DNA of 64,000 bases from Sphingopyxis sp. LC81 (GTDB lineage: Bacteria; Pseudomonadota; Alphaproteobacteria; Sphingomonadales; Sphingomonadaceae). A program made the translations under genes and the position numbers. The notes under the pieces are model-generated. The model saw only the letters and a list, made by a program, of their open reading frames with translations, ran no database searches and had not been told where the DNA came from. The DNA lies in contig NZ_JNFD01000011.1 of NCBI RefSeq assembly GCF_000756375.1, positions 186,001 through 250,000 on the forward strand, given 5' to 3'. Below are positions 1 through 64,000 of this stretch, piece after piece (position 1 is the first letter of the stretch; the number at the start of each line of letters is the position of its first letter).

Positions 1-2
1 CC

Positions 3-644
3 CGCGACATCATCGCCGCCAATGTCACCGACCTGCTTGACCGGGCCGAAGACCCCGAAAAGATGATCCGCCAGATCATCTTCGAGATGAACGAAACGCT
101 CGTCGAAGTTCGCGCCTCCGCCGCCCGCACGATCGCGGACCAGAAGGAAATGCGCCGCCACATCGCCAAGCTCGAAAGCCTGCAGGACAGCTGGAAGGAA
201 AAGGCCGAACTCGCGCTGTCGAAGGACCGCGAAGACCTCGCCACCGCCGCGCTTGTCGAAAAACAGAAGGCCGGCGACATGGCCGAGAAGCTCAAGGCCG
301 AGATCGCCGTCCTCGACGACGCGCTGACCGGTTACGAGGCCGACATCGCCAAGCTGCAGAAGAAGCTTTCGGAAGCCCGCGCGCGCCAGTCGAGCGTCGT
401 CAACCGCCTTGAAAGCGCCGAGAATCGCTACAAGCTGCGCGAGATGACCAACGGCGACCGGGTCGAAGACGCCTTCTCGCGCTTCGAGATCCTCGAACGC
501 CGCGTCGACGAAGCCGAAGGCCGCGCCGATGCGCTCAGCCTCGGTTACAAGAAGTCGCTCGACGAAGAGATCGCCGAACTGCAGGCCGCCGATAAGGTTG
601 CCGACGAACTCGCCGCGCTGAAGGCCGCGCAGGGCAAGCAGTAA
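3..644 (+). CDS. pspA: Phage shock protein A (5' end outside window)
   Basis: PspA/IM30 family peripheral membrane protein. It binds stressed inner membrane through amphipathic helices and oligomerises to maintain membrane integrity. The reading frame is open from base 3, starting with residues RDIIAANVTDLLDRAEDPEK, a standard PspA N-terminus just after the first few residues, so only a handful of codons are missing. The 213 visible residues are almost entirely charged coiled coil, rich in Glu, Lys, Ala and Arg, with no membrane segment, as expected for the family. pspB follows 12 nt downstream on the same strand, so this opens a psp operon. In enterobacteria PspA also inhibits the activator PspF. 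No pspF is visible here and could lie upstream. Identification is secure from sequence and context. Confidence 0.95.
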   Translation, partial: RDIIAANVTDLLDRAEDPEKMIRQIIFEMNETLVEVRASAARTIADQKEMRRHIAKLESLQDSWKEKAELALSKDREDLATAALVEKQKAGDMAEKLKAEIAVLDDALTGYEADIAKLQKKLSEARARQSSVVNRLESAENRYKLREMTNGDRVEDAFSRFEILERRVDEAEGRADALSLGYKKSLDEEIAELQAADKVADELAALKAAQGKQ

Positions 645-656
645 GGAGCCGGACCG

Positions 657-935
657 ATGGAAGAGATCATCATCGTCCCGATCGTCATCGGAACCCTCTT
701 CCTCGGTCTGCCCTGGCTGATCCTCCACTACATCACGAAGTGGAAACAGGCCAAGACGCTGACCGGAGAAGACGAACAGCTGCTCGACGAACTCTATGAT
801 ACCGCACGGCGGCTCGAAAACCGCCTGCACACCGTCGAACGCATCATCAGCGCCGACCATCCCGACTTCCGCCCCGCGGTACGCAGCGATGAAGAGCTGG
901 CGCAACTCGAAAACCATACGAACCGGAGGAACTGA
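657..935 (+). CDS. pspB: Phage shock protein B
   Basis: Small inner-membrane protein of 92 aa. One N-terminal hydrophobic segment (about residues 4-26) is followed by a cytoplasmic helical tail. The tail has the PspB-type pattern of Leu/Glu/Arg heptads, including RLENRLHTVERII (about residues 52-64). In known systems PspB works with PspC to sense membrane stress and relieve PspA inhibition of PspF. Start ATG at 657 follows an AAGGAG-type ribosome site just after the pspA stop. pspC begins one base after the pspB stop. The tail pattern recurs in the next six proteins of the operon. Confidence 0.9.
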   Translation: MEEIIIVPIVIGTLFLGLPWLILHYITKWKQAKTLTGEDEQLLDELYDTARRLENRLHTVERIISADHPDFRPAVRSDEELAQLENHTNRRN

Positions 936-936
936 G

Positions 937-1317
937 ATGTCTGCCAGCCGCACAAAATTCTACCTCGACAAACAGAACGCCAAATGGAGCGGCGTGTGCT
1001 CGGGAATCGCGGACTATAGCGGGATCGACGTCCTCTGGGTTCGCGTCGGCGCGGTCCTCCTGACCCTGATGGGCGGCTTCCCCTGGACGCTGATCGCTTA
1101 CTGGATGGTCGCCTGGATGGGCACGCCGAAACCGTTCGCGCTCTATGGTTCGACCGAGGAAGCGAAATTCTGGCAGGGTGTGCGTAGCAACCCGACCGCA
1201 TCGACCCGCGACATCAAGTCGCGCTTCCGCGACATCGACCGCCGGCTTGCCGACATCGAGCAATATTACACCAGCCACAACCGCCGCCTTGCCGACGAGA
1301 TCGACGCACTGCGCTGA
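937..1317 (+). CDS. pspC: Phage shock protein C
   Basis: PspC-domain inner-membrane protein of 126 aa. The N-terminal part has the family signature (KFYLDKQNAKWSGVCSGIADY, residues about 6-26, key residues Gly-Val-Cys-Ser-Gly), then a hydrophobic segment through GGFPWTLIAYWMVAWMG (about 48-64). The ATG at 937 lies one base after the pspB stop with GGAGG upstream. An in-frame extension to 796 exists but overlaps pspB and is not needed. The soluble C-terminal tail (about residues 98-126) ends in RRLADEIDALR and resembles the ends of the downstream small proteins, which is unusual for PspC. Role: stress sensing with PspB. Confidence 0.92.
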   Translation: MSASRTKFYLDKQNAKWSGVCSGIADYSGIDVLWVRVGAVLLTLMGGFPWTLIAYWMVAWMGTPKPFALYGSTEEAKFWQGVRSNPTASTRDIKSRFRDIDRRLADIEQYYTSHNRRLADEIDALR

Positions 1318-1347
1318 GCGAACTGGGGCAAACAGGGAGGAAGATAC

Positions 1348-1647
1348 ATGAATTTCGGTGGCACCACTTTTGTCCTCGCCATCATCGCATTGTCGATCGG
1401 CGGCTGGATGTTCACCACCTGGATCCGCGCCAAGCACGGCTATCCCGTTGAGAATGAATGGGGCGGCACGGTTCATCGAACCGACCCCGACGCTGATCGA
1501 AAAATCGCCCTGCTGACCGATGACAACGCCAAGCTGGCGGGGCAGGTCAGCCGGCTGGAAGAGCGGATTTCGGTGCTCGAACGCATCGCGACCGAAAATA
1601 ATGGTCAGGCGGCGGAGCTCGCCAGCCAGATCGACCGCCTGCGCTGA
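1348..1647 (+). CDS. PspB-like small membrane protein, paralogue 1
   Basis: A 99-aa protein with one N-terminal membrane segment (about residues 7-26), then a juxtamembrane block RAKHGYPVENEWGG and a C-terminal amphipathic helix with RLEERISVLERIATE and a final QIDRLR. The C-terminal cassette matches PspB (RLENRLHTVERII) and the four following genes. It sits 30 nt after pspC with a GGGAGGAAGA ribosome site. It closely resembles the next protein (both have TTW-I/L-R-x-K-x-GYP-x-EN-x-WG), so the two look like a tandem duplication. Function is not known. From context it is probably an additional PspB-type sensor or partner of PspA/PspC at the inner membrane. Confidence 0.85.
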   Translation: MNFGGTTFVLAIIALSIGGWMFTTWIRAKHGYPVENEWGGTVHRTDPDADRKIALLTDDNAKLAGQVSRLEERISVLERIATENNGQAAELASQIDRLR

Positions 1648-1660
1648 GAGGATAGAAGCA

Positions 1661-1978
1661 ATGGAACTCGACCTTCTGAACGCCATCGCCCCCGTGGTCG
1701 CCGTTGTCGGCCTGGCCGGGGTCGCAGGCTGGGTCTTCACCACCTGGCTCCGCGTCAAGAACGGCTATCCGCTCGAAAACAGCTGGGGCAAGGCGGTTTA
1801 CCCCAAGACCAGCGACGAGGCGATGGAACGCGTCAAGCTGATCAGCCAGGAAAATGCCCAGCTGCGCGCCGAACTCGGTTCGGTGAAGGATCGCCTCGCG
1901 GTGATCGAGCGCATCGTCACCGACGAGAGCCACCGGCTGAGCCACGAGATCGAAGCGCTGCGGCGCCCCTCGAACTAA
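1661..1978 (+). CDS. PspB-like small membrane protein, paralogue 2
   Basis: A 105-aa protein. A hydrophobic segment (about residues 6-30) leads into a TTWLRVKNGYPLENSWGK block, then a coiled-coil tail carrying RLAVIERIVTDES and ending HEIEALRRPSN. The ATG at 1661 was chosen because it follows AGAGGATAGAAGCA directly downstream of the previous stop. A longer frame back to 1520 would overlap paralogue 1. It is most similar to paralogue 1 and shares the C-terminal cassette with the rest of the cluster. No enzymatic motif is visible. Likely inner-membrane, tail in the cytoplasm, co-expressed with pspABC. Confidence 0.85.
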   Translation: MELDLLNAIAPVVAVVGLAGVAGWVFTTWLRVKNGYPLENSWGKAVYPKTSDEAMERVKLISQENAQLRAELGSVKDRLAVIERIVTDESHRLSHEIEALRRPSN

Positions 1979-2001
1979 GCGCCGAACTGAGAGGAACGAA
2001 C

Positions 2002-2265
2002 ATGGAAGTCATCTTCATTCTCGCCATCGTCGTCGGACTGCCCGTCACCTTGGCCATCGGCTATGCCGCTTATGAGCGGACCTTGAAATTCAAGGAAAAG
2101 CAGTTCCAGGCGATCACGCACGAAACCGCCGAAAAGGCCGCGCAATATGCGGCGCAAACCGAACGGCTGGAGGCGCGCGTCCGCGTTCTCGAGCGCATCG
2201 TTACCGACAAGGGAATTGATGTCGCCGACGAGATCGAAAAACTGCGCGACGCCCCGCTGAACTAA
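2002..2265 (+). CDS. PspB-like small membrane protein, paralogue 3
   Basis: An 87-aa protein that begins directly with a hydrophobic segment (about residues 2-22), followed by a charged linker and the cassette RLEARVRVLERIVTDKG, ending EIEKLRDAPLN. It lacks the GYP-x-EN block of paralogues 1 and 2 and looks more like classical PspB in length and layout. A GAGAGGAACGAAC ribosome site precedes the ATG. It is the sixth gene of the psp operon. Function is inferred only from similarity and position. Confidence 0.85.
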   Translation: MEVIFILAIVVGLPVTLAIGYAAYERTLKFKEKQFQAITHETAEKAAQYAAQTERLEARVRVLERIVTDKGIDVADEIEKLRDAPLN

Positions 2266-2296
2266 AAAACAAAGATATACGGAAAGGAACCTCCCC

Positions 2297-2560
2297 ATGG
2301 GCCCGTTTGAAATGGTTGTCGGCATCGTCCTGATCGTGACCATCGGCAGCATTATTCGCGCCAAGCACGGCATCCGCCGCGATCACAAGGGCGGCGAATA
2401 TTTCGTCGCCACCGACAATGGCGAGACCAAGGCGCTGCAAGCCGAAATCCGCGCGCTCAAAGAGCGGATCCAGGTGCTCGAACGCATCGCCACCGATCAC
2501 AACCGCGCGGTCACGCTCGATCAGGAAATCGAGAAATTGCGCGACAACAGCAAAATCTGA
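2297..2560 (+). CDS. PspB-like small membrane protein, paralogue 4
   Basis: An 87-aa protein: short N-terminal membrane segment (about residues 4-20), then IIRAKHGIRRDHKGGEYF, which echoes the RAKHGYP block of paralogue 1, then RALKERIQVLERIATDH and a final QEIEKLRDNSKI. An AAAGGAACC ribosome site lies upstream. The cassette is nearly identical in pattern to paralogue 3 (VLERI-A/V-TD, EIEKLRD). This argues for repeated gene duplication inside the operon. No known domain other than PspB-like architecture is recognised. Confidence 0.85.
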   Translation: MGPFEMVVGIVLIVTIGSIIRAKHGIRRDHKGGEYFVATDNGETKALQAEIRALKERIQVLERIATDHNRAVTLDQEIEKLRDNSKI

Positions 2561-2583
2561 ATGCCGGAAAAGGAGCAACGCTC

Positions 2584-2832
2584 ATGGCTTTCATCACCCC
2601 CGACCTTACCGCTGCGGCCATCGCGCTCACCGCGCTGAGCATCGTCAGCCTGGTCGCGCTGCGCGGCTGGCGCGACTGGATCCAGCTCAAGCGCGACGAA
2701 CTCGCCGCGGGCCACCACGCGCCGCTGGCGCAGGATCCGGGCGTCCCGCACGCGGGGTCGCGGATCGAGATCGCCGACCTCAAGGAACGGCTGCGCAAGC
2801 TCGAAGCCATCGCGGCGGGGGTCGACCTCTAA
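2584..2832 (+). CDS. PspB-like small membrane protein, paralogue 5 (most divergent)
   Basis: An 82-aa protein with a hydrophobic segment (about residues 7-26), a basic WRDWIQLKRDE stretch and a short tail with DLKERLRKLEAIAAGVDL. The tail keeps the KERL-x-x-LE-x-I core but stops before the EI-x-x-LR end found in its neighbours, so the cassette is shortened. An AAAAGGAGCAACGCTC ribosome site precedes the ATG. It is the last gene of the psp cluster and is followed by a strong hairpin at 2854-2909 that probably ends the transcript. Confidence 0.8.
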   Translation: MAFITPDLTAAAIALTALSIVSLVALRGWRDWIQLKRDELAAGHHAPLAQDPGVPHAGSRIEIADLKERLRKLEAIAAGVDL

Positions 2833-2853
2833 TCACGCCAACCCGCGCGGCAC

Positions 2854-2909
2854 CGGCCCGCTCCCCTGTCAGTCGCCATCCGTCCGGCGGCTGACAGGGG
2901 AGCGGGCCG
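2854..2909 (+). terminator. Strong hairpin closing the psp cluster
   Basis: Arms 2854-2872 and 2891-2909 (19 bp) are perfectly complementary. Five further pairs inside (2873-2877 with 2886-2890, one G-T) give a 24-bp stem and 8-nt loop. There is no clear U-tract, so it may be a REP-type hairpin as much as a terminator. Its outer arm, GGCACCGGCCCGCTCCC, recurs in the inverted repeat after ahcY (49688-49769). Confidence 0.7.
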
Positions 2910-2962
2910 ATGTCGTTTCAGGGCTCTTTCAACTTGGCGCCATCTATGCGAGTGGCGCGGCC

Positions 2963-3373
2963 ATGCGCAGCCTGACCGACATCTTCGACGAATATGATTT
3001 TCTCGACGGCGACGATCGCTATCGTCTGCTGATCGACCTCGGCCGGACGCTCGAGCCGATGCCCGACGCGCTCAAGACCGACGCGACAATGGTGCGCGGT
3101 TGTTCGGCCAGCGTCTGGGTCTATCCCGTGCCGCGCGACGATGGCCAGCTCCATTTCCTCGCCGACAGCAACGCCGCGATCACCAAGGGGATCGTCGCGC
3201 TCGTGCTTTCGGCGGTGCAGGACAAACCCGCGGCCGAAGTCGCCGACATGGACGTCGCGGCGGCGCTCGCCCCCTTCGACCTCACGCGCCAGCTGTCGTC
3301 GAACCGGACGCAGGGCGTCCCCAACATGATCGCGCTGGTGCAGGCCACCGCGCGGCGGATTGCCGCGGGCTGA
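2963..3373 (+). CDS. sufE: SufE family cysteine desulfurase accessory protein
   Basis: A 136-aa SufE-type protein. SufE accepts persulfide sulfur from the cysteine desulfurase SufS and passes it to the SufBCD scaffold for Fe-S cluster assembly. The sulfur-acceptor cysteine is visible in MVRGCSASVWVY (Cys48), followed by the typical GD/ADSNAAITKGIVALV segment. The end (LSSNRTQGVPNMIALV) is also family-typical. Length matches the family. No other suf gene is in the window, so it is encoded apart from the main suf operon. It stands between the psp hairpin and a convergent TonB receptor gene. Confidence 0.92.
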   Translation: MRSLTDIFDEYDFLDGDDRYRLLIDLGRTLEPMPDALKTDATMVRGCSASVWVYPVPRDDGQLHFLADSNAAITKGIVALVLSAVQDKPAAEVADMDVAAALAPFDLTRQLSSNRTQGVPNMIALVQATARRIAAG

Positions 3374-3424
3374 TTTTCCGGCGCCGTGCGGCGCGGCCTT
3401 CGCATTCGCTGACCCAAAGAAAAA

Positions 3425-3450
3425 GGGCGCGGGAGTTGCCTCCCACGCCC
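3425..3450 (-). terminator. Terminator between sufE and the TonB receptor gene
   Basis: The hairpin has a 5-bp inner stem (3431-3435 with 3440-3444), a C-A mismatch, and a 5-bp outer stem (3425-3429 with 3446-3450). A plus-strand A-run at 3418-3424 gives a U-tract for minus-strand transcripts, and TTT on the right gives a weaker one for sufE. It is likely bidirectional between the convergent genes. Confidence 0.75.
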
Positions 3451-3472
3451 CTTTCTGTGTCCGTCCCTACGC

Positions 3473-6127
3473 TTAGAAAGCGACGGTGATCGTGCCGCTG
3501 ATCGTGCGCGGCGCGCCGATCTGGACGTTCGGAACCGAACCCGGCGCGCCGAGGAAGGTGCCGGCGCCGAGGACGTTGCCCTGGTTCAGGCCCGACGTGT
3601 ACTTGCCGACATAAAGCGTGTCGAACAGGTTGTAGACGTTGAGCTGGAAGAAGGTCTTGTCGCCCAGACCCGCCCATTCGAGGCCCAGGCGGGCGTCGAG
3701 GTTGACCAGCCAATAGGCGTTGGTCTGGGCCGGATAGAGGACCGTCGGCGCGGCGGCGGTGCCGCCCATGACCGGCAGGTTCGTGTCATAGATGTACCGG
3801 CCGCTCGAACGCTTGGCGGTGATGCCGAGTTCGACCGGGCCCAGCGTGCCGCGGGCCGAACCGCCGAAGGTATACTTCGGAGCGCCCGATTCGCGGTTGC
3901 CGGCGGTCGCGACGAAGATCGGCTGGCCGACCGTGGTGCAGCCTGCCAGATTGCCGGTGACCTGCGCCTGGGTGCATTCGCCGGCCTGGATGTCGTCCTT
4001 GATCTTCGACTTCATCCACGAACCGAAGACATAGAGCGACACTTCGGGGATCGGCGAATAGGCGACGCTGCCGTCGATACCATATTTGTCGACGCGGCCG
4101 AGGTTGCGATAGACGTTGCGATCGGTGTCGGGATCATAGGCCGAGGCCAGGCGATCGTTATACTTGGTGAACCAGCCCGAAACCTGCGCCTGGATCTGGC
4201 TCGACCGGTAACGAACGCCCAGGTCGAAGTTATCCGACGTTTCGGGGTTCGGCTTGGCCGACGGCGTGTTCGGCGCGAAGAAGAAGGAGTTGTACAGCGA
4301 GTCGGTGCCCGGAACCTGCAGACCCTTCGAATAGTTGGCGAACACCGAGGTGCGGGTGCCGAACTTGTACACCAGGCCGACGTTCGGCAGGATGTCGTCA
4401 TACTTCAGCACGCGCTGCTGCGGACCCTGAACCGTCGGGTTGGCGGCCTGATAGGGGACGCTCTGTGCTTCGCTGAGGCAGTCGAGGTTGCCCGATTCGT
4501 TGGTCGTGAAGCAATAGTTGTTCAGGTCGCGCTTGAAGAAAGGCGCACGGATACCGAGCGTGGTGACGAGGTTGCCGTCGAGGAACTCGCCGCGATATTC
4601 ACCCGAAACCTGCGTCAGGATGGCGTAGGACAGGCGGTTACGCTTCTGCACGGCGACGCCGTTGGCGTCGAACAGCGGATCGTTGACGGGGAACACGTCG
4701 AAGGGTTCGCCGTTGAACTGAACCGGCATCAGTTCGCCGGTCTGACGGTGACGCGCACGGTCATAGGTGAAGCCGGCGCGGACCGTGTGGCCTTCGGCGA
4801 TGTCCCAGCGCAGGTTGGCGATCACGCCATAACGGTGCGTCTGCGTCTGGCTTGGCGCCAGCAGCGTCACACCGGCGAAGGGGACGTTGGTCGCCGACGC
4901 GGTCGAGCTGCATGCCTGGCCGGCGGTGCCGCCGGTGCGGCAGGTGTCGAGCACATCGCCGTCGCCGTTGAGGTCACGGCCGAAATAATAGTTGCCGCCG
5001 ATGAAGCCGGTGTAGTTGACGCCGCCGATCGTACGGAAGCCTTCGCGGCCGGTGACGGTGCCGCCGCCGTTCGCCTTCACATATTGATAGCTGGGGTCGA
5101 TGGTCAGGACGACGCCTTCGGCCAGCGTGAACTTCGACGAACCGCGGATGTTGCCGGTGTTCGACGGGTTGTAACGACGGTCGAATTCGGTGCCGCAGGT
5201 GTTGGTCACGTCCTGCGCGCCGGCGCTCGGTGCGTCGGTCTGGCACGGATAGTTGATGTTATATTCGCGCTCGTCGTTGTTGAACGGGAAGCGGTTGCCC
5301 GAACCCGAACCGACGACGCGGTTGGCGTCGAGGCGCAGCGGCACCGAGCCGAAGAAGTTGGTGCGGTTCTCGTTATAATGGCCGGCAACCGACACGAAGT
5401 CGCCGTCGCTGCCGATCGGCTGATAGAGACGCGCGTTGAACTGCTTCTTGCGGACGCGGCCATAGTTGTTGAACGGGTTGTCGTTCGAGGTCGACGAGGC
5501 CGAGAGGAAGGCGCGCGTGCCGAACGGCGTGAAAGCGCCGGTGTTGACGAGGCCGAAGAGGCGGAAGAATTTGAACTCGCCCGCCGAACCCGACACCCGG
5601 ACGCCGAAATCTTCGGTCGGAACGATGGTGCGATAGTTGACCGTCGAACCCGAGGCCGCGGCGGTCGGGCTGTCGACGTCGGTCGAGCCGAGGTTGACGT
5701 TGACCTGTTCGATCAGCTCGGGATCGAGCTGCTGGTTCGAATAGACGGCATAGTTGCCCGAATCGTTGAGCGGCACGCCGTCGAAGGTCAGGCTGATGCG
5801 GTCTTCCGAGAAACCACGGATCGTCAGCTGGCCGCCCGACGAGCCATAGGCGTCGTTGTTGGTGAAGTTGACGCCCGGGATCAGGTTGATCGTGTCGAGG
5901 ATCGTCTGGCCGGGGTTCTGGCGCGAGATGATTTCCTGGTTCAGGACCGACTTGGCCTTCGACGTGTCGGGCGATGCGATGCCGGCGACGTCGGTCGAGG
6001 ACGAACCGGTGACGACGATTTCCTCGTCGAAATCGACCGAGCCGGTCGACTGGGCGAAGGCGGGCGTGGAAAGCAGCGCGACCGGAATCAGCGCAACGCT
6101 GGCAGCGAGCGTGTGACGGAATTTCAT
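3473..6127 (-). CDS. TonB-dependent outer-membrane receptor
   Basis: An 884-aa TonB-dependent receptor. It imports an unidentified substrate through a 22-strand beta barrel gated by an N-terminal plug and powered by TonB/ExbBD. A signal peptide covers residues 1-25 (cleavage after TPAFA). A TonB box, EEIVVTG, lies at about 35-41, then the plug domain with GGQLTIRGF and the barrel. The protein ends in GTITVAF, with the terminal Phe required for outer-membrane insertion. I chose the ATG at 6127 because the signal peptide starts there. The open frame extends to 6268 without signal-like sequence. Extracellular loops contain Cys pairs and a DLNGDGD calcium-loop-like motif near base 4965. Substrate cannot be told from sequence. 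Two TGTCACAA motifs lie about 95-115 nt upstream. Confidence 0.93.
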   Translation of the reverse strand: MKFRHTLAASVALIPVALLSTPAFAQSTGSVDFDEEIVVTGSSSTDVAGIASPDTSKAKSVLNQEIISRQNPGQTILDTINLIPGVNFTNNDAYGSSGGQLTIRGFSEDRISLTFDGVPLNDSGNYAVYSNQQLDPELIEQVNVNLGSTDVDSPTAAASGSTVNYRTIVPTEDFGVRVSGSAGEFKFFRLFGLVNTGAFTPFGTRAFLSASSTSNDNPFNNYGRVRKKQFNARLYQPIGSDGDFVSVAGHYNENRTNFFGSVPLRLDANRVVGSGSGNRFPFNNDEREYNINYPCQTDAPSAGAQDVTNTCGTEFDRRYNPSNTGNIRGSSKFTLAEGVVLTIDPSYQYVKANGGGTVTGREGFRTIGGVNYTGFIGGNYYFGRDLNGDGDVLDTCRTGGTAGQACSSTASATNVPFAGVTLLAPSQTQTHRYGVIANLRWDIAEGHTVRAGFTYDRARHRQTGELMPVQFNGEPFDVFPVNDPLFDANGVAVQKRNRLSYAILTQVSGEYRGEFLDGNLVTTLGIRAPFFKRDLNNYCFTTNESGNLDCLSEAQSVPYQAANPTVQGPQQRVLKYDDILPNVGLVYKFGTRTSVFANYSKGLQVPGTDSLYNSFFFAPNTPSAKPNPETSDNFDLGVRYRSSQIQAQVSGWFTKYNDRLASAYDPDTDRNVYRNLGRVDKYGIDGSVAYSPIPEVSLYVFGSWMKSKIKDDIQAGECTQAQVTGNLAGCTTVGQPIFVATAGNRESGAPKYTFGGSARGTLGPVELGITAKRSSGRYIYDTNLPVMGGTAAAPTVLYPAQTNAYWLVNLDARLGLEWAGLGDKTFFQLNVYNLFDTLYVGKYTSGLNQGNVLGAGTFLGAPGSVPNVQIGAPRTISGTITVAF

Positions 6128-6219
6128 TACTGGATGTCCCCTATGGTGGTACGTTCGGCAGGCGCCCGAATGGGGCGCGCCTGACCTGCGAGCGCCCCTG
6201 AAGCCCGCATGTGGCACGA

Positions 6220-6239
6220 TTGTGACAGCAATTGTGACA
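6220..6239 (-). promoter_or_regulatory. Tandem TGTCACAA motifs upstream of the TonB receptor
   Basis: Read on the minus strand, TGTCACAA occurs twice, at 6232-6239 and 6220-6227, with a 12-nt period. The same 8-mer occurs three times upstream of the exported protein gene and ahcY at 47930-48039. Direct-repeat spacing suggests a response-regulator binding site. Which regulator is unknown. Confidence 0.45.
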
Positions 6240-6310
6240 GTGCAAGCGGGGAGGGGCGCGCGGTTCACAGGAGGGTGAAAAAAGCGCGAATTTCCGTCAT
6301 GCGCCCGGAA

Positions 6311-6319
6311 TTATCCACA
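6311..6319 (+). promoter_or_regulatory. Single perfect DnaA box
   Basis: TTATCCACA at 6311-6319 is the exact DnaA-box consensus. It is isolated, in the gap between the TonB receptor gene and the clpX terminator, with no AT-rich unwinding element or further boxes nearby. It is more likely a chance or regulatory site than part of an origin. Confidence 0.35.
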
Positions 6320-6368
6320 GGCGCCAGTGCGTTTTTTCCTAAAACTGTTGCTGCAATGCAACATAAAA

Positions 6369-6388
6369 GGGCGCCCCGAAGGGCGCCC
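6369..6388 (-). terminator. clpX rho-independent terminator
   Basis: The perfect 8-bp stem GGGCGCCC (6369-6376 with 6381-6388) has a CGAA loop. On the minus strand it is followed by UUUU (plus-strand AAAA at 6365-6368). It lies 11 nt past the clpX stop. Confidence 0.85.
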
Positions 6389-6398
6389 CATGTGCGAC

Positions 6399-7670
6399 TC
6401 AGGCGGCGTCGCCCGCGGCTTCCTTCGCCTTGTCGGCATAGACGCGCACCGGATCCTTGCGGCCTTCGACGACATCCTTGTCGACGACGATCTCGACCAC
6501 GTCGGTGAGGTCGGGCAGGTCGAACATCGTGTCGAGCAGGATCGCCTCGACGATCGAGCGCAGCCCGCGCGCGCCGGTCTTGCGTTCGATCGCCTTCTTG
6601 GCGACCGCGATCAGCGCATCGTCGGTAAAGGTCAGCACGACCTCCTCGAGATCGAAGAGCTTGCGATACTGCTTTACCAGCGCGTTCTTGGGCTCGCCCA
6701 AAATCTTGACCAGCGCGTCGATGTCGAGATCCTCGAGCGTCGCGATGACCGGCAGGCGGCCGACGAATTCGGGGATCAGGCCGAACTTCAGCAGATCCTC
6801 GGGCTCGATATTTTTCAGCACTTCGCCCATGCGGCGCTCGTCGGGGCCCGCGACATGCGCGCCGAAACCGATCGACTTGCCTTGCAGGCGGTCGCCGATG
6901 ATCTTTTCGAGGCCGCTGAACGCGCCGCCCGCGATGAACAGGATGTTCGTCGTGTCGACCTGCAGGAATTCCTGCTGCGGATGCTTGCGCCCGCCCTGCG
7001 GCGGAACGCTCGCGGTCGTGCCTTCCATCAGCTTGAGCAAAGCCTGCTGCACGCCTTCGCCCGACACGTCGCGCGTGATCGAGGGATTCTCGGCCTTGCG
7101 CGAGATTTTATCGATTTCGTCGATATAGACGATGCCGCGCTGCGCCTTTTCGACATTATAGTCGGACGACTGCAGCAGCTTGAGGATGATATTCTCGACA
7201 TCCTCGCCGACATAGCCGGCTTCGGTCAGCGTCGTCGCATCGGCCATCGTGAAGGGCACGTCGAGGAAGCGCGCGAGCGTCTGCGCGAGCAAAGTCTTGC
7301 CGCTGCCCGTCGGGCCGACGAGCAGGATGTTCGACTTCGCGAGTTCGACGTCGTCGCCGCGGCCGCTGTTCGCGAGGCGCTTGTAGTGATTGTGCACCGC
7401 GACCGACAGCACGCGCTTGGCGGTGTTCTGGCCGATGACATAGGCGTCGAGATGCTGGCAGATTTCCAGCGGCGTCGGCACCGCGCCATCCTTGCGCGCG
7501 GCGATCCCGCCCTTGATCTCTTCGCGGATGATGTCGTTGCACAGCTCGACGCATTCGTCGCAGATGAACACGGTCGGCCCGGCAATCAGCTTGCGGACTT
7601 CGTGCTGCGACTTGCCGCAGAAGGAGCAGTAAAGGGTGCTCTTGCTGTCCGAGCCACTCAATTTCGTCAT
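6399..7670 (-). CDS. clpX: ATP-dependent Clp protease ATP-binding subunit ClpX
   Basis: A 423-aa AAA+ unfoldase that recognises, unfolds and feeds substrates into ClpP. The N-terminal zinc-binding domain has Cys15, Cys18, Cys37 and Cys40. The AAA+ core shows Walker A GPTGSGKT (119-126), Walker B VYIDEID (181-187), pore loop GYVG (152-155), the RKH loop (228-230) and the ClpP-docking IGF loop (267-269). Length matches the family. It lies downstream of clpP on the same strand, 169 nt away, so the pair may be co-transcribed or have separate promoters. In alphaproteobacteria ClpXP degrades the cell-cycle regulator CtrA. Its own terminator follows. Confidence 0.99.
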
Positions 7671-7721
7671 AAAACTTCCTATGGCGGGCCCAAAAGGGGC
7701 GCTGCCGTCTTTATCCTAGTC

Positions 7722-7762
7722 CCCGGTCACCCAATTACAATATGGCAATTGGGTGACACGGG
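7722..7762. promoter_or_regulatory. Inverted repeat between clpP and clpX
   Basis: Arms GTCACCCAATT (7726-7736) and AATTGGGTGAC (7747-7757) are perfectly complementary over 11 bp. Four more pairs lie outside (7722-7725 with 7759-7762) if one base bulges. There is no U-tract on either strand, so it is more likely a protein-binding site or RNA structure than a terminator. It lies about 55-90 nt upstream of clpX and could control clpX separately from clpP. Confidence 0.5.
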
Positions 7763-7839
7763 TTCAATGTCCTGCCTAGCGCCAAGGCGCCAAGCGGACG
7801 TCAAGAAACGCGGTTACCGGTGTGTTGCCAGCCTGACGA

Positions 7840-8490
7840 TCAGGGCGTCGGGCCTTCGCTCACATCCTTCGGCGCGTCGTCGCCGGGCAGGCCCGGACGG
7901 CGGTCGAACACCTGGTCGACCAGGCCGAATGCCTTCGCCTCGTCGGCCTCCAGGAACGTGTCGCGGTCCATCGCTTTTTCGATCTCTTTCAGCGGCTTGC
8001 CGGTGTATTTCACATACAGGTCGTTCATCCGCTTGCGGATGCGCAGGATTTCGCGCGCCTGGATTTCGATGTCCGACGCCATGCCGCGCGCGCCGCCCGA
8101 GGGCTGGTGGATCATCACGCGGGCATTCGACAGCGCGACGCGCATGCCGGGCTCGCCCGCGGCGAGCAGGAAGCTGCCCATCGACGCCGCCTGGCCGATG
8201 CACACCGTGCCGACGCGCGGGCGGATGTACTGCATCGTGTCGTGGATCGCCATGCCCGCCGTGACGACTCCGCCGGGCGAGTTGATGTACATATAGATGT
8301 CCTTCTTCGGATTCTCCGATTCGAGGAACAACAGCTGGGCGACGATCAGCGAGGCCATCTGGTCCTCGACCTCGCCGGTGACGAAGACGATCCGTTCGCG
8401 CAGCAGGCGCGAGAAAATGTCGAAGCTGCGTTCGCCGCGGCTCGTCTGCTCGACGACAACGGGAACAAGGGCTGCGAGCGGGTCGATCAT
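7840..8490 (-). CDS. clpP: ATP-dependent Clp protease proteolytic subunit
   Basis: A 216-aa serine peptidase that forms the tetradecameric barrel of ClpXP/ClpAP. The catalytic triad is visible: Ser103 in GQAASMGS, His128 in MIHQP, and Asp177 in MDRDTF, with the same spacing as in E. coli ClpP. The NSPGG motif is at residues 70-74. The C-terminus has an extra acidic Pro-rich tail of about 15 residues. clpX follows on the same strand. Confidence 0.99.
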
Positions 8491-8601
8491 TGGGAATTCG
8501 TCCTTATGTTATCGGGATGCCGCGCCGGAGAATCCGGCGGGCTGCCCCTCCATGATCCTACATCGTCGCCAAGCGGAGGTCTTTCAAGGGGGCAAAAAGA
8601 A

Positions 8602-8622
8602 GGGGCGGGAAAGTCCCGCCCC
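8602..8622 (-). terminator. fdxA terminator
   Basis: A 9-bp perfect GC stem (8602-8610 with 8614-8622) with a 3-nt loop. On the minus strand it is followed by UUC then U5 (plus-strand AAAAA at 8594-8598). It lies 23 nt past the ferredoxin stop. Confidence 0.85.
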
Positions 8623-8644
8623 GTCCGGATTATCTGGTTTCGCC

Positions 8645-8983
8645 TCAGTCGCCCTCGCCGGGTTCGGGCGAGAAGAGCGTCTCGAACTTGTTCTCGACGC
8701 CCTTGAATTCGTCGGCGTCGGCGGGGGTTTCCTTCTTGACCGTGATGTTCGGCCATTCGGCGCTGAACTTGCTGTTCACTTCGAGCCACTTTTCCAAGCC
8801 GCTCTCGGTGTCGGGCAGGATCGCCTCGGCCGGGCATTCGGGTTCGCACACGCCGCAGTCGATGCATTCGTTCGGATTGATGACGAGCATATTCTCGCCC
8901 TCATAGAAACAGTCGACGGGGCACACCTCGACACAGTCCATATATTTGCACCGGACGCAGGCATCGGTGACGACATAGGTCAT
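8645..8983 (-). CDS. fdxA: 7Fe ferredoxin
   Basis: A 112-aa electron carrier with one [3Fe-4S] and one [4Fe-4S] cluster. By family pattern Cys9, Cys17 and Cys50 bind the 3Fe cluster and Cys21, Cys40, Cys43 and Cys46 the 4Fe cluster, exactly one residue offset from Azotobacter ferredoxin I. The start at 8983 gives MTYVVTDAC, the usual N-terminus. The C-terminal half without cysteines is typical of the FdxA type. The redox partner is unknown. It is followed by its own terminator, so it is probably monocistronic or at the end of the S4/helicase transcript. Confidence 0.96.
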
Positions 8984-9098
8984 GGGCTTTCGGCTCCCTC
9001 AGATGACGGCAATCGGGCCGTCAGGCTCTCCATATGGGCTCGCCTCTATGCCGCGTGAAGGCGGTGCGTCAACGCTAAGCGACAGTTGCGAATCACTC

Positions 9099-9458
9099 TC
9101 ACTGAATAGGACGATCGGGATGCGGCGGGTGCAAAGCATTTCCATCGGCGCCGATAGCCGATTGTTCGGGCGGCAACGCCCCGGGATCAAGCCGCTGATA
9201 ACAGGCTTGCGCCTCGGGTGCGGGGCCACGGCGCAAGGGAAGCGAAAGCAGGCGGATCACCTCGATCCGCTCGCCGACCGGCAGAACGAGCGTCGACCCG
9301 GCGTGGACCGCGCACGACGAACGCGTGATGCGCCGCCCGTCGAGCCTGATATGCCCCGCCTCGACCATCGCCTGCGCGATGCTGCGCGAACGGGCGAGGC
9401 GCAGGAACCACAGCAGCTTGTCCAGCCTGATGCTTCCTGCGGCGCCCGGGCTTGCCAT
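9099..9458 (-). CDS. S4-domain RNA-binding protein (HslR-like)
   Basis: A 119-aa protein with an S4 RNA-binding domain: IRLDKLLWFLRLARSRSIAQ at residues 10-29, then GHIRLDGRRI. It resembles heat-shock protein 15 (HslR), which binds stalled 50S subunits carrying nascent chains. The last 40 residues are Pro/Gly-rich and not conserved-looking. The ATG overlaps the TGA of the upstream helicase gene by one base (CAT at 9456-9458, TCA at 9458-9460), so translation is probably coupled. Pairing with an SUV3-like helicase points to RNA metabolism or ribosome rescue. The exact role is uncertain. Confidence 0.85.
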   Translation of the reverse strand: MASPGAAGSIRLDKLLWFLRLARSRSIAQAMVEAGHIRLDGRRITRSSCAVHAGSTLVLPVGERIEVIRLLSLPLRRGPAPEAQACYQRLDPGALPPEQSAIGADGNALHPPHPDRPIQ

Positions 9459-12241
9459 CAGTCTTTGCGTGCGTCCGCAAGGAGTGCGGCGAGGCCGGCG
9501 AAGGGGCTGTTCGGCGACGGGCCGCGACGGGGCTGCCGCTCGGGGCGGTCAGGGCGCGGCGGGCGTGGGGCGTCGACGCGGGGCTTGTCGGGCTTGCCGC
9601 GCTTGCCTTTCGCCTGGTGCGTCGGCGGGCGCCTTGTTTCGCCGTTCCCGGCGCGTGGCGGCGCATCGACACTCTTGCGCCGCGGATGCGGTTTGCGGCG
9701 CGGGCGCTTTTCGGCCGCCTTGCGCAGCCCCAACCAGCGCCAGCGCTGCAGCGCGGGTTCGCCAATGCTGCGGAAACCGAAGCTGCCGAGCAGCGCGCGG
9801 CGCGTCTCCTCGTCGAGCCCGAGCGAGGTCGCGAGCGCGGGGTCGATGATAAAGCCGGGCGGCGGCGCGGCGCTGACCCCCTCATGCTCGTCACTCGCAT
9901 GATCGTCATGATGATCGTCGCGGCCGGCGAGCGGCGCGGTCGGCGGTGCCGACGCCTGCATCCGCGCGGCATGCGCCTGGCGCGCGAGCTTTTCGGCCAT
10001 GTCGATGCGCAGCCAGCCCGACGAACAGCGGCGGAACCCCGCGATGACCAGCCCCGCATGACTGCCCGCCTTTTGCAGCACCGCGCCGTGCGGCGGCAGC
10101 GCGGGAACCGGCGCGCCCTGCTGTGCCGCCATCAGCGCCGCGCGCCAGCGCACCGCCTCGGGCTTGAGCAGCAGCGGGTGGAAGAGGTCGAGCGAGCCGA
10201 TGGTGAAGCCGAGCTTGCGCAGCTGCGGACGCTCCTCGGGGGTGAGGGCATTGAGCTGATCCTCGACCGCAGCACGCCCGATCGTTCCGCTATTGTCGGT
10301 GAGCGCCGCGAGCAGCGCGCGCACGCGCGGCGGGGTGAACAGGTCGCCCGCCGCCTCGCCCATCGCGGCGAGCGGCCCGGCATGACGCGCGAGTTGCGCG
10401 GCGACGAAGCGCTGGAGCCGTTCGGAAATCGCCTGCACCTGATGCGGTTCGAGCCGCCGCAGCGACGGGTCGACCTGGATCGCCGGCTGGACGAGCGTCG
10501 GCCCGCGCGCAAGCGTCGCGATCGCGTGGCCATGCCAGGCGAGGCGCGGCGCGGTCCCCGGTTCGGCGATCAGCGACAAGGCGCTGTCGTCGCCCTCGGC
10601 GAGCGCGGTCGCGCGGCGCGCGAGTTCGGCGCGCAGATGCTTTTCGGCCGCCGCGAGCAGCATGCGGTGGTCGCTCGCCTTGGCGACCGGATCGACCTTG
10701 AACTGGAATCCTTTCAGCGTGCCGATCGCCTCGCCGTCGACCGCGACGGTGCCGTCGACGCCGACCGCGACGGGCAGCGCGGCATTGCGCTGCCCCGCGT
10801 CGCGCAGTAGCAGCGCCAGCCGCCGGTCGACGAAACGCTGTGCGAGCGCGGCGTGCAGCGCATCGGACAGACGCGATTCGAGCGCCTGCGTCTGCTCGGT
10901 CCACCCCGCCGCGCCCGCGATCCAGTCGCCGCGCTGCGCGATGAAGCAGAGCGTGCGCACCGCGGCGATGCGGCTCGCGAGCTGGTCGATATCGCCCTCG
11001 ACATCATTGAGCCGCGCGAGGCGGCGCGCGAACCAGTCGGGGTCGATCATCCCGTCGCCGCTCGTGCGCCATTGCCACAGCTTGAACACCGTGCGGCTAT
11101 GGTGTTCGGCGCCCAATTGTTCGAAGTCGGGGAGGCCGCAGACGTCCCACAGGCGCTGCACCGCGTCGAAATCGCCGCCGCGTGCACGCACTTCCATGTC
11201 GCCCGCCAGATGCTTGAGCACCGCGATGTCGACCGCCTCGGGCGCGGCACGCAGCATCGGCTGGTCCGGCGGCTGCGCGAGGTCGGACAAAAGCTGGTCG
11301 AGCGAGCCGAAGCCCGGGGTCGGGTTGCGCCAGAACAGGCTCGCGAGCGGCGGGAAATGATGCCCCTCGATCGCGTGGATTTCTTCGGGGGTGAAGCCGC
11401 CCTGCGGCAGGCCGACGGTGCCAAAGCCGCCGTCCTGCTGGTGGCGCCCGGCGCGCCCCGCGATCTGCGCCATTTCCGAAACCGTCAGGCGGCGGAGGCG
11501 CCGCCCGTCGAATTTCTGCAAGGAAGCGAAGGCGACATGCTGGACGTCGAGGTTGAGCCCCATGCCGATCGCGTCGGTCGCGACGAGATAGTCGACCTCG
11601 CCCGCCTCGAACATCGCGACCTGCGCATTGCGCGTCTTGGGGCTGAGTGCCCCCATCACGACCGCGGCGCCGCCCGAAAAGCGGCGCAGCATTTCGGCGA
11701 TCGCATAGACTTCCTCGGCCGAGAAGGCGACGATCGCCGAGCGTTTGGGCAGGCGCGAGAGCTTCGACGACCCGGCGTAGCTCAAGGTCGAAAAGCGCGG
11801 CCGGGTGATGATCTCGGCCTCGGGCACCAGCCCCTTGACCAGCCCGCGGATGCTCGCCGAGCCGAGGATCATCGTTTCCTCGCGCCCGCGCGCGCGCAGC
11901 AGCCGGTCGGTGAAGACATGCCCGCGCTCGGGATCGGCGCCAAGCTGCGCCTCGTCGATCCCGACAAAGGCGACATCGCGCTCGACCGGCAGCGCTTCCA
12001 TCGTGCCGAGCAGGTAGCGCGCATCGGGCGGCAGGATTCGCTCCTCGCCGGTGACGAGTCCCACCTGCGCTGGCCCCTTGATCGCAACGACGCGGTCGTA
12101 AACTTCGCGCGCCAGCAAGCGCAGCGGAAAGCCGATCATGCCGCTCGAATGGGCCGTCAGGCGCTCGACCGCCAAATGGGTTTTGCCGGTGTTGGTGGGG
12201 CCAAGGACAGCCTTGACCGGCTGGGAGGAGGATGACGTCAT
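9458..12241 (-). CDS. SUV3-like superfamily II RNA helicase
   Basis: A 927-aa helicase similar to mitochondrial SUV3, which unwinds structured RNA for degradation. Counting from the ATG at 12241, motifs are Walker A GPTNTGKT (14-21), DEAQ (96-99), motif V ATDAIGMGLN (221-230) and motif VI QIAGRAGRH (259-267). The DEAQ box and short motifs are SUV3-type rather than DEAD-box. The C-terminal half is long, ending in a basic Arg/Lys/Pro tail (residues about 830-927) that probably binds RNA. The frame is open to 12367, but the first 42 residues look non-coding and would run towards the divergent M23 gene, so 12241 is preferred. It overlaps the S4 gene. Confidence 0.88.
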   Translation of the reverse strand: MTSSSSQPVKAVLGPTNTGKTHLAVERLTAHSSGMIGFPLRLLAREVYDRVVAIKGPAQVGLVTGEERILPPDARYLLGTMEALPVERDVAFVGIDEAQLGADPERGHVFTDRLLRARGREETMILGSASIRGLVKGLVPEAEIITRPRFSTLSYAGSSKLSRLPKRSAIVAFSAEEVYAIAEMLRRFSGGAAVVMGALSPKTRNAQVAMFEAGEVDYLVATDAIGMGLNLDVQHVAFASLQKFDGRRLRRLTVSEMAQIAGRAGRHQQDGGFGTVGLPQGGFTPEEIHAIEGHHFPPLASLFWRNPTPGFGSLDQLLSDLAQPPDQPMLRAAPEAVDIAVLKHLAGDMEVRARGGDFDAVQRLWDVCGLPDFEQLGAEHHSRTVFKLWQWRTSGDGMIDPDWFARRLARLNDVEGDIDQLASRIAAVRTLCFIAQRGDWIAGAAGWTEQTQALESRLSDALHAALAQRFVDRRLALLLRDAGQRNAALPVAVGVDGTVAVDGEAIGTLKGFQFKVDPVAKASDHRMLLAAAEKHLRAELARRATALAEGDDSALSLIAEPGTAPRLAWHGHAIATLARGPTLVQPAIQVDPSLRRLEPHQVQAISERLQRFVAAQLARHAGPLAAMGEAAGDLFTPPRVRALLAALTDNSGTIGRAAVEDQLNALTPEERPQLRKLGFTIGSLDLFHPLLLKPEAVRWRAALMAAQQGAPVPALPPHGAVLQKAGSHAGLVIAGFRRCSSGWLRIDMAEKLARQAHAARMQASAPPTAPLAGRDDHHDDHASDEHEGVSAAPPPGFIIDPALATSLGLDEETRRALLGSFGFRSIGEPALQRWRWLGLRKAAEKRPRRKPHPRRKSVDAPPRAGNGETRRPPTHQAKGKRGKPDKPRVDAPRPPRPDRPERQPRRGPSPNSPFAGLAALLADARKD

Positions 12242-12486
12242 TTTCTTGGCCGCCAAGCTGGCATGCGCAAGGTCCGCGCGCAACAGCCGATCTTCGAAAG
12301 GAAGGGTAGAGGCCGATTTTTTCCACACTGTTGCATAATATCCCGGCCCCGCCACGCCTTGCCGCAACGCGCCGTGGCAAATCCGCCATTAAATTGACTT
12401 TAACGACCTTTCTTTACAGACAATGCCTCGAAAACATCATTCGGCAGCCGGGGATATGCGAGGCTGGCCGAGCGGGGGTCCGAAAT

Positions 12487-14061
12487 TTGTTTCAGCGTCA
12501 CGAACCCATCGCGGGGATGTCCGGCAACGCGGCCGCCCTCACGATGTCGCAAGCGATCCCGCTGCGGCGTGCCGATTCCGATGCCGAACCGCAGCTCGGC
12601 TGGCGCGACCGGCTCGCGCAGCTCGACCTCGTTCCCGACCTGGGCGATAATATCGGTTCGGGCGAATGGTGGCGCGGTCTTGCGACATTAACCCTGCTCT
12701 GCGGAACCGCGATCGCGACCTTCCCGGGCATCCAGCCGCTTCAAGTCGGCGGAACCCCCGCGCTCGACGCCGCCGATTTCAACGAAGCGCGCGCGCAGAT
12801 GATCGTGCCGCTCGCATTCGGCGGGGACACCGGACGCCACATGGCGGCGACCGACGCGGTGCGCCCGCTGACGCAAACCCCCGAACGGCCGCAAATCGAA
12901 CTTACCGCGACGCTCGGCAGCGGCGACGGCTTCGCGCGCCTGCTCGAACGCTCGGGCGTCGGCAGCAGCGAAGCACAGGCGCTGGCGAAGCAGGTGTCGG
13001 GCGCGGTGCCGCTCGCCGACATCGCGCCGGGCACGCGCATCGACCTGATCCTCGGCCGCCGCGCTGCGCGCACGATGCCGCGCCCGGTCGAGGCGCTCGC
13101 GATGCGCGCGCGCTTTGACCTGCGCATCGAAATGGAGCGGCAGGGCGGCCAGCTCGTCATGCGCCGCATCCCGATCGCGGTCGACGCGACCCCGCTGCGC
13201 ATTCGTGGAAGGGTGGGCGACAGCCTCTACCGTTCGGCGCGCGCCGCCGGCGCGCCGCCGCAGGCGATCCAGTCGTATCTGCGCGTTGTCGGCAAACAGA
13301 TTTCGGTCGGCAGCGACATTCGCGCCGGCGACGAGTTCGACATCATCGTCGATTACCGCCGCGCCGAAACGGGCGAGACCGAGACGGGCAAATTGCTCTA
13401 CGCCGGGCTGATCCGCGGCGGAAAATCGAAACTCTCGATGCTCGAATGGAATGTCGACGGCCGGACCCAATGGTTCGAGGCGTCGGGCGTCGGCGAACAG
13501 CGCGGCGGCATGGCGCGGCCGACGAATGGCCGCGTGACCTCGACCTTCGGCATGCGCCGTCACCCGATCCTCGGCTACAAGCGCATGCACAGCGGCATGG
13601 ACTTCGGCGGCGGCTATGGCGCGCCGATCTATGCGGTCACCGACGGCGTCGTGACAATCGCCGGGCGCCACGGCGGTTACGGCAATTTCGTCAAGCTCAA
13701 CCACGGCAACGGCCTCGGCACCGGATATGGCCATATGAGCCGCATCGCGGTGCGCTCGGGCCAGCGCGTGCGTCGCGGTCAGGTGATCGGCTATATCGGC
13801 TCGACCGGCCTCTCGACCGGCCCGCACCTCCATTACGAGCTGTATCGCAACGGCCGCGCGGTGAACCCGTCGTCGGTGACCTTCGTCACCCGCGCGTTGC
13901 TCGAGGGCAAGGCGCTCGCCGACTTCCGCGCCCGCATCCGGTCGCTGACCTCGATCGCGCCGGGCGCCGCGCTGACCCCGATCGCGCCGAAACAGGTCGA
14001 GGGGCCGAAACTCGGCAGCCTCGCCGATGTCGCGTCGAAACGCGCCGAGGGCGGAATCTGA
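12487..14061 (+). CDS. Membrane-anchored M23 family metallopeptidase
   Basis: Peptidoglycan endopeptidase of the lysostaphin/LytM class. A cytoplasmic N-terminus is followed by one membrane segment (WRGLATLTLLCGTAIATFPG), a periplasmic helper region and a C-terminal M23 domain. Zinc-site motifs are HSGMDFG (base 13588) and HLHYELY (base 13827), so it looks catalytically active, unlike EnvC-type activators. The start is uncertain. TTG at 12487 follows GGGGG at 12474-12478 and gives an MFQRHE N-terminus like sphingomonad relatives I remember. ATG at 12517 is the alternative. An ATG at 12331 lies upstream of a possible promoter (TTGACT, 12394-12399) and is unlikely. The C-terminus extends about 45 residues beyond the peptidase core. 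Confidence 0.85.
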   Translation: MFQRHEPIAGMSGNAAALTMSQAIPLRRADSDAEPQLGWRDRLAQLDLVPDLGDNIGSGEWWRGLATLTLLCGTAIATFPGIQPLQVGGTPALDAADFNEARAQMIVPLAFGGDTGRHMAATDAVRPLTQTPERPQIELTATLGSGDGFARLLERSGVGSSEAQALAKQVSGAVPLADIAPGTRIDLILGRRAARTMPRPVEALAMRARFDLRIEMERQGGQLVMRRIPIAVDATPLRIRGRVGDSLYRSARAAGAPPQAIQSYLRVVGKQISVGSDIRAGDEFDIIVDYRRAETGETETGKLLYAGLIRGGKSKLSMLEWNVDGRTQWFEASGVGEQRGGMARPTNGRVTSTFGMRRHPILGYKRMHSGMDFGGGYGAPIYAVTDGVVTIAGRHGGYGNFVKLNHGNGLGTGYGHMSRIAVRSGQRVRRGQVIGYIGSTGLSTGPHLHYELYRNGRAVNPSSVTFVTRALLEGKALADFRARIRSLTSIAPGAALTPIAPKQVEGPKLGSLADVASKRAEGGI

Positions 14062-14083
14062 CAACATCACCCCTCCACTTTAG

Positions 14084-14208
14084 GGGGGAGGGGCAGCGAG
14101 ACTTGCGAACTTGTTCGCTAGTCGCAGCGGGGTGGGCAACGACGCCTCGCGCTCGGCCCACCCCGTTGCGGCTAGCCGGTAAATCGGCAAGCCTCACTGC
14201 CCCTCCCG
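14084..14208. repeat. Intergenic palindromic repeat, copy 1
   Basis: An imperfect inverted repeat of about 52-nt arms (14084-14136 and 14156-14208) between the M23 gene and hemB. The left arm contains GGCAGCGAGACTTGCGAAC then TTGTTCGCTAGTCGCAGCGG. The same sequence recurs at 18110-18149. Both arms also carry runs of GGGAGGGG/CCCCTCCC. It is too long for a simple terminator and is probably a REP/BIME-like element spread through the genome. Confidence 0.75.
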
Positions 14209-14277
14209 CAGGCGGGAGGGGATGATTTCGCCCCAATATCCATTTGCCCCACGGCCAAGCGCGGCTATGCACCCCGC

Positions 14278-15276
14278 ATGACCCAAGCCGCTTTCCCCGA
14301 CCTGCGCCTGCGCCGCACCCGCCGCACCGGCTGGAGCCGCGCGATGGTGCGCGAAACCCAGCTTTCGCCCTCCAACCTGATCTGGCCGCTCTTCGTCTGC
14401 GACGGATCGGGCAGCGAAGAACCGATATCGAGCCTGCCCGGCGTATCGCGCTGGTCGGTCGATTTGCTCGTCGAACGCGCGAAGGATGCGGTCGCGGCGG
14501 GCATCCCGTGCCTCGCGCTCTTTCCCTATACGCAGCCCGACCGGCGCAGCGCCGATGGCGGCGAAGCGCTCAATCCCGACAATCTGATGTGCCGCGCCAC
14601 GGCCGCGATCAAACAGGCGCTCGGCGACGACATCGGCGTCCTCACCGACGTCGCGCTCGACCCCTATACCAGCCACGGGCAGGATGGGCTGATCGACGAT
14701 GCGGGCTATGTGCTCAACGACGAAACGGTCGAGGTGCTCGTCGGGCAGGCGCTCAACCAGGCGCGCGCGGGCGCCGACATCATCGCGCCAAGCGACATGA
14801 TGGACGGCCGCATCGGCGCGATCCGGCAGGCGCTCGAGGCCGAGGGTTTCGGCCATGTCCAGATCATGAGCTACGCCGCCAAATATGCCTCGGCCTTTTA
14901 TGGCCCGTTCCGCGACGCGGTTGGCTCGCGCGGGCTGCTCAAGGGCGACAAGAAAACCTATCAGATGGACCCCGCGAACAGCGAGGAAGCGCTGCGCGAG
15001 GTGGCACAGGATCTCGCCGAGGGTGCCGACAGCGTGATGGTCAAGCCCGGGCTGCCCTATCTCGACATCGTCCGCGCGGTGAAGGACAATTTTGCCGTGC
15101 CCGTCTACGCCTACCAGGTGTCGGGCGAATATGCGATGATCGAGGCCGCGGCGGCGGCGGGCGCGGGCGACCGCGATGCGCTCGTCCTCGAAACTTTGCT
15201 CGCCTTCCGCCGCGCGGGGGCGTCGGGGGTGCTCAGCTATCACGCGCTGCACGCGGCACGGCTGCTTGGCGCCTGA
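14278..15276 (+). CDS. hemB: Delta-aminolevulinic acid dehydratase (porphobilinogen synthase)
   Basis: A 332-aa cytosolic enzyme joining two 5-aminolevulinate molecules into porphobilinogen in haem synthesis. Active-site lysines are Lys202 (SYAAKYAS) and Lys256 (MVKPGLPYLD), the second forming the Schiff base. The metal-binding stretch (residues 124-136, DVALDPYTSHGQD) lacks the three cysteines of zinc enzymes and has Ala/Asp instead, so this is the magnesium-type, zinc-independent class. The next gene starts 4 nt past the stop, so hemB probably heads a three-gene transcript. Confidence 0.98.
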   Translation: MTQAAFPDLRLRRTRRTGWSRAMVRETQLSPSNLIWPLFVCDGSGSEEPISSLPGVSRWSVDLLVERAKDAVAAGIPCLALFPYTQPDRRSADGGEALNPDNLMCRATAAIKQALGDDIGVLTDVALDPYTSHGQDGLIDDAGYVLNDETVEVLVGQALNQARAGADIIAPSDMMDGRIGAIRQALEAEGFGHVQIMSYAAKYASAFYGPFRDAVGSRGLLKGDKKTYQMDPANSEEALREVAQDLAEGADSVMVKPGLPYLDIVRAVKDNFAVPVYAYQVSGEYAMIEAAAAAGAGDRDALVLETLLAFRRAGASGVLSYHALHAARLLGA

Positions 15277-15280
15277 CAGC

Positions 15281-17533
15281 GTGACCGCTTCCAATTCGCC
15301 GCGCCGCTGGCTGTTCGTGCTGACGATCCTCGTCGGCAGCTTCCTGCTCTTCCTCGTCCAGCCGATGGTCGCGCGCATGGTGCTGCCCAAATTGGGCGGC
15401 GCGCCGGCGGTGTGGAACAGCGCGATGCTAGTCTATCAGGCGCTGCTGCTCGGCGGTTACGCCTATGCGCACTGGCTCGGGCGATTCACTGTGCGGCGTC
15501 AGGCGGTCATCCACCTCGCGCTCTTCCTTGTCGCGGCGCTTTGGCTCCCGATCGGCATCGCGCAGATCGCGGCCCCCGGTCCGGGGCAGGAGGCGCTGTG
15601 GGTGCCCCTGCTCCTGCTCGCGTCGATCGGCCCCGTCTTCTTCGTCGTTTCGGCGCAGGCGCCGCTGATGCAGCGCTGGTTCGCCGCAGATACGCGCGCG
15701 GGCGATCCCTATTATCTTTATGCCGCCTCGAACCTCGGCAGCTTCGCGGGCCTCATCAGCTATCCGGCGCTCGTCGAGCCGACAATGCCGCTCGCGGCGC
15801 AAAGCTGGGGCTGGACGGCGGGCTATGCGCTGCTCGTGCTGCTCGTCGCGGGGGCCGCCGCGGCGCGCTGGCACGGCGCCGCCGAGGCGCATGCCGCCGT
15901 CACCGACGAACCACGCCCGAGCCTGCGCCGCCAGCTCCACTGGCTGCTGATCGCGGCGGTGCCGTCGGGGCTGATGCTGTCGACGACGACGCACCTCACG
16001 ACCGACATCGTCGCGATGCCCTTGCTCTGGGTGCTCCCGCTCGGCCTCTATCTGCTCAGCTTCGTGATCGCCTTTTCGACGATGGAGCGGCCGACGCAGA
16101 TCATCACGCTGATTGCGCCGGTCGTGCTGCTCGCGGTCGGCGGGCTCGGGCTGCTGAGCTCGGGCGGCGGGTCGATGATGGTCGCGCTCGCCAGCCTCGC
16201 GATGCTCTTCGTCGTCGCGACGGCGCTCCACGGCTATCTCTATCATCTCCGTCCCGCTGCGCAGCATCTGACGCTCTTCTATCTCATCATGTCGGCGGGC
16301 GGCGTGCTCGGCGGGCTGTTCGCGGCGCTGTTCGCGCCGCTGATCTTCGACTGGGTCTATGAGCATCCGCTGCTGATCCTCGCCGCGGCGATGCTGCTGC
16401 CGCTCCCCGCGCTGTTGCCGTGGGACAAATGGCTGGGGCTCGAAGCGAAAACCGCGCGCATCGCGGCGGCGGTGCTCGTCCTGATCGCGGCCTTTGGCGC
16501 CTGGCATATGGTCGGTGCCTGGACGGGCGCGCTCGACGACGCCGTTGCGGCGTGGGGCATCGCGATCTTCGTCATCGGCATGCTCGTCATCGGCTGGCGC
16601 TGGGCCTATGTGCCCGTGCTCGCGCTGCTCATGATCGGCGTCGGGGGCTGGGACACGATCCAGGAAAGCTTCACCGACGCGCGCGTGCGCAGCTATTTCG
16701 GCGTCTATACCGTCACCGATTACCCGGCATCGAACCAGCGCCGCCTTGCGCATGGCACGACGCTCCACGGCCTCCAGCGCACCGACGCCGCGCACCGGCG
16801 CGATCCGACGACCTATTATGGTCACCAGTCGGGTGTCGGGCTGACGCTCGACAAGGCCGCGTCGCTCGCCGGCCCGAATGCGTCGATCGGCATCGTCGGG
16901 CTGGGGGCGGGCACGCTCGCCTGCTATCGTAAGCCCGGCCAGCACTGGACGATCTTCGAGATCGATCCGGTGATGGTCGACATCGCGCGCGATCCGTCGA
17001 AATTCACCTTCCTGTCCGATTGCGCGGGCGACACGCCGATCGTCATCGGCGATGCGCGGCTCCAGCTTGCCAACCAGCCCGCGGGACACTTCGACGTCAT
17101 CGTCATCGACGCTTTCTCGTCCGACGCGATCCCGCTGCACCTGCTGACCGAAGAGGCGATCGGCATTTATGCGCGCGCGCTGAAGCCCGATGGCATATTG
17201 CTCATCCATATCTCGAACCGCTTCTTCGATCTGGAGCCGGTGCTGGCGGCGGAGGCGAAGGCGCGCGGCTGGACGAGCGCGATCCGCATGGACCCGGGTC
17301 CGGTCGGCGACGAATATGGCGACCTGACCGGATCGAACTGGGTCGCGCTGACCGCGACGCCGCAGCGGATGCGGCAATTGACCGGCGGCATCCGCCCGCG
17401 CAAGGATTCGCGCGACCTCGACACCTGGGTGCCGCTCGACGCGCCCCCCGGTTTCGAACGCTGGACCGACGATTATGCCTCGACGCTGCCGGTCCTGATC
17501 TGGAAGAATATCATCGGAGGCCGCGACGAATGA
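15281..17533 (+). CDS. Membrane protein with spermidine-synthase-like C-terminal domain
   Basis: A 750-aa fusion. The first about 500 residues form many membrane helices (starting RRWLFVLTILVGSFLLFLVQPM). The rest is a Rossmann methyltransferase/spermidine-synthase fold with GIVGLGAGTLACY, FEIDPVM and IVIDAFSSDAIPLHLLTEEA. Such fused transporter-synthase proteins are common in proteobacteria, but their substrate is not established. Spermidine synthesis itself is unproven. GTG at 15281 was chosen because it lies 4 nt past the hemB stop and leads straight into the first helix. The stop overlaps the ATG of the carbonic anhydrase gene (ATGA), so the genes are coupled. Confidence 0.85.
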   Translation: MTASNSPRRWLFVLTILVGSFLLFLVQPMVARMVLPKLGGAPAVWNSAMLVYQALLLGGYAYAHWLGRFTVRRQAVIHLALFLVAALWLPIGIAQIAAPGPGQEALWVPLLLLASIGPVFFVVSAQAPLMQRWFAADTRAGDPYYLYAASNLGSFAGLISYPALVEPTMPLAAQSWGWTAGYALLVLLVAGAAAARWHGAAEAHAAVTDEPRPSLRRQLHWLLIAAVPSGLMLSTTTHLTTDIVAMPLLWVLPLGLYLLSFVIAFSTMERPTQIITLIAPVVLLAVGGLGLLSSGGGSMMVALASLAMLFVVATALHGYLYHLRPAAQHLTLFYLIMSAGGVLGGLFAALFAPLIFDWVYEHPLLILAAAMLLPLPALLPWDKWLGLEAKTARIAAAVLVLIAAFGAWHMVGAWTGALDDAVAAWGIAIFVIGMLVIGWRWAYVPVLALLMIGVGGWDTIQESFTDARVRSYFGVYTVTDYPASNQRRLAHGTTLHGLQRTDAAHRRDPTTYYGHQSGVGLTLDKAASLAGPNASIGIVGLGAGTLACYRKPGQHWTIFEIDPVMVDIARDPSKFTFLSDCAGDTPIVIGDARLQLANQPAGHFDVIVIDAFSSDAIPLHLLTEEAIGIYARALKPDGILLIHISNRFFDLEPVLAAEAKARGWTSAIRMDPGPVGDEYGDLTGSNWVALTATPQRMRQLTGGIRPRKDSRDLDTWVPLDAPPGFERWTDDYASTLPVLIWKNIIGGRDE

Positions 17534-18078
17534 ACGACATCAGCATCATCAGCGTCAATGGCAAGACGCCGCAGATCGACCCCAGCGCCTTCATCGCGCC
17601 GGGATGCCGCATCATCGGCGATGTCGTGATCGGCCCCGACGTCAGCATCTGGTATAATTGCGTGCTGCGCGCCGATGTCAGCCGCATCGTCATCGGCGCG
17701 CGCTCGAACATCCAGGACGGCAGCATCGTTCATTGCGACGGCCCGATGCCGCACCGCCCCGAAGGCTTTCCGACGATCATCGGCGAGGATGTGCTGATCG
17801 GCCATCTCGCGATGGTGCACGGCTGTACGCTCGCCGACCGCGCGTTCGTGGGTCTCAAGGCAACGGTGATGAACGGATGCCGCATCGGCAGCGACGCGAT
17901 GCTCGCGGCAGGCGCGCTCCTGACCGAGAACAAGGAAATCCCCGATCGCGAGCTGTGGGCCGGATCGCCCGCGCGGCGCGTGCGCGAGATCGACGATGCG
18001 CAGGCCGCGGGCATGCAGCTGGGCGTAGCGCATTATGTGATGAACGGCCGCATGCACAAGGCGGCGATCGAGGGTTGA
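17530..18078 (+). CDS. Gamma-class carbonic anhydrase family protein
   Basis: A 182-aa left-handed beta-helix protein with hexapeptide repeats (IIGDVVIGPDVSIWYNCVLRAD, shown here in part at residues 28-49). The three metal-binding histidines of the gamma carbonic anhydrase family are present: His68 (SIVHCDG), His92 and His97 (GHLAMVHGC). Members trimerise and bind zinc or iron. Many bacterial YrdA/PaaY types have weak or unproven anhydrase activity, so the reaction is likely but not certain. Its ATG overlaps the upstream stop by 4 nt. A repeat element follows. Confidence 0.9.
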   Translation: MNDISIISVNGKTPQIDPSAFIAPGCRIIGDVVIGPDVSIWYNCVLRADVSRIVIGARSNIQDGSIVHCDGPMPHRPEGFPTIIGEDVLIGHLAMVHGCTLADRAFVGLKATVMNGCRIGSDAMLAAGALLTENKEIPDRELWAGSPARRVREIDDAQAAGMQLGVAHYVMNGRMHKAAIEG

Positions 18079-18088
18079 TGGCCCGCCA

Positions 18089-18267
18089 ACCCTCCCCCTT
18101 GATGGGGGAGGCAGCGAGACTTGCGAACTCGTTCGCTAGTCGCAGCGGTGGGGGTGTGGCCTCGGCCCGAAACGGGCGGCGCTACGACGCATCATCACCC
18201 CCATCCAACTTCGCCTAATCGCTTCGCGATAAGGCTGCGTATCCTTCCCCCATCAAGGGGGAAGGAT
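18089..18267. repeat. Intergenic palindromic repeat, copy 2
   Basis: It lies between the carbonic anhydrase gene and the convergent PuuD-like gene. It contains GGCAGCGAGACTTGCGAAC-T/C-CGTTCGCTAGTCGCAGCGG (18110-18149), matching copy 1 with a single change. Outer segments CCCTCCCCCTTGATGGGGGAG (left) and CCTTCCCCCATCAAGGGGGAAGG (right, given by position 18243-18265) are complementary, so the whole unit can fold. The middle is less conserved than in copy 1. Confidence 0.75.
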
Positions 18268-18275
18268 GAGCCGGC

Positions 18276-18848
18276 TTAGCTGAAGTTCACCATCGCATAG
18301 AGCATCGGGATCGACAGCAGGGTGTTGGTCCGCGAAAAGATCATCGCGGTCTTCGCGGCCTTCGCCTTGGTCGCATCGTCGGCCTCGACGATACCCAGCG
18401 CCTTCTTCTGGTTCGGCCAGATCAGGAACCAGACGTTGAACGCCATGATGAGGCCGAGCCACATGCCGACGCCGATCAGCTTGTACGGGTCCTGAAGGCC
18501 CAGCGCGGGCGCCAGATATTTGGCGTGGCCCGCGATCGCGAGGCCGAGCAGCACGGTGACGAGCGCCGCCCAGCGGAACCAGAACAGCGCGGCGGGCGCG
18601 ATATGCTTGCCGACCGCAGGTTTCAGTTCGGCCGGGATCTTCGGCATCGTCGGAATCTGGACGAAGTTGAAATAATAAAGCAGGCCGATCCACAGCACGC
18701 CGAAGAAGGTGTGCAGCCAGCGCATGATCGCATTGCCCGCGGCGACCCCGTCCTCGAAATTCTGGCCATTGAGGCACAGCATCAGGACGATCGCGAGCAC
18801 GAGGCCCGCGCCGAGCACGGCGTGCAGGTTTCCGAAAAATTTATCCAT
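18276..18848 (-). CDS. PuuD-like (urate hydroxylase N-terminal domain) membrane protein
   Basis: A 190-aa inner-membrane protein with about four to five hydrophobic helices. Landmarks are WLHTFFGVLWIGLLYYFNFVQ, ALFWFRWAALVTVLLG and MWLGLIMAFNVWFLIWPNQKKALG. This layout matches the membrane domain found at the N-terminus of PuuD urate hydroxylases. The stand-alone form lacks the cytochrome c part and no purine genes are nearby, so urate oxidation cannot be assumed. Histidines in the helices could bind haem. It lies 81 nt downstream of yciB on the same strand. Confidence 0.75.
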   Translation of the reverse strand: MDKFFGNLHAVLGAGLVLAIVLMLCLNGQNFEDGVAAGNAIMRWLHTFFGVLWIGLLYYFNFVQIPTMPKIPAELKPAVGKHIAPAALFWFRWAALVTVLLGLAIAGHAKYLAPALGLQDPYKLIGVGMWLGLIMAFNVWFLIWPNQKKALGIVEADDATKAKAAKTAMIFSRTNTLLSIPMLYAMVNFS

Positions 18849-18929
18849 GGCAGTTCCCCCTGTTTATCGCGGCGCCGCGTGCGACCCGGAGCCGGTGACG
18901 CAGCTATGCCAGTCCGAGGGAGAAATGCA

Positions 18930-19601
18930 TCAATTTTTGTCGGCGGCGGCCTCGTCGGGCACGGCGAGGCCGTTCTTCAGCATCACCGGAACCTGGCTGA
19001 AGGTGAAGAGGAAGGAGAGGGCGGTGACGCCCCAGACCTTGATCGTCAGCCACAGGTCGAAGCTCATCTGCTTCGCCTGGATCATCTCGTACATCACATG
19101 ATTGGCGATACCGAGCGCGGCAAAGAAGATGCCCCAGTTGCGCGAGAGCAGCAGCCAGCCGCGGTCGGTCAGCCCCTCGAGCGCCGATTGCAGCAGATAT
19201 TTGAGCATCGGCTTTTTGAACCAGTAACCGCCGAGCAGCAGCGCCGCGAAGGCGCCATAGATGATCGTCGGCTTCATCACGATGAAGCGCTCGTCGTGGA
19301 ACCAGATCGTCAGCGCGCCGAAGCCGAGGACGAGGATGCTCGACATCCACAGCATCGGCGAAATCTTGCCGAGCTTCCATTTCGATACGACCATCGCGAT
19401 GACGATCGCGACCATGAAGGCGACCGTGCCCTTGATCGCGGCGGTGGTCGCGGCGAACGCGCCTTCGCCTCCGGAGGAGAATTTATAGGCGAGGAAGAAG
19501 ACGAGCAACGGCCCGAAATCGATCACGAAGTTGAGCCAGCCATGCTTCGCCGGCGGCGGTGCCGGGACCGACTCGGGGCCAGTGGGAAGCACGTCGCTCA
19601 T
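18930..19601 (-). CDS. yciB: Inner-membrane septation protein YciB/IspZ
   Basis: A 223-aa protein of the intracellular septation protein A family. It has five to six membrane helices after a 20-residue Pro-rich cytoplasmic start. Family landmarks include FVIDFGPLLVFFLAYK, KISPMLW and the segment RNWGIFFAALGIANHVMYE (residues 151-169). Members are linked to cell-envelope integrity and division, with no known enzymatic activity. The start ATG overlaps the ftsY stop by 4 nt, so it is the last coupled gene of the dapF-mtaB-ftsY-yciB chain. Confidence 0.92.
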   Translation of the reverse strand: MSDVLPTGPESVPAPPPAKHGWLNFVIDFGPLLVFFLAYKFSSGGEGAFAATTAAIKGTVAFMVAIVIAMVVSKWKLGKISPMLWMSSILVLGFGALTIWFHDERFIVMKPTIIYGAFAALLLGGYWFKKPMLKYLLQSALEGLTDRGWLLLSRNWGIFFAALGIANHVMYEMIQAKQMSFDLWLTIKVWGVTALSFLFTFSQVPVMLKNGLAVPDEAAADKN

Positions 19602-20524
19602 CTTATGTTTCCTGCAATAATGCCCGCGATCTCGTCGGCATCGAACGGGCGAAGGTCGTCGATGGTTTCACCGATGCCGATCGCGTGGATCGGAAGCCCG
19701 TGACGCTCGGCGGCGGACACAAGCACGCCGCCGCGCGCCGTGCCGTCGAGCTTGGTCATCACGAGCCCGGTCACCCCCGCGACCTCGCGGAACACGTCGA
19801 TCTGCGACAGCGCATTCTGCCCCGTCGTCGCGTCGAGCACGAGCACGACATCGTGCGGCGCGGCGGGGTTGAGGCGGCCGAGCACGCGCTTGATCTTGGC
19901 GAGCTCGTCCATCAACTCGCGCTTGTTCTGAAGCCGCCCGGCGGTGTCGACGATCAGCACGTCGATGCCGGTCGCGGTCGCCTGTTTGACCGCGTCGAAC
20001 ACGATGCCCGCCGAATCGCCGCCCTCGGGGCCCGCCATGATCGGCACGCCGAGCCGTTCGGCCCAGACCTTCAATTGGCCGATCGCGGCGGCGCGGAAGG
20101 TGTCGCCCGCGACGAGCATCACGCCATAATCCTGTTCCTGGAACAGGTGCGCGAGCTTGGCGATGGTCGTGGTCTTGCCCGACCCGTTGACCCCGATCAC
20201 GAGGATGACCTGCGGGCGCGGAAAGGCGTCGATGTCGAGCGGTTCGGCGACGGGGCGCAGCACCGCGGCGATTTCCTCGGCGACGACCTTGCGCAGTTCC
20301 TCGGTGCCGTTCGCGGCGATGTCGCGGCGCTCGGCGAGGCGGCTCCGGATGCGCTCGGCCATCGCGGGGCCAAGGTCGGCGGTGATCAGCGCCTCCTCGA
20401 TGCGGTCGAGATCATCCTCGTCGAGCCGCGCCTTGCCGGTCAGCCCCGCGAGATTTTCGCCGAGCCGCTCCGACGTGCGGCGAAATCCGCCGAGCAGCCG
20501 TTCGCTCCAGCTTTGGCCGGTCAT
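19598..20524 (-). CDS. ftsY: Signal recognition particle receptor FtsY
   Basis: A 308-aa SRP GTPase that docks ribosome-SRP complexes at the membrane. The NG domain is complete, with Walker A GVNGSGKT (111-118), DTAGR and TKLDGTARGG. It lacks the long acidic A domain of E. coli FtsY and starts with a short amphipathic helix (WSERLLGGFRRTSERLGENL), as is usual in alphaproteobacteria. It overlaps mtaB upstream and yciB downstream by 4 nt each. The partner Ffh is encoded 4 kb away on the other strand. Confidence 0.98.
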   Translation of the reverse strand: MTGQSWSERLLGGFRRTSERLGENLAGLTGKARLDEDDLDRIEEALITADLGPAMAERIRSRLAERRDIAANGTEELRKVVAEEIAAVLRPVAEPLDIDAFPRPQVILVIGVNGSGKTTTIAKLAHLFQEQDYGVMLVAGDTFRAAAIGQLKVWAERLGVPIMAGPEGGDSAGIVFDAVKQATATGIDVLIVDTAGRLQNKRELMDELAKIKRVLGRLNPAAPHDVVLVLDATTGQNALSQIDVFREVAGVTGLVMTKLDGTARGGVLVSAAERHGLPIHAIGIGETIDDLRPFDADEIAGIIAGNIR

Positions 20525-21759
20525 GCCGCGATATCCTTTGCTTCGATAGGGGTGGCGATCATCCGGTCGCCGTCGCGCGCGTTCAGGCGCACGTCTATGA
20601 TGGTGCCGGGCGCCGCGAGTGCGGTCAGCGCCACGGCGGCGAAATTTTCGGCATGGCCGCTAACACCATCGCGCTCGACGAGCATCGATGCGGTGCGGCC
20701 GACCTGCGTTTCGAGCCAGTCCTGCCGCCGCCGCGCATTGGCGTCGCGCAGGGTCGCGGCGCGCTCGCGGGCGATCGTGCGCCCGACCTGCGGCATCCGC
20801 GCGGCGGGCGTCCCGGCGCGCGGGCTGTAGGGAAAGATATGCCCGAAGACGATGTCGCAATCGTCGATCAGCGCCAGCGAGTTCGCGAACATCGCGTCAT
20901 CCTCGGTCGGAAAGCCCGCGATCAGGTCGGCGCCGATCGCGATCTCTGCGCGCGCGGCCTTCAATCGCTCGATCAGGCGCACCGCGTCGGCGCGGCGGTG
21001 GCGGCGCTTCATGCGCGTCAGCACCATGTCGTCGCCCGCCTGCAGCGACAGGTGGACATGCGGCATCATGCGCTTTTCCTGCGTTAGCAAGGCGAATAGC
21101 GCGTCGTCGATCCGGTCCGGGTCGAGCGACGAGAGGCGGAGGCGCTCGACCGGCAGCGCCAGCAACGCCTCGACCAGCGCGGCGAGTGTCGTGCCGCTGT
21201 CGTCGCCATAGCTGGCGAGATCGACCCCGGTCAGGATGATTTCGCGCTGCCCGCGTGTCAGCGCGGTGCGCGCGGATGCGACGACAGCATCGACGCTCGC
21301 CGACCGCGCCGTCCCGCGCGCGAGCACCGTCGCGCAAAAGGTGCAGCTATGCGAACAGCCGGTCTGGACCCCGAGGAAAGCTCGCGCATGATCGGCGCCG
21401 GAAAGGGCGGGGGCGTAGGGGCGGGCGCCGACCGTGACCGCTCCGCCGCCGTAGCTCTGCGTAAGCCCCTTCGCATCATTGGAAACGACTCTTGCGCCCA
21501 TCGCGGCGAAGGCAGCGCGTTCGAGTTCGGCGGCACATCCGGTCACGACAACCTCGGCGCCCGGCCGCTCGCGCAGCGCGCGCCGCACCGCCTGCCGCGC
21601 CTGCCGCACGGCTTCGTCGGTCACCGCGCAGCTGTTGAAGATGATCGTATCGCGCACGCCCGCGGCGCGCGCGGCCGCGCGAACCCCTTCGCCCTCGGCG
21701 ATGTTCAGCCGGCAACCGAAATTGACGACCTCGACCGGGTCGGCGAGGGAAGCGCTCAT
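20521..21759 (-). CDS. mtaB: tRNA (N6-threonylcarbamoyladenosine37) methylthiotransferase
   Basis: A 412-aa radical-SAM enzyme that converts t6A37 to ms2t6A in tRNAs decoding ANN codons. The UPF0004 domain has Cys16, Cys44 and Cys75 for one [4Fe-4S] cluster. The radical-SAM motif Cys135-xxx-Cys139-xx-Cys142 (CSHSCTFC) binds the other. The C-terminal TRAM-like region follows. The sequence is closer to MtaB than to MiaB, judged by length and the motif context GVQTGCSHSCTFC. The gene overlaps dapF and ftsY by 4 nt. tsaE, needed for the t6A substrate, is in the divL operon of this window. Confidence 0.93.
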   Translation of the reverse strand: MSASLADPVEVVNFGCRLNIAEGEGVRAAARAAGVRDTIIFNSCAVTDEAVRQARQAVRRALRERPGAEVVVTGCAAELERAAFAAMGARVVSNDAKGLTQSYGGGAVTVGARPYAPALSGADHARAFLGVQTGCSHSCTFCATVLARGTARSASVDAVVASARTALTRGQREIILTGVDLASYGDDSGTTLAALVEALLALPVERLRLSSLDPDRIDDALFALLTQEKRMMPHVHLSLQAGDDMVLTRMKRRHRRADAVRLIERLKAARAEIAIGADLIAGFPTEDDAMFANSLALIDDCDIVFGHIFPYSPRAGTPAARMPQVGRTIARERAATLRDANARRRQDWLETQVGRTASMLVERDGVSGHAENFAAVALTALAAPGTIIDVRLNARDGDRMIATPIEAKDIAA

Positions 21760-22562
21760 CCGAACTGCGCCCAGTCGGTCTCGCCCTCATAGACGCGCGT
21801 CGCGGCGCCGCTCATCACGATCGGCTCGCCGGGCGCCCAGCGGATGACGAGGTCGCCGCCGGGCAGCGACACCGTCACCGGCGACTGGACGAGGCCCGCG
21901 CGGATCGCGGCGACCGCGGTCGCGCACGCGCCGGTCCCGCACGCCTGCGTCAGCCCGACGCCGCGTTCCCAGACGCGCAGCTGCAGCTGGTTTTCGCCGT
22001 CGAGGCTCGCGACATTGACGTTGACGCGCTCGGGAAACAGCGGGTCGGTCTCGATCCGCGGGCCCAGCTCGTCGAGCGCGACGGCGTCGGCTTCGGGCAC
22101 GAAAAAGACGATGTGCGGATTGCCGACATTGACCCCGGCGCCATGCTCCAGCTCGTCCCACGCGACGGGCATGTCGCGCGTGTCCATCGGCATCGCGAGC
22201 GGAATATGCTCCCAGTCGAATTCGGGCTCGCCCAAGACGACTTCGGCACCGCCATCCGCAGGCGTGACGCGCAGCATGCCGCCGAGCGTCTCGATCACCG
22301 CGGGCTTGCCGATCAGCGTCGCGACGCAGCGCGTCGCATTGCCGCACGCCTCGACCTCGCCGCCGTCGGCGTTGAAGATGCGCATTTTCACGTCCGCGCT
22401 GGCCGAGGGTTCAAGCAGGATCAGCTGGTCGCACCCGATGCCGTGACGGCGGTCGGCAATCGCATGCGCGCGCGCCGGCGTCATTTCGACGCCATGCTCG
22501 CGCGCGTCGATCACGACAAAGTCGTTGCCGAGGCCGTGCATCTTGGTGAAGCGATCTGCCAT
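21756..22562 (-). CDS. dapF: Diaminopimelate epimerase
   Basis: A 268-aa enzyme interconverting LL- and meso-diaminopimelate for lysine and peptidoglycan synthesis. The two catalytic cysteines are Cys73 (EACGNATR) and Cys208 (QACGTGACA). The N-terminus FTKMHGLGNDFVV is diagnostic. Length matches the family. It is the first gene of the overlapping chain dapF-mtaB-ftsY-yciB. Confidence 0.98.
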   Translation of the reverse strand: MADRFTKMHGLGNDFVVIDAREHGVEMTPARAHAIADRRHGIGCDQLILLEPSASADVKMRIFNADGGEVEACGNATRCVATLIGKPAVIETLGGMLRVTPADGGAEVVLGEPEFDWEHIPLAMPMDTRDMPVAWDELEHGAGVNVGNPHIVFFVPEADAVALDELGPRIETDPLFPERVNVNVASLDGENQLQLRVWERGVGLTQACGTGACATAVAAIRAGLVQSPVTVSLPGGDLVIRWAPGEPIVMSGAATRVYEGETDWAQFG

Positions 22563-22613
22563 AGTCCGCGCATGTAAGGGCGCGGGCGCGCGAAGTCTAG
22601 CGATGCGGCGGGA

Positions 22614-24245
22614 TCAGGCCGACTTGCGCAGCTGCTCGTCGTCGCTGGCATCGGGGCCGGCGGGCGGCACCATCGGTACGCGCAGCAGGCCGCGGTCGGC
22701 GAGCAGCCGTTCGGTGTCGGCCGCCGACGAGGCGCGGCCGAAATACCAGCCCTGTCCCTTCGAACAGCCGAGGCGCGTCAGTTCGATCGCGGTCGCCTCA
22801 TCCTCGACGCCCTCGGCGGTGATCGGCATCGCGAGGCTTTCGCCGAGCCGCACGATCGCGACGACGATCGCCTGCGCATCGGGGCTGCCGCGCATCGCGG
22901 CGACGAAGCTGCGGTCGATCTTGATCCGGTCGAACGGCAGCGCGCGCAGGTGCGACAGCGAGCTGTAGCCGGTGCCGAAATCGTCGAGGCTCAAGGATAC
23001 GCCCTGATTCTTGAGGCTGGTGACGATCGATCGCACCAGCGGCAGATTCTCAAACAGCGAGCTTTCGGTGATCTCGACCTCGAGCTGCGCGGCGGGAAAG
23101 CCGACCTCGACCAGCAGCTTGGTGAGCTTCTGGCTGAACCACGGGTCTTTCAGCTGCTGCGGCGAGATGTTCACCGCGAGCATGATCGTCGGATCCCAGC
23201 GCTTGGCGATTTCCATCGCTTCGCGGATCACCTGCAGCGACAATTCGCCGATCAGGCCGCTTTCCTCGGCGACCGGGATGAAGCGTTCGGGCGGGATCAT
23301 GCCATATTCGGGCGATTCCCAGCGCATCAGCATTTCGAAACCGATCAGGCGCCCGCTCGCGATATCGACCTGCGGTTCGAAATGCGGGACGAACTCGCCG
23401 CGCGGCATGCCGTCGCGAATGCCGGTTTCGATCTGGTTGCGGACCTGCACCGCCATTTCCATGCCGGTTTCGAACCAGATGTGGCGGTTCCGGCCTTCAT
23501 CCTTGCCATGATACATGGCGATGTCGGCCTGGCGGACCATCGTTTCCATCGTCACGCTGGCATCGCTGGCGAGCGATATGCCCAGCGACGCGCCAATGCG
23601 GATCTGTTGCGCGTCGTGCGTGATCATATTGTCGAGCACCATGACGAGCTCGGCGGCCAGCGCGTCGATGTCGGCGCGCGCGGCGGGTTCGAACGTCAGC
23701 ATCGCGACGAATTCGTCGCCGCCGAGCCGCGCCTTTGTCGCATTGGGCGGCAGGACCGCCGAGATGCGTTCGGCGGCGACCTGCAGCACGCGGTCGCCCG
23801 CGGCATGGCCGTGAATGTCGTTGACCGTCTTGAAATGGTCGAGATCGAGCAGGAACAGCGCGACCTGCCGCTTTTCGGCGATCGCGCCCGCGATCATCCG
23901 CTGCCCGGTCGCGAGCAGCGCGCGGCGGTTGAGAAAGCCCGTCAGCGGGTCGGTGTCGGCCAGGTAGCGCGCGCGTTGTTCGGCCTCGGTGCGTTCGCGG
24001 ATTTCGCGATTGAGGTCTTCATAGCGGCGCCAGCCGAAAAGGATCAGCGCGACATTGAGGATCATCGCCGCGGCAAGCGCGCGGTCGGGCCCGCCGCCGA
24101 TGCCGATCAATGCGCGCACGGCCGCCTGCATCACATTGCTGCCCGTGCCCACGAACAGCAGGATCGCGGCGACGACGATGCCCCCGGCTATGATGTCGCG
24201 TTTGGCGCCCTCGCTGCGGTCGAATTGCTTCGGCGTCGCTGTCAT
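22614..24245 (-). CDS. Membrane GGDEF/EAL domain protein (cyclic-di-GMP turnover)
   Basis: A 543-aa protein: two N-terminal membrane helices (about residues 18-34 and 54-72), a linker, a GGDEF domain with intact GGDEF at 175-179, and a C-terminal EAL domain. The EAL motif reads EML (FEMLMRW). The other catalytic positions appear present: NISPQQL, ITESSL, DDFGTGYSSL, IKIDRSF and AEGVE. Both cyclase and phosphodiesterase activity are therefore possible, and which one dominates cannot be told. ATG 24245 has GGGGA upstream. The open frame runs to 24416, but the extra residues contain no feature. It is divergent from ffh. Confidence 0.93.
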   Translation of the reverse strand: MTATPKQFDRSEGAKRDIIAGGIVVAAILLFVGTGSNVMQAAVRALIGIGGGPDRALAAAMILNVALILFGWRRYEDLNREIRERTEAEQRARYLADTDPLTGFLNRRALLATGQRMIAGAIAEKRQVALFLLDLDHFKTVNDIHGHAAGDRVLQVAAERISAVLPPNATKARLGGDEFVAMLTFEPAARADIDALAAELVMVLDNMITHDAQQIRIGASLGISLASDASVTMETMVRQADIAMYHGKDEGRNRHIWFETGMEMAVQVRNQIETGIRDGMPRGEFVPHFEPQVDIASGRLIGFEMLMRWESPEYGMIPPERFIPVAEESGLIGELSLQVIREAMEIAKRWDPTIMLAVNISPQQLKDPWFSQKLTKLLVEVGFPAAQLEVEITESSLFENLPLVRSIVTSLKNQGVSLSLDDFGTGYSSLSHLRALPFDRIKIDRSFVAAMRGSPDAQAIVVAIVRLGESLAMPITAEGVEDEATAIELTRLGCSKGQGWYFGRASSAADTERLLADRGLLRVPMVPPAGPDASDDEQLRKSA

Positions 24246-24493
24246 ATGAAAATTCCCCACCATCGCCCGCTTTATGGGGCGAAGCGGTGAAATTTGGGTT
24301 AAATGCAGAATGGCGCCGCTCGCTTGCCAGTGTGCGCATATTTGTGTAGAGGCCGCCGCGTCCGCGCGCATCTTGCGTTCGGGCATATCGATGTCCGCGA
24401 CGGAAAGTCTGTCCACGGATAGCCGCTGGTTGGCGAGGTTTCGCTCACCGGCGTCTTTTGCGTTGCGGGCTCGTAAGCAAGGATTTGAGGCGC

Positions 24494-25942
<1,449 letters not shown>

Positions 25943-25983
25943 CTCGACGAAACTCCAAACATTAAACTCTGAAGGAAAATATC

Positions 25984-26631
25984 ATGGCAACCTCCATTCG
26001 CCTCGCACGCGGCGGTTCGAAAAAGCGTCCTTACTACAAGATCGTCGTCGCTGATTCGCGCAGCCCGCGCGACGGCCGCTTCATCGAGCGTATCGGCAGC
26101 TACAACCCGCTGCTCGCCAAGGACAATCCCGAGCGCGTGAAGCTCGACGCCGACCGTGCGAAGCATTGGGTTTCGGTTGGCGCGCAGCCGACCGACCGCG
26201 TCGCCCGCTTCCTCGACGCCGCGGGTGTCCTCGAACGCGCTGCCCGCAACAACCCGAACAAGGGTGTCCCCGGTGAAAAGGCCAAGGAACGCGCCGAAGA
26301 AAAGGCCCAGAAGCTGGCTGACGCCGAAGAAGCCGCAGCCGCTGCTGCCGCCGCTCCGGCCCCGGAACCCGAAGTCGAAGCTCCGGCTGAAGAAGCTGCC
26401 GCTCCCGAAGCCGCTGAATCGGATGCAACCGGTTCGGTGAAGAGCGAAGAAACCGCCGAAGCCGTTGCCGAAGCCGTCGCCGACGAAACCCCGGCCGACG
26501 CGACCGCCGAAGACGCGACCGCGATCGCCGAAGAAGTCGCCGAAGGCGGCCCGGTTGCCGAAGCCGAAGAAGCTCCGGCCGCTGAAGAAGCGCCCGCTGC
26601 TGAAGCTGGCGAAGAAAAGGCCGAAGGCTAA
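25984..26631 (+). CDS. rpsP: 30S ribosomal protein S16 with long C-terminal extension
   Basis: Residues 1 to about 80 are a normal S16 ([20 protein letters not shown], then [14 protein letters not shown]), which binds 16S rRNA early in assembly. The protein continues to 215 aa with an Ala/Glu/Pro-rich, strongly acidic, low-complexity tail built from GCC-GAA-type codons. Typical S16 is about 80-90 aa. The tail is in frame with good codon use and ends just before rimM, so it is not a frameshift artefact. An AAGGA ribosome site precedes the ATG. It heads the rpsP-rimM pair. Confidence 0.97.
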
Positions 26632-26634
26632 ACC

Positions 26635-27129
26635 TTGGCCGACGCGTCGCGCCCCGTCACCCTCGCCGCCATCGCCGGCGCGCACGGGGTGCGGGGCGAG
26701 GTGCGTCTCAAATTATTTGGCGAAGGCGCGGAGTCTCTCCGCGCCTTTTCCGTTTTCGACGCGGGCGACCGCAAGCTTACGTTGAAATCGGTGCGCCCGG
26801 CCAATCAGGGCGCGGTCGCGACCTTTGCCGAAATCACCGACCGCAGCGGCGCCGAAGCGCTGCGCGGCACCGTGCTCACCGTCCCGCGCTCGGCGCTGCC
26901 GCCCTTGGGCGAGGGCGAATATTACCACCACGACCTGCTCGGCCTGCCGTGCGTGTCGACCGATGGCACGGCGATTGGCCATGTCGCCGCGATCGACAAT
27001 TTCGGCGCGGGCGACATCCTCGAAATCGAAAAGCCCGACCGCAAGCGGTTCATGGTGCCGATGACCGCACAGGCGGTGCCGGCATGGACCGACGAGGTCG
27101 TGACCGTGAACGCGGCGTTCGTCGAATAG
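26635..27129 (+). CDS. rimM: Ribosome maturation factor RimM
   Basis: A 164-aa 16S rRNA-processing factor that binds S19 and helps 30S head maturation. Landmarks: VTLAAIAGAHGVRGEVRLKL at the start, the YYHHDLLG segment and the PRC-barrel end (DILEIEK, KRFMVPMT). The start is a TTG at 26635, three bases after the rpsP stop. No ATG fits the conserved N-terminus, so expression is probably coupled to rpsP. The usual next gene, trmD, is 4 kb downstream. Confidence 0.95.
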   Translation: MADASRPVTLAAIAGAHGVRGEVRLKLFGEGAESLRAFSVFDAGDRKLTLKSVRPANQGAVATFAEITDRSGAEALRGTVLTVPRSALPPLGEGEYYHHDLLGLPCVSTDGTAIGHVAAIDNFGAGDILEIEKPDRKRFMVPMTAQAVPAWTDEVVTVNAAFVE

Positions 27130-27187
27130 CCGATTGTCCTGACCCGCCAGTCTGATAGCCCCGTCGCAAATGACCGGGGAGATTGTC

Positions 27188-28705
27188 ATGCGCTGGAAAT
27201 CGGGTTTCGCTTTTGCTCTCATGCTTACAGGCGCGGTTCCCGCCACGGCGCAGGAAACGGCCCCCCAAACCCTCGACCAGCTCGCCCCCGAAATCGACGC
27301 GCTTTTCGCCAAATTTCAGGCCGAACAGCATGTTCCGGGCGTCGTCTATGGCGTCGTCAAGGACGGCAAGCTCGCCTATGTGAAGGGCCTCGGCGTCCAG
27401 AATATCACCGACAAAGGTGCGGTGACCCCCGATAGCCTGTTCCGCATCGCCTCGATGACCAAGGCGTTCACCGCGCTGTCGATCCTGAAGCTGCGCGACG
27501 AAGGCAAGCTCCGCCTCGACGACCTTGCCGAACAACATGTGCCCGAAATGAAGGGCTGGACCTATCCGACCAAGGACAGCCCGCGTATCCGGGTGCGCGA
27601 CCTGCTCCAGCATGTCGGCGGCTTTGTCACCGACGATCCGTGGGGCGACCGCCAGCAGGTGCTGCCGCAGGAGGATTTTACCCGGATGATCGCGGCGGGG
27701 GTGCCGTTCAGCCGCGTGCCGCAGAGCCAACATGAATATTCGAACTTCGGCTATGCCTTGCTCGGCCGGATCGTCGCCAATGCTTCGGGCATGCCGTACA
27801 CGGCCTATGTCCAGCGGACGATCCTGACCCCGCTCGGCATGGCGAGCAGCGGCTTTGACGCGCCGAAAGCCCCGAAAGCGCGCTACGCGCTCGGCTATCG
27901 CTGGGAAAACGATCGCTGGACCGCCGAGCCCGAGATGGTCGACGGCGCCTTCAACGCGATGGGCGGGCTGCAGGTCAGCGCGAACGACTATGGCAAATGG
28001 GTCGCCTTCCTGCTCTCGGCATGGCCCGCGCGCGACGATGCCGACACCGGCCCGGTCAAGCGTGCAACGGTGCGCGAGATGGCGCAGGGGCTGAACTTCA
28101 CTTCGGTGGTCAATCGGACCGGGGCGAGCGGCGGCGCCGCGTGCAAGCTGTCGAGCGCCTATGGCATGGGCTGGCGCGTCGCGCAGGATTGCGACCTCGG
28201 CCTGACGCTCGCGCATGGCGGCGGCTATCCGGGCTATGGCAGCCATGTGATGCTGATGCCCGATCATGGCGTCGGCGTCTTCGCGCTGTCGAACCGCACC
28301 TATGCCGGACCGTCGGGCCCCGCGTGGGACACCGCGGTCGCCATGGACAAGGCGGGGCTGCTCGAAACGAGCGCCGTGCCGGTGTCGCCGGCGGTGGCGG
28401 ACGCCTATGCGGCGGCCAGGGCGGCCTATGCCGCGGGCGACCTCGGCCCGCTGCAGGGCAAGCTCGCGATGAACTTCCTGCTCGATCGCTCGGCCGAGAA
28501 CTGGAAGGCCGAATTTACGAAGCTGACGGCCGAGGTGGGGGCGTGCCCGACCGACGAACCCCTCGCGCCGACTGGCGCGATGTCGGCCGCCTTCCGCCTC
28601 AATTGCGAAAAGGGCAAGCTCGACGGGATATTACTGCTCGCGCCGACGGCGCCCGCCACGATTCAGGCGTTGCGGTTCCGCGTCGTGCCGCCCGAGGTGC
28701 GCTGA
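27188..28705 (+). CDS. Exported serine hydrolase of the beta-lactamase class C / esterase family
   Basis: A 505-aa protein with a signal peptide (residues 1-21, ending VPATA). The beta-lactamase/transpeptidase-like fold has nucleophile motif Ser89-Met-Thr-Lys92, Tyr184-Ser-Asn186 and a later AHGGGYPGYG segment in place of KTG. Such proteins include D-aminopeptidases, esterases and penicillin-binding-like enzymes. Beta-lactam hydrolysis cannot be assumed. ATG 27188 has GGGGAG (27176-27181) at good spacing. It is the first of the genes that separate rimM from trmD and ends in a terminator. Confidence 0.88.
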   Translation: MRWKSGFAFALMLTGAVPATAQETAPQTLDQLAPEIDALFAKFQAEQHVPGVVYGVVKDGKLAYVKGLGVQNITDKGAVTPDSLFRIASMTKAFTALSILKLRDEGKLRLDDLAEQHVPEMKGWTYPTKDSPRIRVRDLLQHVGGFVTDDPWGDRQQVLPQEDFTRMIAAGVPFSRVPQSQHEYSNFGYALLGRIVANASGMPYTAYVQRTILTPLGMASSGFDAPKAPKARYALGYRWENDRWTAEPEMVDGAFNAMGGLQVSANDYGKWVAFLLSAWPARDDADTGPVKRATVREMAQGLNFTSVVNRTGASGGAACKLSSAYGMGWRVAQDCDLGLTLAHGGGYPGYGSHVMLMPDHGVGVFALSNRTYAGPSGPAWDTAVAMDKAGLLETSAVPVSPAVADAYAAARAAYAAGDLGPLQGKLAMNFLLDRSAENWKAEFTKLTAEVGACPTDEPLAPTGAMSAAFRLNCEKGKLDGILLLAPTAPATIQALRFRVVPPEVR

Positions 28706-28710
28706 TGTCG

Positions 28711-28748
28711 ACGGGGTGAGGCCTTAGCAAGGGACAGCCTCACCCCGT
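28711..28748 (+). terminator. Terminator after the serine hydrolase gene
   Basis: A 12-bp perfect stem (28711-28722 with 28737-28748), a 14-nt loop and a short TTT. It lies 5 nt past the stop and is probably rho-independent. Confidence 0.8.
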
Positions 28749-28786
28749 TTCGCCCTGGACCTTTGAGAGGGGAGGGCAGGGGAAAT

Positions 28787-28987
28787 TTATCGCACCCGGC
28801 GCGGGCGGATGCCGCAGCGCGCGGCGGCGCGGGTGAAGACGCTGTCTTCGCCGGGCGCGCTCGGCAAGGCGATCCATTCGCCGAGGCGGCGGAACGGGGT
28901 CGCGAGCCAGTGGAGGCCGCGGGCGATATCGGCGCTGAAATGATCATGACCGTCATTCCAAACGCGCATGAACTGCTCGTCTTTCAT
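28787..28987 (-). CDS. Small protein of unknown function
   Basis: A 66-aa basic protein (MKDEQFMRVWNDGHDHFSAD, then RRLGEW and a C-terminus rich in Arg). I do not recognise the family. It is supported as a gene by a good AAGGAG ribosome site 7 nt before the ATG, a complete frame, and a position that does not overlap any other gene. It is divergent from the LysR gene, and a 19-bp palindrome lies between them. There is no membrane segment or signal peptide. Confidence 0.6.
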   Translation of the reverse strand: MKDEQFMRVWNDGHDHFSADIARGLHWLATPFRRLGEWIALPSAPGEDSVFTRAAARCGIRPRRVR

Positions 28988-29063
28988 CGTTCATCTCCTT
29001 TCGCTTGATGTAACCTAGATGCACCTCATGGCGCCCCGCCGCCAACAAAAGGCGTAGACCATA

Positions 29064-29082
29064 TTATAAGCTGAGCTTATAA
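29064..29082. promoter_or_regulatory. Perfect palindrome upstream of the LysR gene
   Basis: TTATAAGCTGAGCTTATAA is a perfect 19-bp palindrome (9-bp arms, one central base) ending 6 nt before the LysR start codon. It contains a T-N11-A type core, as LysR regulators prefer, so it is a candidate auto-regulatory operator. It overlaps the ribosome-binding region, so binding could block expression. Confidence 0.6.
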
Positions 29083-29088
29083 GGCGGT

Positions 29089-30021
29089 ATGTCCCGCCTG
29101 CCGCCCCTCGCCGCCGTGCGCACCTTCGAAGCCGCTGGCCGTTTGCAGAATTTCTCGCGCGCTGCCGAGGAGCTGGGGCTGACGCAGGCCGCGGTCAGTT
29201 ATCAAATCCGCCAATTGGAGGATCGACTCGGCCGCGCGCTCTTCGTGCGCGAAAAGGGCCGCGTGCGCCTCTCCGAAACCGGGCAGCGGCTGCTCCCCGC
29301 GATCAGCAACGCCTTCGCGACGATGGGCGACGCCTTCGCCGCGCTCGGCAGCGACGAGGCCGATGTGCTGACGATTAACGCCGCGACCAGCTTCGGCGGC
29401 ACCTGGCTCAGCGCGCGCATCGGCAGCTTCCAGCTCCAATATCCCGAACTCGCGGTGCGCATGGCGATGAGCAACGATCTGATCGACTTCGACGCTTCGA
29501 ACGTCGACGTCGCGATCCGCATCGGCAAGGGGGTGTGGCCGGGGCTGCGTGCCGATTTCCTGATGCGCCAATATCTCGCGCCGATCGCCTCGCCGGCCTT
29601 TATCGAAGAACATGACATTCGCGAGCCCGCCGACCTGCTGCGCGTCCAGCGGCTCGCGCCGAACGACAGCTGGTGGGCCGAATGGTTCGCCCTGGCCGGC
29701 GTGGCGAGGCCGCCGGCGTCGACACGGCGCGGGATCGAACTCGACAGCCAGTTGCAGGAAGGCAGCGCGGTACAGGCGGGTTTTGGTGTCGCGATGATGA
29801 CCCCGCTCTATTGGCAGGGCGAGCTCGCGAGCGGGCGGCTGGTCCAGCCCTTCGACACGCTCTATGTTTCGGCCTCGTCGGGCATGTGGCTCGTCCACCG
29901 CGACAACCGTGTCGGCGTGCGCAAGATCGAGCGCTTCCGCGAATGGCTGCACGCCGAAATCGAGAAGGATCGCCACCTGTTGTCCGACGCGCTATTGGAG
30001 CCGCCGCCCGAACCGCGCTAA
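29089..30021 (+). CDS. LysR family transcriptional regulator (GcvA-like)
   Basis: A 310-aa regulator with an N-terminal winged helix-turn-helix (residues 1-62; FSRAAEELGLTQAAVSYQIRQLE is the recognition region, shown by position 24-46) and a C-terminal effector-binding domain with two lobes. The sequence style (PPLAAVRTFEAAGR) is that of the GcvA/AmpR subgroup. The effector is unknown. The neighbouring serine hydrolase recalls the AmpR-AmpC arrangement, but the two genes are not adjacent-divergent, so this is only a hint. The stop overlaps the convergent Ada-like gene by 3 nt. Confidence 0.92.
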   Translation: MSRLPPLAAVRTFEAAGRLQNFSRAAEELGLTQAAVSYQIRQLEDRLGRALFVREKGRVRLSETGQRLLPAISNAFATMGDAFAALGSDEADVLTINAATSFGGTWLSARIGSFQLQYPELAVRMAMSNDLIDFDASNVDVAIRIGKGVWPGLRADFLMRQYLAPIASPAFIEEHDIREPADLLRVQRLAPNDSWWAEWFALAGVARPPASTRRGIELDSQLQEGSAVQAGFGVAMMTPLYWQGELASGRLVQPFDTLYVSASSGMWLVHRDNRVGVRKIERFREWLHAEIEKDRHLLSDALLEPPPEPR

Positions 30022-30602
30022 CGCCTCGCGCGGCGCTTCAACATGCTCGGCGCCCGGCGATAGACCTGCTGGAAGGCCGCATTGAACGACCGCACGCTGC
30101 CAAAGCCTGCCGCCAGCGCGATGTCGGTCATGCCAAGGTCGGTGGTATCGATCAGTCGCTTGGCGCGCTGGATGCGCGCCGTGCGCGCGGCGGCGAGCGG
30201 TGTGGTGTCGAGATGGCGGCGGAACAACCGCGTCAGATGGCGCGCGCCGATGCCGAGCCGCGCCGCCAGCGCCTCGACGTCTGCCTGGTCGAGCGCGCCG
30301 TCCTCGATCAGCCGCAGCGCGCGATCGACGGTCGCGCGGGTGCCGTTCCACGCCGGCGAGCGCGGCGCCGTCTCCGGCCGGCAGCGAAGGCAGGGGCGAA
30401 AGCCCGCGCGCTCGGCCGCCGCCGCGCTGCGATAATAGCTGACGTTGCGTGAGAGCGGCTGGCGCACCGGGCAGACCGGTCGGCAATAGATGCCGGTCGA
30501 TTTGACCGCGATGAAGATGACCCCGTCATAGGCCGGATCGCGCGCATAGCGCACCCGTTCGCACAGCGCGAAATCGAGGTCGGGTTCGTCGGGCGGCGTC
30601 AT
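30018..30602 (-). CDS. Ada-like zinc domain plus AraC-type regulator, no methyltransferase domain
   Basis: A 194-aa protein. Residues 10-80 match the N-terminal domain of Ada, with the zinc cysteines Cys40, Cys44, Cys71 and Cys74 (GIYCRPVC, FRPCLRC). In E. coli Ada, Cys38 accepts methyl groups from DNA phosphotriesters and turns the protein into an activator. Residues about 90-190 form an AraC double helix-turn-helix. The O6-methylguanine methyltransferase domain is missing, so it may be a sensor-activator only, like the shorter AdaA proteins. It is convergent with and slightly overlaps the LysR gene. Confidence 0.88.
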   Translation of the reverse strand: MTPPDEPDLDFALCERVRYARDPAYDGVIFIAVKSTGIYCRPVCPVRQPLSRNVSYYRSAAAAERAGFRPCLRCRPETAPRSPAWNGTRATVDRALRLIEDGALDQADVEALAARLGIGARHLTRLFRRHLDTTPLAAARTARIQRAKRLIDTTDLGMTDIALAAGFGSVRSFNAAFQQVYRRAPSMLKRRARR

Positions 30603-30727
30603 GCGCTCTTTATACGGGAATCCGCCGTGCTTGTCCGGGGGTGTCGGTGACCGCGTCCGATTCCTGCCAGCGATGGTGCGGCGGCGCCGCTATCATCGGC
30701 GGCATATCCAGAGCAGGAGCAAGCCCG

Positions 30728-31138
30728 ATGGCCTCGATCCACCACGACATCTTCATTGCCGCCGACCCCGCCACGATCTGGGACGCCGCGCGCGACGTCG
30801 GCCGGCTCCACGACCGGCTCGTCCCCGGGTTCGTCGCCGCCACCGAAATGATCGAAGGCGACGGCGCGCCGGTGCGCCGCGTCACCTTTGCGAACGGCGC
30901 GGTGGCCGACGAAACGATCGTCTCGGTCGACGATGACCGCCGCCGCCTCGTCTGGGCGATCAAGGCGTTCGAACATCATAATGGCGTGCTCGAAGTCGCC
31001 GGGGCGGAAGGCGGCGCGCGGGTGCGCTGGACCGCCGACATCCTGCCCGATGCGCTCGCGCAGCAGGTCGCACCGATGATGGCTGAGGGGCTGGCGCGCA
31101 TGAAGGCGCATATGGAGCGCGTGCGCGTCGACAGCTGA
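30728..31138 (+). CDS. SRPBCC superfamily (polyketide cyclase-like) protein
   Basis: A 136-aa START-like fold protein. It begins [20 protein letters not shown], the usual first strand and helix of SRPBCC proteins, and ends with the long C-terminal helix ([20 protein letters not shown]). These proteins bind hydrophobic ligands in a deep cavity. The ligand is unknown. ATG 30728 was preferred because AGGAG lies about 10 nt upstream; the open frame extends to 30641 with unrelated residues. It is the last gene before trmD resumes the ribosome operon. Confidence 0.85.
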
Positions 31139-31176
31139 CGCTTGCCAAGCGGGGTCGGTGGGCGGCATGGGGTAGC

Positions 31177-31914
31177 ATGACCTTCACCGCCGTCCCCCTG
31201 ACGCTTTACCCCGACATGTTCCCCGGCCCGCTGGGGCACAGCATGGCGGGGCGCGCGCTCGAAAGCGGGACGTGGCACTGCGCGCCGGTGCAGATCCGCG
31301 ATTTTGCGACCGACAAGCATCGCACCGTCGACGATACGCCCGCGGGGGGCGGCGCGGGGATGGTGCTCAAGGCCGATGTGCTGGGCGCGGCGATCGACCA
31401 TGCGGTGGCGGCGCATCCGGACCTTCCGATCCTCGCGATGACCCCGCGCGGCACCCCGATCACGCAGGCGCGCGTGCGCGCCCTTTCGGCGGGTCCGGGC
31501 GCGATCATCCTCTGCGGCCGGTTCGAAGGATTCGACGAACGCATCTTCGACGCAAGGCCAATCGAAGAGGTGTCGATGGGCGACATCATCCTGTCGGGCG
31601 GCGAGATGGGGGCGCTGCTGTTGCTCGACGCTTGCATTCGGTTGCTTCCCGGCGTAATGGGCGCGGCTTCAAGCGGGGACGACGAATCGTTCGAAAACGG
31701 TTTGCTCGAATATCCGCACTATACCCGGCCCGTAAATTGGGAAGGGCGCACGATCCCCGAAGTGCTGCGATCGGGGGATCATGCGAAGATCGCGGCCTGG
31801 CGGAAACAACAGGCGGAAGATCATACACGGTTACGCAGGCCGGACCTTTGGGAGCGCCATGAGGGCGCTCGGGACCGACCTGCCTCTGGCGCGCGGCGAA
31901 AAGAAAAGGACTAG
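31177..31914 (+). CDS. trmD: tRNA (guanine37-N1)-methyltransferase
   Basis: A 245-aa SPOUT-class enzyme that methylates G37 of tRNAs to prevent frameshifting. The trefoil-knot SAM site is visible in [15 protein letters not shown] and [14 protein letters not shown]. The N-terminus [12 protein letters not shown] is typical. The C-terminal helical domain ends in a basic RRKEKD tail. It is followed 5 nt later by rplS, as in the classical operon, but is 4 kb from rimM. Confidence 0.97.
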
Positions 31915-31919
31915 AGGAC

Positions 31920-32297
31920 ATGAACCTCATCCAGACGATCGAAGCCGAAGAAATCGCCAAAGCGGCGAAGACCATTCCGACCTTCCGTCCCGGCGACACG
32001 CTGAAAGTCGGCGTGAAGGTGGTCGAAGGCGAACGCACCCGCGTCCAGAATTTCGAAGGCGTGTGCATCGCACGCTCGAACAAGGGCATGGGCTCCAACT
32101 TCACCGTGCGCAAAATGTCGTTCGGCGAGGGTGTCGAGCGCGTGTTCCCGCTCTATTCGCCCAACATCGACTCGATTACCGTCATCCGCAAGGGTGCCGT
32201 GCGTCGTGCGAAGCTTTACTATCTTCGTGGCCGCACTGGTAAATCGGCGCGTATTGCGGAGCGCCGCGAATACCGGTCGGAAGCCGGCGAAGGCTAA
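31920..32297 (+). CDS. rplS: 50S ribosomal protein L19
   Basis: A 125-aa protein at the 30S-50S interface. The KOW-like core is [31 protein letters not shown] (residues 20-50) and the end is [14 protein letters not shown]. An AGAGGAC ribosome site lies after the trmD stop. Transcription ends at the strong hairpin 37 nt downstream. Confidence 0.98.
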
Positions 32298-32334
32298 GGA
32301 GAGCTTCTCCTCTACAAAGCCGAAACAGCTTTCA

Positions 32335-32379
32335 AAAACGACCGGTTCCGCCAACAGGCAGAGCCGGTCGTTTTCTTTT
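32335..32379 (+). terminator. rplS rho-independent terminator
   Basis: A 14-bp stem (32335-32348 with 32361-32374, one G-T pair), a 12-nt loop and the tract TTTTCTTTT (32371-32379). A clear end for the ribosome operon. The next gene starts only 17 nt later. Confidence 0.92.
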
Positions 32380-32395
32380 GGGCAAAGCGAATTTC

Positions 32396-33007
32396 ATGCA
32401 GCAGTCCGTCCTCCCGTTCCAGCCGACGCGGCGCGCCTTTCTTGGCGCGGTGCTCGCATTCGGCGTGTCGGGCGAGGCGATGGCGCTCACCAATGCGCAG
32501 CGCATCGTCGCGGCGGCGCGGCGGCAGGTCGGCGTGACGCTTTCCTATGATCCCGCCTACACGGTCCTGCGTTTCCCGAACGGCGACGTCGACCGCGCGA
32601 AGGGCGTGTGCACCGATGTCGTGATCCGCGCCTTTCGCGATGCGCTCGGCCACGACCTGCAGGCCCTTGTAAACGCCGACATGCGCGCCAATTTTGCAGC
32701 CTATCCCAAAAACTGGGGGCTCGGCCGCCCCGACCGCAATATCGACCATCGCCGCGTGCCCAACCTCGCGATCTATTGGCGGCGGCAGGGCGCCTCGCTG
32801 CCAGTAACGACCAATCCCGCCGACTGGCGCCCGGGCGACATCTTCACCGCGATGGTGAACGGCCGTCTGCCGCACACCGGCATCGTGTCCGACCGCAAGG
32901 ATACGACGGGCGTGCCGCTCGTCCTCCACAATATTGGCGGCGGCACGCGCGAGGAGGATGCGCTGTTCGACCATAAGCTGACCGGCCATTTCCGCTGGAA
33001 AGTCTGA
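32396..33007 (+). CDS. DUF1287 exported protein
   Basis: A 203-aa protein of the DUF1287 (YijF) family, related to NlpC/P60-like folds. It starts MQQSVLPFQPTRRAFLGAVL, with a twin-arginine-type pattern (TRRAFLG) then a hydrophobic stretch and AMA cleavage site. It is likely exported, perhaps by Tat. The family core is visible in KGVCTDVVIRAFRDALG (Cys likely active), DRNIDHRRVPNL, WRPGDIFTA and HTGIVSDR. The Cys-His pattern suggests an amidase or peptidase, which is unproven. It starts just after the rplS terminator, leaving little room for its own promoter. Confidence 0.85.
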   Translation: MQQSVLPFQPTRRAFLGAVLAFGVSGEAMALTNAQRIVAAARRQVGVTLSYDPAYTVLRFPNGDVDRAKGVCTDVVIRAFRDALGHDLQALVNADMRANFAAYPKNWGLGRPDRNIDHRRVPNLAIYWRRQGASLPVTTNPADWRPGDIFTAMVNGRLPHTGIVSDRKDTTGVPLVLHNIGGGTREEDALFDHKLTGHFRWKV

Positions 33008-33054
33008 ATTATCGTAACGTTTTCAACCGAGTTCTTGCCTTGAGGAGTGAGTAA

Positions 33055-34080
33055 ATGGGTTATCGTATCGTAGTCGCCGGAGCCACGGGCAATGTCGGGC
33101 GCGAAGTGCTCGCCATTCTCGCCGAGCGCGAATTTCCCTACGACGAACTGGCGGCGGTCGCATCGTCGCGCAGCCAGGGCGATGAGGTCGAAATCGGCGA
33201 TACCGGTAAAACCGTGAAGTGCCAGAATATCGAGAATTTCGACTGGGCCGGCTGGGACATGGCGATCTTCGCGATCGGCAGCGACGCGACCGCGATCCAC
33301 GCGCCGAAGGCCGCCGCGGCGGGCTGCGTCGTGATCGATAATAGCTCGCTCTACCGCATGGACCCCGACGTGCCGCTGATCGTGCCCGAAGTGAACCCCG
33401 ACGCGATCGACGGCTATACCAAGCGCAACATCATCGCGAACCCGAACTGCTCGACCGCGCAGATGGTCGTCGCGCTGAAGCCGCTGCACGACGCGGCCAA
33501 GATCAAGCGCGTCGTCGTATCGACCTATCAGTCGGTGTCGGGCGCGGGCAAGTCGGGCATGGACGAGCTGTGGAACCAGACGCGCCAGATCTTCGTCGGC
33601 GACGAAAAGGACATCCAGAAGTTCACCAAGCAGATCGCCTTCAACGTCATCCCGCACATCGACAAGTTCCTCGACGACGGCTCGACCAAGGAGGAATGGA
33701 AGATGGTCGTCGAGACCAAGAAGATCCTCGATCCGAAGATCAAGGTCACCGCGACCTGCGTCCGCGTCCCCGTCTTCGTCGGCCATTCGGAAGCGATCAA
33801 CATCGAGATGGAGGATGAACTGTCGGCCGAGGACGCGCAGCGCATCCTGCGTGAGGCGCCCGGCGTCGTGCTCCACGACAAGCGCGAGGACGGCGGCTAT
33901 ATCACCCCCGTCGAATGCGTCGGCGACTTCGCGACCTTCGTGTCGCGCGTGCGCGAAGACCCGACGGTCGAAAATGGCCTCAACCTTTGGTGCGTCAGTG
34001 ATAACCTCCGCAAAGGCGCAGCGCTGAACGCGGTGCAGATCGCCGAACTGCTCGGCCGCCGGCACCTCAAGAAGGGCTGA
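33055..34080 (+). CDS. asd: Aspartate-semialdehyde dehydrogenase
   Basis: A 341-aa enzyme that reduces aspartyl-phosphate to aspartate semialdehyde, the branch point to lysine, diaminopimelate, threonine and methionine. NADP-binding GATGNVGREV is at 9-18 and the catalytic Cys132 lies in NPNCSTAQ. The substrate-binding ATCVRVPVFVGHSE segment is present. A GAGGAGTGAG ribosome site precedes the ATG. Length is normal. It stands alone, with a repeat element downstream. Confidence 0.98.
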   Translation: MGYRIVVAGATGNVGREVLAILAEREFPYDELAAVASSRSQGDEVEIGDTGKTVKCQNIENFDWAGWDMAIFAIGSDATAIHAPKAAAAGCVVIDNSSLYRMDPDVPLIVPEVNPDAIDGYTKRNIIANPNCSTAQMVVALKPLHDAAKIKRVVVSTYQSVSGAGKSGMDELWNQTRQIFVGDEKDIQKFTKQIAFNVIPHIDKFLDDGSTKEEWKMVVETKKILDPKIKVTATCVRVPVFVGHSEAINIEMEDELSAEDAQRILREAPGVVLHDKREDGGYITPVECVGDFATFVSRVREDPTVENGLNLWCVSDNLRKGAALNAVQIAELLGRRHLKKG

Positions 34081-34085
34081 ATCCA

Positions 34086-34220
34086 GATCCTCCCTGTCGC
34101 GCAGCGATGGGGAGGGGGACCGCCGCGAAGCGGTGGTGGAGGGGTTGCGACGTCGCGTCACTACCCCTCCGTCAGCGCTTCGCGCTGCCACCTCCCCATG
34201 CCTGCGGCACAGGGAGGATC
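34086..34220. repeat. Intergenic inverted repeat after asd
   Basis: Outer arms GATCCTCCCTGT (34086-34097) and ACAGGGAGGATC (34209-34220) are perfectly complementary. Inside lie further short palindromes (CCGCCGCGAAGCGGTGG, 34120-34136; CAGCGCTTCGCGCTG, 34173-34187) and paired CCTCCCC/GGGGAGG blocks. The general plan (G/C-rich arms around small hairpins) is like the copies at 14 and 18 kb, but the sequence differs. Confidence 0.65.
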
Positions 34221-34259
34221 GCCGTGGCGATGGCGAAGCATTCAAGCTATGCCGCTGGC

Positions 34260-35039
34260 ATGACCAGCCCCTATGCCTTCACCCACGCCCTCTGCCGCGC
34301 CCCCGCCCCATCGGCGGTGAGCGGCATCCGCGCCAACGGCGGCCCCGACCCCGATTTCACCGGCCTTACTGCCGAGCATGCAGCCTATGTCGGGGCGCTC
34401 CGCGAACTCGGTCTCGCCGTCGAAGTCCTCGAACCGCTCGACGATTTCCCCGACGCGCTGTTCACCGAAGACGTCGCGCTGACCTTTCCCGAAGGCGCGA
34501 TCCTGCTCCGCCCTGGCGCGCCAAGCCGCGCGGGGGAAGTGGCGCATATCCGCGAGGCGCTCTCGGCGCGCCACGCCACTTTGCTCGAATTGACCGGCCC
34601 CGGCCATGTCGACGGCGGCGATGTGCTGCGCCTTGCCGACCGCGTGATTATCGGCCTGTCCGACCGCACCGACCGCGCGGGCGCCACCGAACTCGCGGCT
34701 TTGCTCGAACGGCTGGGTTATCGCGCCCAGATCGCGGTGACGCCCGCGGGCGTGCTCCATTTCAAGACCGGCTGCAGCCTGATCGACGAAAGCACGATCC
34801 TCGCCGTACCCGCGATGCGCGACTGCCCCGAATTTGCGGGCCTCGAAGTCGTGCTGACCCCGACCGGCGAAGAGGGGGCGGCGAATATCCTCCGCGTGCG
34901 CGATACCGTTCTCATCGGCGCGCGGTGGCTGGCGACGCAGGCGATGCTGGCAGCGCGCGGCGTGCCTTTCCGCCCGCTGCCGACCGACCAGATCGCGCGC
35001 ATCGACGCGGGGCTCAGCTGCATGTCGCTGCGCTGGTGA
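34260..35039 (+). CDS. Dimethylarginine dimethylaminohydrolase family protein
   Basis: A 259-aa member of the amidinotransferase/arginine deiminase fold. DDAH hydrolyses methylated arginines to citrulline and methylamines. Visible residues: Glu70-Asp71 (FTEDVAL), the GPGHVDGGDVL segment, catalytic His167 (LHFKTGCSL) and nucleophile Cys254 (LSCMSLRW). The layout matches DDAH better than arginine deiminase. The substrate may be arginine-like compounds in general. The start is uncertain. ATG 34260 begins the conserved region. ATG 34230 or GTG 34224 would use AGGGAGG (34211-34217), which is part of the repeat. Confidence 0.85.
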   Translation: MTSPYAFTHALCRAPAPSAVSGIRANGGPDPDFTGLTAEHAAYVGALRELGLAVEVLEPLDDFPDALFTEDVALTFPEGAILLRPGAPSRAGEVAHIREALSARHATLLELTGPGHVDGGDVLRLADRVIIGLSDRTDRAGATELAALLERLGYRAQIAVTPAGVLHFKTGCSLIDESTILAVPAMRDCPEFAGLEVVLTPTGEEGAANILRVRDTVLIGARWLATQAMLAARGVPFRPLPTDQIARIDAGLSCMSLRW

Positions 35040-35181
35040 CGCATCGAAAATCGCTGTCCTACAATATCTTGCTGCATTAGGTCTTCGACATGATGCAAGC
35101 ACCGACCTCGCGCCCGATACATGCATTTGCGAGTGAAGTTAGGCAGTTTTCCGCCATTCCTGTCTCGGCGGATTTCGGTCG

Positions 35182-35811
35182 ATGACGACTGCTCCGGCGC
35201 GCCCCGAAGCGCAAAGGCCGCTGATCGGCCTGCTCCTTGCCCTCCTCCTCCTCGCGCAGATCGACCAGCCCTATCCCGAAGTTGCGCTGCTCCAGCATAT
35301 CCCGACGATGCTGCTGATCGTCGCCTCGCCCTGGCTGCTCCGCCACTGGCCGCTATCGACGCCAGCCGTCGCGTGCATCGCGCTCTTCATGGCGCTCCAC
35401 ACGCTCGGCGGGCGCTACGCCTACAGCAATGTCCCCTATGACGATTGGGTGCGCGCGCTGACCGGAACGAGCCTCTCCGACGCCTTTGGCTGGACGCGCA
35501 ACCATTATGACCGCCTCGTCCATTTCACCTTCGGCGCGCTGTCGGTGATCCCCGTCGCCGAGATCGCACGGCGTTGGGGCGGGCTTGGCCCGCGCGGTGC
35601 GGCGTTAACCGTGCTTGGCTGGGTCCTCGCCATCTCGTGCCTCTATGAAATCTTCGAATGGCTGCTCACCATCGTCGCGGCGGGCGAAACCGCCGACCGC
35701 TACAATGGACAGCAGGGCGACATCTGGGACGCGCAAAAGGATATGGCGCTCGCGCTGCTGGGTGCGATAGGGGTGATGGCGATGGGGCCGATCATCGGAA
35801 ACAGGAGATAG
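35182..35811 (+). CDS. DUF2238 (YjdF-like) inner-membrane protein
   Basis: A 209-aa protein with about six hydrophobic helices. Family landmarks are HTLGGRYAYSNVPYDDW, RNHYDRLVHFTFG and LYEIFEWL, plus QQGDIWDAQKDMALALLGA near the end. Acidic and His residues in the membrane are conserved in the family. Function is not known. The lipoprotein gene starts 3 nt after its stop, so the two probably form an operon. Confidence 0.88.
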   Translation: MTTAPARPEAQRPLIGLLLALLLLAQIDQPYPEVALLQHIPTMLLIVASPWLLRHWPLSTPAVACIALFMALHTLGGRYAYSNVPYDDWVRALTGTSLSDAFGWTRNHYDRLVHFTFGALSVIPVAEIARRWGGLGPRGAALTVLGWVLAISCLYEIFEWLLTIVAAGETADRYNGQQGDIWDAQKDMALALLGAIGVMAMGPIIGNRR

Positions 35812-35813
35812 GC

Positions 35814-36419
35814 ATGCGCAAGTTCACGACCCTCGCGATGGTGGCGCTTCTCGCCGCGTGCAAACCCGCCGCCGACAAGGCCCCCGCCGACGCCGATCCC
35901 GTCGCCCCGGCGGTGCCCGAGGCGAAGGCCGACGGGCCGAACGCGGCGACCACCGCGGTCAGTCTCGACGGCGAGGGGCTGCGCTTCGTCGACACGAACA
36001 GCGGCAAGACCAGCCTGCTCGCCTTCGGCGTCCCGCGCGCGCAGGCGGAGGCCGCGCTAGCCAATGTCGCGGGCAAGGAAGACGACCGCAGCACCAACGA
36101 GGAATGCGGCGCGGGCGCGATGGAATTCACCCGCTACGACGCGATGACGCTCAATTTCCAGGGCGGCAAGTTCGCCGGCTGGTTCCTCGGCAACGAACCC
36201 GGCGCCGACAGCTATTCGACGATGAGCGGCATCGCCATCGGCACAACGCGCGCCAAGGCAAAGGAATCGGTGTCGATCGTCGACCTAGAGGACAGCACGC
36301 TGGGCGAGGAGTTCAGCATCGGCACCGGCGACAACCTCATCGGCGGCATGTTCGCGGCGCCCGGCGACGCGGCAAAGATCGACGCGCTGTTCGCGGGGGC
36401 GAACTGCTTCTTTCGCTGA
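35814..36419 (+). CDS. Putative lipoprotein
   Basis: A 201-aa protein with a lipoprotein signal: MRKFTTLAMVALLAAC, lipobox LAAC with the lipid-carrying Cys at residue 16. A Pro/Ala/Asp-rich linker follows (residues 17-45), then a globular part of about 155 residues with three cysteines (two near ECGAG and NCFF). No family is recognised. AGGAGATAGGC precedes the ATG at 35814, 3 nt after the DUF2238 stop. Confidence 0.75.
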   Translation: MRKFTTLAMVALLAACKPAADKAPADADPVAPAVPEAKADGPNAATTAVSLDGEGLRFVDTNSGKTSLLAFGVPRAQAEAALANVAGKEDDRSTNEECGAGAMEFTRYDAMTLNFQGGKFAGWFLGNEPGADSYSTMSGIAIGTTRAKAKESVSIVDLEDSTLGEEFSIGTGDNLIGGMFAAPGDAAKIDALFAGANCFFR

Positions 36420-36425
36420 CATCAT

Positions 36426-37157
36426 ATGACCAGCTTCATCCCCTACGCGCCGCTCAACGTGCCGAAGCCGTTCGGCGAGGATATCTGGATCGTCGACGGG
36501 CCGGAGATCCGCATGGATTTCGGACCCGGCTCCTTTCCCTTTCCGACCCGGATGACCGTCGTGCGGGTCGATGGCGCGTTGTGGATCCATTCGCCGATCG
36601 CACCCGACGAGGCCCTGTTCGATGCGATAGACCGGCTGGGGACGGTCGCGTGGCTGGTCGCCCCAAACAGCATTCATTATTGGTATGTCGCCGACTGGCA
36701 AGAACGCTATCCGGGCGCGCGGACCGCGGCGGTGCCGGGGCTCGACACAAAGGCGAAGCGGCCTTTCCGCATCGATGCGTGGCTCGGCGATGCGATCGAC
36801 GGCTGGCCCGAACCGGTCGACACCATCCTCGTGCCCGGCACCACGGTGACCGAGGCGGTTTTCTTCCACCGTCCCTCGCGCACCGTCCTGCTCACCGATC
36901 TGATCGAGAATTTCGAGCCGCAGCGGGCGCGCAGCGCGCTGACCCGCTCGATCATTCGCCTCGCGGGCGTCGCGCATCTCAGGGGGAGGACGCCGCCCGA
37001 CATGCGGCTGACCTTCTGGCCAAAGCGGAGCGCGGTGCGGGCGGCGGTCGAGGGCATCCTCGACTGGGATTGCGAGCGCGTCGTGATGGCACACGGCTTG
37101 CCCTATGACAGCGGCGGCGCCGCCGAGCTGCGGCGGGCTCTCGGGTGGGCGGTATAG
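36426..37157 (+). CDS. DUF4336 domain protein
   Basis: A 243-aa cytosolic protein of the DUF4336 family, distantly metallo-beta-lactamase-like but without an obvious HxHxD motif. Landmarks: IWIVDGPEIRMDFG, PTRMTVVRVDGALWIHSPI, APNSIHYWYVADW, then VMAHGLPYDSGG. Function unknown. It lies 6 nt after the lipoprotein gene and is probably in the same transcript. Convergent with the efflux operon. Confidence 0.8.
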   Translation: MTSFIPYAPLNVPKPFGEDIWIVDGPEIRMDFGPGSFPFPTRMTVVRVDGALWIHSPIAPDEALFDAIDRLGTVAWLVAPNSIHYWYVADWQERYPGARTAAVPGLDTKAKRPFRIDAWLGDAIDGWPEPVDTILVPGTTVTEAVFFHRPSRTVLLTDLIENFEPQRARSALTRSIIRLAGVAHLRGRTPPDMRLTFWPKRSAVRAAVEGILDWDCERVVMAHGLPYDSGGAAELRRALGWAV

Positions 37158-37166
37158 CTACTGCGC

Positions 37167-38756
37167 CTAATGCCCCATATCCGCCGCCGACGCCTTCGGC
37201 CCGCCCGGTTTCGGCGGCCGTAGCAGCAGCACCAGTGGCACCGACGCCAGCGTCACCCACATCATCGCCCAGAAATCGTCGATATAGGCGACCATCGCCG
37301 CCTGCCGGTTGATCTCGGCATTGATCATCGCCAGCGCCGCATCGCCCGCGATGCCGAAGCGGTCGGCGGTCGACGGGTCGAGCAGGGCGACCGAGCTGTT
37401 GGTGACGTGCGCTGCCAGATCCTCGTGACTCGTCTGGATGTTCGAACCGAGCAGGGTGGTGACGATCGAGATGCCGACCGACGCGCCGAGGCTGCGGAAC
37501 AGGTTGAGCAGGCTCGACCCGTCGGTACGATATTGCGGCTCGATCGTCGCGAACGCCATGGTGTTCAAGGGAATGAAGATCAGCCCCATGCCGAGGCCCT
37601 GCACCAGCCCGCTGATGATCACCGGCTGCATCCCCATTTCGAGCGACCAATGGCTCATCTGCCACAGCGAGTAAGCGGCGATGAGCAGGCCGGTTCCGAC
37701 CAGCCAGCGCGCGTCGATCTTGCCGAGCAATTGTCCCGCGACCCACATGCTCGCAAGGATGCCGATCCCGCGCAGCGCGAGCACGATGCCGGTGTCGATC
37801 ACCGGCCAGCCGAACAGATTCTGCAGCATCGGCGGCAGCAGTGCCATCGACGCGAACATCACGACGCCGATCACGACCATGAATCCCATCGCGGTGATAA
37901 GGTTGCGGTCGGCGAGCATCGCGCGGCTGAACAAGGGCGCGCGCGCGGTGAGCATATGGACGATGAACATCCACAGGCAGGAAATGGCGACGCCAAGTTC
38001 GATCCAGATTTCGATGCTCTCGAACCAGTCCTGATGCGCGCCGCGGTCTAACATCAGCTGGAGCGCGGCGAGCCCGAGCGCGAGCATCGAGAAACCGAAC
38101 AGGTCGAACCGCCGCGTGACGCTTTTTGTCTTGGGCAGCAGCGCCCACATCATCGCGAGCGTGATCAGCCCGACGGGCAGGTTGACGTAAAAGACCCAGC
38201 GCCAGTTGACGCTTTCGGTCAGCCAGCCGCCCAATATCGGCCCCAGGATCGGCCCGATCATGATCCCCATGCCCCAGATCGACATCGCGCGTGCGTGGCG
38301 TTCGGGCGGGTTGATGTCGAGCATCACCGATTGCGACAGCGGGCCGATGAAGGCGGCGCTGACCCCCTGCAGAAAACGGAAGGCGACCATTTGTTCGAGC
38401 GATTGCGCGGCGCCGCACGCCATCGACGCGACGATGAAGCCCGCGACCGCGGCGATGAACAATTCGCGCCGTCCGATCCGGTCGGCGAGCCAGCCGGTGA
38501 TCGGCATCGCGACCGCCGAGGCGAGGATATAGCTCGTCAGCACCCACGTCACCGTCTCGCTCGTGGCGCCGAGCGCCGACTGCATATGCGGGATCGCGAC
38601 ATTGGCGATCGTCGTGTCGAGGATCTGCATGATCGACGCGCCCATCACGGCGACGGTCAGCAGCCCGCGATAGCGCACGCGTTCGTGCAGCGGGATCGAC
38701 TCGTCGTCAGGGAGCGCCGCGGCGGACGGCCGACGGGGAAGGGCGTTGCTCGCCAC
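37167..38756 (-). CDS. emrB: DHA2 family multidrug efflux permease (EmrB-like)
   Basis: A 529-aa inner-membrane drug:proton antiporter with 14 predicted helices. Landmarks: ILDTTIANVAIPHMQ in helix 1, motif A GWLADRIGRRELF after helix 2, and motif C GPILGPILGGWL in helix 5. It should pair with the EmrA-like periplasmic adaptor encoded 6 nt upstream and an outer-membrane channel not found here. Substrates are unknown. Last gene of marR-emrA-emrB. Confidence 0.93.
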   Translation of the reverse strand: MASNALPRRPSAAALPDDESIPLHERVRYRGLLTVAVMGASIMQILDTTIANVAIPHMQSALGATSETVTWVLTSYILASAVAMPITGWLADRIGRRELFIAAVAGFIVASMACGAAQSLEQMVAFRFLQGVSAAFIGPLSQSVMLDINPPERHARAMSIWGMGIMIGPILGPILGGWLTESVNWRWVFYVNLPVGLITLAMMWALLPKTKSVTRRFDLFGFSMLALGLAALQLMLDRGAHQDWFESIEIWIELGVAISCLWMFIVHMLTARAPLFSRAMLADRNLITAMGFMVVIGVVMFASMALLPPMLQNLFGWPVIDTGIVLALRGIGILASMWVAGQLLGKIDARWLVGTGLLIAAYSLWQMSHWSLEMGMQPVIISGLVQGLGMGLIFIPLNTMAFATIEPQYRTDGSSLLNLFRSLGASVGISIVTTLLGSNIQTSHEDLAAHVTNSSVALLDPSTADRFGIAGDAALAMINAEINRQAAMVAYIDDFWAMMWVTLASVPLVLLLRPPKPGGPKASAADMGH

Positions 38757-38762
38757 GGGACC

Positions 38763-39875
38763 TTACTTCGTAAACACCCGGACATCCGCCGACAGCCCCG
38801 CGATCATGTCGCGCACGGGCTTTTCGTCGAAGGCGATGCGCACCGGCACGCGCTGCGTCACCTTGACCCAGTTGCCCGTCGCATTCTGTGCCGGCAGCAC
38901 CGAAAATTCGCTGCCGGTGCCCGCGCCGATCGTCAGCACATGGCCGCGCACCGTCACCCCCGGGTAGGCGTCGAAGCTAATTTCGGCGCGCTGGCCGACG
39001 CGCATGTCGGCGAGGTCGGTTTCCTTGAAATTGGCCTCGACCCACGGATGCGCGGTGTCGACGAGCGTGACCGCGGGCAGCCCCGCGACCATCATCTGGC
39101 CGACCTGCAGCCGGTCCGACTGCGCGATACGGCCGGCGCTCGGCGCGCGAACCGTCGTGCGGCCCATGTTCACCTCGGCCTGCGAGCGCTGGACGCGCGC
39201 GGCCTCGACCTGCGGGTTGATCCCGCTCGACGGGCCGGCGGCGAGCTTGGTGCGCGCTTCGGCGGCGGCGGCCTCGGCTTGACGTACGCTCTCGCGCGCC
39301 TGCTGGAGCGCGTGGCGCGACGCGTCATAGGCGGCCTTCGTTGTGAAGCCCTTTTCCATCAGTGCCGCCTGCCGGTCGAAGGTCACCTGCGCGAACTTCA
39401 CATCCTCGCGCGCCGCGGCGATGTCGACGCGCGACGTGTTCGCGCTTGCCGACAGGTTGCCGACCTCGACCTCGGCGGCGTCGATCGCGGCGGTCGCCTG
39501 CGCGACGGTCAGTGCATAGGGTTCGCCGTCGATGCGGAACAGCAGCTGGCCCTTCGCGACTTGCTGGCCGTCGCGCACCGCGACTTCGGTGATCCGCCCG
39601 CCGACTTCGGCGGCGACCGACACCTTGTCCATCTGGACATAGGCGTTGTCGGTCGACACCGACCCGCCGCTCGTCAGCCACCAGCCGGCACCGCCCGCGA
39701 TCAGCGCCAGGGGCAGGCCGAACATCAGGATGCGCGTGCGCCAGCTCGCCTTGGGCGCGGCCTCGGTCGCGGCGGCCGGGCTGGGCAGCGGATCGGCTTT
39801 CGGCGCGGCCTTGGGCGGTGTCGCCTCTTCGGCCCTCGGGTTTTTGGTGGGGCGGGATGGGGAGAGCTGGTCCAT
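38763..39875 (-). CDS. emrA: EmrA/HlyD family periplasmic adaptor
   Basis: A 370-aa membrane-fusion protein. A Pro/Ala-rich cytoplasmic N-terminus is followed by one membrane helix (about residues 46-64), a biotinyl-lipoyl-like domain, a coiled-coil hairpin (about 125-200) and a beta-barrel end. The typical STDNAYVQMDKVSVAAEVGG and RAPSAGRIAQ segments are present. The ATG at 39875 overlaps the marR stop by 1 nt. The frame continues to 40223 but would overlap marR entirely. It bridges EmrB to an outer-membrane channel. Confidence 0.93.
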   Translation of the reverse strand: MDQLSPSRPTKNPRAEEATPPKAAPKADPLPSPAAATEAAPKASWRTRILMFGLPLALIAGGAGWWLTSGGSVSTDNAYVQMDKVSVAAEVGGRITEVAVRDGQQVAKGQLLFRIDGEPYALTVAQATAAIDAAEVEVGNLSASANTSRVDIAAAREDVKFAQVTFDRQAALMEKGFTTKAAYDASRHALQQARESVRQAEAAAAEARTKLAAGPSSGINPQVEAARVQRSQAEVNMGRTTVRAPSAGRIAQSDRLQVGQMMVAGLPAVTLVDTAHPWVEANFKETDLADMRVGQRAEISFDAYPGVTVRGHVLTIGAGTGSEFSVLPAQNATGNWVKVTQRVPVRIAFDEKPVRDMIAGLSADVRVFTK

Positions 39876-40321
39876 CAAACGGTCTCTTCTTCTTTTTGGC
39901 ATATACGGCGGGACAAATTGGCCCGGACGCGCTCGACAAGGTCGATGAGCTGGTCGCGCTCGGCGGCGTTCAACCCTTCGGTCGCCTCGGCGGTCAGCGC
40001 GTCGGCCATCTCGCGCATCCCGCCCAGCAGGTCGCCCGCGCGCGGCGTGAGGTACAGCCGCCAGGCGCGGCGGTCGGCGGGGTCGGCGCGGCGCTCGACC
40101 AGCCCGGCCTCGACCAGCCGGTCGACCATGCGCGACAAGGTGATCGGTTCGACCTCGATCAGCTCGGCGAGCGGCCCCTGCCTTATGCCTTCGTGGCGTT
40201 TCAGATAGGTGATCAGCCGCCATTGCAGCGCGGTGATGCCGCTATCGCGCGTGCGCGCGTTGAACGAACGCCGGAACAGGCGCGCGGTGTCGTTCAGCAG
40301 GAATCCGATCGTTTCACTCAT
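39875..40321 (-). CDS. MarR family transcriptional regulator
   Basis: A 148-aa winged-helix repressor. The DNA-binding part covers LAELIEVEPITLSRMVDRLVEAGLVERRADPADRRAWRLYLT (residues 52-93), with the Asp-Arg-Arg wing. MarR proteins usually repress their own operon and release DNA on binding small phenolic ligands. First gene of marR-emrA-emrB. A near-perfect 24-bp palindrome sits directly upstream, so autoregulation is very likely. Confidence 0.93.
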   Translation of the reverse strand: MSETIGFLLNDTARLFRRSFNARTRDSGITALQWRLITYLKRHEGIRQGPLAELIEVEPITLSRMVDRLVEAGLVERRADPADRRAWRLYLTPRAGDLLGGMREMADALTAEATEGLNAAERDQLIDLVERVRANLSRRICQKEEETV

Positions 40322-40329
40322 GGACTAAG

Positions 40330-40353
40330 ATATAATAGCAATTGCTACTATAT
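40330..40353. promoter_or_regulatory. MarR operator palindrome
   Basis: A 24-bp palindrome with one mismatched pair, centred on TAGCAATTGCTA (40336-40347) and flanked by ATATA/TATAT. It begins 9 nt upstream of the marR start and lies in an AT-rich stretch that probably holds the promoter. Size and symmetry fit a MarR dimer site. Confidence 0.75.
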
Positions 40354-40447
40354 TCAACATCCGGATTTTTCAGCCAACAATCTCTAATCCGGTGTAAATT
40401 TTCTTTACACTGCTTGCGCCGGGCGCATTTTTCGGCAGGATGACGTC

Positions 40448-41095
40448 ATGAGTTTGACCGCAGACCTCTTCTGGTCCTTTCGCTCGCCGTACAGCTACCT
40501 CGCTATCGGCCGTTATCGCGCGCTCGCCGCGAGCCACGATCTGACGATCAACCTGCGCCCCGTCTATCCGCTTGCGATCCGCCAGCCCGACTTCTTCGAG
40601 CGCAACCATCCCAATTGGCTAAGCTATACGGTGCGCGACATGATCCGCGTCGCGCAGTTTCATGGCATCCCCTTTGGCCCCCCGCGCCCCGACCCGATCG
40701 TGCAGGACATCGCGACGCGCGCGATCGCGGCCGAGCAGCCCTATATCTATCGCCTGACGCGTCTCGGGCAGGCGGCGTCGCGGCGCGGCAAGAGCCTCGC
40801 CTTTGCGCATGAAGCGGCACAGCTCATCTGGGGCGGGGCGCAGGACTGGCACCTCGGCGACCATCTGGCCGGCGCGGCGCGCCGCGCCGGCCTCGACCTT
40901 GCCGAACTCGATGCCGAAGCCGTCAGCGACGCCGACACGCTCGACAACGAGATTGCCGCCAATCAGGTCGCGCTCGAAATCGCGGGTCATTGGGGGGTGC
41001 CGACTTTGGTATTCGACGGCGAGCCCTTCTTCGGACAGGACCGCATCGAAATGGCGAAATGGCGCATGGAGCAAAAGGGTCTGCTCCCGCGCTGA
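40448..41095 (+). CDS. DsbA-like / 2-hydroxychromene-2-carboxylate isomerase family protein
   Basis: A 215-aa thioredoxin-fold protein of the HCCA isomerase / kappa-class glutathione transferase group. The catalytic Ser13 lies in FRSPYSYLA. The cis-Pro loop HWGVPTLVFDGEPFFGQDR is near the end. HCCA isomerase acts in naphthalene breakdown, but no aromatic-degradation genes are nearby, so a glutathione-linked role is equally possible. AGGA precedes the ATG. It is divergent from the marR operon. Confidence 0.88.
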   Translation: MSLTADLFWSFRSPYSYLAIGRYRALAASHDLTINLRPVYPLAIRQPDFFERNHPNWLSYTVRDMIRVAQFHGIPFGPPRPDPIVQDIATRAIAAEQPYIYRLTRLGQAASRRGKSLAFAHEAAQLIWGGAQDWHLGDHLAGAARRAGLDLAELDAEAVSDADTLDNEIAANQVALEIAGHWGVPTLVFDGEPFFGQDRIEMAKWRMEQKGLLPR

Positions 41096-41139
41096 TCGGC
41101 GCTTGCCGAACCGGGCGCGAAGGGAGCATAGCGCGGCGC

Positions 41140-41904
41140 ATGACGATCGAACCCCAATTTTTCGAGGCGCGCGACGGCGTGCGGCTGGCGTGGCGCGAGA
41201 TGGGTCCGGAAACGGGCGGCGGGAAGCCGCTGTTGCTGCTCCACGGCCTGTTTTCGAGCGGCGAGGTCAACTGGATCAAGTTCGGCACCGCGGCACGCGT
41301 GGCATCCGAAGGCTACCGCGTGATCATGCCCGACCTGCGCGTCCACGGGTCGAGCGACGCGCCGCACGAGGAGGAATTTTATCCGCCCGACGTGCTCGTG
41401 CGCGATCTTGAGGATCTGGTGGCGCATCTCGACCTGACCGATTTCGATCTCGGCGGCTTTTCGCTCGGCGCGCGCACCAGCGTTCGCGCGGTCGTCGCGG
41501 GGATGAAGCCGCGCCGGCTGATCCTCGGCGGGATGGGGCTGGCGGGGCTTGCGGGATGGCAGCGGCGCGGCAAATTCTTCAAGCGCGTGATCGCCGAATA
41601 TGAGACAGCGAAGCGCGGCGACGACACCTGGCTGTCGATCCAGTTCATGAAGACGATGAAGGTCGACCGTATCGCGGCGGGGCATCTGCTCGACAGCTTC
41701 ACCGACACCACCCCCGAAATGCTGGCGGCGCTCACCATGCCGACGCTCGTCGTGTGCGGCGCCGACGATCAGGACAATGGCTCGGCGCCCGAACTCGTCG
41801 CGGCGCTTGCCGACGCGCGGCTCGCGACGATCCCCGGCACGCACATGTCGAGCGTCACCCAGCCCGAACTGGGCGAGGCGATCGCCGCCTTTCTCGCGGC
41901 TTGA
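41140..41904 (+). CDS. Alpha/beta hydrolase
   Basis: A 254-aa alpha/beta-fold hydrolase. The oxyanion region is LLLLHGLFSSG, the nucleophile Ser108 lies in GGFSLGAR, an acid in CGADDQDNG, and the catalytic His in PGTHMSSV near the end. Substrate unknown (esterase, lactonase or similar). The start 41140 follows AGGGAG at 41121-41126. The open frame back to 40990 overlaps the previous gene and is not supported. Confidence 0.85.
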   Translation: MTIEPQFFEARDGVRLAWREMGPETGGGKPLLLLHGLFSSGEVNWIKFGTAARVASEGYRVIMPDLRVHGSSDAPHEEEFYPPDVLVRDLEDLVAHLDLTDFDLGGFSLGARTSVRAVVAGMKPRRLILGGMGLAGLAGWQRRGKFFKRVIAEYETAKRGDDTWLSIQFMKTMKVDRIAAGHLLDSFTDTTPEMLAALTMPTLVVCGADDQDNGSAPELVAALADARLATIPGTHMSSVTQPELGEAIAAFLAA

Positions 41905-41979
41905 CCGGACTCGCGCCAAGCGCCTAGCTGTTCGCATGCGCCGTAGAGCGCTGCGATAACTTTCCAGAGGACGCACCCC

Positions 41980-43794
41980 ATGAAAGCCATGATTTCGACG
42001 CTGTCGCTTGCCCTGTCGCTCGCGGTGGCGACCCCCGCTTTTGCCCAGACCGCACCGACGGCAGCCGATGCCGACGCCTTTATCGCTTCGGTCGAAAAGG
42101 ACCTGTTCGACTATACGGTCGAGGCGAGCCAGGTGAACTGGGTCAACAGCACCTACCTCACCGAAGATACCGATGCGATGGCGTCGCGGATCAACGCGGT
42201 GGGCACCGAAAAATCGGTCAAATATGCGCTCGAAGCCGCCAAATATACGGATGTCGCAGGGCTCAGCGCCGACACGAAGCGCAAGCTCGACATATTGCGC
42301 ACCGGCATCGTGCTGCCCGCGCCGACGACCCCGGGCGCCGCGACCGAGCTTAACACGATCGCGACCGACCTGCAGTCGCAGTACGGCAAGGGCCGCGGCA
42401 CGCTGGACGGCAAGGAAATCTCGGGCTCGGACATCGAGGCCGCGATGGGCGACCTCAAGCACACGCCGGCGCAATTCGCCGAAATGTGGACGAGCTGGCA
42501 CGACAAGGTCGGCGCGCCGATGAAGGATGATTATGCCAAGCTGGTCGGCATCGCGAATGCCGGCGCGAAAGAGCTCGGTTTCGCCGACACGGGCGCAATG
42601 TGGCGTTCGGGTTACGACATGCCGCCCGAGGAATTCGCCAAAGTCACCGAGAAGATCTGGCAGGACATGAAGCCGCTCTACGTCGCGCTCCACACCTATG
42701 TCCGCTGGAAGCTGAACGAGAAATATGGCGACGCGGTGCAGGCCAAGACCGGCCCGATCCGCGCCGACCTGCTCGGCAATATGTGGGCGCAGGAATGGGG
42801 CAATATCTATCCGCTCGTCGCGCCCGCGGGGACCGGCGACCTCGGCTATGACATCGGCGACCTTTTGACCGCGCAGGGCAAGACCCCGCTCGACATGGTC
42901 AAGGCGGGCGAGAATTTCTATTCGTCGCTCGGCATGGCGCCGCTGCCCGAAACCTTCTGGAAACGCAGCCAGTTCCTGAAGCCCGCCGACCGCGAAGTCG
43001 TCTGCCACGCCTCGGCGTGGGATGTCGACAACAAGGACGATATCCGCATCAAGATGTGCATCAAGGTGAATGCCGACGATTTCATCACGATCCACCACGA
43101 ACTCGGCCACAATTACTACCAGCGCGCCTATAACAAACAGCCGTTCCTGTACCTCAACGGCGCGAACGACGGCTTCCACGAGGCGATCGGCGATTTCGTC
43201 GCGCTGTCGATCACCCCGCAATATCTCGTCGACATCGGGCTGCTCGACAAGGCGAAGGTGCCGAGCGCCGACAAGGACATCGGCCTCTTGCTCCGCCAGG
43301 CGATGGACAAGGTCGCCTTCCTGCCCTTCGGCCTGCTCGTCGACCGTTGGCGCTGGGGCGTCTTCGACGGTTCGATCCAGCCCGCCGACTACAACAAGAA
43401 ATGGACCGAACTGCGCACCCAATATCAGGGTATCGTTCCGCCGGGCGCGCGGCCGGCGAATGCGTTCGATGCGGGCGCGAAATTCCACATCCCGGGCAAC
43501 ACGCCCTACACGCGCTATTTCCTCGCGCGCGTGCTGCAGTTCCAATTCTATCAGGCGGCGTGCAAGCAGGCCGGGTGGAAGGGGCCGCTCCACCGCTGTT
43601 CCTTCTATGGGAACAAGGAAGTCGGCGCGAAGCTCAATGCGATGCTCGAAATGGGCGCGTCGAAGCCCTGGCCTGATGCGCTGCAGGCCTTCACCGGCAG
43701 CCGCGAAATGTCGGGCAAGGCGATGGCCGATTATTTCGCGCCGCTGAAGACATGGCTCGACGCGCAGAACAAGGGCAAGCCGCAGGGCTGGTGA
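41980..43794 (+). CDS. M2 family zinc peptidyl-dipeptidase (ACE-like)
   Basis: A 604-aa exported peptidase related to angiotensin-converting enzyme, which removes C-terminal dipeptides. A signal peptide covers residues 1-22 (ending PAFA). The zinc motif HELGH is at residues 373-377 (IHHELGHNYYQRAY) and the downstream Glu ligand in HEAIGD. Bacterial homologues are periplasmic or surface-associated and probably feed on peptides. GAGGACGC precedes the ATG. A strong terminator follows. Confidence 0.93.
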   Translation: MKAMISTLSLALSLAVATPAFAQTAPTAADADAFIASVEKDLFDYTVEASQVNWVNSTYLTEDTDAMASRINAVGTEKSVKYALEAAKYTDVAGLSADTKRKLDILRTGIVLPAPTTPGAATELNTIATDLQSQYGKGRGTLDGKEISGSDIEAAMGDLKHTPAQFAEMWTSWHDKVGAPMKDDYAKLVGIANAGAKELGFADTGAMWRSGYDMPPEEFAKVTEKIWQDMKPLYVALHTYVRWKLNEKYGDAVQAKTGPIRADLLGNMWAQEWGNIYPLVAPAGTGDLGYDIGDLLTAQGKTPLDMVKAGENFYSSLGMAPLPETFWKRSQFLKPADREVVCHASAWDVDNKDDIRIKMCIKVNADDFITIHHELGHNYYQRAYNKQPFLYLNGANDGFHEAIGDFVALSITPQYLVDIGLLDKAKVPSADKDIGLLLRQAMDKVAFLPFGLLVDRWRWGVFDGSIQPADYNKKWTELRTQYQGIVPPGARPANAFDAGAKFHIPGNTPYTRYFLARVLQFQFYQAACKQAGWKGPLHRCSFYGNKEVGAKLNAMLEMGASKPWPDALQAFTGSREMSGKAMADYFAPLKTWLDAQNKGKPQGW

Positions 43795-43817
43795 ACCGGA
43801 CGATCGACGACAAGCGG

Positions 43818-43849
43818 AAAGGCCGGGGCGGCGACGCCCCGGCCTTTTT
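43818..43849 (+). terminator. Terminator between the M2 peptidase and arsR
   Basis: A perfect 13-bp stem (43818-43830 with 43835-43847), GCGA loop and T5 (43845-43849). The T-tract reaches into the convergent arsR stop codon. AAA on the other side gives a weaker signal for arsR transcripts. Confidence 0.9.
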
Positions 43850-44175
43850 CATTGCGCCTCGACCGACCGTTTGAAGCGGGCGAGCCGCGCGCTCGCGGCG
43901 GCGGCGTGCGGGCCGATCCAGCGGTCGTGGATGTCCTGGATCGGCACCGCGTTGAGGTGGTTCCAGCGCTCGCGGCCGCGGCGCTCGGCGATCACGAGGC
44001 CGGCGTCCTCGAGCACCTTCAGATGTTGCATCACCGTGCAGCGGTCGATGTCGGCAAAATGGGCGCACAGCGCGCCGGTGGTCAGCGGCTGGTCCTTCAG
44101 ATCGTCGAGAATCTGGCGCCGGATCGGCGAGGCGAGCGCCTTGAAGGTCGCGTCGAACTGGTCGTGGATTGACAT
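43849..44175 (-). CDS. ArsR family transcriptional regulator
   Basis: A 108-aa winged-helix repressor. The HTH is in QPLTTGALCAHFADIDRCTVMQHLKVLEDAGLV (residues 29-61). The Cys pair CAHFADIDRC could bind metal but is not the ArsR/SmtB CVC motif. This subgroup, paired with a divergent SRPBCC (AHSA1-like) gene, is common and usually not metal-responsive. A palindrome overlaps its start codon. Confidence 0.9.
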   Translation of the reverse strand: MSIHDQFDATFKALASPIRRQILDDLKDQPLTTGALCAHFADIDRCTVMQHLKVLEDAGLVIAERRGRERWNHLNAVPIQDIHDRWIGPHAAAASARLARFKRSVEAQ

Positions 44176-44193
44176 GTTATAGTTTTATAACAT
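44174..44193. promoter_or_regulatory. Palindrome in the arsR/SRPBCC divergent gap
   Basis: ATGTTATA-GTTT-TATAACAT: 8-bp perfect arms around 4 nt. The left arm includes the first two bases read from the arsR start codon, so a bound repressor would block arsR directly and the divergent gene as well. A good ArsR dimer site. Confidence 0.65.
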
Positions 44194-44224
44194 AAAAGGA
44201 TGCGACTCAAGCGGAGAATGGATC

Positions 44225-44707
44225 ATGGAACTGAAATTCAGGGTCGCGGCGCGGATCGCGAAACCGGTGGCCGAAGTGTTCGAGGCGGTCGCCGATCCGA
44301 AGACATTGTCCGAATATTTCACCACCGGCGGCGCCGACGGCCGGCTCGAGACCGGCGCGACGGTGACGTGGGATTTCGCCGATTTCCCCGGCGCCTTTCC
44401 GGTCTATGTGACCGAAGTGGTGAATGACGAGAAGATCGTCCTCGAATGGCAGGCGAGCGAAGGCGAGCCTCACAATGTCGAGGGCGCCGAGCAGAAGGAC
44501 AGCGATTATCGCACCAAGGTGACGATGAGTTTCAAGGGACTCGACGACGGACGCACTTTGGTCGAGATCGCCGAGGAAGGCTGGCGCGAGAATCAGGGCG
44601 CGCTCAGCGCCTCCTACGGCAATTGCCAGGGCTGGGCACAGATGCTCTGCGCGCTCAAGGCATGGCTGGAGCACGGCATCAATTTGCGCGAGGGCATGTA
44701 CGTATAG
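44225..44707 (+). CDS. SRPBCC/AHSA1-like protein
   Basis: A 160-aa START-like protein. It opens MELKFRVAARIAKPVAEVFEAVADPKTLSEYFTT (residues 1-34), the AHSA1 pattern, and ends with a helix through CQGWAQMLCALKAWLEHGI. These bind hydrophobic ligands. The link with a divergent ArsR regulator suggests control by that repressor. GGAGA ribosome site before the ATG. Function beyond fold is unknown. Confidence 0.88.
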   Translation: MELKFRVAARIAKPVAEVFEAVADPKTLSEYFTTGGADGRLETGATVTWDFADFPGAFPVYVTEVVNDEKIVLEWQASEGEPHNVEGAEQKDSDYRTKVTMSFKGLDDGRTLVEIAEEGWRENQGALSASYGNCQGWAQMLCALKAWLEHGINLREGMYV

Positions 44708-44722
44708 CGGCCGGCTGCCGGC

Positions 44723-46204
44723 TTAGCGGAACGGCGGCTCGTTGAACGCACGCAGCTTGCGGCTGTGGAGCTTGGCGCCCTCGTCGCGCATCGTCTCGCA
44801 CGCACGGATGCCGATCTGGAGGTGCGCGGCGATCGCTTCCTCATAGAAGCGGTTCGCCTGTCCGGGCAGCTTGAGTTCGCCGTGGAGCGGCTTGTCGCTG
44901 ACGCAGAGCAAAGTCCCGTACGGCACGCGGAAACGATAGCCCTGCGCGGCGATCGTTGCCGATTCCATGTCGATGCCGATCGCACGCGACTGCGAGAAAC
45001 GCAGCGCGCTGTCGGTGTAGCGCAGCTCCCAGTTGCGGTCGTCGGTGGTGACGACGGTGCCGGTGCGCATGCGTTTCTTGAGGTCGGCGCCGGTGGCGCC
45101 GGACACCGCTTCGGCGGCGGTCGCGAGCGCGACCTGCACTTCGGCGATCGGCGGGATCGGGATGGCGACCGGCAGCACCGCGTCGAGGATATGATCGTCG
45201 CGGAGGTACGCGTGCGCGAGCACATAGTCGCCGATGCGCTGGCTGGGGCGCAGACCGCCGCAATGGCCGATCATCAGCCACGCCTCGGGGCGGAGCACCG
45301 CGAGATGGTCGCAGATCGTCTTCGCGTTCGACGGGCCGACGCCGATGTTGACGAGCGTGATGCCGCCGCCGTCGGGCGCAATCAGGTGATAGGCGGGCAT
45401 CTGGTGCCGCCGCCAGGCGCTGTCGGCGACGAGCGCGCTCGCGTTGACCCCCGGCTGATCGACATAAAGGCCAGCGGCACCCGCGAGCGCGGTGTAGCGG
45501 CCTTGTCCGACCTGCGCGCCCGCCCAGGCGACGAATTCGTCGACATAGCGGTGATAGTTGGTGAACAGGATATAGCGCTGGAAATGCTCGGGAGCGGTGC
45601 CGGTATAGTGGCGGAGGCGCGCGAGCGAAAAGTCGGTGCGCAGCGCGTCGAACAGCGCGAGCGGCTGCGATGCGGCCGGGTCCTGGCCAAAGAGGCCGTC
45701 CGCGAGTTCGTCGCCGATGTCGGCCAATTCGGTGGTCGGGAAGTGGCGCGCGAGTTCGAGCGGTGTGACCCCGCCCATATCCGACCCGTCGCTCGCGTCG
45801 AGCACATAGGGGAAGGGGATCTGCTGCCCGGTGCGCGTGACTTCGAGCGTGATGTCATAGTGGCGCGCGAGGAGCATGAGCTGTTCGCGGAGGTAATCGG
45901 CGAAAAGGTCGGGGCGGGTCACGGTGGTGACGAACTCGCCCGCGCGTTCGAAGCGGCCGAAGGAGAGATTATGCCCCTTCTGTCCCTCGCGCTGTTCGCC
46001 GGTGGTGACGAGCCGGATCGCCGGATAGTCGAACAGCCCCGTCGCAGCGGCGTCTGCCGGCGGCAGCGTGCGATCGCGGACATAGGCGGCGATGGCCGAT
46101 TTGAGATTGGAGACCGACGTGCGGAACGCGGTTTGAAGTTCGGCGATGATCTCGTCGACGAGCGCGGTGGGGTCGGTGGTTTCTTGCGATGAATTGGATG
46201 TCAT
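44723..46204 (-). CDS. amn: AMP nucleosidase
   Basis: A 493-aa enzyme splitting AMP into adenine and ribose 5-phosphate, controlling the AMP pool. The N-terminal regulatory domain (about 1-180) is followed by a nucleoside-phosphorylase-like catalytic domain with LVNIGVGPSNAKTICDHLAVLRP, MIGHCGGLR and GIDMESATIAAQGYRFRVPYGTLLCVSD (C-terminal third). Length matches E. coli Amn. The ATG at 46204 begins MTSNSSQETTD. The frame runs on to 46504, but that part overlaps the peroxiredoxin gene. Confidence 0.94.
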   Translation of the reverse strand: MTSNSSQETTDPTALVDEIIAELQTAFRTSVSNLKSAIAAYVRDRTLPPADAAATGLFDYPAIRLVTTGEQREGQKGHNLSFGRFERAGEFVTTVTRPDLFADYLREQLMLLARHYDITLEVTRTGQQIPFPYVLDASDGSDMGGVTPLELARHFPTTELADIGDELADGLFGQDPAASQPLALFDALRTDFSLARLRHYTGTAPEHFQRYILFTNYHRYVDEFVAWAGAQVGQGRYTALAGAAGLYVDQPGVNASALVADSAWRRHQMPAYHLIAPDGGGITLVNIGVGPSNAKTICDHLAVLRPEAWLMIGHCGGLRPSQRIGDYVLAHAYLRDDHILDAVLPVAIPIPPIAEVQVALATAAEAVSGATGADLKKRMRTGTVVTTDDRNWELRYTDSALRFSQSRAIGIDMESATIAAQGYRFRVPYGTLLCVSDKPLHGELKLPGQANRFYEEAIAAHLQIGIRACETMRDEGAKLHSRKLRAFNEPPFR

Positions 46205-46235
46205 CGCGTCGCTGTTGCATGAAAATGTGACAAAA

Positions 46236-46268
46236 GGGAAGGGGGCAGCCCGATGGCTGCCCCTTCCC
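46236..46268 (-). terminator. Peroxiredoxin gene terminator
   Basis: A 14-bp stem with one bulged base (46236-46250 with 46255-46268) and a CGAT loop. The minus-strand U-tract comes from plus-strand AAAA at 46232-46235. It separates the peroxiredoxin gene from amn. Confidence 0.85.
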
Positions 46269-46275
46269 GGATTGC

Positions 46276-46758
46276 TTATAGCTGTTCGAGCATATGGTCG
46301 GCGCTCGACACCTTGAATTCGCCGGGGGCTTCGACGTTGAGCTGTTCGACGACGCCGTCGTTGACGATCATCGAGAAACGCTGGCCGCGCTTGCCCATGC
46401 CGAACGCCTTGCCGTCCATGGTGAGGCCCACGGCTTCGGCGAAATCGCCATTGCCGTCGGCGAGCATCGTCACCGCGGAACCGGCATTCGCATTCTTGCC
46501 CCACGCGCCCATCACGAAGGCGTCGTTGACCGCGGTGCAGACGATTTCGTCGACGCCCTTGGCTTTCAGTTCCTCGGCCTTGTCGACGAAACCGGGCAGG
46601 TGCTTGGCCGAACAGGTCGGGGTGAAGGCGCCGGGGACCGAGAAGAGCGCGACCTTGCGGCCCTTGAAATAATCGGCGGTGCTGACCTGTTCGGGGCCGT
46701 TTTCGGTGACCTTTACGAAGGTGGCGTCGGGCAGCTTGTCTCCGGTCTGGATCGTCAT
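46276..46758 (-). CDS. Peroxiredoxin (Prx5 type)
   Basis: A 160-aa thiol peroxidase of the atypical Prx5/AhpE-like group reducing hydrogen peroxide and organic peroxides. Peroxidatic Cys49 lies in PGAFTPTCS; no clear resolving Cys follows apart from one near VCTAVND. ATG 46758 has GAAAGG at suitable spacing. ATG 46767 is directly against that site and less likely. The hybrid glutaredoxin domain is absent. Confidence 0.93.
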   Translation of the reverse strand: MTIQTGDKLPDATFVKVTENGPEQVSTADYFKGRKVALFSVPGAFTPTCSAKHLPGFVDKAEELKAKGVDEIVCTAVNDAFVMGAWGKNANAGSAVTMLADGNGDFAEAVGLTMDGKAFGMGKRGQRFSMIVNDGVVEQLNVEAPGEFKVSSADHMLEQL

Positions 46759-46888
46759 GGTCGGCATCCTTTCATTGAGGGGATTTGGTGGTGTGACATT
46801 GGGTGAGCCGGTCGCCAAGTCAAGCGCGCCCGGGACCCGTTGTTCGAAAAGCTGGACCGCGCCGCCGCGACGCGGCATGATGGCGCCC

Positions 46889-47452
46889 ATGAGCACAGAC
46901 CCCACCTGGTTCACCGGCCAGCTGCTGCTCGCGCTGCCGGGCATCGGCGATCCCCGTTTCGAACATTCGGTGATCGCGATGATCAGCCATGACGAAGAGG
47001 GCGCGATGGGGATCGGGATCGACGATCCGATCGACGGGATGACCGTCGGCGCGGTGCTCGACCAGCTCGAAATTGCGCACGACGTGCCGCTCGACCAACC
47101 CGTTTTTCTGGGCGGACCGGTCGAGCCGTCGCGCGGTTTTGTCCTCCACAGCCTCGACTGGGGCGGGCAGGAGGCGGTGCAAGTCGGCGATCGCTGGATG
47201 GTGTCGAGCTCGCACGATATCCTGCGCGCGATCGGCGAGGGGCGCGGCCCGTCGCGCTGGCTGGTCGCGCTCGGTTATGCGGGCTGGTCGCCCGGGCAGC
47301 TCGAGGGCGAAATGGTTCGCCACGGCTGGCACGTCACGCCGGGCAGCGACGGCCTGTTGTTCGAAACGCCGCCCGCCGAACGATGGCAGGCGGCGTTTGC
47401 CGAAGCGGGAGTGGACGCCCGCTTGCTGACTACCGAAGGCGGCGAGGCTTAG
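46889..47452 (+). CDS. YqgE/AlgH family protein
   Basis: A 187-aa UPF0301 protein. Landmarks: TGQLLLALPGIGDPRFEHSV at residues 8-27, FLGGPVEPSRGFVLHS, and ALGYAGWSPGQLEGEM. The family is widespread, and no biochemical role is firmly known. ATG 46889 matches the usual MSTDP-like start; ATGs at 46877 and 46880 are alternatives. It is convergent with the following exported protein gene (4-nt overlap of the ends). Confidence 0.92.
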   Translation: MSTDPTWFTGQLLLALPGIGDPRFEHSVIAMISHDEEGAMGIGIDDPIDGMTVGAVLDQLEIAHDVPLDQPVFLGGPVEPSRGFVLHSLDWGGQEAVQVGDRWMVSSSHDILRAIGEGRGPSRWLVALGYAGWSPGQLEGEMVRHGWHVTPGSDGLLFETPPAERWQAAFAEAGVDARLLTTEGGEA

Positions 47453-47847
47453 CGCGCGAGCGCGAGCAGCGGACGACCGGTGTCGAGATTGGCGCGCGCG
47501 GTGCGCGCGGCCCAGCGCGAATCGACATAGCGGCCGTCGGCAAGTTCGAGATCGTAGCGGATCGGGCTGCCGATCGCGTTGTCGTAGGCGGCGGCGGCTT
47601 CGGCGGTGCGACCCAGACGAGCGTAAGCGGTGCCAAGATTGATCAGTCGCGACGGATCGCGCGCGTCGAGACCGGTGTCGCCGGTCAGCTTTTCGACCGC
47701 GGCGTGGTTTTCACCGGCCTTGAGCTCGGCATAAGCGACCGGAAGAACCTCCGAATCGGCCTGCGGCGCGGTCACGACGACGATCGATTGCGCCGCCGCG
47801 GGGCTCGCGAAAGCCAGTGCGAAGAGCGGCAGCAGAATTTTTTTCAT
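47449..47847 (-). CDS. Small exported protein with TPR-like repeat
   Basis: A 132-aa protein with a signal peptide (residues 1-19, PAAA cleavage region). It has one TPR-like repeat (RLINLGTAYARLGRTAEAAAAYDNAI, given at residues 67-92) and a short basic end. Likely periplasmic, binding a partner protein. Upstream are three TTGTCACAA motifs, a pattern shared with the TonB receptor gene at 3.5 kb. No family name is certain. Confidence 0.75.
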   Translation of the reverse strand: MKKILLPLFALAFASPAAAQSIVVVTAPQADSEVLPVAYAELKAGENHAAVEKLTGDTGLDARDPSRLINLGTAYARLGRTAEAAAAYDNAIGSPIRYDLELADGRYVDSRWAARTARANLDTGRPLLALAR

Positions 47848-47929
47848 CTTTCGTATCTCCCCGAAAACTTTCGCCGATTTTCTCGCGCGCCGGACAAAAA
47901 GTCAATATTTTCGGGGGTTTGTAACACAG

Positions 47930-48039
47930 TTGTCACAATAGCGGATTAGGCTGAACGCAAGACGCATTATAAGTCAGGATTTTCAGAATCTTGGCGATCT
48001 CGACTCGTTGTCACAAAATCGTGGCCGCGATTGTCACAA
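47930..48039. promoter_or_regulatory. Three TTGTCACAA motifs
   Basis: TTGTCACAA occurs at 47930-47938, 48008-48016 and 48031-48039, all in the same orientation, in the gap between the exported protein gene and ahcY. A related TTTGTAACAC lies at 47918-47927. The 8-mer core also occurs twice upstream of the TonB receptor. A shared regulator is possible. Confidence 0.45.
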
Positions 48040-48131
48040 TTGCGTCCGCTAAAAATTATTTTCGTGAGGCCGGTGCTTTTGCGCCGCCGATTCGTGCGTC
48101 CGGCATCCGGGCGGGCGGTGTCGATATTGCG

Positions 48132-48151
48132 ATATAAAGAAAAGTTTATAT
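48132..48151. promoter_or_regulatory. AT-rich inverted repeat upstream of ahcY
   Basis: ATATAAA (48132-48138) and TTTATAT (48145-48151) are perfect 7-bp arms with a 6-nt loop, about 100 nt before the ahcY start. It could be an operator or part of the promoter. No further evidence. Confidence 0.35.
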
Positions 48152-48250
48152 TTGATCGGCGGCGGCGTTTCGGCTAGGGCGCCGGGCATAATTACCTGAC
48201 TTTTCGTGGCCGCTCGCCTGCGGCCGAACTCGCCTACAGGAGACTTAACC

Positions 48251-49666
<1,416 letters not shown>

Positions 49667-49687
49667 TTTCTTCGCCTGACGGCGAAG

Positions 49688-49769
49688 GCGGCACCGGCCC
49701 GCTCCCCCACCCGGCCTCCCTAACATAGTATCCTATGGGAGGCCGGGTGGGGGAGCGGGCCGGTGCCGC
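49688..49769. repeat. 33-bp perfect inverted repeat downstream of ahcY
   Basis: Arms 49688-49720 and 49737-49769 are complementary at all 33 positions, with a 16-nt loop. It is GC-rich, 21 nt past the ahcY stop, and could stop transcription but has no directly attached U-tract. The outer part, GGCACCGGCCCGCTCCC, matches the hairpin after the psp cluster (2851-2867), so it belongs to a repeat family. Confidence 0.85.
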
Positions 49770-49935
49770 GATGTTTTCGCATCGCGGAAACGATCAATAA
49801 ACTGTGGACGGCGCGCCCATCGGACGATGCGGCGCGCCGATCCGTAATGACATGCGATTGAAACATGACTCTATCGCCTTTAGGGCTGGCGATCATGCGC
49901 GCGGGACATCCGGACAAGCGAGGACATAAGACGGG

Positions 49936-52299
49936 ATGAGCGGATCGCTTTCCCCGGCCTTTTTGTTCGCCCTCGGTCTGTTCGCCGCGCTCTGGCTGCT
50001 CGCCGGATTGTGGGCGACCGTGCGCGGGATCGCGATGCAACGGCGCGCGGCGTTCGTTGCGGGGCAGGCCGAACGGCTCGCGAGCCTGGTCGAAGCGTCA
50101 CCCCAATTGCCCGTGATCGTCCGCGCCGACTGGCGGATCGAAGCGAGCGAGCGGCTCGGCCGCTGGCTGGGGCTCGAACGCGGGCCGCGCAACTTCGACG
50201 AACTGCGCGGGCTGGGCAGCGGGCTCGACGCGGCGGGCCATGATGCGCTGCGGCAGGCGATCCTCGGCGCGCAGCGCGGCGCGAAACCCTTTACACTGAG
50301 CCTCAAGCCCGAAGGCGGCGACCGGGCGATCATCATCCACGGTGCCGCGGCGCCGAACGCGGTCGGCGGGACGGGCGGGGTACTGCTCTGGCTGAGCGAC
50401 GCGACCGACGGACAGCGGGCGCTGGCGCACGCGCGCAGCGAGCGCGACGAGGCGATGGCGGCGTTCGAAGCCTTGTCGGGGCTGATCGAGGCGGCGCCCT
50501 TCCCGATGTGGTTCCGCGACACCGATCTCCATCTCGCGCTCGTCAACACCGCCTATGTCCGCGCGGTCGAGGCGAAGAGCGCTGTCGCGGTGATCGATGG
50601 CGCGGTCGAATTGTGCGAAACCGTTGCCGGCGTAAGCGCCGCCGAAGCCGCCGACGAAGCGCGCATCGCGGGATCGGCGCAGGTCCGCACGATTCCGGTC
50701 ACGATCGAGGGTGAGCGCCGCATCATGCGCGTCGTCGACGTGCCGCTGGCGCCGCAAGGCGGCCGCGTGATCGGGATCGCGGGCTATGCGATCGACATCC
50801 AGGAACTCGAAACCGAGCGCGGCGCGCACCGCCGTTTCGTCGACACCCAGCGCGAGCTGCTCGACCGGTTGTCGGCGGCGGTGGCGCAATTCGGCCCCGA
50901 TCAGGGCCTCAATTTCGCCAATCTGCCGTTCCGCCGCCTGTTCGGTATCGAGTCCGACGATGTCGCCGAGGCACTGCCGTTCGCGCGGCTGCTCGACGCC
51001 TGGCGCGAACGCGGGCGGACGCCCGAGGTGCGCAACTATCCCGAATGGCGGCAGGTCCATGTCGACTGGTTCGCGCAGCCGGGGGCGAGCGAAGAGGATT
51101 GGCTGCTGCGCGACGGCACGCACCTCCATGTCGTCGCGCAGCCGACCCCCGATGGCGGGCTGCTGCTGATCGCCGAGGACAAGACCGAGCAGGTGCAGCT
51201 TGCGGGCGCGCGCGACACGCTGCTGCGCGTGCGCACCGCGACCTTCGATAATCTGTTCGAGGCGGTCGCGGTCTTCGCGCCCGACGGGCGGCTGCATCTG
51301 TGGAACCAGCGCTTCCGCCGCCTGTGGGGCATCGACGAGGGGACGCTCGCGGCGCACCCGCGCGTCGATGCGCTGATGGGCGGGCTGGCCGACCGCCTCG
51401 CCAAACCGAACCAGATCAGCATCGTGCAGGAAGTGATCCGCGCCGCGACATTGGAACGCCAGCAGCGCGTTGGCGAGGTCCGCTTCGCCGACGGGCGCCA
51501 TTTCGACTTCGCGTCGATCCCGCTGCCCGACGGCAATGCGCTGCTCATCATGCTCGACATCACCGCGAGCCGGAAGATGGAAGGCGCGCTGCGCGAGCGC
51601 AACGAGGCGCTCGAGGCCGCCGACAAGGCGAAGACCGCCTTCCTGTCGCGGATGAGCTATGAACTCCGCACGCCGCTCACCTCGATCGGCGGCTTTGGCG
51701 AGATGCTGCAGGCGGGTTATGCCGGCAAGCTCGGCGACCAGCAGCGCGTCTATATCGATGCGATCATGGATTCGGTCGCGGTGCTCTCCCGCCAGATCGA
51801 CAATGTTCTCGACCTCGCGCAGGGCGAGGCCGGGACGCTCGCGGTCGAGCGTGCGCCGGTCGATATCGGCGCGCTGCTCGAAGGCGCGCTCGCCAAGGCC
51901 AAACCCTTTGCCGACGGTGAGAAGGTCGAACTGGTCGGAAATATTTCGGCGAACCTCGGCAGCATCGACGGCGACGCGCCGCGGTTGTCGCGCCTCGTCG
52001 CGGGACTGCTCGACAATGCGGTGCGTTTCACCGCACCGTCGCGGAAATCGGGCGCGCGTGTGCTGCTCCACGCCGATGGCGATGCGCGCGGCGTCGATAT
52101 CATCGTGTCGGATAATGGGCCGGGCATGCCCGAGGCGGCTGCTGCGGTCGCCAAGGGACAGCAGGCGGGGACAGCGACCGGCGGCATCGGCCTCGCGCTC
52201 GCGCGCCAGCTCGTCGCGGCGCATGGCGGGACGATGGAAGTGGTGAGCGAGCAGGGCCAGGGCACGCTCGTGCGGATCAGTCTGCCGCGCGGCGCATGA
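49936..52299 (+). CDS. divL: DivL-like PAS sensor pseudokinase
   Basis: A 787-aa protein: one N-terminal membrane helix (about residues 8-30), several PAS-like regions (about 80-560), a dimerisation domain and a HATPase domain with DNAVRF, DNGPGMPE and GGIGLALAR. The H-box reads MSYELRTPL, so the usual phospho-acceptor His is Tyr575. This is the hallmark of DivL, which in Caulobacter controls the CckA-ChpT-CtrA cell-cycle relay through DivK and does not act as an ordinary kinase. Length and PAS layout also match DivL. It overlaps tsaE by 4 nt and heads a long operon. Confidence 0.9.
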   Translation: MSGSLSPAFLFALGLFAALWLLAGLWATVRGIAMQRRAAFVAGQAERLASLVEASPQLPVIVRADWRIEASERLGRWLGLERGPRNFDELRGLGSGLDAAGHDALRQAILGAQRGAKPFTLSLKPEGGDRAIIIHGAAAPNAVGGTGGVLLWLSDATDGQRALAHARSERDEAMAAFEALSGLIEAAPFPMWFRDTDLHLALVNTAYVRAVEAKSAVAVIDGAVELCETVAGVSAAEAADEARIAGSAQVRTIPVTIEGERRIMRVVDVPLAPQGGRVIGIAGYAIDIQELETERGAHRRFVDTQRELLDRLSAAVAQFGPDQGLNFANLPFRRLFGIESDDVAEALPFARLLDAWRERGRTPEVRNYPEWRQVHVDWFAQPGASEEDWLLRDGTHLHVVAQPTPDGGLLLIAEDKTEQVQLAGARDTLLRVRTATFDNLFEAVAVFAPDGRLHLWNQRFRRLWGIDEGTLAAHPRVDALMGGLADRLAKPNQISIVQEVIRAATLERQQRVGEVRFADGRHFDFASIPLPDGNALLIMLDITASRKMEGALRERNEALEAADKAKTAFLSRMSYELRTPLTSIGGFGEMLQAGYAGKLGDQQRVYIDAIMDSVAVLSRQIDNVLDLAQGEAGTLAVERAPVDIGALLEGALAKAKPFADGEKVELVGNISANLGSIDGDAPRLSRLVAGLLDNAVRFTAPSRKSGARVLLHADGDARGVDIIVSDNGPGMPEAAAAVAKGQQAGTATGGIGLALARQLVAAHGGTMEVVSEQGQGTLVRISLPRGA

Positions 52300-52748
52300 C
52301 CGTTTTTACCTGCGACTATGGCCTGGACGATGCCGAGCGGATCGGCGCCGCGATCGGGGCGGCGCTGATCGCGGGCGACGTCGTGCTGCTGTCGGGCGAT
52401 CTCGGCGCGGGCAAGACGACGCTGGCGCGCGCGATGCTGAAGGCGCGCGGGCTCGCGGGCGAGGCGCCCAGCCCGACCTTCGCGATCGTCCAGCCCTACG
52501 CGCCGCCCGAGGTCGATCTGCCCATCGCGCACGTCGATCTCTATCGCATCGAAGACAGCGACGAGCTGATCGAGCTGGGTCTCGACGACTATCTCTATGA
52601 CGGCGCATTGCTCATCGAATGGCCCGAACGGCTGGGCGGCGAAGGCTGGCCGGACGCGCTGCTGCTCACGATTTCGGGTGAGGGCGACGCGCGCGTCTTG
52701 ACAGCGACAGTGCCGCCCGCTTGGGGAGCAAGATGGCCGCTCCGATGA
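52296..52748 (+). CDS. tsaE: tRNA threonylcarbamoyladenosine synthesis ATPase TsaE
   Basis: A 150-aa P-loop ATPase that resets the TsaBD complex making t6A37 on ANN-decoding tRNAs. Walker A GDLGAGKTT is at 34-42, and the typical SPTFAIVQPY and HVDLYRIED segments follow. It overlaps divL by 4 nt and the amgK reading frame at its 3' end. MtaB, which modifies t6A further, is encoded at 20.5 kb. Confidence 0.96.
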   Translation: MTVFTCDYGLDDAERIGAAIGAALIAGDVVLLSGDLGAGKTTLARAMLKARGLAGEAPSPTFAIVQPYAPPEVDLPIAHVDLYRIEDSDELIELGLDDYLYDGALLIEWPERLGGEGWPDALLLTISGEGDARVLTATVPPAWGARWPLR

Positions 52749-53716
52749 TTCCGCCCGCCCATGCCCCGGCGTTCCTTGCCGCGCATGGTTGGGGCGACGC
52801 CCAGATTTTGCCGCTCGCCGGCGACGCGTCTTTCCGCCGCTATTTCCGGATCGTCGACGGCGACCGGCAGGCGGTGCTGATGGACGCCCCGCCGCCGCAC
52901 GAGGACCCGCGGCCGTTCATCGCGGTTGCCGAATTCCTGTGCGAACAGGGGCTGACCGCGCCGACGATCCTCGCGCGCGATCTGGAACAGGGGCTGCTGC
53001 TGATCGACGATTTCGGCGACGTGCGGCTGCGCGAAACCGTCGACGAGGCGCCGCATACCGAAGCCGATTATTATGCTGGCGTCACCGACCTGCTCGTCCA
53101 CCTTCACGCGCGGCCGCCGATGGCCGGGCTGCCCGTGCACGGGTTCGATCAATGGCTCGATGAAGTGATGCTGTTCAGCGACTGGTATTGCCCGGCCTTC
53201 GACATCGAGGTCGACCGCGACGCGTTTCGCGCCGCGTGGGCCGAGGTGCTGACGCCGGTCGAACAGGACGGCCTGCCGCGCGTCACGGTGCTGCGCGACT
53301 ATCATGCCGAAAATATCATGCTGGTGCCCGGCAAGGACGGCATCGCGCATTATGGCCTGCTCGATTTTCAGGACGCGCTCGTCGGGCACCCGGCCTATGA
53401 CCTCGCCTCGGTGCTCGAAGATGCGCGGCGCGACGTCAGCCCGGCGGTCGAGGCCGCGATGCTTGCGCGCTATCAGGCGGAGACCGGGCGCGACATCGAG
53501 AACGCCTATTGGGCGCTCGCCGCGCAGCGCAACACGCGCATCCTCGGCGTCTTCGTCCGCCTGTGGAAGCGCGACAACAAGCCGCACTACAAGAGCTTCC
53601 AGCCGCGCATGTGGGGGCTGCTCGAACGCGATCTTTCGCATCCGGCGCTTGTCCCCGTTCGGCAATGGTTCGACGCCAATGTGCCGCCCTCGAAACGGGC
53701 GGAGATTTGGTTGTGA
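52733..53716 (+). CDS. amgK: N-acetylmuramate/N-acetylglucosamine anomeric kinase
   Basis: A 327-aa aminoglycoside-phosphotransferase-fold kinase. AmgK phosphorylates C1 of MurNAc and GlcNAc in peptidoglycan recycling. Landmarks: PLAGDASFRRYFRI, LLLIDDFGDVRLRE, the catalytic loop VLRDYHAENIML and metal-binding LLDFQDALVGHPAYDLAS. The assignment to AmgK rather than another APH-fold kinase rests on adjacency to murU, with overlapping ends. ATG 52733 has GGGGAG upstream. ATG 52745 overlaps the tsaE stop (ATGA) and is the alternative. Confidence 0.88.
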   Translation: MAAPMIPPAHAPAFLAAHGWGDAQILPLAGDASFRRYFRIVDGDRQAVLMDAPPPHEDPRPFIAVAEFLCEQGLTAPTILARDLEQGLLLIDDFGDVRLRETVDEAPHTEADYYAGVTDLLVHLHARPPMAGLPVHGFDQWLDEVMLFSDWYCPAFDIEVDRDAFRAAWAEVLTPVEQDGLPRVTVLRDYHAENIMLVPGKDGIAHYGLLDFQDALVGHPAYDLASVLEDARRDVSPAVEAAMLARYQAETGRDIENAYWALAAQRNTRILGVFVRLWKRDNKPHYKSFQPRMWGLLERDLSHPALVPVRQWFDANVPPSKRAEIWL

Positions 53717-54432
53717 GCGTGAAGATCGAAAGCGCAATGGTGATGGCGGCCGGGATCGGCAAACGCATGCGCCCGCTCACCGCGACGCGGCCCAAGCCGC
53801 TGGTGCGCGTCGCGGGCAAGGCGCTGATCGACCATAGCCTCGACCGCATCGAGGCCGCGGGGGTCGGGCATGTCGTTGTCAACGTCCATTATCTCGCCGA
53901 CGCATTGGAAGCGCATCTCGCTGCGCAAAAGCGGCGCTTCAGCATCGCGATTTCGGACGAGCGCGACTTGCTGCTCGAAACGGGCGGCGGGATGGTCAAG
54001 GCGCTGCCGCAGCTCCGCGGCGATCCGATCCTGATCGTCAACAGCGACAATATCTGGACCGACGGGCCAGAGGACAGCATCCAGCACCTTGCGCGCCACT
54101 GGGACGGCGAGCGGATGGACGCGCTGTTGCTGCTGATCCGGCAGGCGAGCGCGACGGGGCACGGCGGGCGCGGCGATTTCCATATGGACGGCGACGGCAA
54201 GTTGTCGCGCCGCAAGCCGGGGCGGATCGCGCCCTTTGTCTACACCGGCATCCAGCTCATCTCGCCGCGCCTGCTGGGCGGCGCGCCCGAGGGAGCGTTT
54301 TCGACCAACATATTGTGGGACCGCGCGATTGCGGCGGGGCGGCTCTATGGCCTGTCGCACATGGGGCAGTGGTTCGACGTCGGCACCCCGGCGAGCATCG
54401 CGCCGACCGAAGCCGCGCTGACGGATGGCTGA
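53713..54432 (+). CDS. murU: N-acetylmuramate alpha-1-phosphate uridylyltransferase
   Basis: A 239-aa nucleotidyltransferase that makes UDP-MurNAc from MurNAc-1-phosphate, bypassing MurA and thus the fosfomycin target. The nucleotide-binding signature AAGIGKRMRPLTATRPKPLV is at residues 13-32, with NSDNIW and GGRGDF later. The start GTG 53713 overlaps the amgK stop (GTGA) and gives MSVKIESAMVMAAG. ATG 53737 is also possible. With AmgK it completes the anomeric recycling route known from Pseudomonas putida. Confidence 0.9.
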   Translation: MSVKIESAMVMAAGIGKRMRPLTATRPKPLVRVAGKALIDHSLDRIEAAGVGHVVVNVHYLADALEAHLAAQKRRFSIAISDERDLLLETGGGMVKALPQLRGDPILIVNSDNIWTDGPEDSIQHLARHWDGERMDALLLLIRQASATGHGGRGDFHMDGDGKLSRRKPGRIAPFVYTGIQLISPRLLGGAPEGAFSTNILWDRAIAAGRLYGLSHMGQWFDVGTPASIAPTEAALTDG

Positions 54433-57400
54433 CGCCAAACCCACGGTCTTTTCCATTCCCGTCCAGCGGGCCTTCGCCGATGCGCTCGCCGCCGGATTGA
54501 TCGCCCGCTACGCCGACGGTGCGCTGGGGCTCGCACAGGGCTTGATCGTGCTTCCGAGCAATCGCGCGCGCAGCGCAGTGCAGGCGGCGTTTGTGCGCGC
54601 GGGCGGCACGGGCCTGCTGATGCCGCGGCTCGCGGTGATCGGCGATGCCGACCTCGACGAAAGCGTCGCGCTCGCGCTCGATCCGATCGACGAGAGCGAC
54701 GCCATTCCGCCCGCGATCGACGCGCTGAAGCGGCGGCTGATGCTCGCGGGGCTGATCGAGAAGCATAATCCTGCCGGCGAAGAGCCGATCACCGGCGCCG
54801 CGGCGTTTCAGCTCGCCGAGGGGCTGGGGCGCGTGATCGACCAGCTCCATTATGAAGAGATCGCGCCCGCGCGGCTCGCCGATATCGAAAGCGCGCTCGG
54901 CGACCTTGCCGGGCATTGGCAGGCATCGTGGCGGCGACTGTCACTGCTCGTCGATCAGTGGCCGAAGCTGCTCGCCGCGACGGGGCATATCGACCGTGCC
55001 GATCGCCGCAACCGGCTGCTGGGCCGGGTGAGCTCGGGGTGGCGCGTGGCGCCGCCCGCGCGCTTCGTGGTGGCGGCTGGTGTCACCACCGCCGCGCCCG
55101 CGATCGCGCGGCTGCTGCGCACCGTCGCTGATCTGACCGAGGGTATGGTCGTGCTGCCGGGGCTCGACCTAGGTATGGCGGGCGAGGAGTGGGACGCGCT
55201 CGGGCCGGTGAAAGCCGACCCCGACAAGCCCGGCGCCGAACAATTTGGGGAGCGCCCGCTCGAAACGCACCCGCAATATCATCTGAAGCTGCTGCTCGGC
55301 CGTATGGGCGTATCGCGCGACGAGGTACAGGCGTGGGACGCGACGTCGCCCTTCGACGGCCCCGATGCGCGCGCGCCTTTCACCTCGCTGCTCTTCGCGC
55401 CCGCCGCCTATACCGCGCGCTGGCAGCGGGCGGGCGACCTCAGCCCCGGCATCGCCGGCGTCACCGCGGCGGTGTTCGCCGACGACGGGCAGGAGGCGCA
55501 GGGGATCGCGCTGATGATGCGCCACGCGCTCGAAACGCCCACGCGCACCGCCGCGCTGGTGACCCCCGACCGCGCGCTTGCCACCAGGGTTGCGGCGGCG
55601 CTCGCGCGCTGGGATATTTCGGTCGACGACAGCGCGGGGCAGCCGCTCGGGCAGACGCCGCCGGGGGCGCTGTTGCTCGCGCTCGCCGAATTCGCCGCGG
55701 CCTTCGATCCGGTGCGGCTGGTGGCGCTGCTCGGGCATCCGCTCGTGCGGGCGGGCGAAGCGCGGCTCGGCTGGCTCGACCAGGTACGGCGGCTCGATCT
55801 TGTGCTGCGCGGGCCGGGGTTGGTGCCGGGCTGGGACGGGGTAACCGCGCGGATCGCCGAACGCGCCGACGATTCGAAATCGCGCGGCCATGCCGAAGCA
55901 GAGGCGATCGGCGACTGGTGGGGCGATGTCGCCGCCGGTCTGGGCACCGCGCTTGCGCCGTTCGCCGCGGGCGTTCCCACGCCGCCTTCGGCCCTGCTCG
56001 GCGCGTTGCAGGCGGCGCTCGGCTGGCTGACCGGCGAAGGCGCATGGACGGGCCATGCCGGGCGCGCGCTGTCCGAATTGTTCGATCGCTGGGCGCTCGC
56101 GAAGGGCGACGGCCCGGCGCTCGTCGCGCCCGCCGACTTTCCAGCGATGCTGGCCGACCTGTTGTCGGGCGAGAGCGTGCGGCCGCCCTATGGCGGGCAT
56201 CCGCGCCTGTTTATCTGGGGTCTGCTCGAAGCGCGATTGCAGCGCGCCGATGTGATGATCCTCGGCGGGCTCGACGAAGGCCGCTGGCCGCAGCAGCAAA
56301 GCCCCGACCCATGGCTTGCGCCGGGCATCCGCCGGATGCTTGGCCTCGCGGCGCCCGAGCGCCAGCAAGGCGCGGCGGCGCATGATTTCGCGGGCGCCTT
56401 CGCGGCGCGCGAGGTGGTGGTGACGCGCGCGCAGCGCAGCGGCGGCGACCCCGCGGTCGCGTCGCGTTTCTGGCTGCGGCTCGCGGCGCTCGCGGGCGAA
56501 TTGCCCGAGGCGCGGCTGGGCGAGCAGTCGGTGATGGCGCTTTCGGCGATGCTCGACGTGCCGCCGGGCGTCAGCGCGCCGGCCGAAAAGCCGCACCCCG
56601 CGCCGCCGCTCGCGGCACGCCCCGACCAGATCAGCGTGACCGGGGTCGACCAGCTCGCACGCGATCCCTTTGCCTTTTATGCGGCAAAGATATTGCGGCT
56701 GAGCGAGCTCGATCCGCTGAGCAGCGGCCCCGACGCGAAGTGGTTCGGCATTCGCGTCCATAAATTCCTGCAGGACTGGCAGACGGCCGGACTGACCGAG
56801 GCCGCGTTCGATGTCGAGCTGGCGGCGCTGCGGTCGGACCCGGCGCTCGATTCGCTGGCCAGCGCTTTCTGGTTACCGCGGATCGAGCCGTCGCTGCGCT
56901 GGGCGGCCGAGCGCGTCTGGGCGTCGCGCGACGAACGCTGGCCGGTGGCCAACGAGGTGCGCGGCGAGCGGATCGTGGGCGGCATCCTGCTTTTCGGGAC
57001 CGCCGACCGCGTCGACCAGACCGCCGACGGCACGCTGGCGATCGTCGATTACAAGACGGGTGCGGCGCCGTCGGGTAAATCGACGGGCGAAGGGCTCAAC
57101 AGCCAGCTCGGCCTTCTGGGCTTGCTGGCGCAGGAGGCGGGCCTCGGCGACCTCGCGCCCGAAATCGTCGACGCGTTCGAATATTGGGAATTGAAGCGCG
57201 ACCGGAAAAAGGATGTCGACGGCGCGGTGAAGGCGATCCGCGGGCAAAAGCCCAAGCCCGCGACGGCCGCTGCGGTCGTCGAGCGCGCGTGCGAGGTACT
57301 CGCCGACCTGAGTGCGCGTTACCTGTTGGGGCAGGAGCCCTTTGTTCCGGGCGATACGGGCAAGCGCTACGCCGATTTCGACCATCTGATGCGCCGCGAC

Positions 57401-57457
57401 GAATGGTTCGGGCGCGGCGACGCCGACGATCGCGCGGCCGAAGCGGGGGCGGCATGA
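54425..57457 (+). CDS. addB: Double-strand break repair protein AddB
   Basis: A 1010-aa subunit of the AddAB helicase-nuclease, which resects DNA ends and loads RecA. The helicase-like N-terminal part has no clear Walker A, as in other alphaproteobacterial AddB proteins. The C-terminal PD-(D/E)xK nuclease is visible in LFGTADRVDQ...LAIVDYKTG (around base 57030). The four-Cys iron-sulfur staple of Bacillus AddB is not seen. It overlaps murU by 8 nt and addA by 4 nt. Confidence 0.94.
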   Translation: MADAKPTVFSIPVQRAFADALAAGLIARYADGALGLAQGLIVLPSNRARSAVQAAFVRAGGTGLLMPRLAVIGDADLDESVALALDPIDESDAIPPAIDALKRRLMLAGLIEKHNPAGEEPITGAAAFQLAEGLGRVIDQLHYEEIAPARLADIESALGDLAGHWQASWRRLSLLVDQWPKLLAATGHIDRADRRNRLLGRVSSGWRVAPPARFVVAAGVTTAAPAIARLLRTVADLTEGMVVLPGLDLGMAGEEWDALGPVKADPDKPGAEQFGERPLETHPQYHLKLLLGRMGVSRDEVQAWDATSPFDGPDARAPFTSLLFAPAAYTARWQRAGDLSPGIAGVTAAVFADDGQEAQGIALMMRHALETPTRTAALVTPDRALATRVAAALARWDISVDDSAGQPLGQTPPGALLLALAEFAAAFDPVRLVALLGHPLVRAGEARLGWLDQVRRLDLVLRGPGLVPGWDGVTARIAERADDSKSRGHAEAEAIGDWWGDVAAGLGTALAPFAAGVPTPPSALLGALQAALGWLTGEGAWTGHAGRALSELFDRWALAKGDGPALVAPADFPAMLADLLSGESVRPPYGGHPRLFIWGLLEARLQRADVMILGGLDEGRWPQQQSPDPWLAPGIRRMLGLAAPERQQGAAAHDFAGAFAAREVVVTRAQRSGGDPAVASRFWLRLAALAGELPEARLGEQSVMALSAMLDVPPGVSAPAEKPHPAPPLAARPDQISVTGVDQLARDPFAFYAAKILRLSELDPLSSGPDAKWFGIRVHKFLQDWQTAGLTEAAFDVELAALRSDPALDSLASAFWLPRIEPSLRWAAERVWASRDERWPVANEVRGERIVGGILLFGTADRVDQTADGTLAIVDYKTGAAPSGKSTGEGLNSQLGLLGLLAQEAGLGDLAPEIVDAFEYWELKRDRKKDVDGAVKAIRGQKPKPATAAAVVERACEVLADLSARYLLGQEPFVPGDTGKRYADFDHLMRRDEWFGRGDADDRAAEAGAA

Positions 57458-60400
57458 TCGATCCCGACAAGCTGCTCAAGATGCTCGATATCGGGCAGCG
57501 CGCCGCGGCGCAGCCCGACGATCATGTCTGGCTGGGCGCATCGGCGGGGACGGGCAAGACGCAGGTGCTGTCGGCGCGCGTGCTGCGCCTGATGCTCGAA
57601 GGCGTGTCGCCCGAGGCGATCCTGTGCATCACCTTCACCAAGGCGGGCGCCGCCGAGATGGCGCACCGCATCCACGAGCGGCTCGCGATGTGGGTGCGGA
57701 TGGACGACGGCGACCTGCGCACCGAACTCCGGGCCCTCGGATTGGACCTTGAACTCATCGGTTATGACCATGGCGTCCCGGCGCTGATCGAACGCGCGCG
57801 ATCCTTGTTCGCGACGGTCATCGACAGCCCCGGCGGCGCGGTTCGCGTCCAGACGATCCACAGTTTTTGCCAGACCCTGCTCGTCAGCTTCCCGCTCGAG
57901 GCCCGGATCTTGCCAGGGTTCCGCGCGCTCGAAGACAGCGAGGCGCGCGCGCTGCAACGCGAGGTGCTGGGCAAGCTCCTGTCGCAGCAGGGAGGCGACG
58001 GCGATCATATGCGCAGCATCGCCGCGATGCTGTCGCGCCGGTTGGGGCAGGATGCCGCGATCGCCTTCCTCGCGCGCTGTGCGAGCAGCTTTACCGCGGC
58101 GAATGCCCCGCGCCTTGCCCCGCGGGCAACCGACCTGCGAACCGCGCTCGGCCTGCCGCAGGGTGACCCCGCCGACTGGCGGGCGGCGGCGATCGCCGGC
58201 GGCGCCGTCGCCGATGCCGATATTGCGGCCGTGGCCCTGAGTGGCCGCGACTGGGCGACCAAGACCGGCGATGCGCGCGCCGATATCATGGACGACTGGC
58301 ACCGCGCCGATTCGCATGGGCGCGCGGCGATGCTGGCCGCGGTGCGCGGCTGTTTCCTGACCGGGACGGGCGATCTGCGCGCCGACTACACCAAGGAAAA
58401 GGGCGCGATGCGCAGCTGTCTTGGCGCGGCCGAACGGATCGTTGCCGCCACCGGCGACCTGCTGGCGACCGCGACTGCGATGCAGGTCGCCGACGATCTC
58501 GCGGCGGCGTGGGATTTGGGCAGCCGCTTTGCCGAAGCCTATGCCCTCGCCAAGCGCGACAAGGGTTATGCCGATTTCGACGACCTGATCAGCATCGCCG
58601 GCCACCTGCTCGCCACGGGCGATTTCGGCGACTGGGTGCGCTTCAAGCTCGACCAGCGCACCGATCACATATTGGTCGACGAGGCGCAGGACACCAACGC
58701 GCGGCAATGGGCGATCATCCTGTCGCTGGCGGCAGAGTTTTTCGCCGGGCTGGGCGCGAAGGACGACCGCGTCCGCACGATGTTCACCGTCGGTGACCGC
58801 AAGCAGGCGATCTTCGGCTTTCAGGGCACCGAACCCGCGGCGTTCGAGGCGGCGCGTATCCGCTTTGGCGAGCGCGCGGCGGCGGGCGGCAGGCCGTTCG
58901 AGGATGTCGATCTCGACACCAACTACCGCTCGAGCCCCGCGGTGCTCGATGTCGTCGATGCGTGGATCGCGGCGGGCGCGCCCGAACGGATGGGGCTGGA
59001 AAGCGACGAGCCGCCGCACACCCCCGCCGATTTCAACCGCGACCGCGCCGGCCGCGTCGAGCTGTGGGAACCGCTCCCGGTCGGGAAAGCGCTCGATGCC
59101 GCCGCCGACGACGAGGGCGATCGCGAGGACAGCGACGAAGATGCCGGACCGGGCGACTCCTCCGCGGCGGCGAGCGACCCCGCGAGCCTGCGCCTGTCGC
59201 GCGCGATTGCCGACGAGGTGCAGGACTGGATCGAACATGGCAAGGACGGGCGGAGCGTCGCGCCGGGCGATATATTGATCCTCGTCCGCCGCCGCCGCGA
59301 CCTTGCGGCGCGGATCGTCGCGCGGCTGCAATCGCGGCACGTGCCCGTCGCGGGGGTCGATCGTTTTTCGCTGACGCAGTCGCTCGCGGTGCAGGATCTG
59401 CTCGCCGCGATGCGCTTTGCGGTCCAGCCGCTCGACGACCTCAACCTCGCCGCCTTGCTGGTCTCGCCGCTGCTCGGCTGGACGCAGGACGACCTCTTCG
59501 GCTTTGCTCATGGCCGCAAGGGCCGCGCCCTGTGGGAACAGCTGCGCGCGCGCGAAAGCGAAGCGCCGCCCGAAACGATGGCGGCCTTGCGCGGATTGCT
59601 CGGCATGGCCGACTTTACCACGCCCTTCCGTTTCCTCGACGCCATCTTGTCGGGGCCGCTGGGCGGGCGGCGCAAGCTCTACCGCCGGCTAGGGCGCGAG
59701 GCGCGCGATCCGATCGACGAATTGCTCGGCCAGGCGCTCGCCTTCGAACGACGGGAGGCGCCGTCGCTGCTCGGCTTCCTCGCCCACATCGCCGCCAGCA
59801 CCGCCGAGATCAAACGCCAGACCGAGGCGCGCAGCGACGTCGTGCGGGTGATGACCGTGCATGGGTCCAAGGGGCTGCAGGCGCCGATCGTCATCCTCGC
59901 CGACGCGACCGACGACCCGCGGCCGCGGCGCCTGACCTTCGACCTGTCGACGGGCGCGTGGGAGAAGTTGCCGGTATTCGGCCTGGGCAAGGACGAACGG
60001 CACGGCGCGATCGCCAAGGCGCATGACGACAAGGAAGCCGCCGAGCGCGAGGAGCATTGGCGCTTGCTCTATGTCGCGATGACGCGCGCCGAGGAATTGC
60101 TCGTGGTCACCGGGATCACCAAGGCCGCCGATCGCAGCCTGCCCGACAATAATTGGCACAGCGCGGTCGATGCTGTGATGGCCGGCATGGGCGCCGACTG
60201 GCAGGATGCCGGGCCGCGCTGGGGCCGCAAGCGCGTGTATGCGGTGCAGCCGAAGAAATGGGCGCGTCCGCCAAAGGACAAGGCGCGGCAGGTGGCGCCG
60301 CCGGTTGCCGTCCCGCCCTGGGCGACGGAGTCCGCTCCGGAAGAGGCGCGCCCGCCGCGCCCACTCGCGCCGTCGGCGCTGGGCGAGGACGATGTCGCGT

Positions 60401-60984
60401 CGCCGCCGCAGGGGGGCGAGCGCGCGGTCGCGGTCGAGCGCGGGTTGCTGCTCCACGCTTTGTTCGAGCGATTGCCGCCGGTCTTGCCCGCGCGCCGCCG
60501 CGCGGCCGCTTTGCACTGGCTCGCGGTACAGGCGGCGGCGCTCGACGACGGCGCGCGCGCGGCGATGGTCGACGAGGTGCTGGGGGTGATCGAGGACCCG
60601 GCGCATTCCGCGCTGTTCGGTCCCGGTTCGCTGGGCGAAGTGCCGCTGTCGGCGGTCGTCGACGGCGTGGTCGTGGCGGGGATCGTCGACCGGCTGCTCG
60701 TCACGCCCGACACGGTGACGGTGATCGACTATAAGACCGGGCGGCATGTGCCGGCGCACGCCGCCGATGTCGCGCCCGCCTATCTGCGGCAGATGGCGGC
60801 CTACCGCGATGCGTTGCGGGTGATTTTTCCCGGCCGGCGCGTCGAGGCGGCGTTGCTCTATACGGCCGGGCCCCGGCTGGTCGTGCCGGGCGATGATCTG
60901 CTCGATGCGTACAAGCCCGGCTTGCCCGCAACCAAGGCGAATTTGCCGGGTTGGGCCCTTGAGCCGGACGCGCCGACGCCTTAG
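57454..60984 (+). CDS. addA: ATP-dependent helicase-nuclease AddA
   Basis: A 1176-aa UvrD-type superfamily I helicase with a C-terminal nuclease. Walker A GASAGTGKT is at 28-36. Other motifs are VDEAQDTNARQW, VGDRKQAIFGFQG, VMTVHGSKGLQAPIV and the nuclease VIDYKTGR close to the end. Together with AddB it processes double-strand breaks to 3' single-stranded DNA. The ATG overlaps the addB TGA (ATGA). trxA follows 33 nt later. Confidence 0.96.
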   Translation: MIDPDKLLKMLDIGQRAAAQPDDHVWLGASAGTGKTQVLSARVLRLMLEGVSPEAILCITFTKAGAAEMAHRIHERLAMWVRMDDGDLRTELRALGLDLELIGYDHGVPALIERARSLFATVIDSPGGAVRVQTIHSFCQTLLVSFPLEARILPGFRALEDSEARALQREVLGKLLSQQGGDGDHMRSIAAMLSRRLGQDAAIAFLARCASSFTAANAPRLAPRATDLRTALGLPQGDPADWRAAAIAGGAVADADIAAVALSGRDWATKTGDARADIMDDWHRADSHGRAAMLAAVRGCFLTGTGDLRADYTKEKGAMRSCLGAAERIVAATGDLLATATAMQVADDLAAAWDLGSRFAEAYALAKRDKGYADFDDLISIAGHLLATGDFGDWVRFKLDQRTDHILVDEAQDTNARQWAIILSLAAEFFAGLGAKDDRVRTMFTVGDRKQAIFGFQGTEPAAFEAARIRFGERAAAGGRPFEDVDLDTNYRSSPAVLDVVDAWIAAGAPERMGLESDEPPHTPADFNRDRAGRVELWEPLPVGKALDAAADDEGDREDSDEDAGPGDSSAAASDPASLRLSRAIADEVQDWIEHGKDGRSVAPGDILILVRRRRDLAARIVARLQSRHVPVAGVDRFSLTQSLAVQDLLAAMRFAVQPLDDLNLAALLVSPLLGWTQDDLFGFAHGRKGRALWEQLRARESEAPPETMAALRGLLGMADFTTPFRFLDAILSGPLGGRRKLYRRLGREARDPIDELLGQALAFERREAPSLLGFLAHIAASTAEIKRQTEARSDVVRVMTVHGSKGLQAPIVILADATDDPRPRRLTFDLSTGAWEKLPVFGLGKDERHGAIAKAHDDKEAAEREEHWRLLYVAMTRAEELLVVTGITKAADRSLPDNNWHSAVDAVMAGMGADWQDAGPRWGRKRVYAVQPKKWARPPKDKARQVAPPVAVPPWATESAPEEARPPRPLAPSALGEDDVASPPQGGERAVAVERGLLLHALFERLPPVLPARRRAAALHWLAVQAAALDDGARAAMVDEVLGVIEDPAHSALFGPGSLGEVPLSAVVDGVVVAGIVDRLLVTPDTVTVIDYKTGRHVPAHAADVAPAYLRQMAAYRDALRVIFPGRRVEAALLYTAGPRLVVPGDDLLDAYKPGLPATKANLPGWALEPDAPTP

Positions 60985-61017
60985 CTTGAGGGCAACGATA
61001 TTTCAGGAGTTCAGACT

Positions 61018-61338
61018 ATGAGTACCAAAGCGATCACCGACGCCAGCTTCCAGAGCGACGTGCTCGACAGCGACACCCCCGTGCTCGTCGATTTCTGGGC
61101 CGAATGGTGCGGTCCGTGCAAGATGATCGGCCCGTCGCTCGAGGAAATCTCCGACGAACTCGCGGGCAAGGTGGTGATTGCCAAGATCAATATCGACGAA
61201 AATCCCGATGCGCCGGGCAAATATGGCGTGCGCGGCATCCCGACGATGATCCTGTTCAAAAATGGCGAGATCGCCGACACCAAGGTCGGCGCGGCGCCGA
61301 AGAGCGCGCTCAAGGGCTGGCTCGAAGGCGCGCTCTGA
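61018..61338 (+). CDS. trxA: Thioredoxin
   Basis: A 106-aa disulfide reductase with the WCGPCK active site (Cys31, Cys34), cis-Pro in [14 protein letters not shown], and a normal thioredoxin fold length. CAGGAG precedes the ATG. It closes the divL-addA operon and is followed by a hairpin. It supplies reducing power to ribonucleotide reductase and other enzymes, including the peroxiredoxin seen at 46 kb, by family knowledge. Confidence 0.98.
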
Positions 61339-61347
61339 CCCTATTTT

Positions 61348-61376
61348 CGTCACCCCGGACCAAGTCCGGGGTGACG
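61348..61376 (+). terminator. Hairpin after trxA (REP-like)
   Basis: A perfect 13-bp stem (61348-61360 with 61364-61376), CAA loop, followed by ATATTATTT. The arm CGTCACCCCGGAC is of a type repeated in many alphaproteobacterial genomes. It probably acts as the terminator between trxA and the convergent tetR. Confidence 0.8.
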
Positions 61377-61402
61377 ATATTATTTGAGCTCAGCCATCGA
61401 GC

Positions 61403-62101
61403 TTACATCCGGTCGATCTGGAGATGCAGGACTTTCGTGACAAGAGCGAGCTCCGCGGCGCCTATCGCCGACCAGCCCATGGCCCTTTGCGCAACGACCC
61501 TGCGGGTATGGAACGACGGGATGCTCGATACGAGCAAGATCGATTGCACGCGCGATTCGGCCGACACATCGGGTTCCGACTTGATCCGGGATATCAGCCG
61601 CGCGTTGCGTTCGATGCCGGGCAGCCACAGACGGTCGTAAAAGATATCGAAGGCCGGACCCGGTTCGGCGAGTTCGCGGGCGATGATTCCGCTGCCGAGG
61701 CCATAGGTCGCGTTGCCCAAAATCAGCTCGACCGACGCGGCCATCAGTTTTTTGAGCGCGTCGCGCGCTTCTTCCGCGCCCGATGCCGCTTCGATCGTCC
61801 GCCTTGCCGCGGCCACGGCGTCATGGTTCGCGCGTTCGAAACGCGCCACAATCTCTTCGGCGCACGCGCGATATAGCCCTTCCTTGCTGCCGAAATAGTA
61901 GTTCAGCGGCGGAAGCGTCGTCTTCGCCCGTTCGGCGATGCGGCGCGTCGTCGCGGATTTGAAGCCCGCCGCTCCGAACTCGATCAGCGCCGCGTCCAAT
62001 ATGCGCTGGCGCGACTGGTCGCCCTTGCGCGACGCGTTCGACACCGCGTCTCTTCCGGGCTGCGCAACGGATCCTTCGACCGAATCTCCCATCGTCATCA
62101 T
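61403..62101 (-). CDS. TetR family transcriptional regulator
   Basis: A 232-aa TetR-type repressor. The N-terminal helix-turn-helix covers RQRILDAALIEFGAAGFKSATTRRIAERAKTTLPPLNYYFGSKEGLY (residues 32-78). The C-terminal ligand domain resembles the CerR/DUF1956 subgroup. ATG 62101 has GAGG just upstream; ATG 62092 is possible. It is divergent from a TonB receptor gene with palindromes between, so it probably controls that receptor. Confidence 0.9.
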   Translation of the reverse strand: MMTMGDSVEGSVAQPGRDAVSNASRKGDQSRQRILDAALIEFGAAGFKSATTRRIAERAKTTLPPLNYYFGSKEGLYRACAEEIVARFERANHDAVAAARRTIEAASGAEEARDALKKLMAASVELILGNATYGLGSGIIARELAEPGPAFDIFYDRLWLPGIERNARLISRIKSEPDVSAESRVQSILLVSSIPSFHTRRVVAQRAMGWSAIGAAELALVTKVLHLQIDRM

Positions 62102-62241
62102 CAACCTCAAAGCTCTTCGCTGCATTCGATCTGCCGTGCGTAAAGCAAATGGCTGCAGGTTGGCAAACATCCGATTTCCGGCAGAATACCGGGCTTTCGG
62201 CGTCCTCCGAAAAAATACTTAGAATACTATTGATTTCGATC

Positions 62242-62264
62242 ATTTCGAAATATATCAATTGATA
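62242..62264. promoter_or_regulatory. Palindromes in the tetR/TonB receptor gap
   Basis: ATTTCGAAAT (62242-62251) and TATCAATTGATA (62253-62264) are both perfect palindromes in an AT-rich stretch 82-104 nt upstream of the receptor gene. They are likely operator and promoter elements for the divergent pair. Confidence 0.5.
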
Positions 62265-62345
62265 CATAATATGGGAGGCCGCGGAGTCGAGGGCGCTGGG
62301 AACGCGCCTCCGGGGGCGCTGGCCGCGAACATGGGAGAGAGATGG

Positions 62346-64000
62346 ATGACACGCCACCACCGGGCCTTGACGGCGCTCGCCACCGGAAGCTTGATGATCG
62401 CACTTGCCCACCCCGCGGCGGCGCAGGAGCTCGAAGCGGCCGCGGCGACCGATGCGGCGGGCGGCGAAGACATCATCGTCACCGCCTCGCGCCGCCCGCA
62501 AACGCTTCAGGAAGTGCCGATTTCGGTGGGCGTCGTGACGGGCGCCGCGATCGAGCAGCAAGGCCAGCGCCTGTTCACCGACCTTCAGTCGTCGGTTCCC
62601 AATCTCCAGATCGACAACACCAACGGCAATTACGCGATCACCATCCGCGGGCTCGGATCGGGCGCGAACAATCTGGCGTTCGAGCAATCGGTCGGGCTGT
62701 TCGTCGACGGCGTCTATTCCAGCCGCGCGCGGTCGCTGCAGGTGCCGTTCCTCGACGTCGAGCGCATCGAGGTGGTGCGCGGACCGCAGGGCGCGCTGTT
62801 CGGCAAGAACACCAATGCTGGTGCGATCAGCATGGTGACGCGCCGCCCGACCCGCGATTTCGAGGCCGAGTTCCGCGCCGGCACCGAACTCGCCGAAGGC
62901 GGCATGAATTTCAGCGGCTATCTGTCGGGGCCGATCAGCGACACGCTGAGCGTCCGGCTGAGCGGCGGTGCCGGGCAAGCCGACGGCTATATCGAAAACC
63001 GGCTGACGGGCTTCGACGACAATGGGTCGAAATATCGTTCGGGGCGCGCGCAATTGCTGTGGGAACCGAGCGAGGATTTCGAAATCCTGCTCAAGGCCGA
63101 GGGGTTCCGCAACGAGATCAACGGGTCGAACGCGGTCTACAACAATATCGGCAATCCGAACTGCAACCTCTGCAACATCGTCCGTAATGCCAGCGGCGGC
63201 GCCGATGCACAGGACAAGCCCGGTTTCTGGCGCTTCAGCCGCGGTTTTCCGGAGGAATATGACGTCACCAAGTCGCGCACCGGCGCGATGACGATGAACT
63301 GGACCCCGGGCGACTGGTCGGTCACCTCGATCACCGCCTATCAGGCGGTGGATTCGGAGCGCACCTTCAACACCATTCCGGGGCCGATCAACCTGCTCAA
63401 CACGCTGCAGGCCGAAGAGAGCAGCCAGTTCTTCCAGGAACTGCGCGTCTCGCGCGACGTCGCCGCCGGGATCAACCTTGCATTCGGCGCGACTTACACC
63501 GATGCCGATCTCGATATCCTGCAGCTCGTCAGCTACAACGGCAATCTGGTGGGGACGACATTGCCGCAGGCCGAGGGGAAGCGCGGCTTCACTCAGTCGT
63601 CCTGGTCGCTGTCGCCCTTTGCGATCGTCGAGGCCGAACTCACCGACGCGCTGACCTTCAGCGGCAGCCTGCGCTACAGCCATGAAAAGAAGGATGCGCG
63701 CGGGACGAGCACCAACGTCGGGCCGCGCATTCCCGCGAACAACCTCGATTTCGACATCAGCGGCAGCCGCACCGAGAAGCTCTGGGACTATTCGCTGCGC
63801 CTCCGCTACGAATTCAGCCCGGCGGTGTCGGCCTATGTCAGCTATGCGACGGGGACGAAGGGCGGGGGCTTCCTGTCGAACGACGGGCTCCTCCTCTATA
63901 ACATCCGCAACAACAACGGCCGTTTCGACTTCGACGACGAGCGCGCGCGGGCGTGGGAGCTCGGCACGAAGATGCGCCTGTTCGACCGCAAGCTCGACCT
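62346..64000 (+). CDS. TonB-dependent receptor (3' end outside window)
   Basis: The first 551 residues of a TonB-dependent outer-membrane receptor. The signal peptide is residues 1-26 (ending HPAAA). The TonB box DIIVTASRR is at about 42-50, then the plug with TIRGLGSG, VGLFVDGVYSSR and VVRGPQGALFGKNTNAGAI, and the barrel begins near residue 170. The style (FGKNTNAGAI, barrel strands with RARAWELGTK) is that of the large sphingomonad receptor group with diverse, often plant-derived or aromatic, substrates. The substrate here is unknown. GGGAGAG precedes the ATG at 62346; an overlapping ATG at 62342 is out of frame. The frame is open to the window end. Confidence 0.92.
   Translation, partial: MTRHHRALTALATGSLMIALAHPAAAQELEAAAATDAAGGEDIIVTASRRPQTLQEVPISVGVVTGAAIEQQGQRLFTDLQSSVPNLQIDNTNGNYAITIRGLGSGANNLAFEQSVGLFVDGVYSSRARSLQVPFLDVERIEVVRGPQGALFGKNTNAGAISMVTRRPTRDFEAEFRAGTELAEGGMNFSGYLSGPISDTLSVRLSGGAGQADGYIENRLTGFDDNGSKYRSGRAQLLWEPSEDFEILLKAEGFRNEINGSNAVYNNIGNPNCNLCNIVRNASGGADAQDKPGFWRFSRGFPEEYDVTKSRTGAMTMNWTPGDWSVTSITAYQAVDSERTFNTIPGPINLLNTLQAEESSQFFQELRVSRDVAAGINLAFGATYTDADLDILQLVSYNGNLVGTTLPQAEGKRGFTQSSWSLSPFAIVEAELTDALTFSGSLRYSHEKKDARGTSTNVGPRIPANNLDFDISGSRTEKLWDYSLRLRYEFSPAVSAYVSYATGTKGGGFLSNDGLLLYNIRNNNGRFDFDDERARAWELGTKMRLFDRKLD

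Follow-up and report, generated by a model that had tools for sequence, protein, structure and literature searches.

An ordered array of small membrane-protein genes behind pspB and pspC in sphingomonads and its possible part in the Psp stress switch

In the Psp response to membrane stress, the release of PspA is decided by PspB and PspC, a mechanism known mainly from enterobacteria. The C-terminal cytoplasmic domain of PspC binds PspA in the on state, according to the accessible part of PMC5596341, and PMC3068692, likewise accessible in part, reports that a putative leucine zipper in E. coli PspC is required for PspA binding. Duplicates of PspB occur in some psp operons (e.g. AOL22920.1), as stated in one sentence of the available text of PMC11237479, which also says that PspC can bear a divergent C-terminal PspB and gives PspD only for Gammaproteobacteria. 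The Zymomonas genes ZMO1062-1065, labelled pspD/A/B/C, are up in xylose medium (PMC8645129, in part), a PspC is listed in a table (PMC5443232, in part), and the accessible portion of PMC9239133 makes no mention of arrays in the sphingomonad family.

The psp operon of Sphingopyxis sp. LC81 carries five additional small genes behind pspC, called x1-x5 below. It shares with the duplicates of PMC11237479 the presence of more than one PspB-type gene per operon, and the two are probably, at least in part, the same phenomenon, whereas the published account, in its available text, is without classes, order, PspC-like tails and x5. PspB duplicates are already in print; the ordered array, the PspC-like tails and the x5 operon are new as far as the literature searched, in which no description of them was found and which left most subscription journals out of reach. 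The PspB of pspFABC operons (PF06667, TIGR02976) resembles the extras in being small, with one N-terminal membrane helix, a helical tail and a gene near pspC, and x1, x3 and x4 match outgroup PspB in sequence along helix and tail. Unlike PspB, the extras score below the curated cut-offs and occur several per operon, and where PspB ends in ADNPDW(R), they end in EIExLR (exceptions below), as PspC of the sphingomonad family does. The tail of PspC (TIGR02978) is recognisable in x2, and x1-x4 match family PspC mainly there, but the extras are without the PspC domain and carry the tail on a membrane helix of their own. In another alphaproteobacterial family (loci L089 and L090), pspC is likewise followed by short genes for membrane proteins of the PspB and PspC-tail types, but only two of them. 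The first encodes 78-80 aa with a PspC-type tail and lacks a full PspC domain match (L089 2950-3186, L090 3326-3568, reading strand); the second is PspB-like and reaches 41.7 bits (G371), under the cut-off of 51.7 yet above every extra of LC81.

The psp operon of Sphingopyxis sp. LC81

The window, a stretch of 64,000 nucleotides of contig NZ_JNFD01000011.1, opens within pspA (1-644, plus strand), which is truncated there, with its ATG 19 bases upstream of position 1; the complete gene of 220 aa occupies 5983-6645 of the LC81 locus (L035). On the same strand follow pspB (657-935; PF06667 E 3.4e-28, above cut-off; TIGR02976 91.2 bits) and pspC (937-1317; PF04024 E 2.1e-15; TIGR02978 118.3 bits, above cut-off), the product of which has a C-terminal helical tail ending in EIDALR. 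Directly behind them stand five intact plus-strand ORFs in series: x1 (1348-1647, 99 aa), x2 (1661-1978, 105 aa), x3 (2002-2265, 87 aa), x4 (2297-2560, 87 aa) and x5 (2584-2832, 82 aa), the last assigned to a class of its own. The gaps, starting with pspC-x1, measure 30, 13, 23, 31 and 23 nt; ahead of each of the five genes is a purine-rich stretch resembling a ribosome site. An inverted repeat with 30-nt arms (2848-2915, no strand assigned), a possible operon boundary, separates x5 from a plus-strand sufE-like gene (2963-3373; PF02657 E 2.7e-33), a constant downstream neighbour left outside the array count.

All five products have an N-terminal hydrophobic segment (hydropathy computed for x1-x4, read from the sequence for x5) and a tail. 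The first two have a GYPxENxWG block in common (GYPVENEWG in x1, GYPLENSWG in x2). The tails of x1-x4 carry the motif R-[IV]-x-V-L-E-R-I-x-T-[DE] (R-L-A-V-I-E-R-I-V-T-D in x2), followed by EIExLR in x2-x4 and by QIDRLR in x1, while the tail of x5, LKERLRKLEAIAAGVDL, has neither T-D nor EIxxLR. An earlier note made from the sequence had placed five tandem genes after pspABC at 1348-2832, each with one N-terminal membrane segment and the first two sharing the GYP block, all of which is correct; the C-terminal motif with EIxxLR that it ascribed to all five is found in x1-x4 and not in x5. Absent from it was the resemblance of the PspC tail to those of x1-x4. For x2, AlphaFold2 predicts a membrane helix at 2-34 and a long helix at 52-101 (mean pLDDT 82, pTM 0.37), with low confidence across the GYPLENSWG block. 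Neither for PspC nor for PspB did we find a convincing solved structural relative.

Kinship and distribution of the extra genes

Taken singly, the window extras reach at best 20.9 bits against the NCBIfam PspB model (cut-off 51.7) and 17.7 against the Pfam model (cut-off 25.6), and all five stay under the curated cut-offs. In the whole 4.4-Mb genome, however, the PspB profile at E <= 10 matches pspB, x3, x4 and x1 and nothing else, only pspB lying above the cut-off, which places the likeness beyond chance. The PspC domain (PF04024) has no match in x1-x5 at E <= 1, and the TIGR02978 matches of window x2 and x3 fall within model positions 58-121, from the second half onward, with x2 at 72-121, in the tail. 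No match named PspD was obtained for x1-x5 (Pfam and NCBIfam, E <= 1; the presence of a PspD model in either library is unconfirmed).

Class alignments of 22, 21, 20, 19 and 23 rows for x1 to x5, representing part of the members found in 40 loci, allowed a more sensitive comparison. When members were scanned against NCBIfam at E <= 0.01, the PspC TIGR02978 tail was matched by 18 of 21 x2 members; among x3 members PspB and PspC were each matched by 13 of 20, and among x4 members by 9 and 4 of 19, respectively. In profile-profile comparison x1-x4 match one another at E 1.8e-14 to 1.8e-33. Outgroup profiles, built from PspB and the PspC tail of other alphaproteobacterial families, separate them: PspB matches x1, x3 and x4 over membrane helix and tail (E 3.2e-7, 9.8e-7 and 1.7e-7) and x2 in the tail only (3.1e-5), and the PspC tail matches x2 at 4.9e-6 and x1, x3 and x4 at 7.8e-5, 3.1e-4 and 4.3e-4. 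Sphingomonad-family PspC matches x1-x4 at E 2.8e-6, 3.5e-7, 1.2e-5 and 1.6e-5, mainly in the tail, and family PspB at 5.3e-4, 9.9e-5, 3.9e-6 and 0.0062. For comparison, the strongest match of any x protein to the PspA (38 rows) and SufE controls has E 0.0026 (x4 with PspA), and reversed profiles give 0.0074 or weaker. Median scores against outgroup PspB are 11.0, 6.9, 14.8 and 10.9 bits for x1 to x4, compared with a maximum of 3.9 bits among 1479 background ORFs.

As judged from these sequence comparisons, x1-x4 are one family, remotely akin both to PspB and to the PspC tail; a distant relationship of x1, x3 and x4 to PspB is supported, as is the position of x2 nearest to the PspC tail. Since PspB and PspC tails have no clear match to each other (E 0.0063 for PspB with the PspC tail of the outgroup, 0.2 for PspC with outgroup PspB, and a PspB-PspC profile match of E 2.8e-4 that covers membrane stretches, not tails), we infer a single common tail family only through x1-x4. 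Two other assignments were rejected. Describing all extras as detached PspC tails fails, because with outgroup profiles the PspC tail fits better in 34 of 36 x2 proteins but in only 9 of 43 x1, 6 of 44 x3 and 3 of 41 x4. Unrelated families (TolA-binding, bZIP, FtsL, Npun_F5560 and others) were below cut-off where a cut-off was printed and weak in the class scans.

The fifth protein stands apart. Its profile matches x3 (E 7.7e-7) and x4 (5.1e-6), but none of 23 members has a Psp family match (NCBIfam, E <= 0.01), its outgroup E-values (0.016 for PspB, 0.0036 for the PspC tail) are on par with the controls, and its median against outgroup PspB, 3.0 bits, lies below the background maximum; x5 as a PspB is not supported. 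Its genomic context is more telling. Both places were listed for 39 family genomes; in 35 of them x5 and pspB are no more than 3 kb apart, and in the other 4 x5 is located elsewhere (hand count). All six loci examined with x5 away from pspB (L208-L213) show a second psp operon of the order pspA2-pspC2-x5, with x5 last, and none of the six stretches contains a PspB match. They come from genomes with two genus codes (G145, G077, G197 and G053, together with G574 and G583, which carry the same code as G145, G077 and G197), and the frames touch or overlap in L209, L211 and L213; G129, with the genus code of G053, has a psp array that lacks x5. The pspA2-pspC2 setting gives the best functional pointer we have: x5 accompanies PspC and PspA and needs no adjacent PspB.

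A relative of x1 is present in 161 of 199 genomes of the sphingomonad family as defined by GTDB (E <= 0.001) and PspB in 184 (E <= 1e-5). The two co-occur (both in 159, PspB only in 25, x1 only in 2, neither in 13; Fisher p 5e-9, hand count). In a class-wide sample of 289 genomes, PspB was found in 30 and x2 in 4 (E <= 1e-5), these 4 all belonging to the sphingomonad family, and x5 was found in 62 of 147 genomes of the order, again all of this family, with 2 family genomes lacking x5 among the rows listed. PspB occurs outside the family in 26 genomes of the class-wide sample; 19 of these loci were examined, and 16 have no further such gene behind pspC, while L089, L090 and L096 have extra short PspB- or PspC-type genes. 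Among the genomes sampled, the array is confined to one GTDB family, the sphingomonads.

Across loci, x1-x5 adjoin pspC within psp operons and usually keep their class order, with 0 to 7 extras per locus. Forty loci chosen from x1-positive genomes, and hence biased towards arrays, have 3 (one locus), 4 (10), 5 (17), 6 (9) or 7 (3) extras, with x5 in 39 and sufE downstream in 36. Named genomes were analysed for the best 80 of 375 confirmed x2 relatives, which come from Sphingopyxis, Sphingomonas, Sphingobium, Novosphingobium, Blastomonas, Sphingorhabdus, Rhizorhabdus and Chakrabartia, as well as from less closely named MAGs and isolates. The exact order pspB-pspC-x1-x2-x3-x4-x5 is seen in 44 of these 80 loci, and the number of extras is 3 in 2, 4 in 22, 5 in 45, 6 in 10 and 7 in one (in one locus a second pspB is included among the extras). 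Twelve loci drawn from the 25 PspB-positive, x1-negative genomes have 0 to 4 extras: x4 in 10, x5 in 9, x3 in 5, neither x1 nor x2 in any, and sufE in all 12. A tree of 202 proteins places PspB, x2 and x3 each on one side of a branch, while x1 and x4 require 6 and 4 changes, respectively; as the labels came from profiles and the columns are few, the tree is not independent of the classes. The x1-x5 classes seem to be older than the genera, with gains and losses since.

Comparison of the window with 27 near relatives, using the first gene of each class per locus, gave median pN/pS ratios of 0.07 for pspB, 0.075 for pspC, 0.18 for x1, 0.26 for x2, 0.32 for x3, 0.29 for x4 and 0.23 for x5, the highest single value being 0.70, in x3. 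The extra genes are under purifying selection and evolve faster than pspB and pspC. Of the three parts of each protein, that formed by the last 35 residues is conserved best in x3 and x5 and, by a small margin, in x1 and x4; in x2 it is the middle. Broken or silent copies were rejected, all five frames being open with median ratios well below 1.

The earlier note's expanded array of divergent paralogues is borne out by the genome search and synteny comparison that it had proposed. The array extends across the family, mostly keeps its order and is subject to purifying selection, and so neither a one-genome oddity nor frameshifted copies, which the note had named as grounds for refutation, is what we find. 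Its description of all five as PspB-like needs narrowing: profile comparison upholds it for x1, x3 and x4, whereas x2 is nearer to the PspC tail and x5 is not detectably PspB, and the likeness is weaker than claimed, yet above chance genome-wide.

Possible roles of x1-x5

We suggest, as a somewhat probable reading, that x1-x5 are additional single-pass subunits in the stress switch formed by PspB, PspC and PspA; co-transcription, topology, tail contacts and regulatory outcome are what we infer. This is supported by the grouping of x1-x4 in one family, by PspB and PspC-tail matches above controls, by the small gaps and ordered classes, by the co-occurrence of PspB and x1, by purifying selection, by pspA2-pspC2-x5 in six of six loci, and by the PspC-PspA contact in the accessible part of PMC5596341. 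Against it stand the PspB match in only one of 22 x1 members (NCBIfam, E <= 0.01), the strict sigma-54 pattern upstream of pspA in only 20 of 41 loci, an AlphaFold2 model of PspC too poor for use (mean pLDDT 60.5), and the periplasmic PspC C-terminus that the accessible text of PMC3068692 proposes for E. coli, where two topologies are discussed. The arrays are also dispensable, since one family locus is without extras and 25 of 184 PspB-bearing genomes are without an x1 match.

If the extras are switch subunits, x1-x4 would go back to ancient duplications within a family akin to PspB and the PspC tail, in effect placing a tail of the PspC kind on a separate membrane helix. The N-terminal helix would hold in the membrane a cytoplasmic helical tail of the kind used in PspB-PspC interplay and PspC-PspA binding. 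Made from the psp operon, x1-x4 would most likely associate with PspC and PspB inside the membrane and present alternative tails, and mixed oligomers are plausible in view of the related tails and the PspB-PspC-PspA contacts in print. Some tails may silence PspC as PspB does; others, above all that of x2, may dock PspA. In the simplest model the extras would enter the PspB-PspC complex by way of their helices and alter the division of the PspC tail between PspB (off) and PspA (on), and the number and mix of tails might then set how easily PspA moves from PspF to the membrane. The fifth protein would be a separate small PspC partner, able to sit in an operon without PspB. Tentatively, and with decidedly more doubt, we put forward a many-tailed Psp switch, in which ordered single-pass paralogues would either compete for a single coiled-coil site on PspC and PspA or act there in combination. 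The response would then be tuned by the composition of the array, and x5 would be a hitherto unrecognised subunit that replaces PspB in a second PspA-PspC system.

The conserved, ordered extra membrane genes suggest that in sphingomonads more parts interact in the membrane-stress switch than in its textbook version. Present throughout the family, the proteins offer natural variants for mapping which tail meets which partner, one of them occurring in the company of PspA and PspC with no PspB. If the reading is true, unnamed subunits, annotated as hypothetical proteins in NZ_CP155749, would be added to a widespread stress system.

Other roles can be imagined for the same proteins. They might be an effector scaffold that anchors PspA at many inner-membrane sites and raises repair capacity without regulating. 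As single-pass anchors with tails, encoded alongside PspA, they suit such a role, and their variable copy number and the position of x5 beside pspA2-pspC2 fit an anchor as well as a switch; kinship with PspB nevertheless points towards the regulatory pair, and we think the scaffold unlikely. Parallel sensing, as proposed in the earlier note, would have each paralogue read its own envelope signal and relay it to PspC or PspA. It would agree with old classes kept over many genera and with N-terminal halves that differ (in x2, x3 and x5 conservation is lower over the first 30 residues than over the last 35), but with N-out topology assumed, few residues lie beyond the membrane on the N-terminal side, leaving little room for a periplasmic sensing domain, and we regard this as quite improbable. 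It is very improbable that the extras are redundant copies under birth and death, retained mostly for dosage: although their number varies between 0 and 7, and x1 and x2 are absent from all 12 loci of PspB-bearing genomes without an x1 match, order and classes are conserved and pN/pS is 0.18-0.32. That they are unrelated membrane coiled-coil proteins merely sitting in the operon can hardly be credited, for although x4 members weakly match FtsL models (NF049847 in 4 of 19), other extras weakly match unrelated coiled-coil families and the sequence of x5 leaves room for such a reading, the PspB and PspC matches of x1-x4 are much stronger than those of the controls (reversed profiles, PspA and SufE), and the class medians of x1-x4 against outgroup PspB all exceed the background.

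Surroundings of the operon

The LC81 locus has the divergent activator and the -24/-12 site of a PspF/sigma-54-controlled psp operon. A pspF-like gene, resembling AAA+ activators as judged by eye, runs divergently at L035 4490-5527, and a sigma-54-type site, TGGCACGCCCTATGCA, lies before pspA at L035 5622-5637, where none is expected by chance; in NZ_CP155749 an annotated pspF occupies the corresponding place. Between this site and pspA, at L035 5701-5871 (roughly 300 to 130 bases upstream of the first window base), is a leader ORF of 56 aa with one hydrophobic stretch, which could be a further Psp component. Leader candidates of 45-94 aa pass a filter for a ribosome-site-like stretch and hydrophobicity, applied without a chance control, in 34 of 41 loci, and NZ_CP155749 has a 48-aa hypothetical protein annotated at this place.

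At the other end of the operon, the hairpin at 2848-2915 is long, GC-rich and strongly folding but has no T run; it is not among the terminators listed by a terminator scan, and among 32 loci folded a comparable stem was seen in L036 only. In one Sphingomonas parapaucimobilis strain (NZ_CP155749) the psp operon lies on an 880-kb megaplasmid and has, between the short genes and sufE, a gene for a 222-aa protein with a HEMTH motif, metallopeptidase-like by eye (L195 4815-5483). Three further loci have an additional PspC-like ORF of 62-64 aa between pspB and pspC (L050 1492-1680, L056 1379-1570 and L058 1527-1721).
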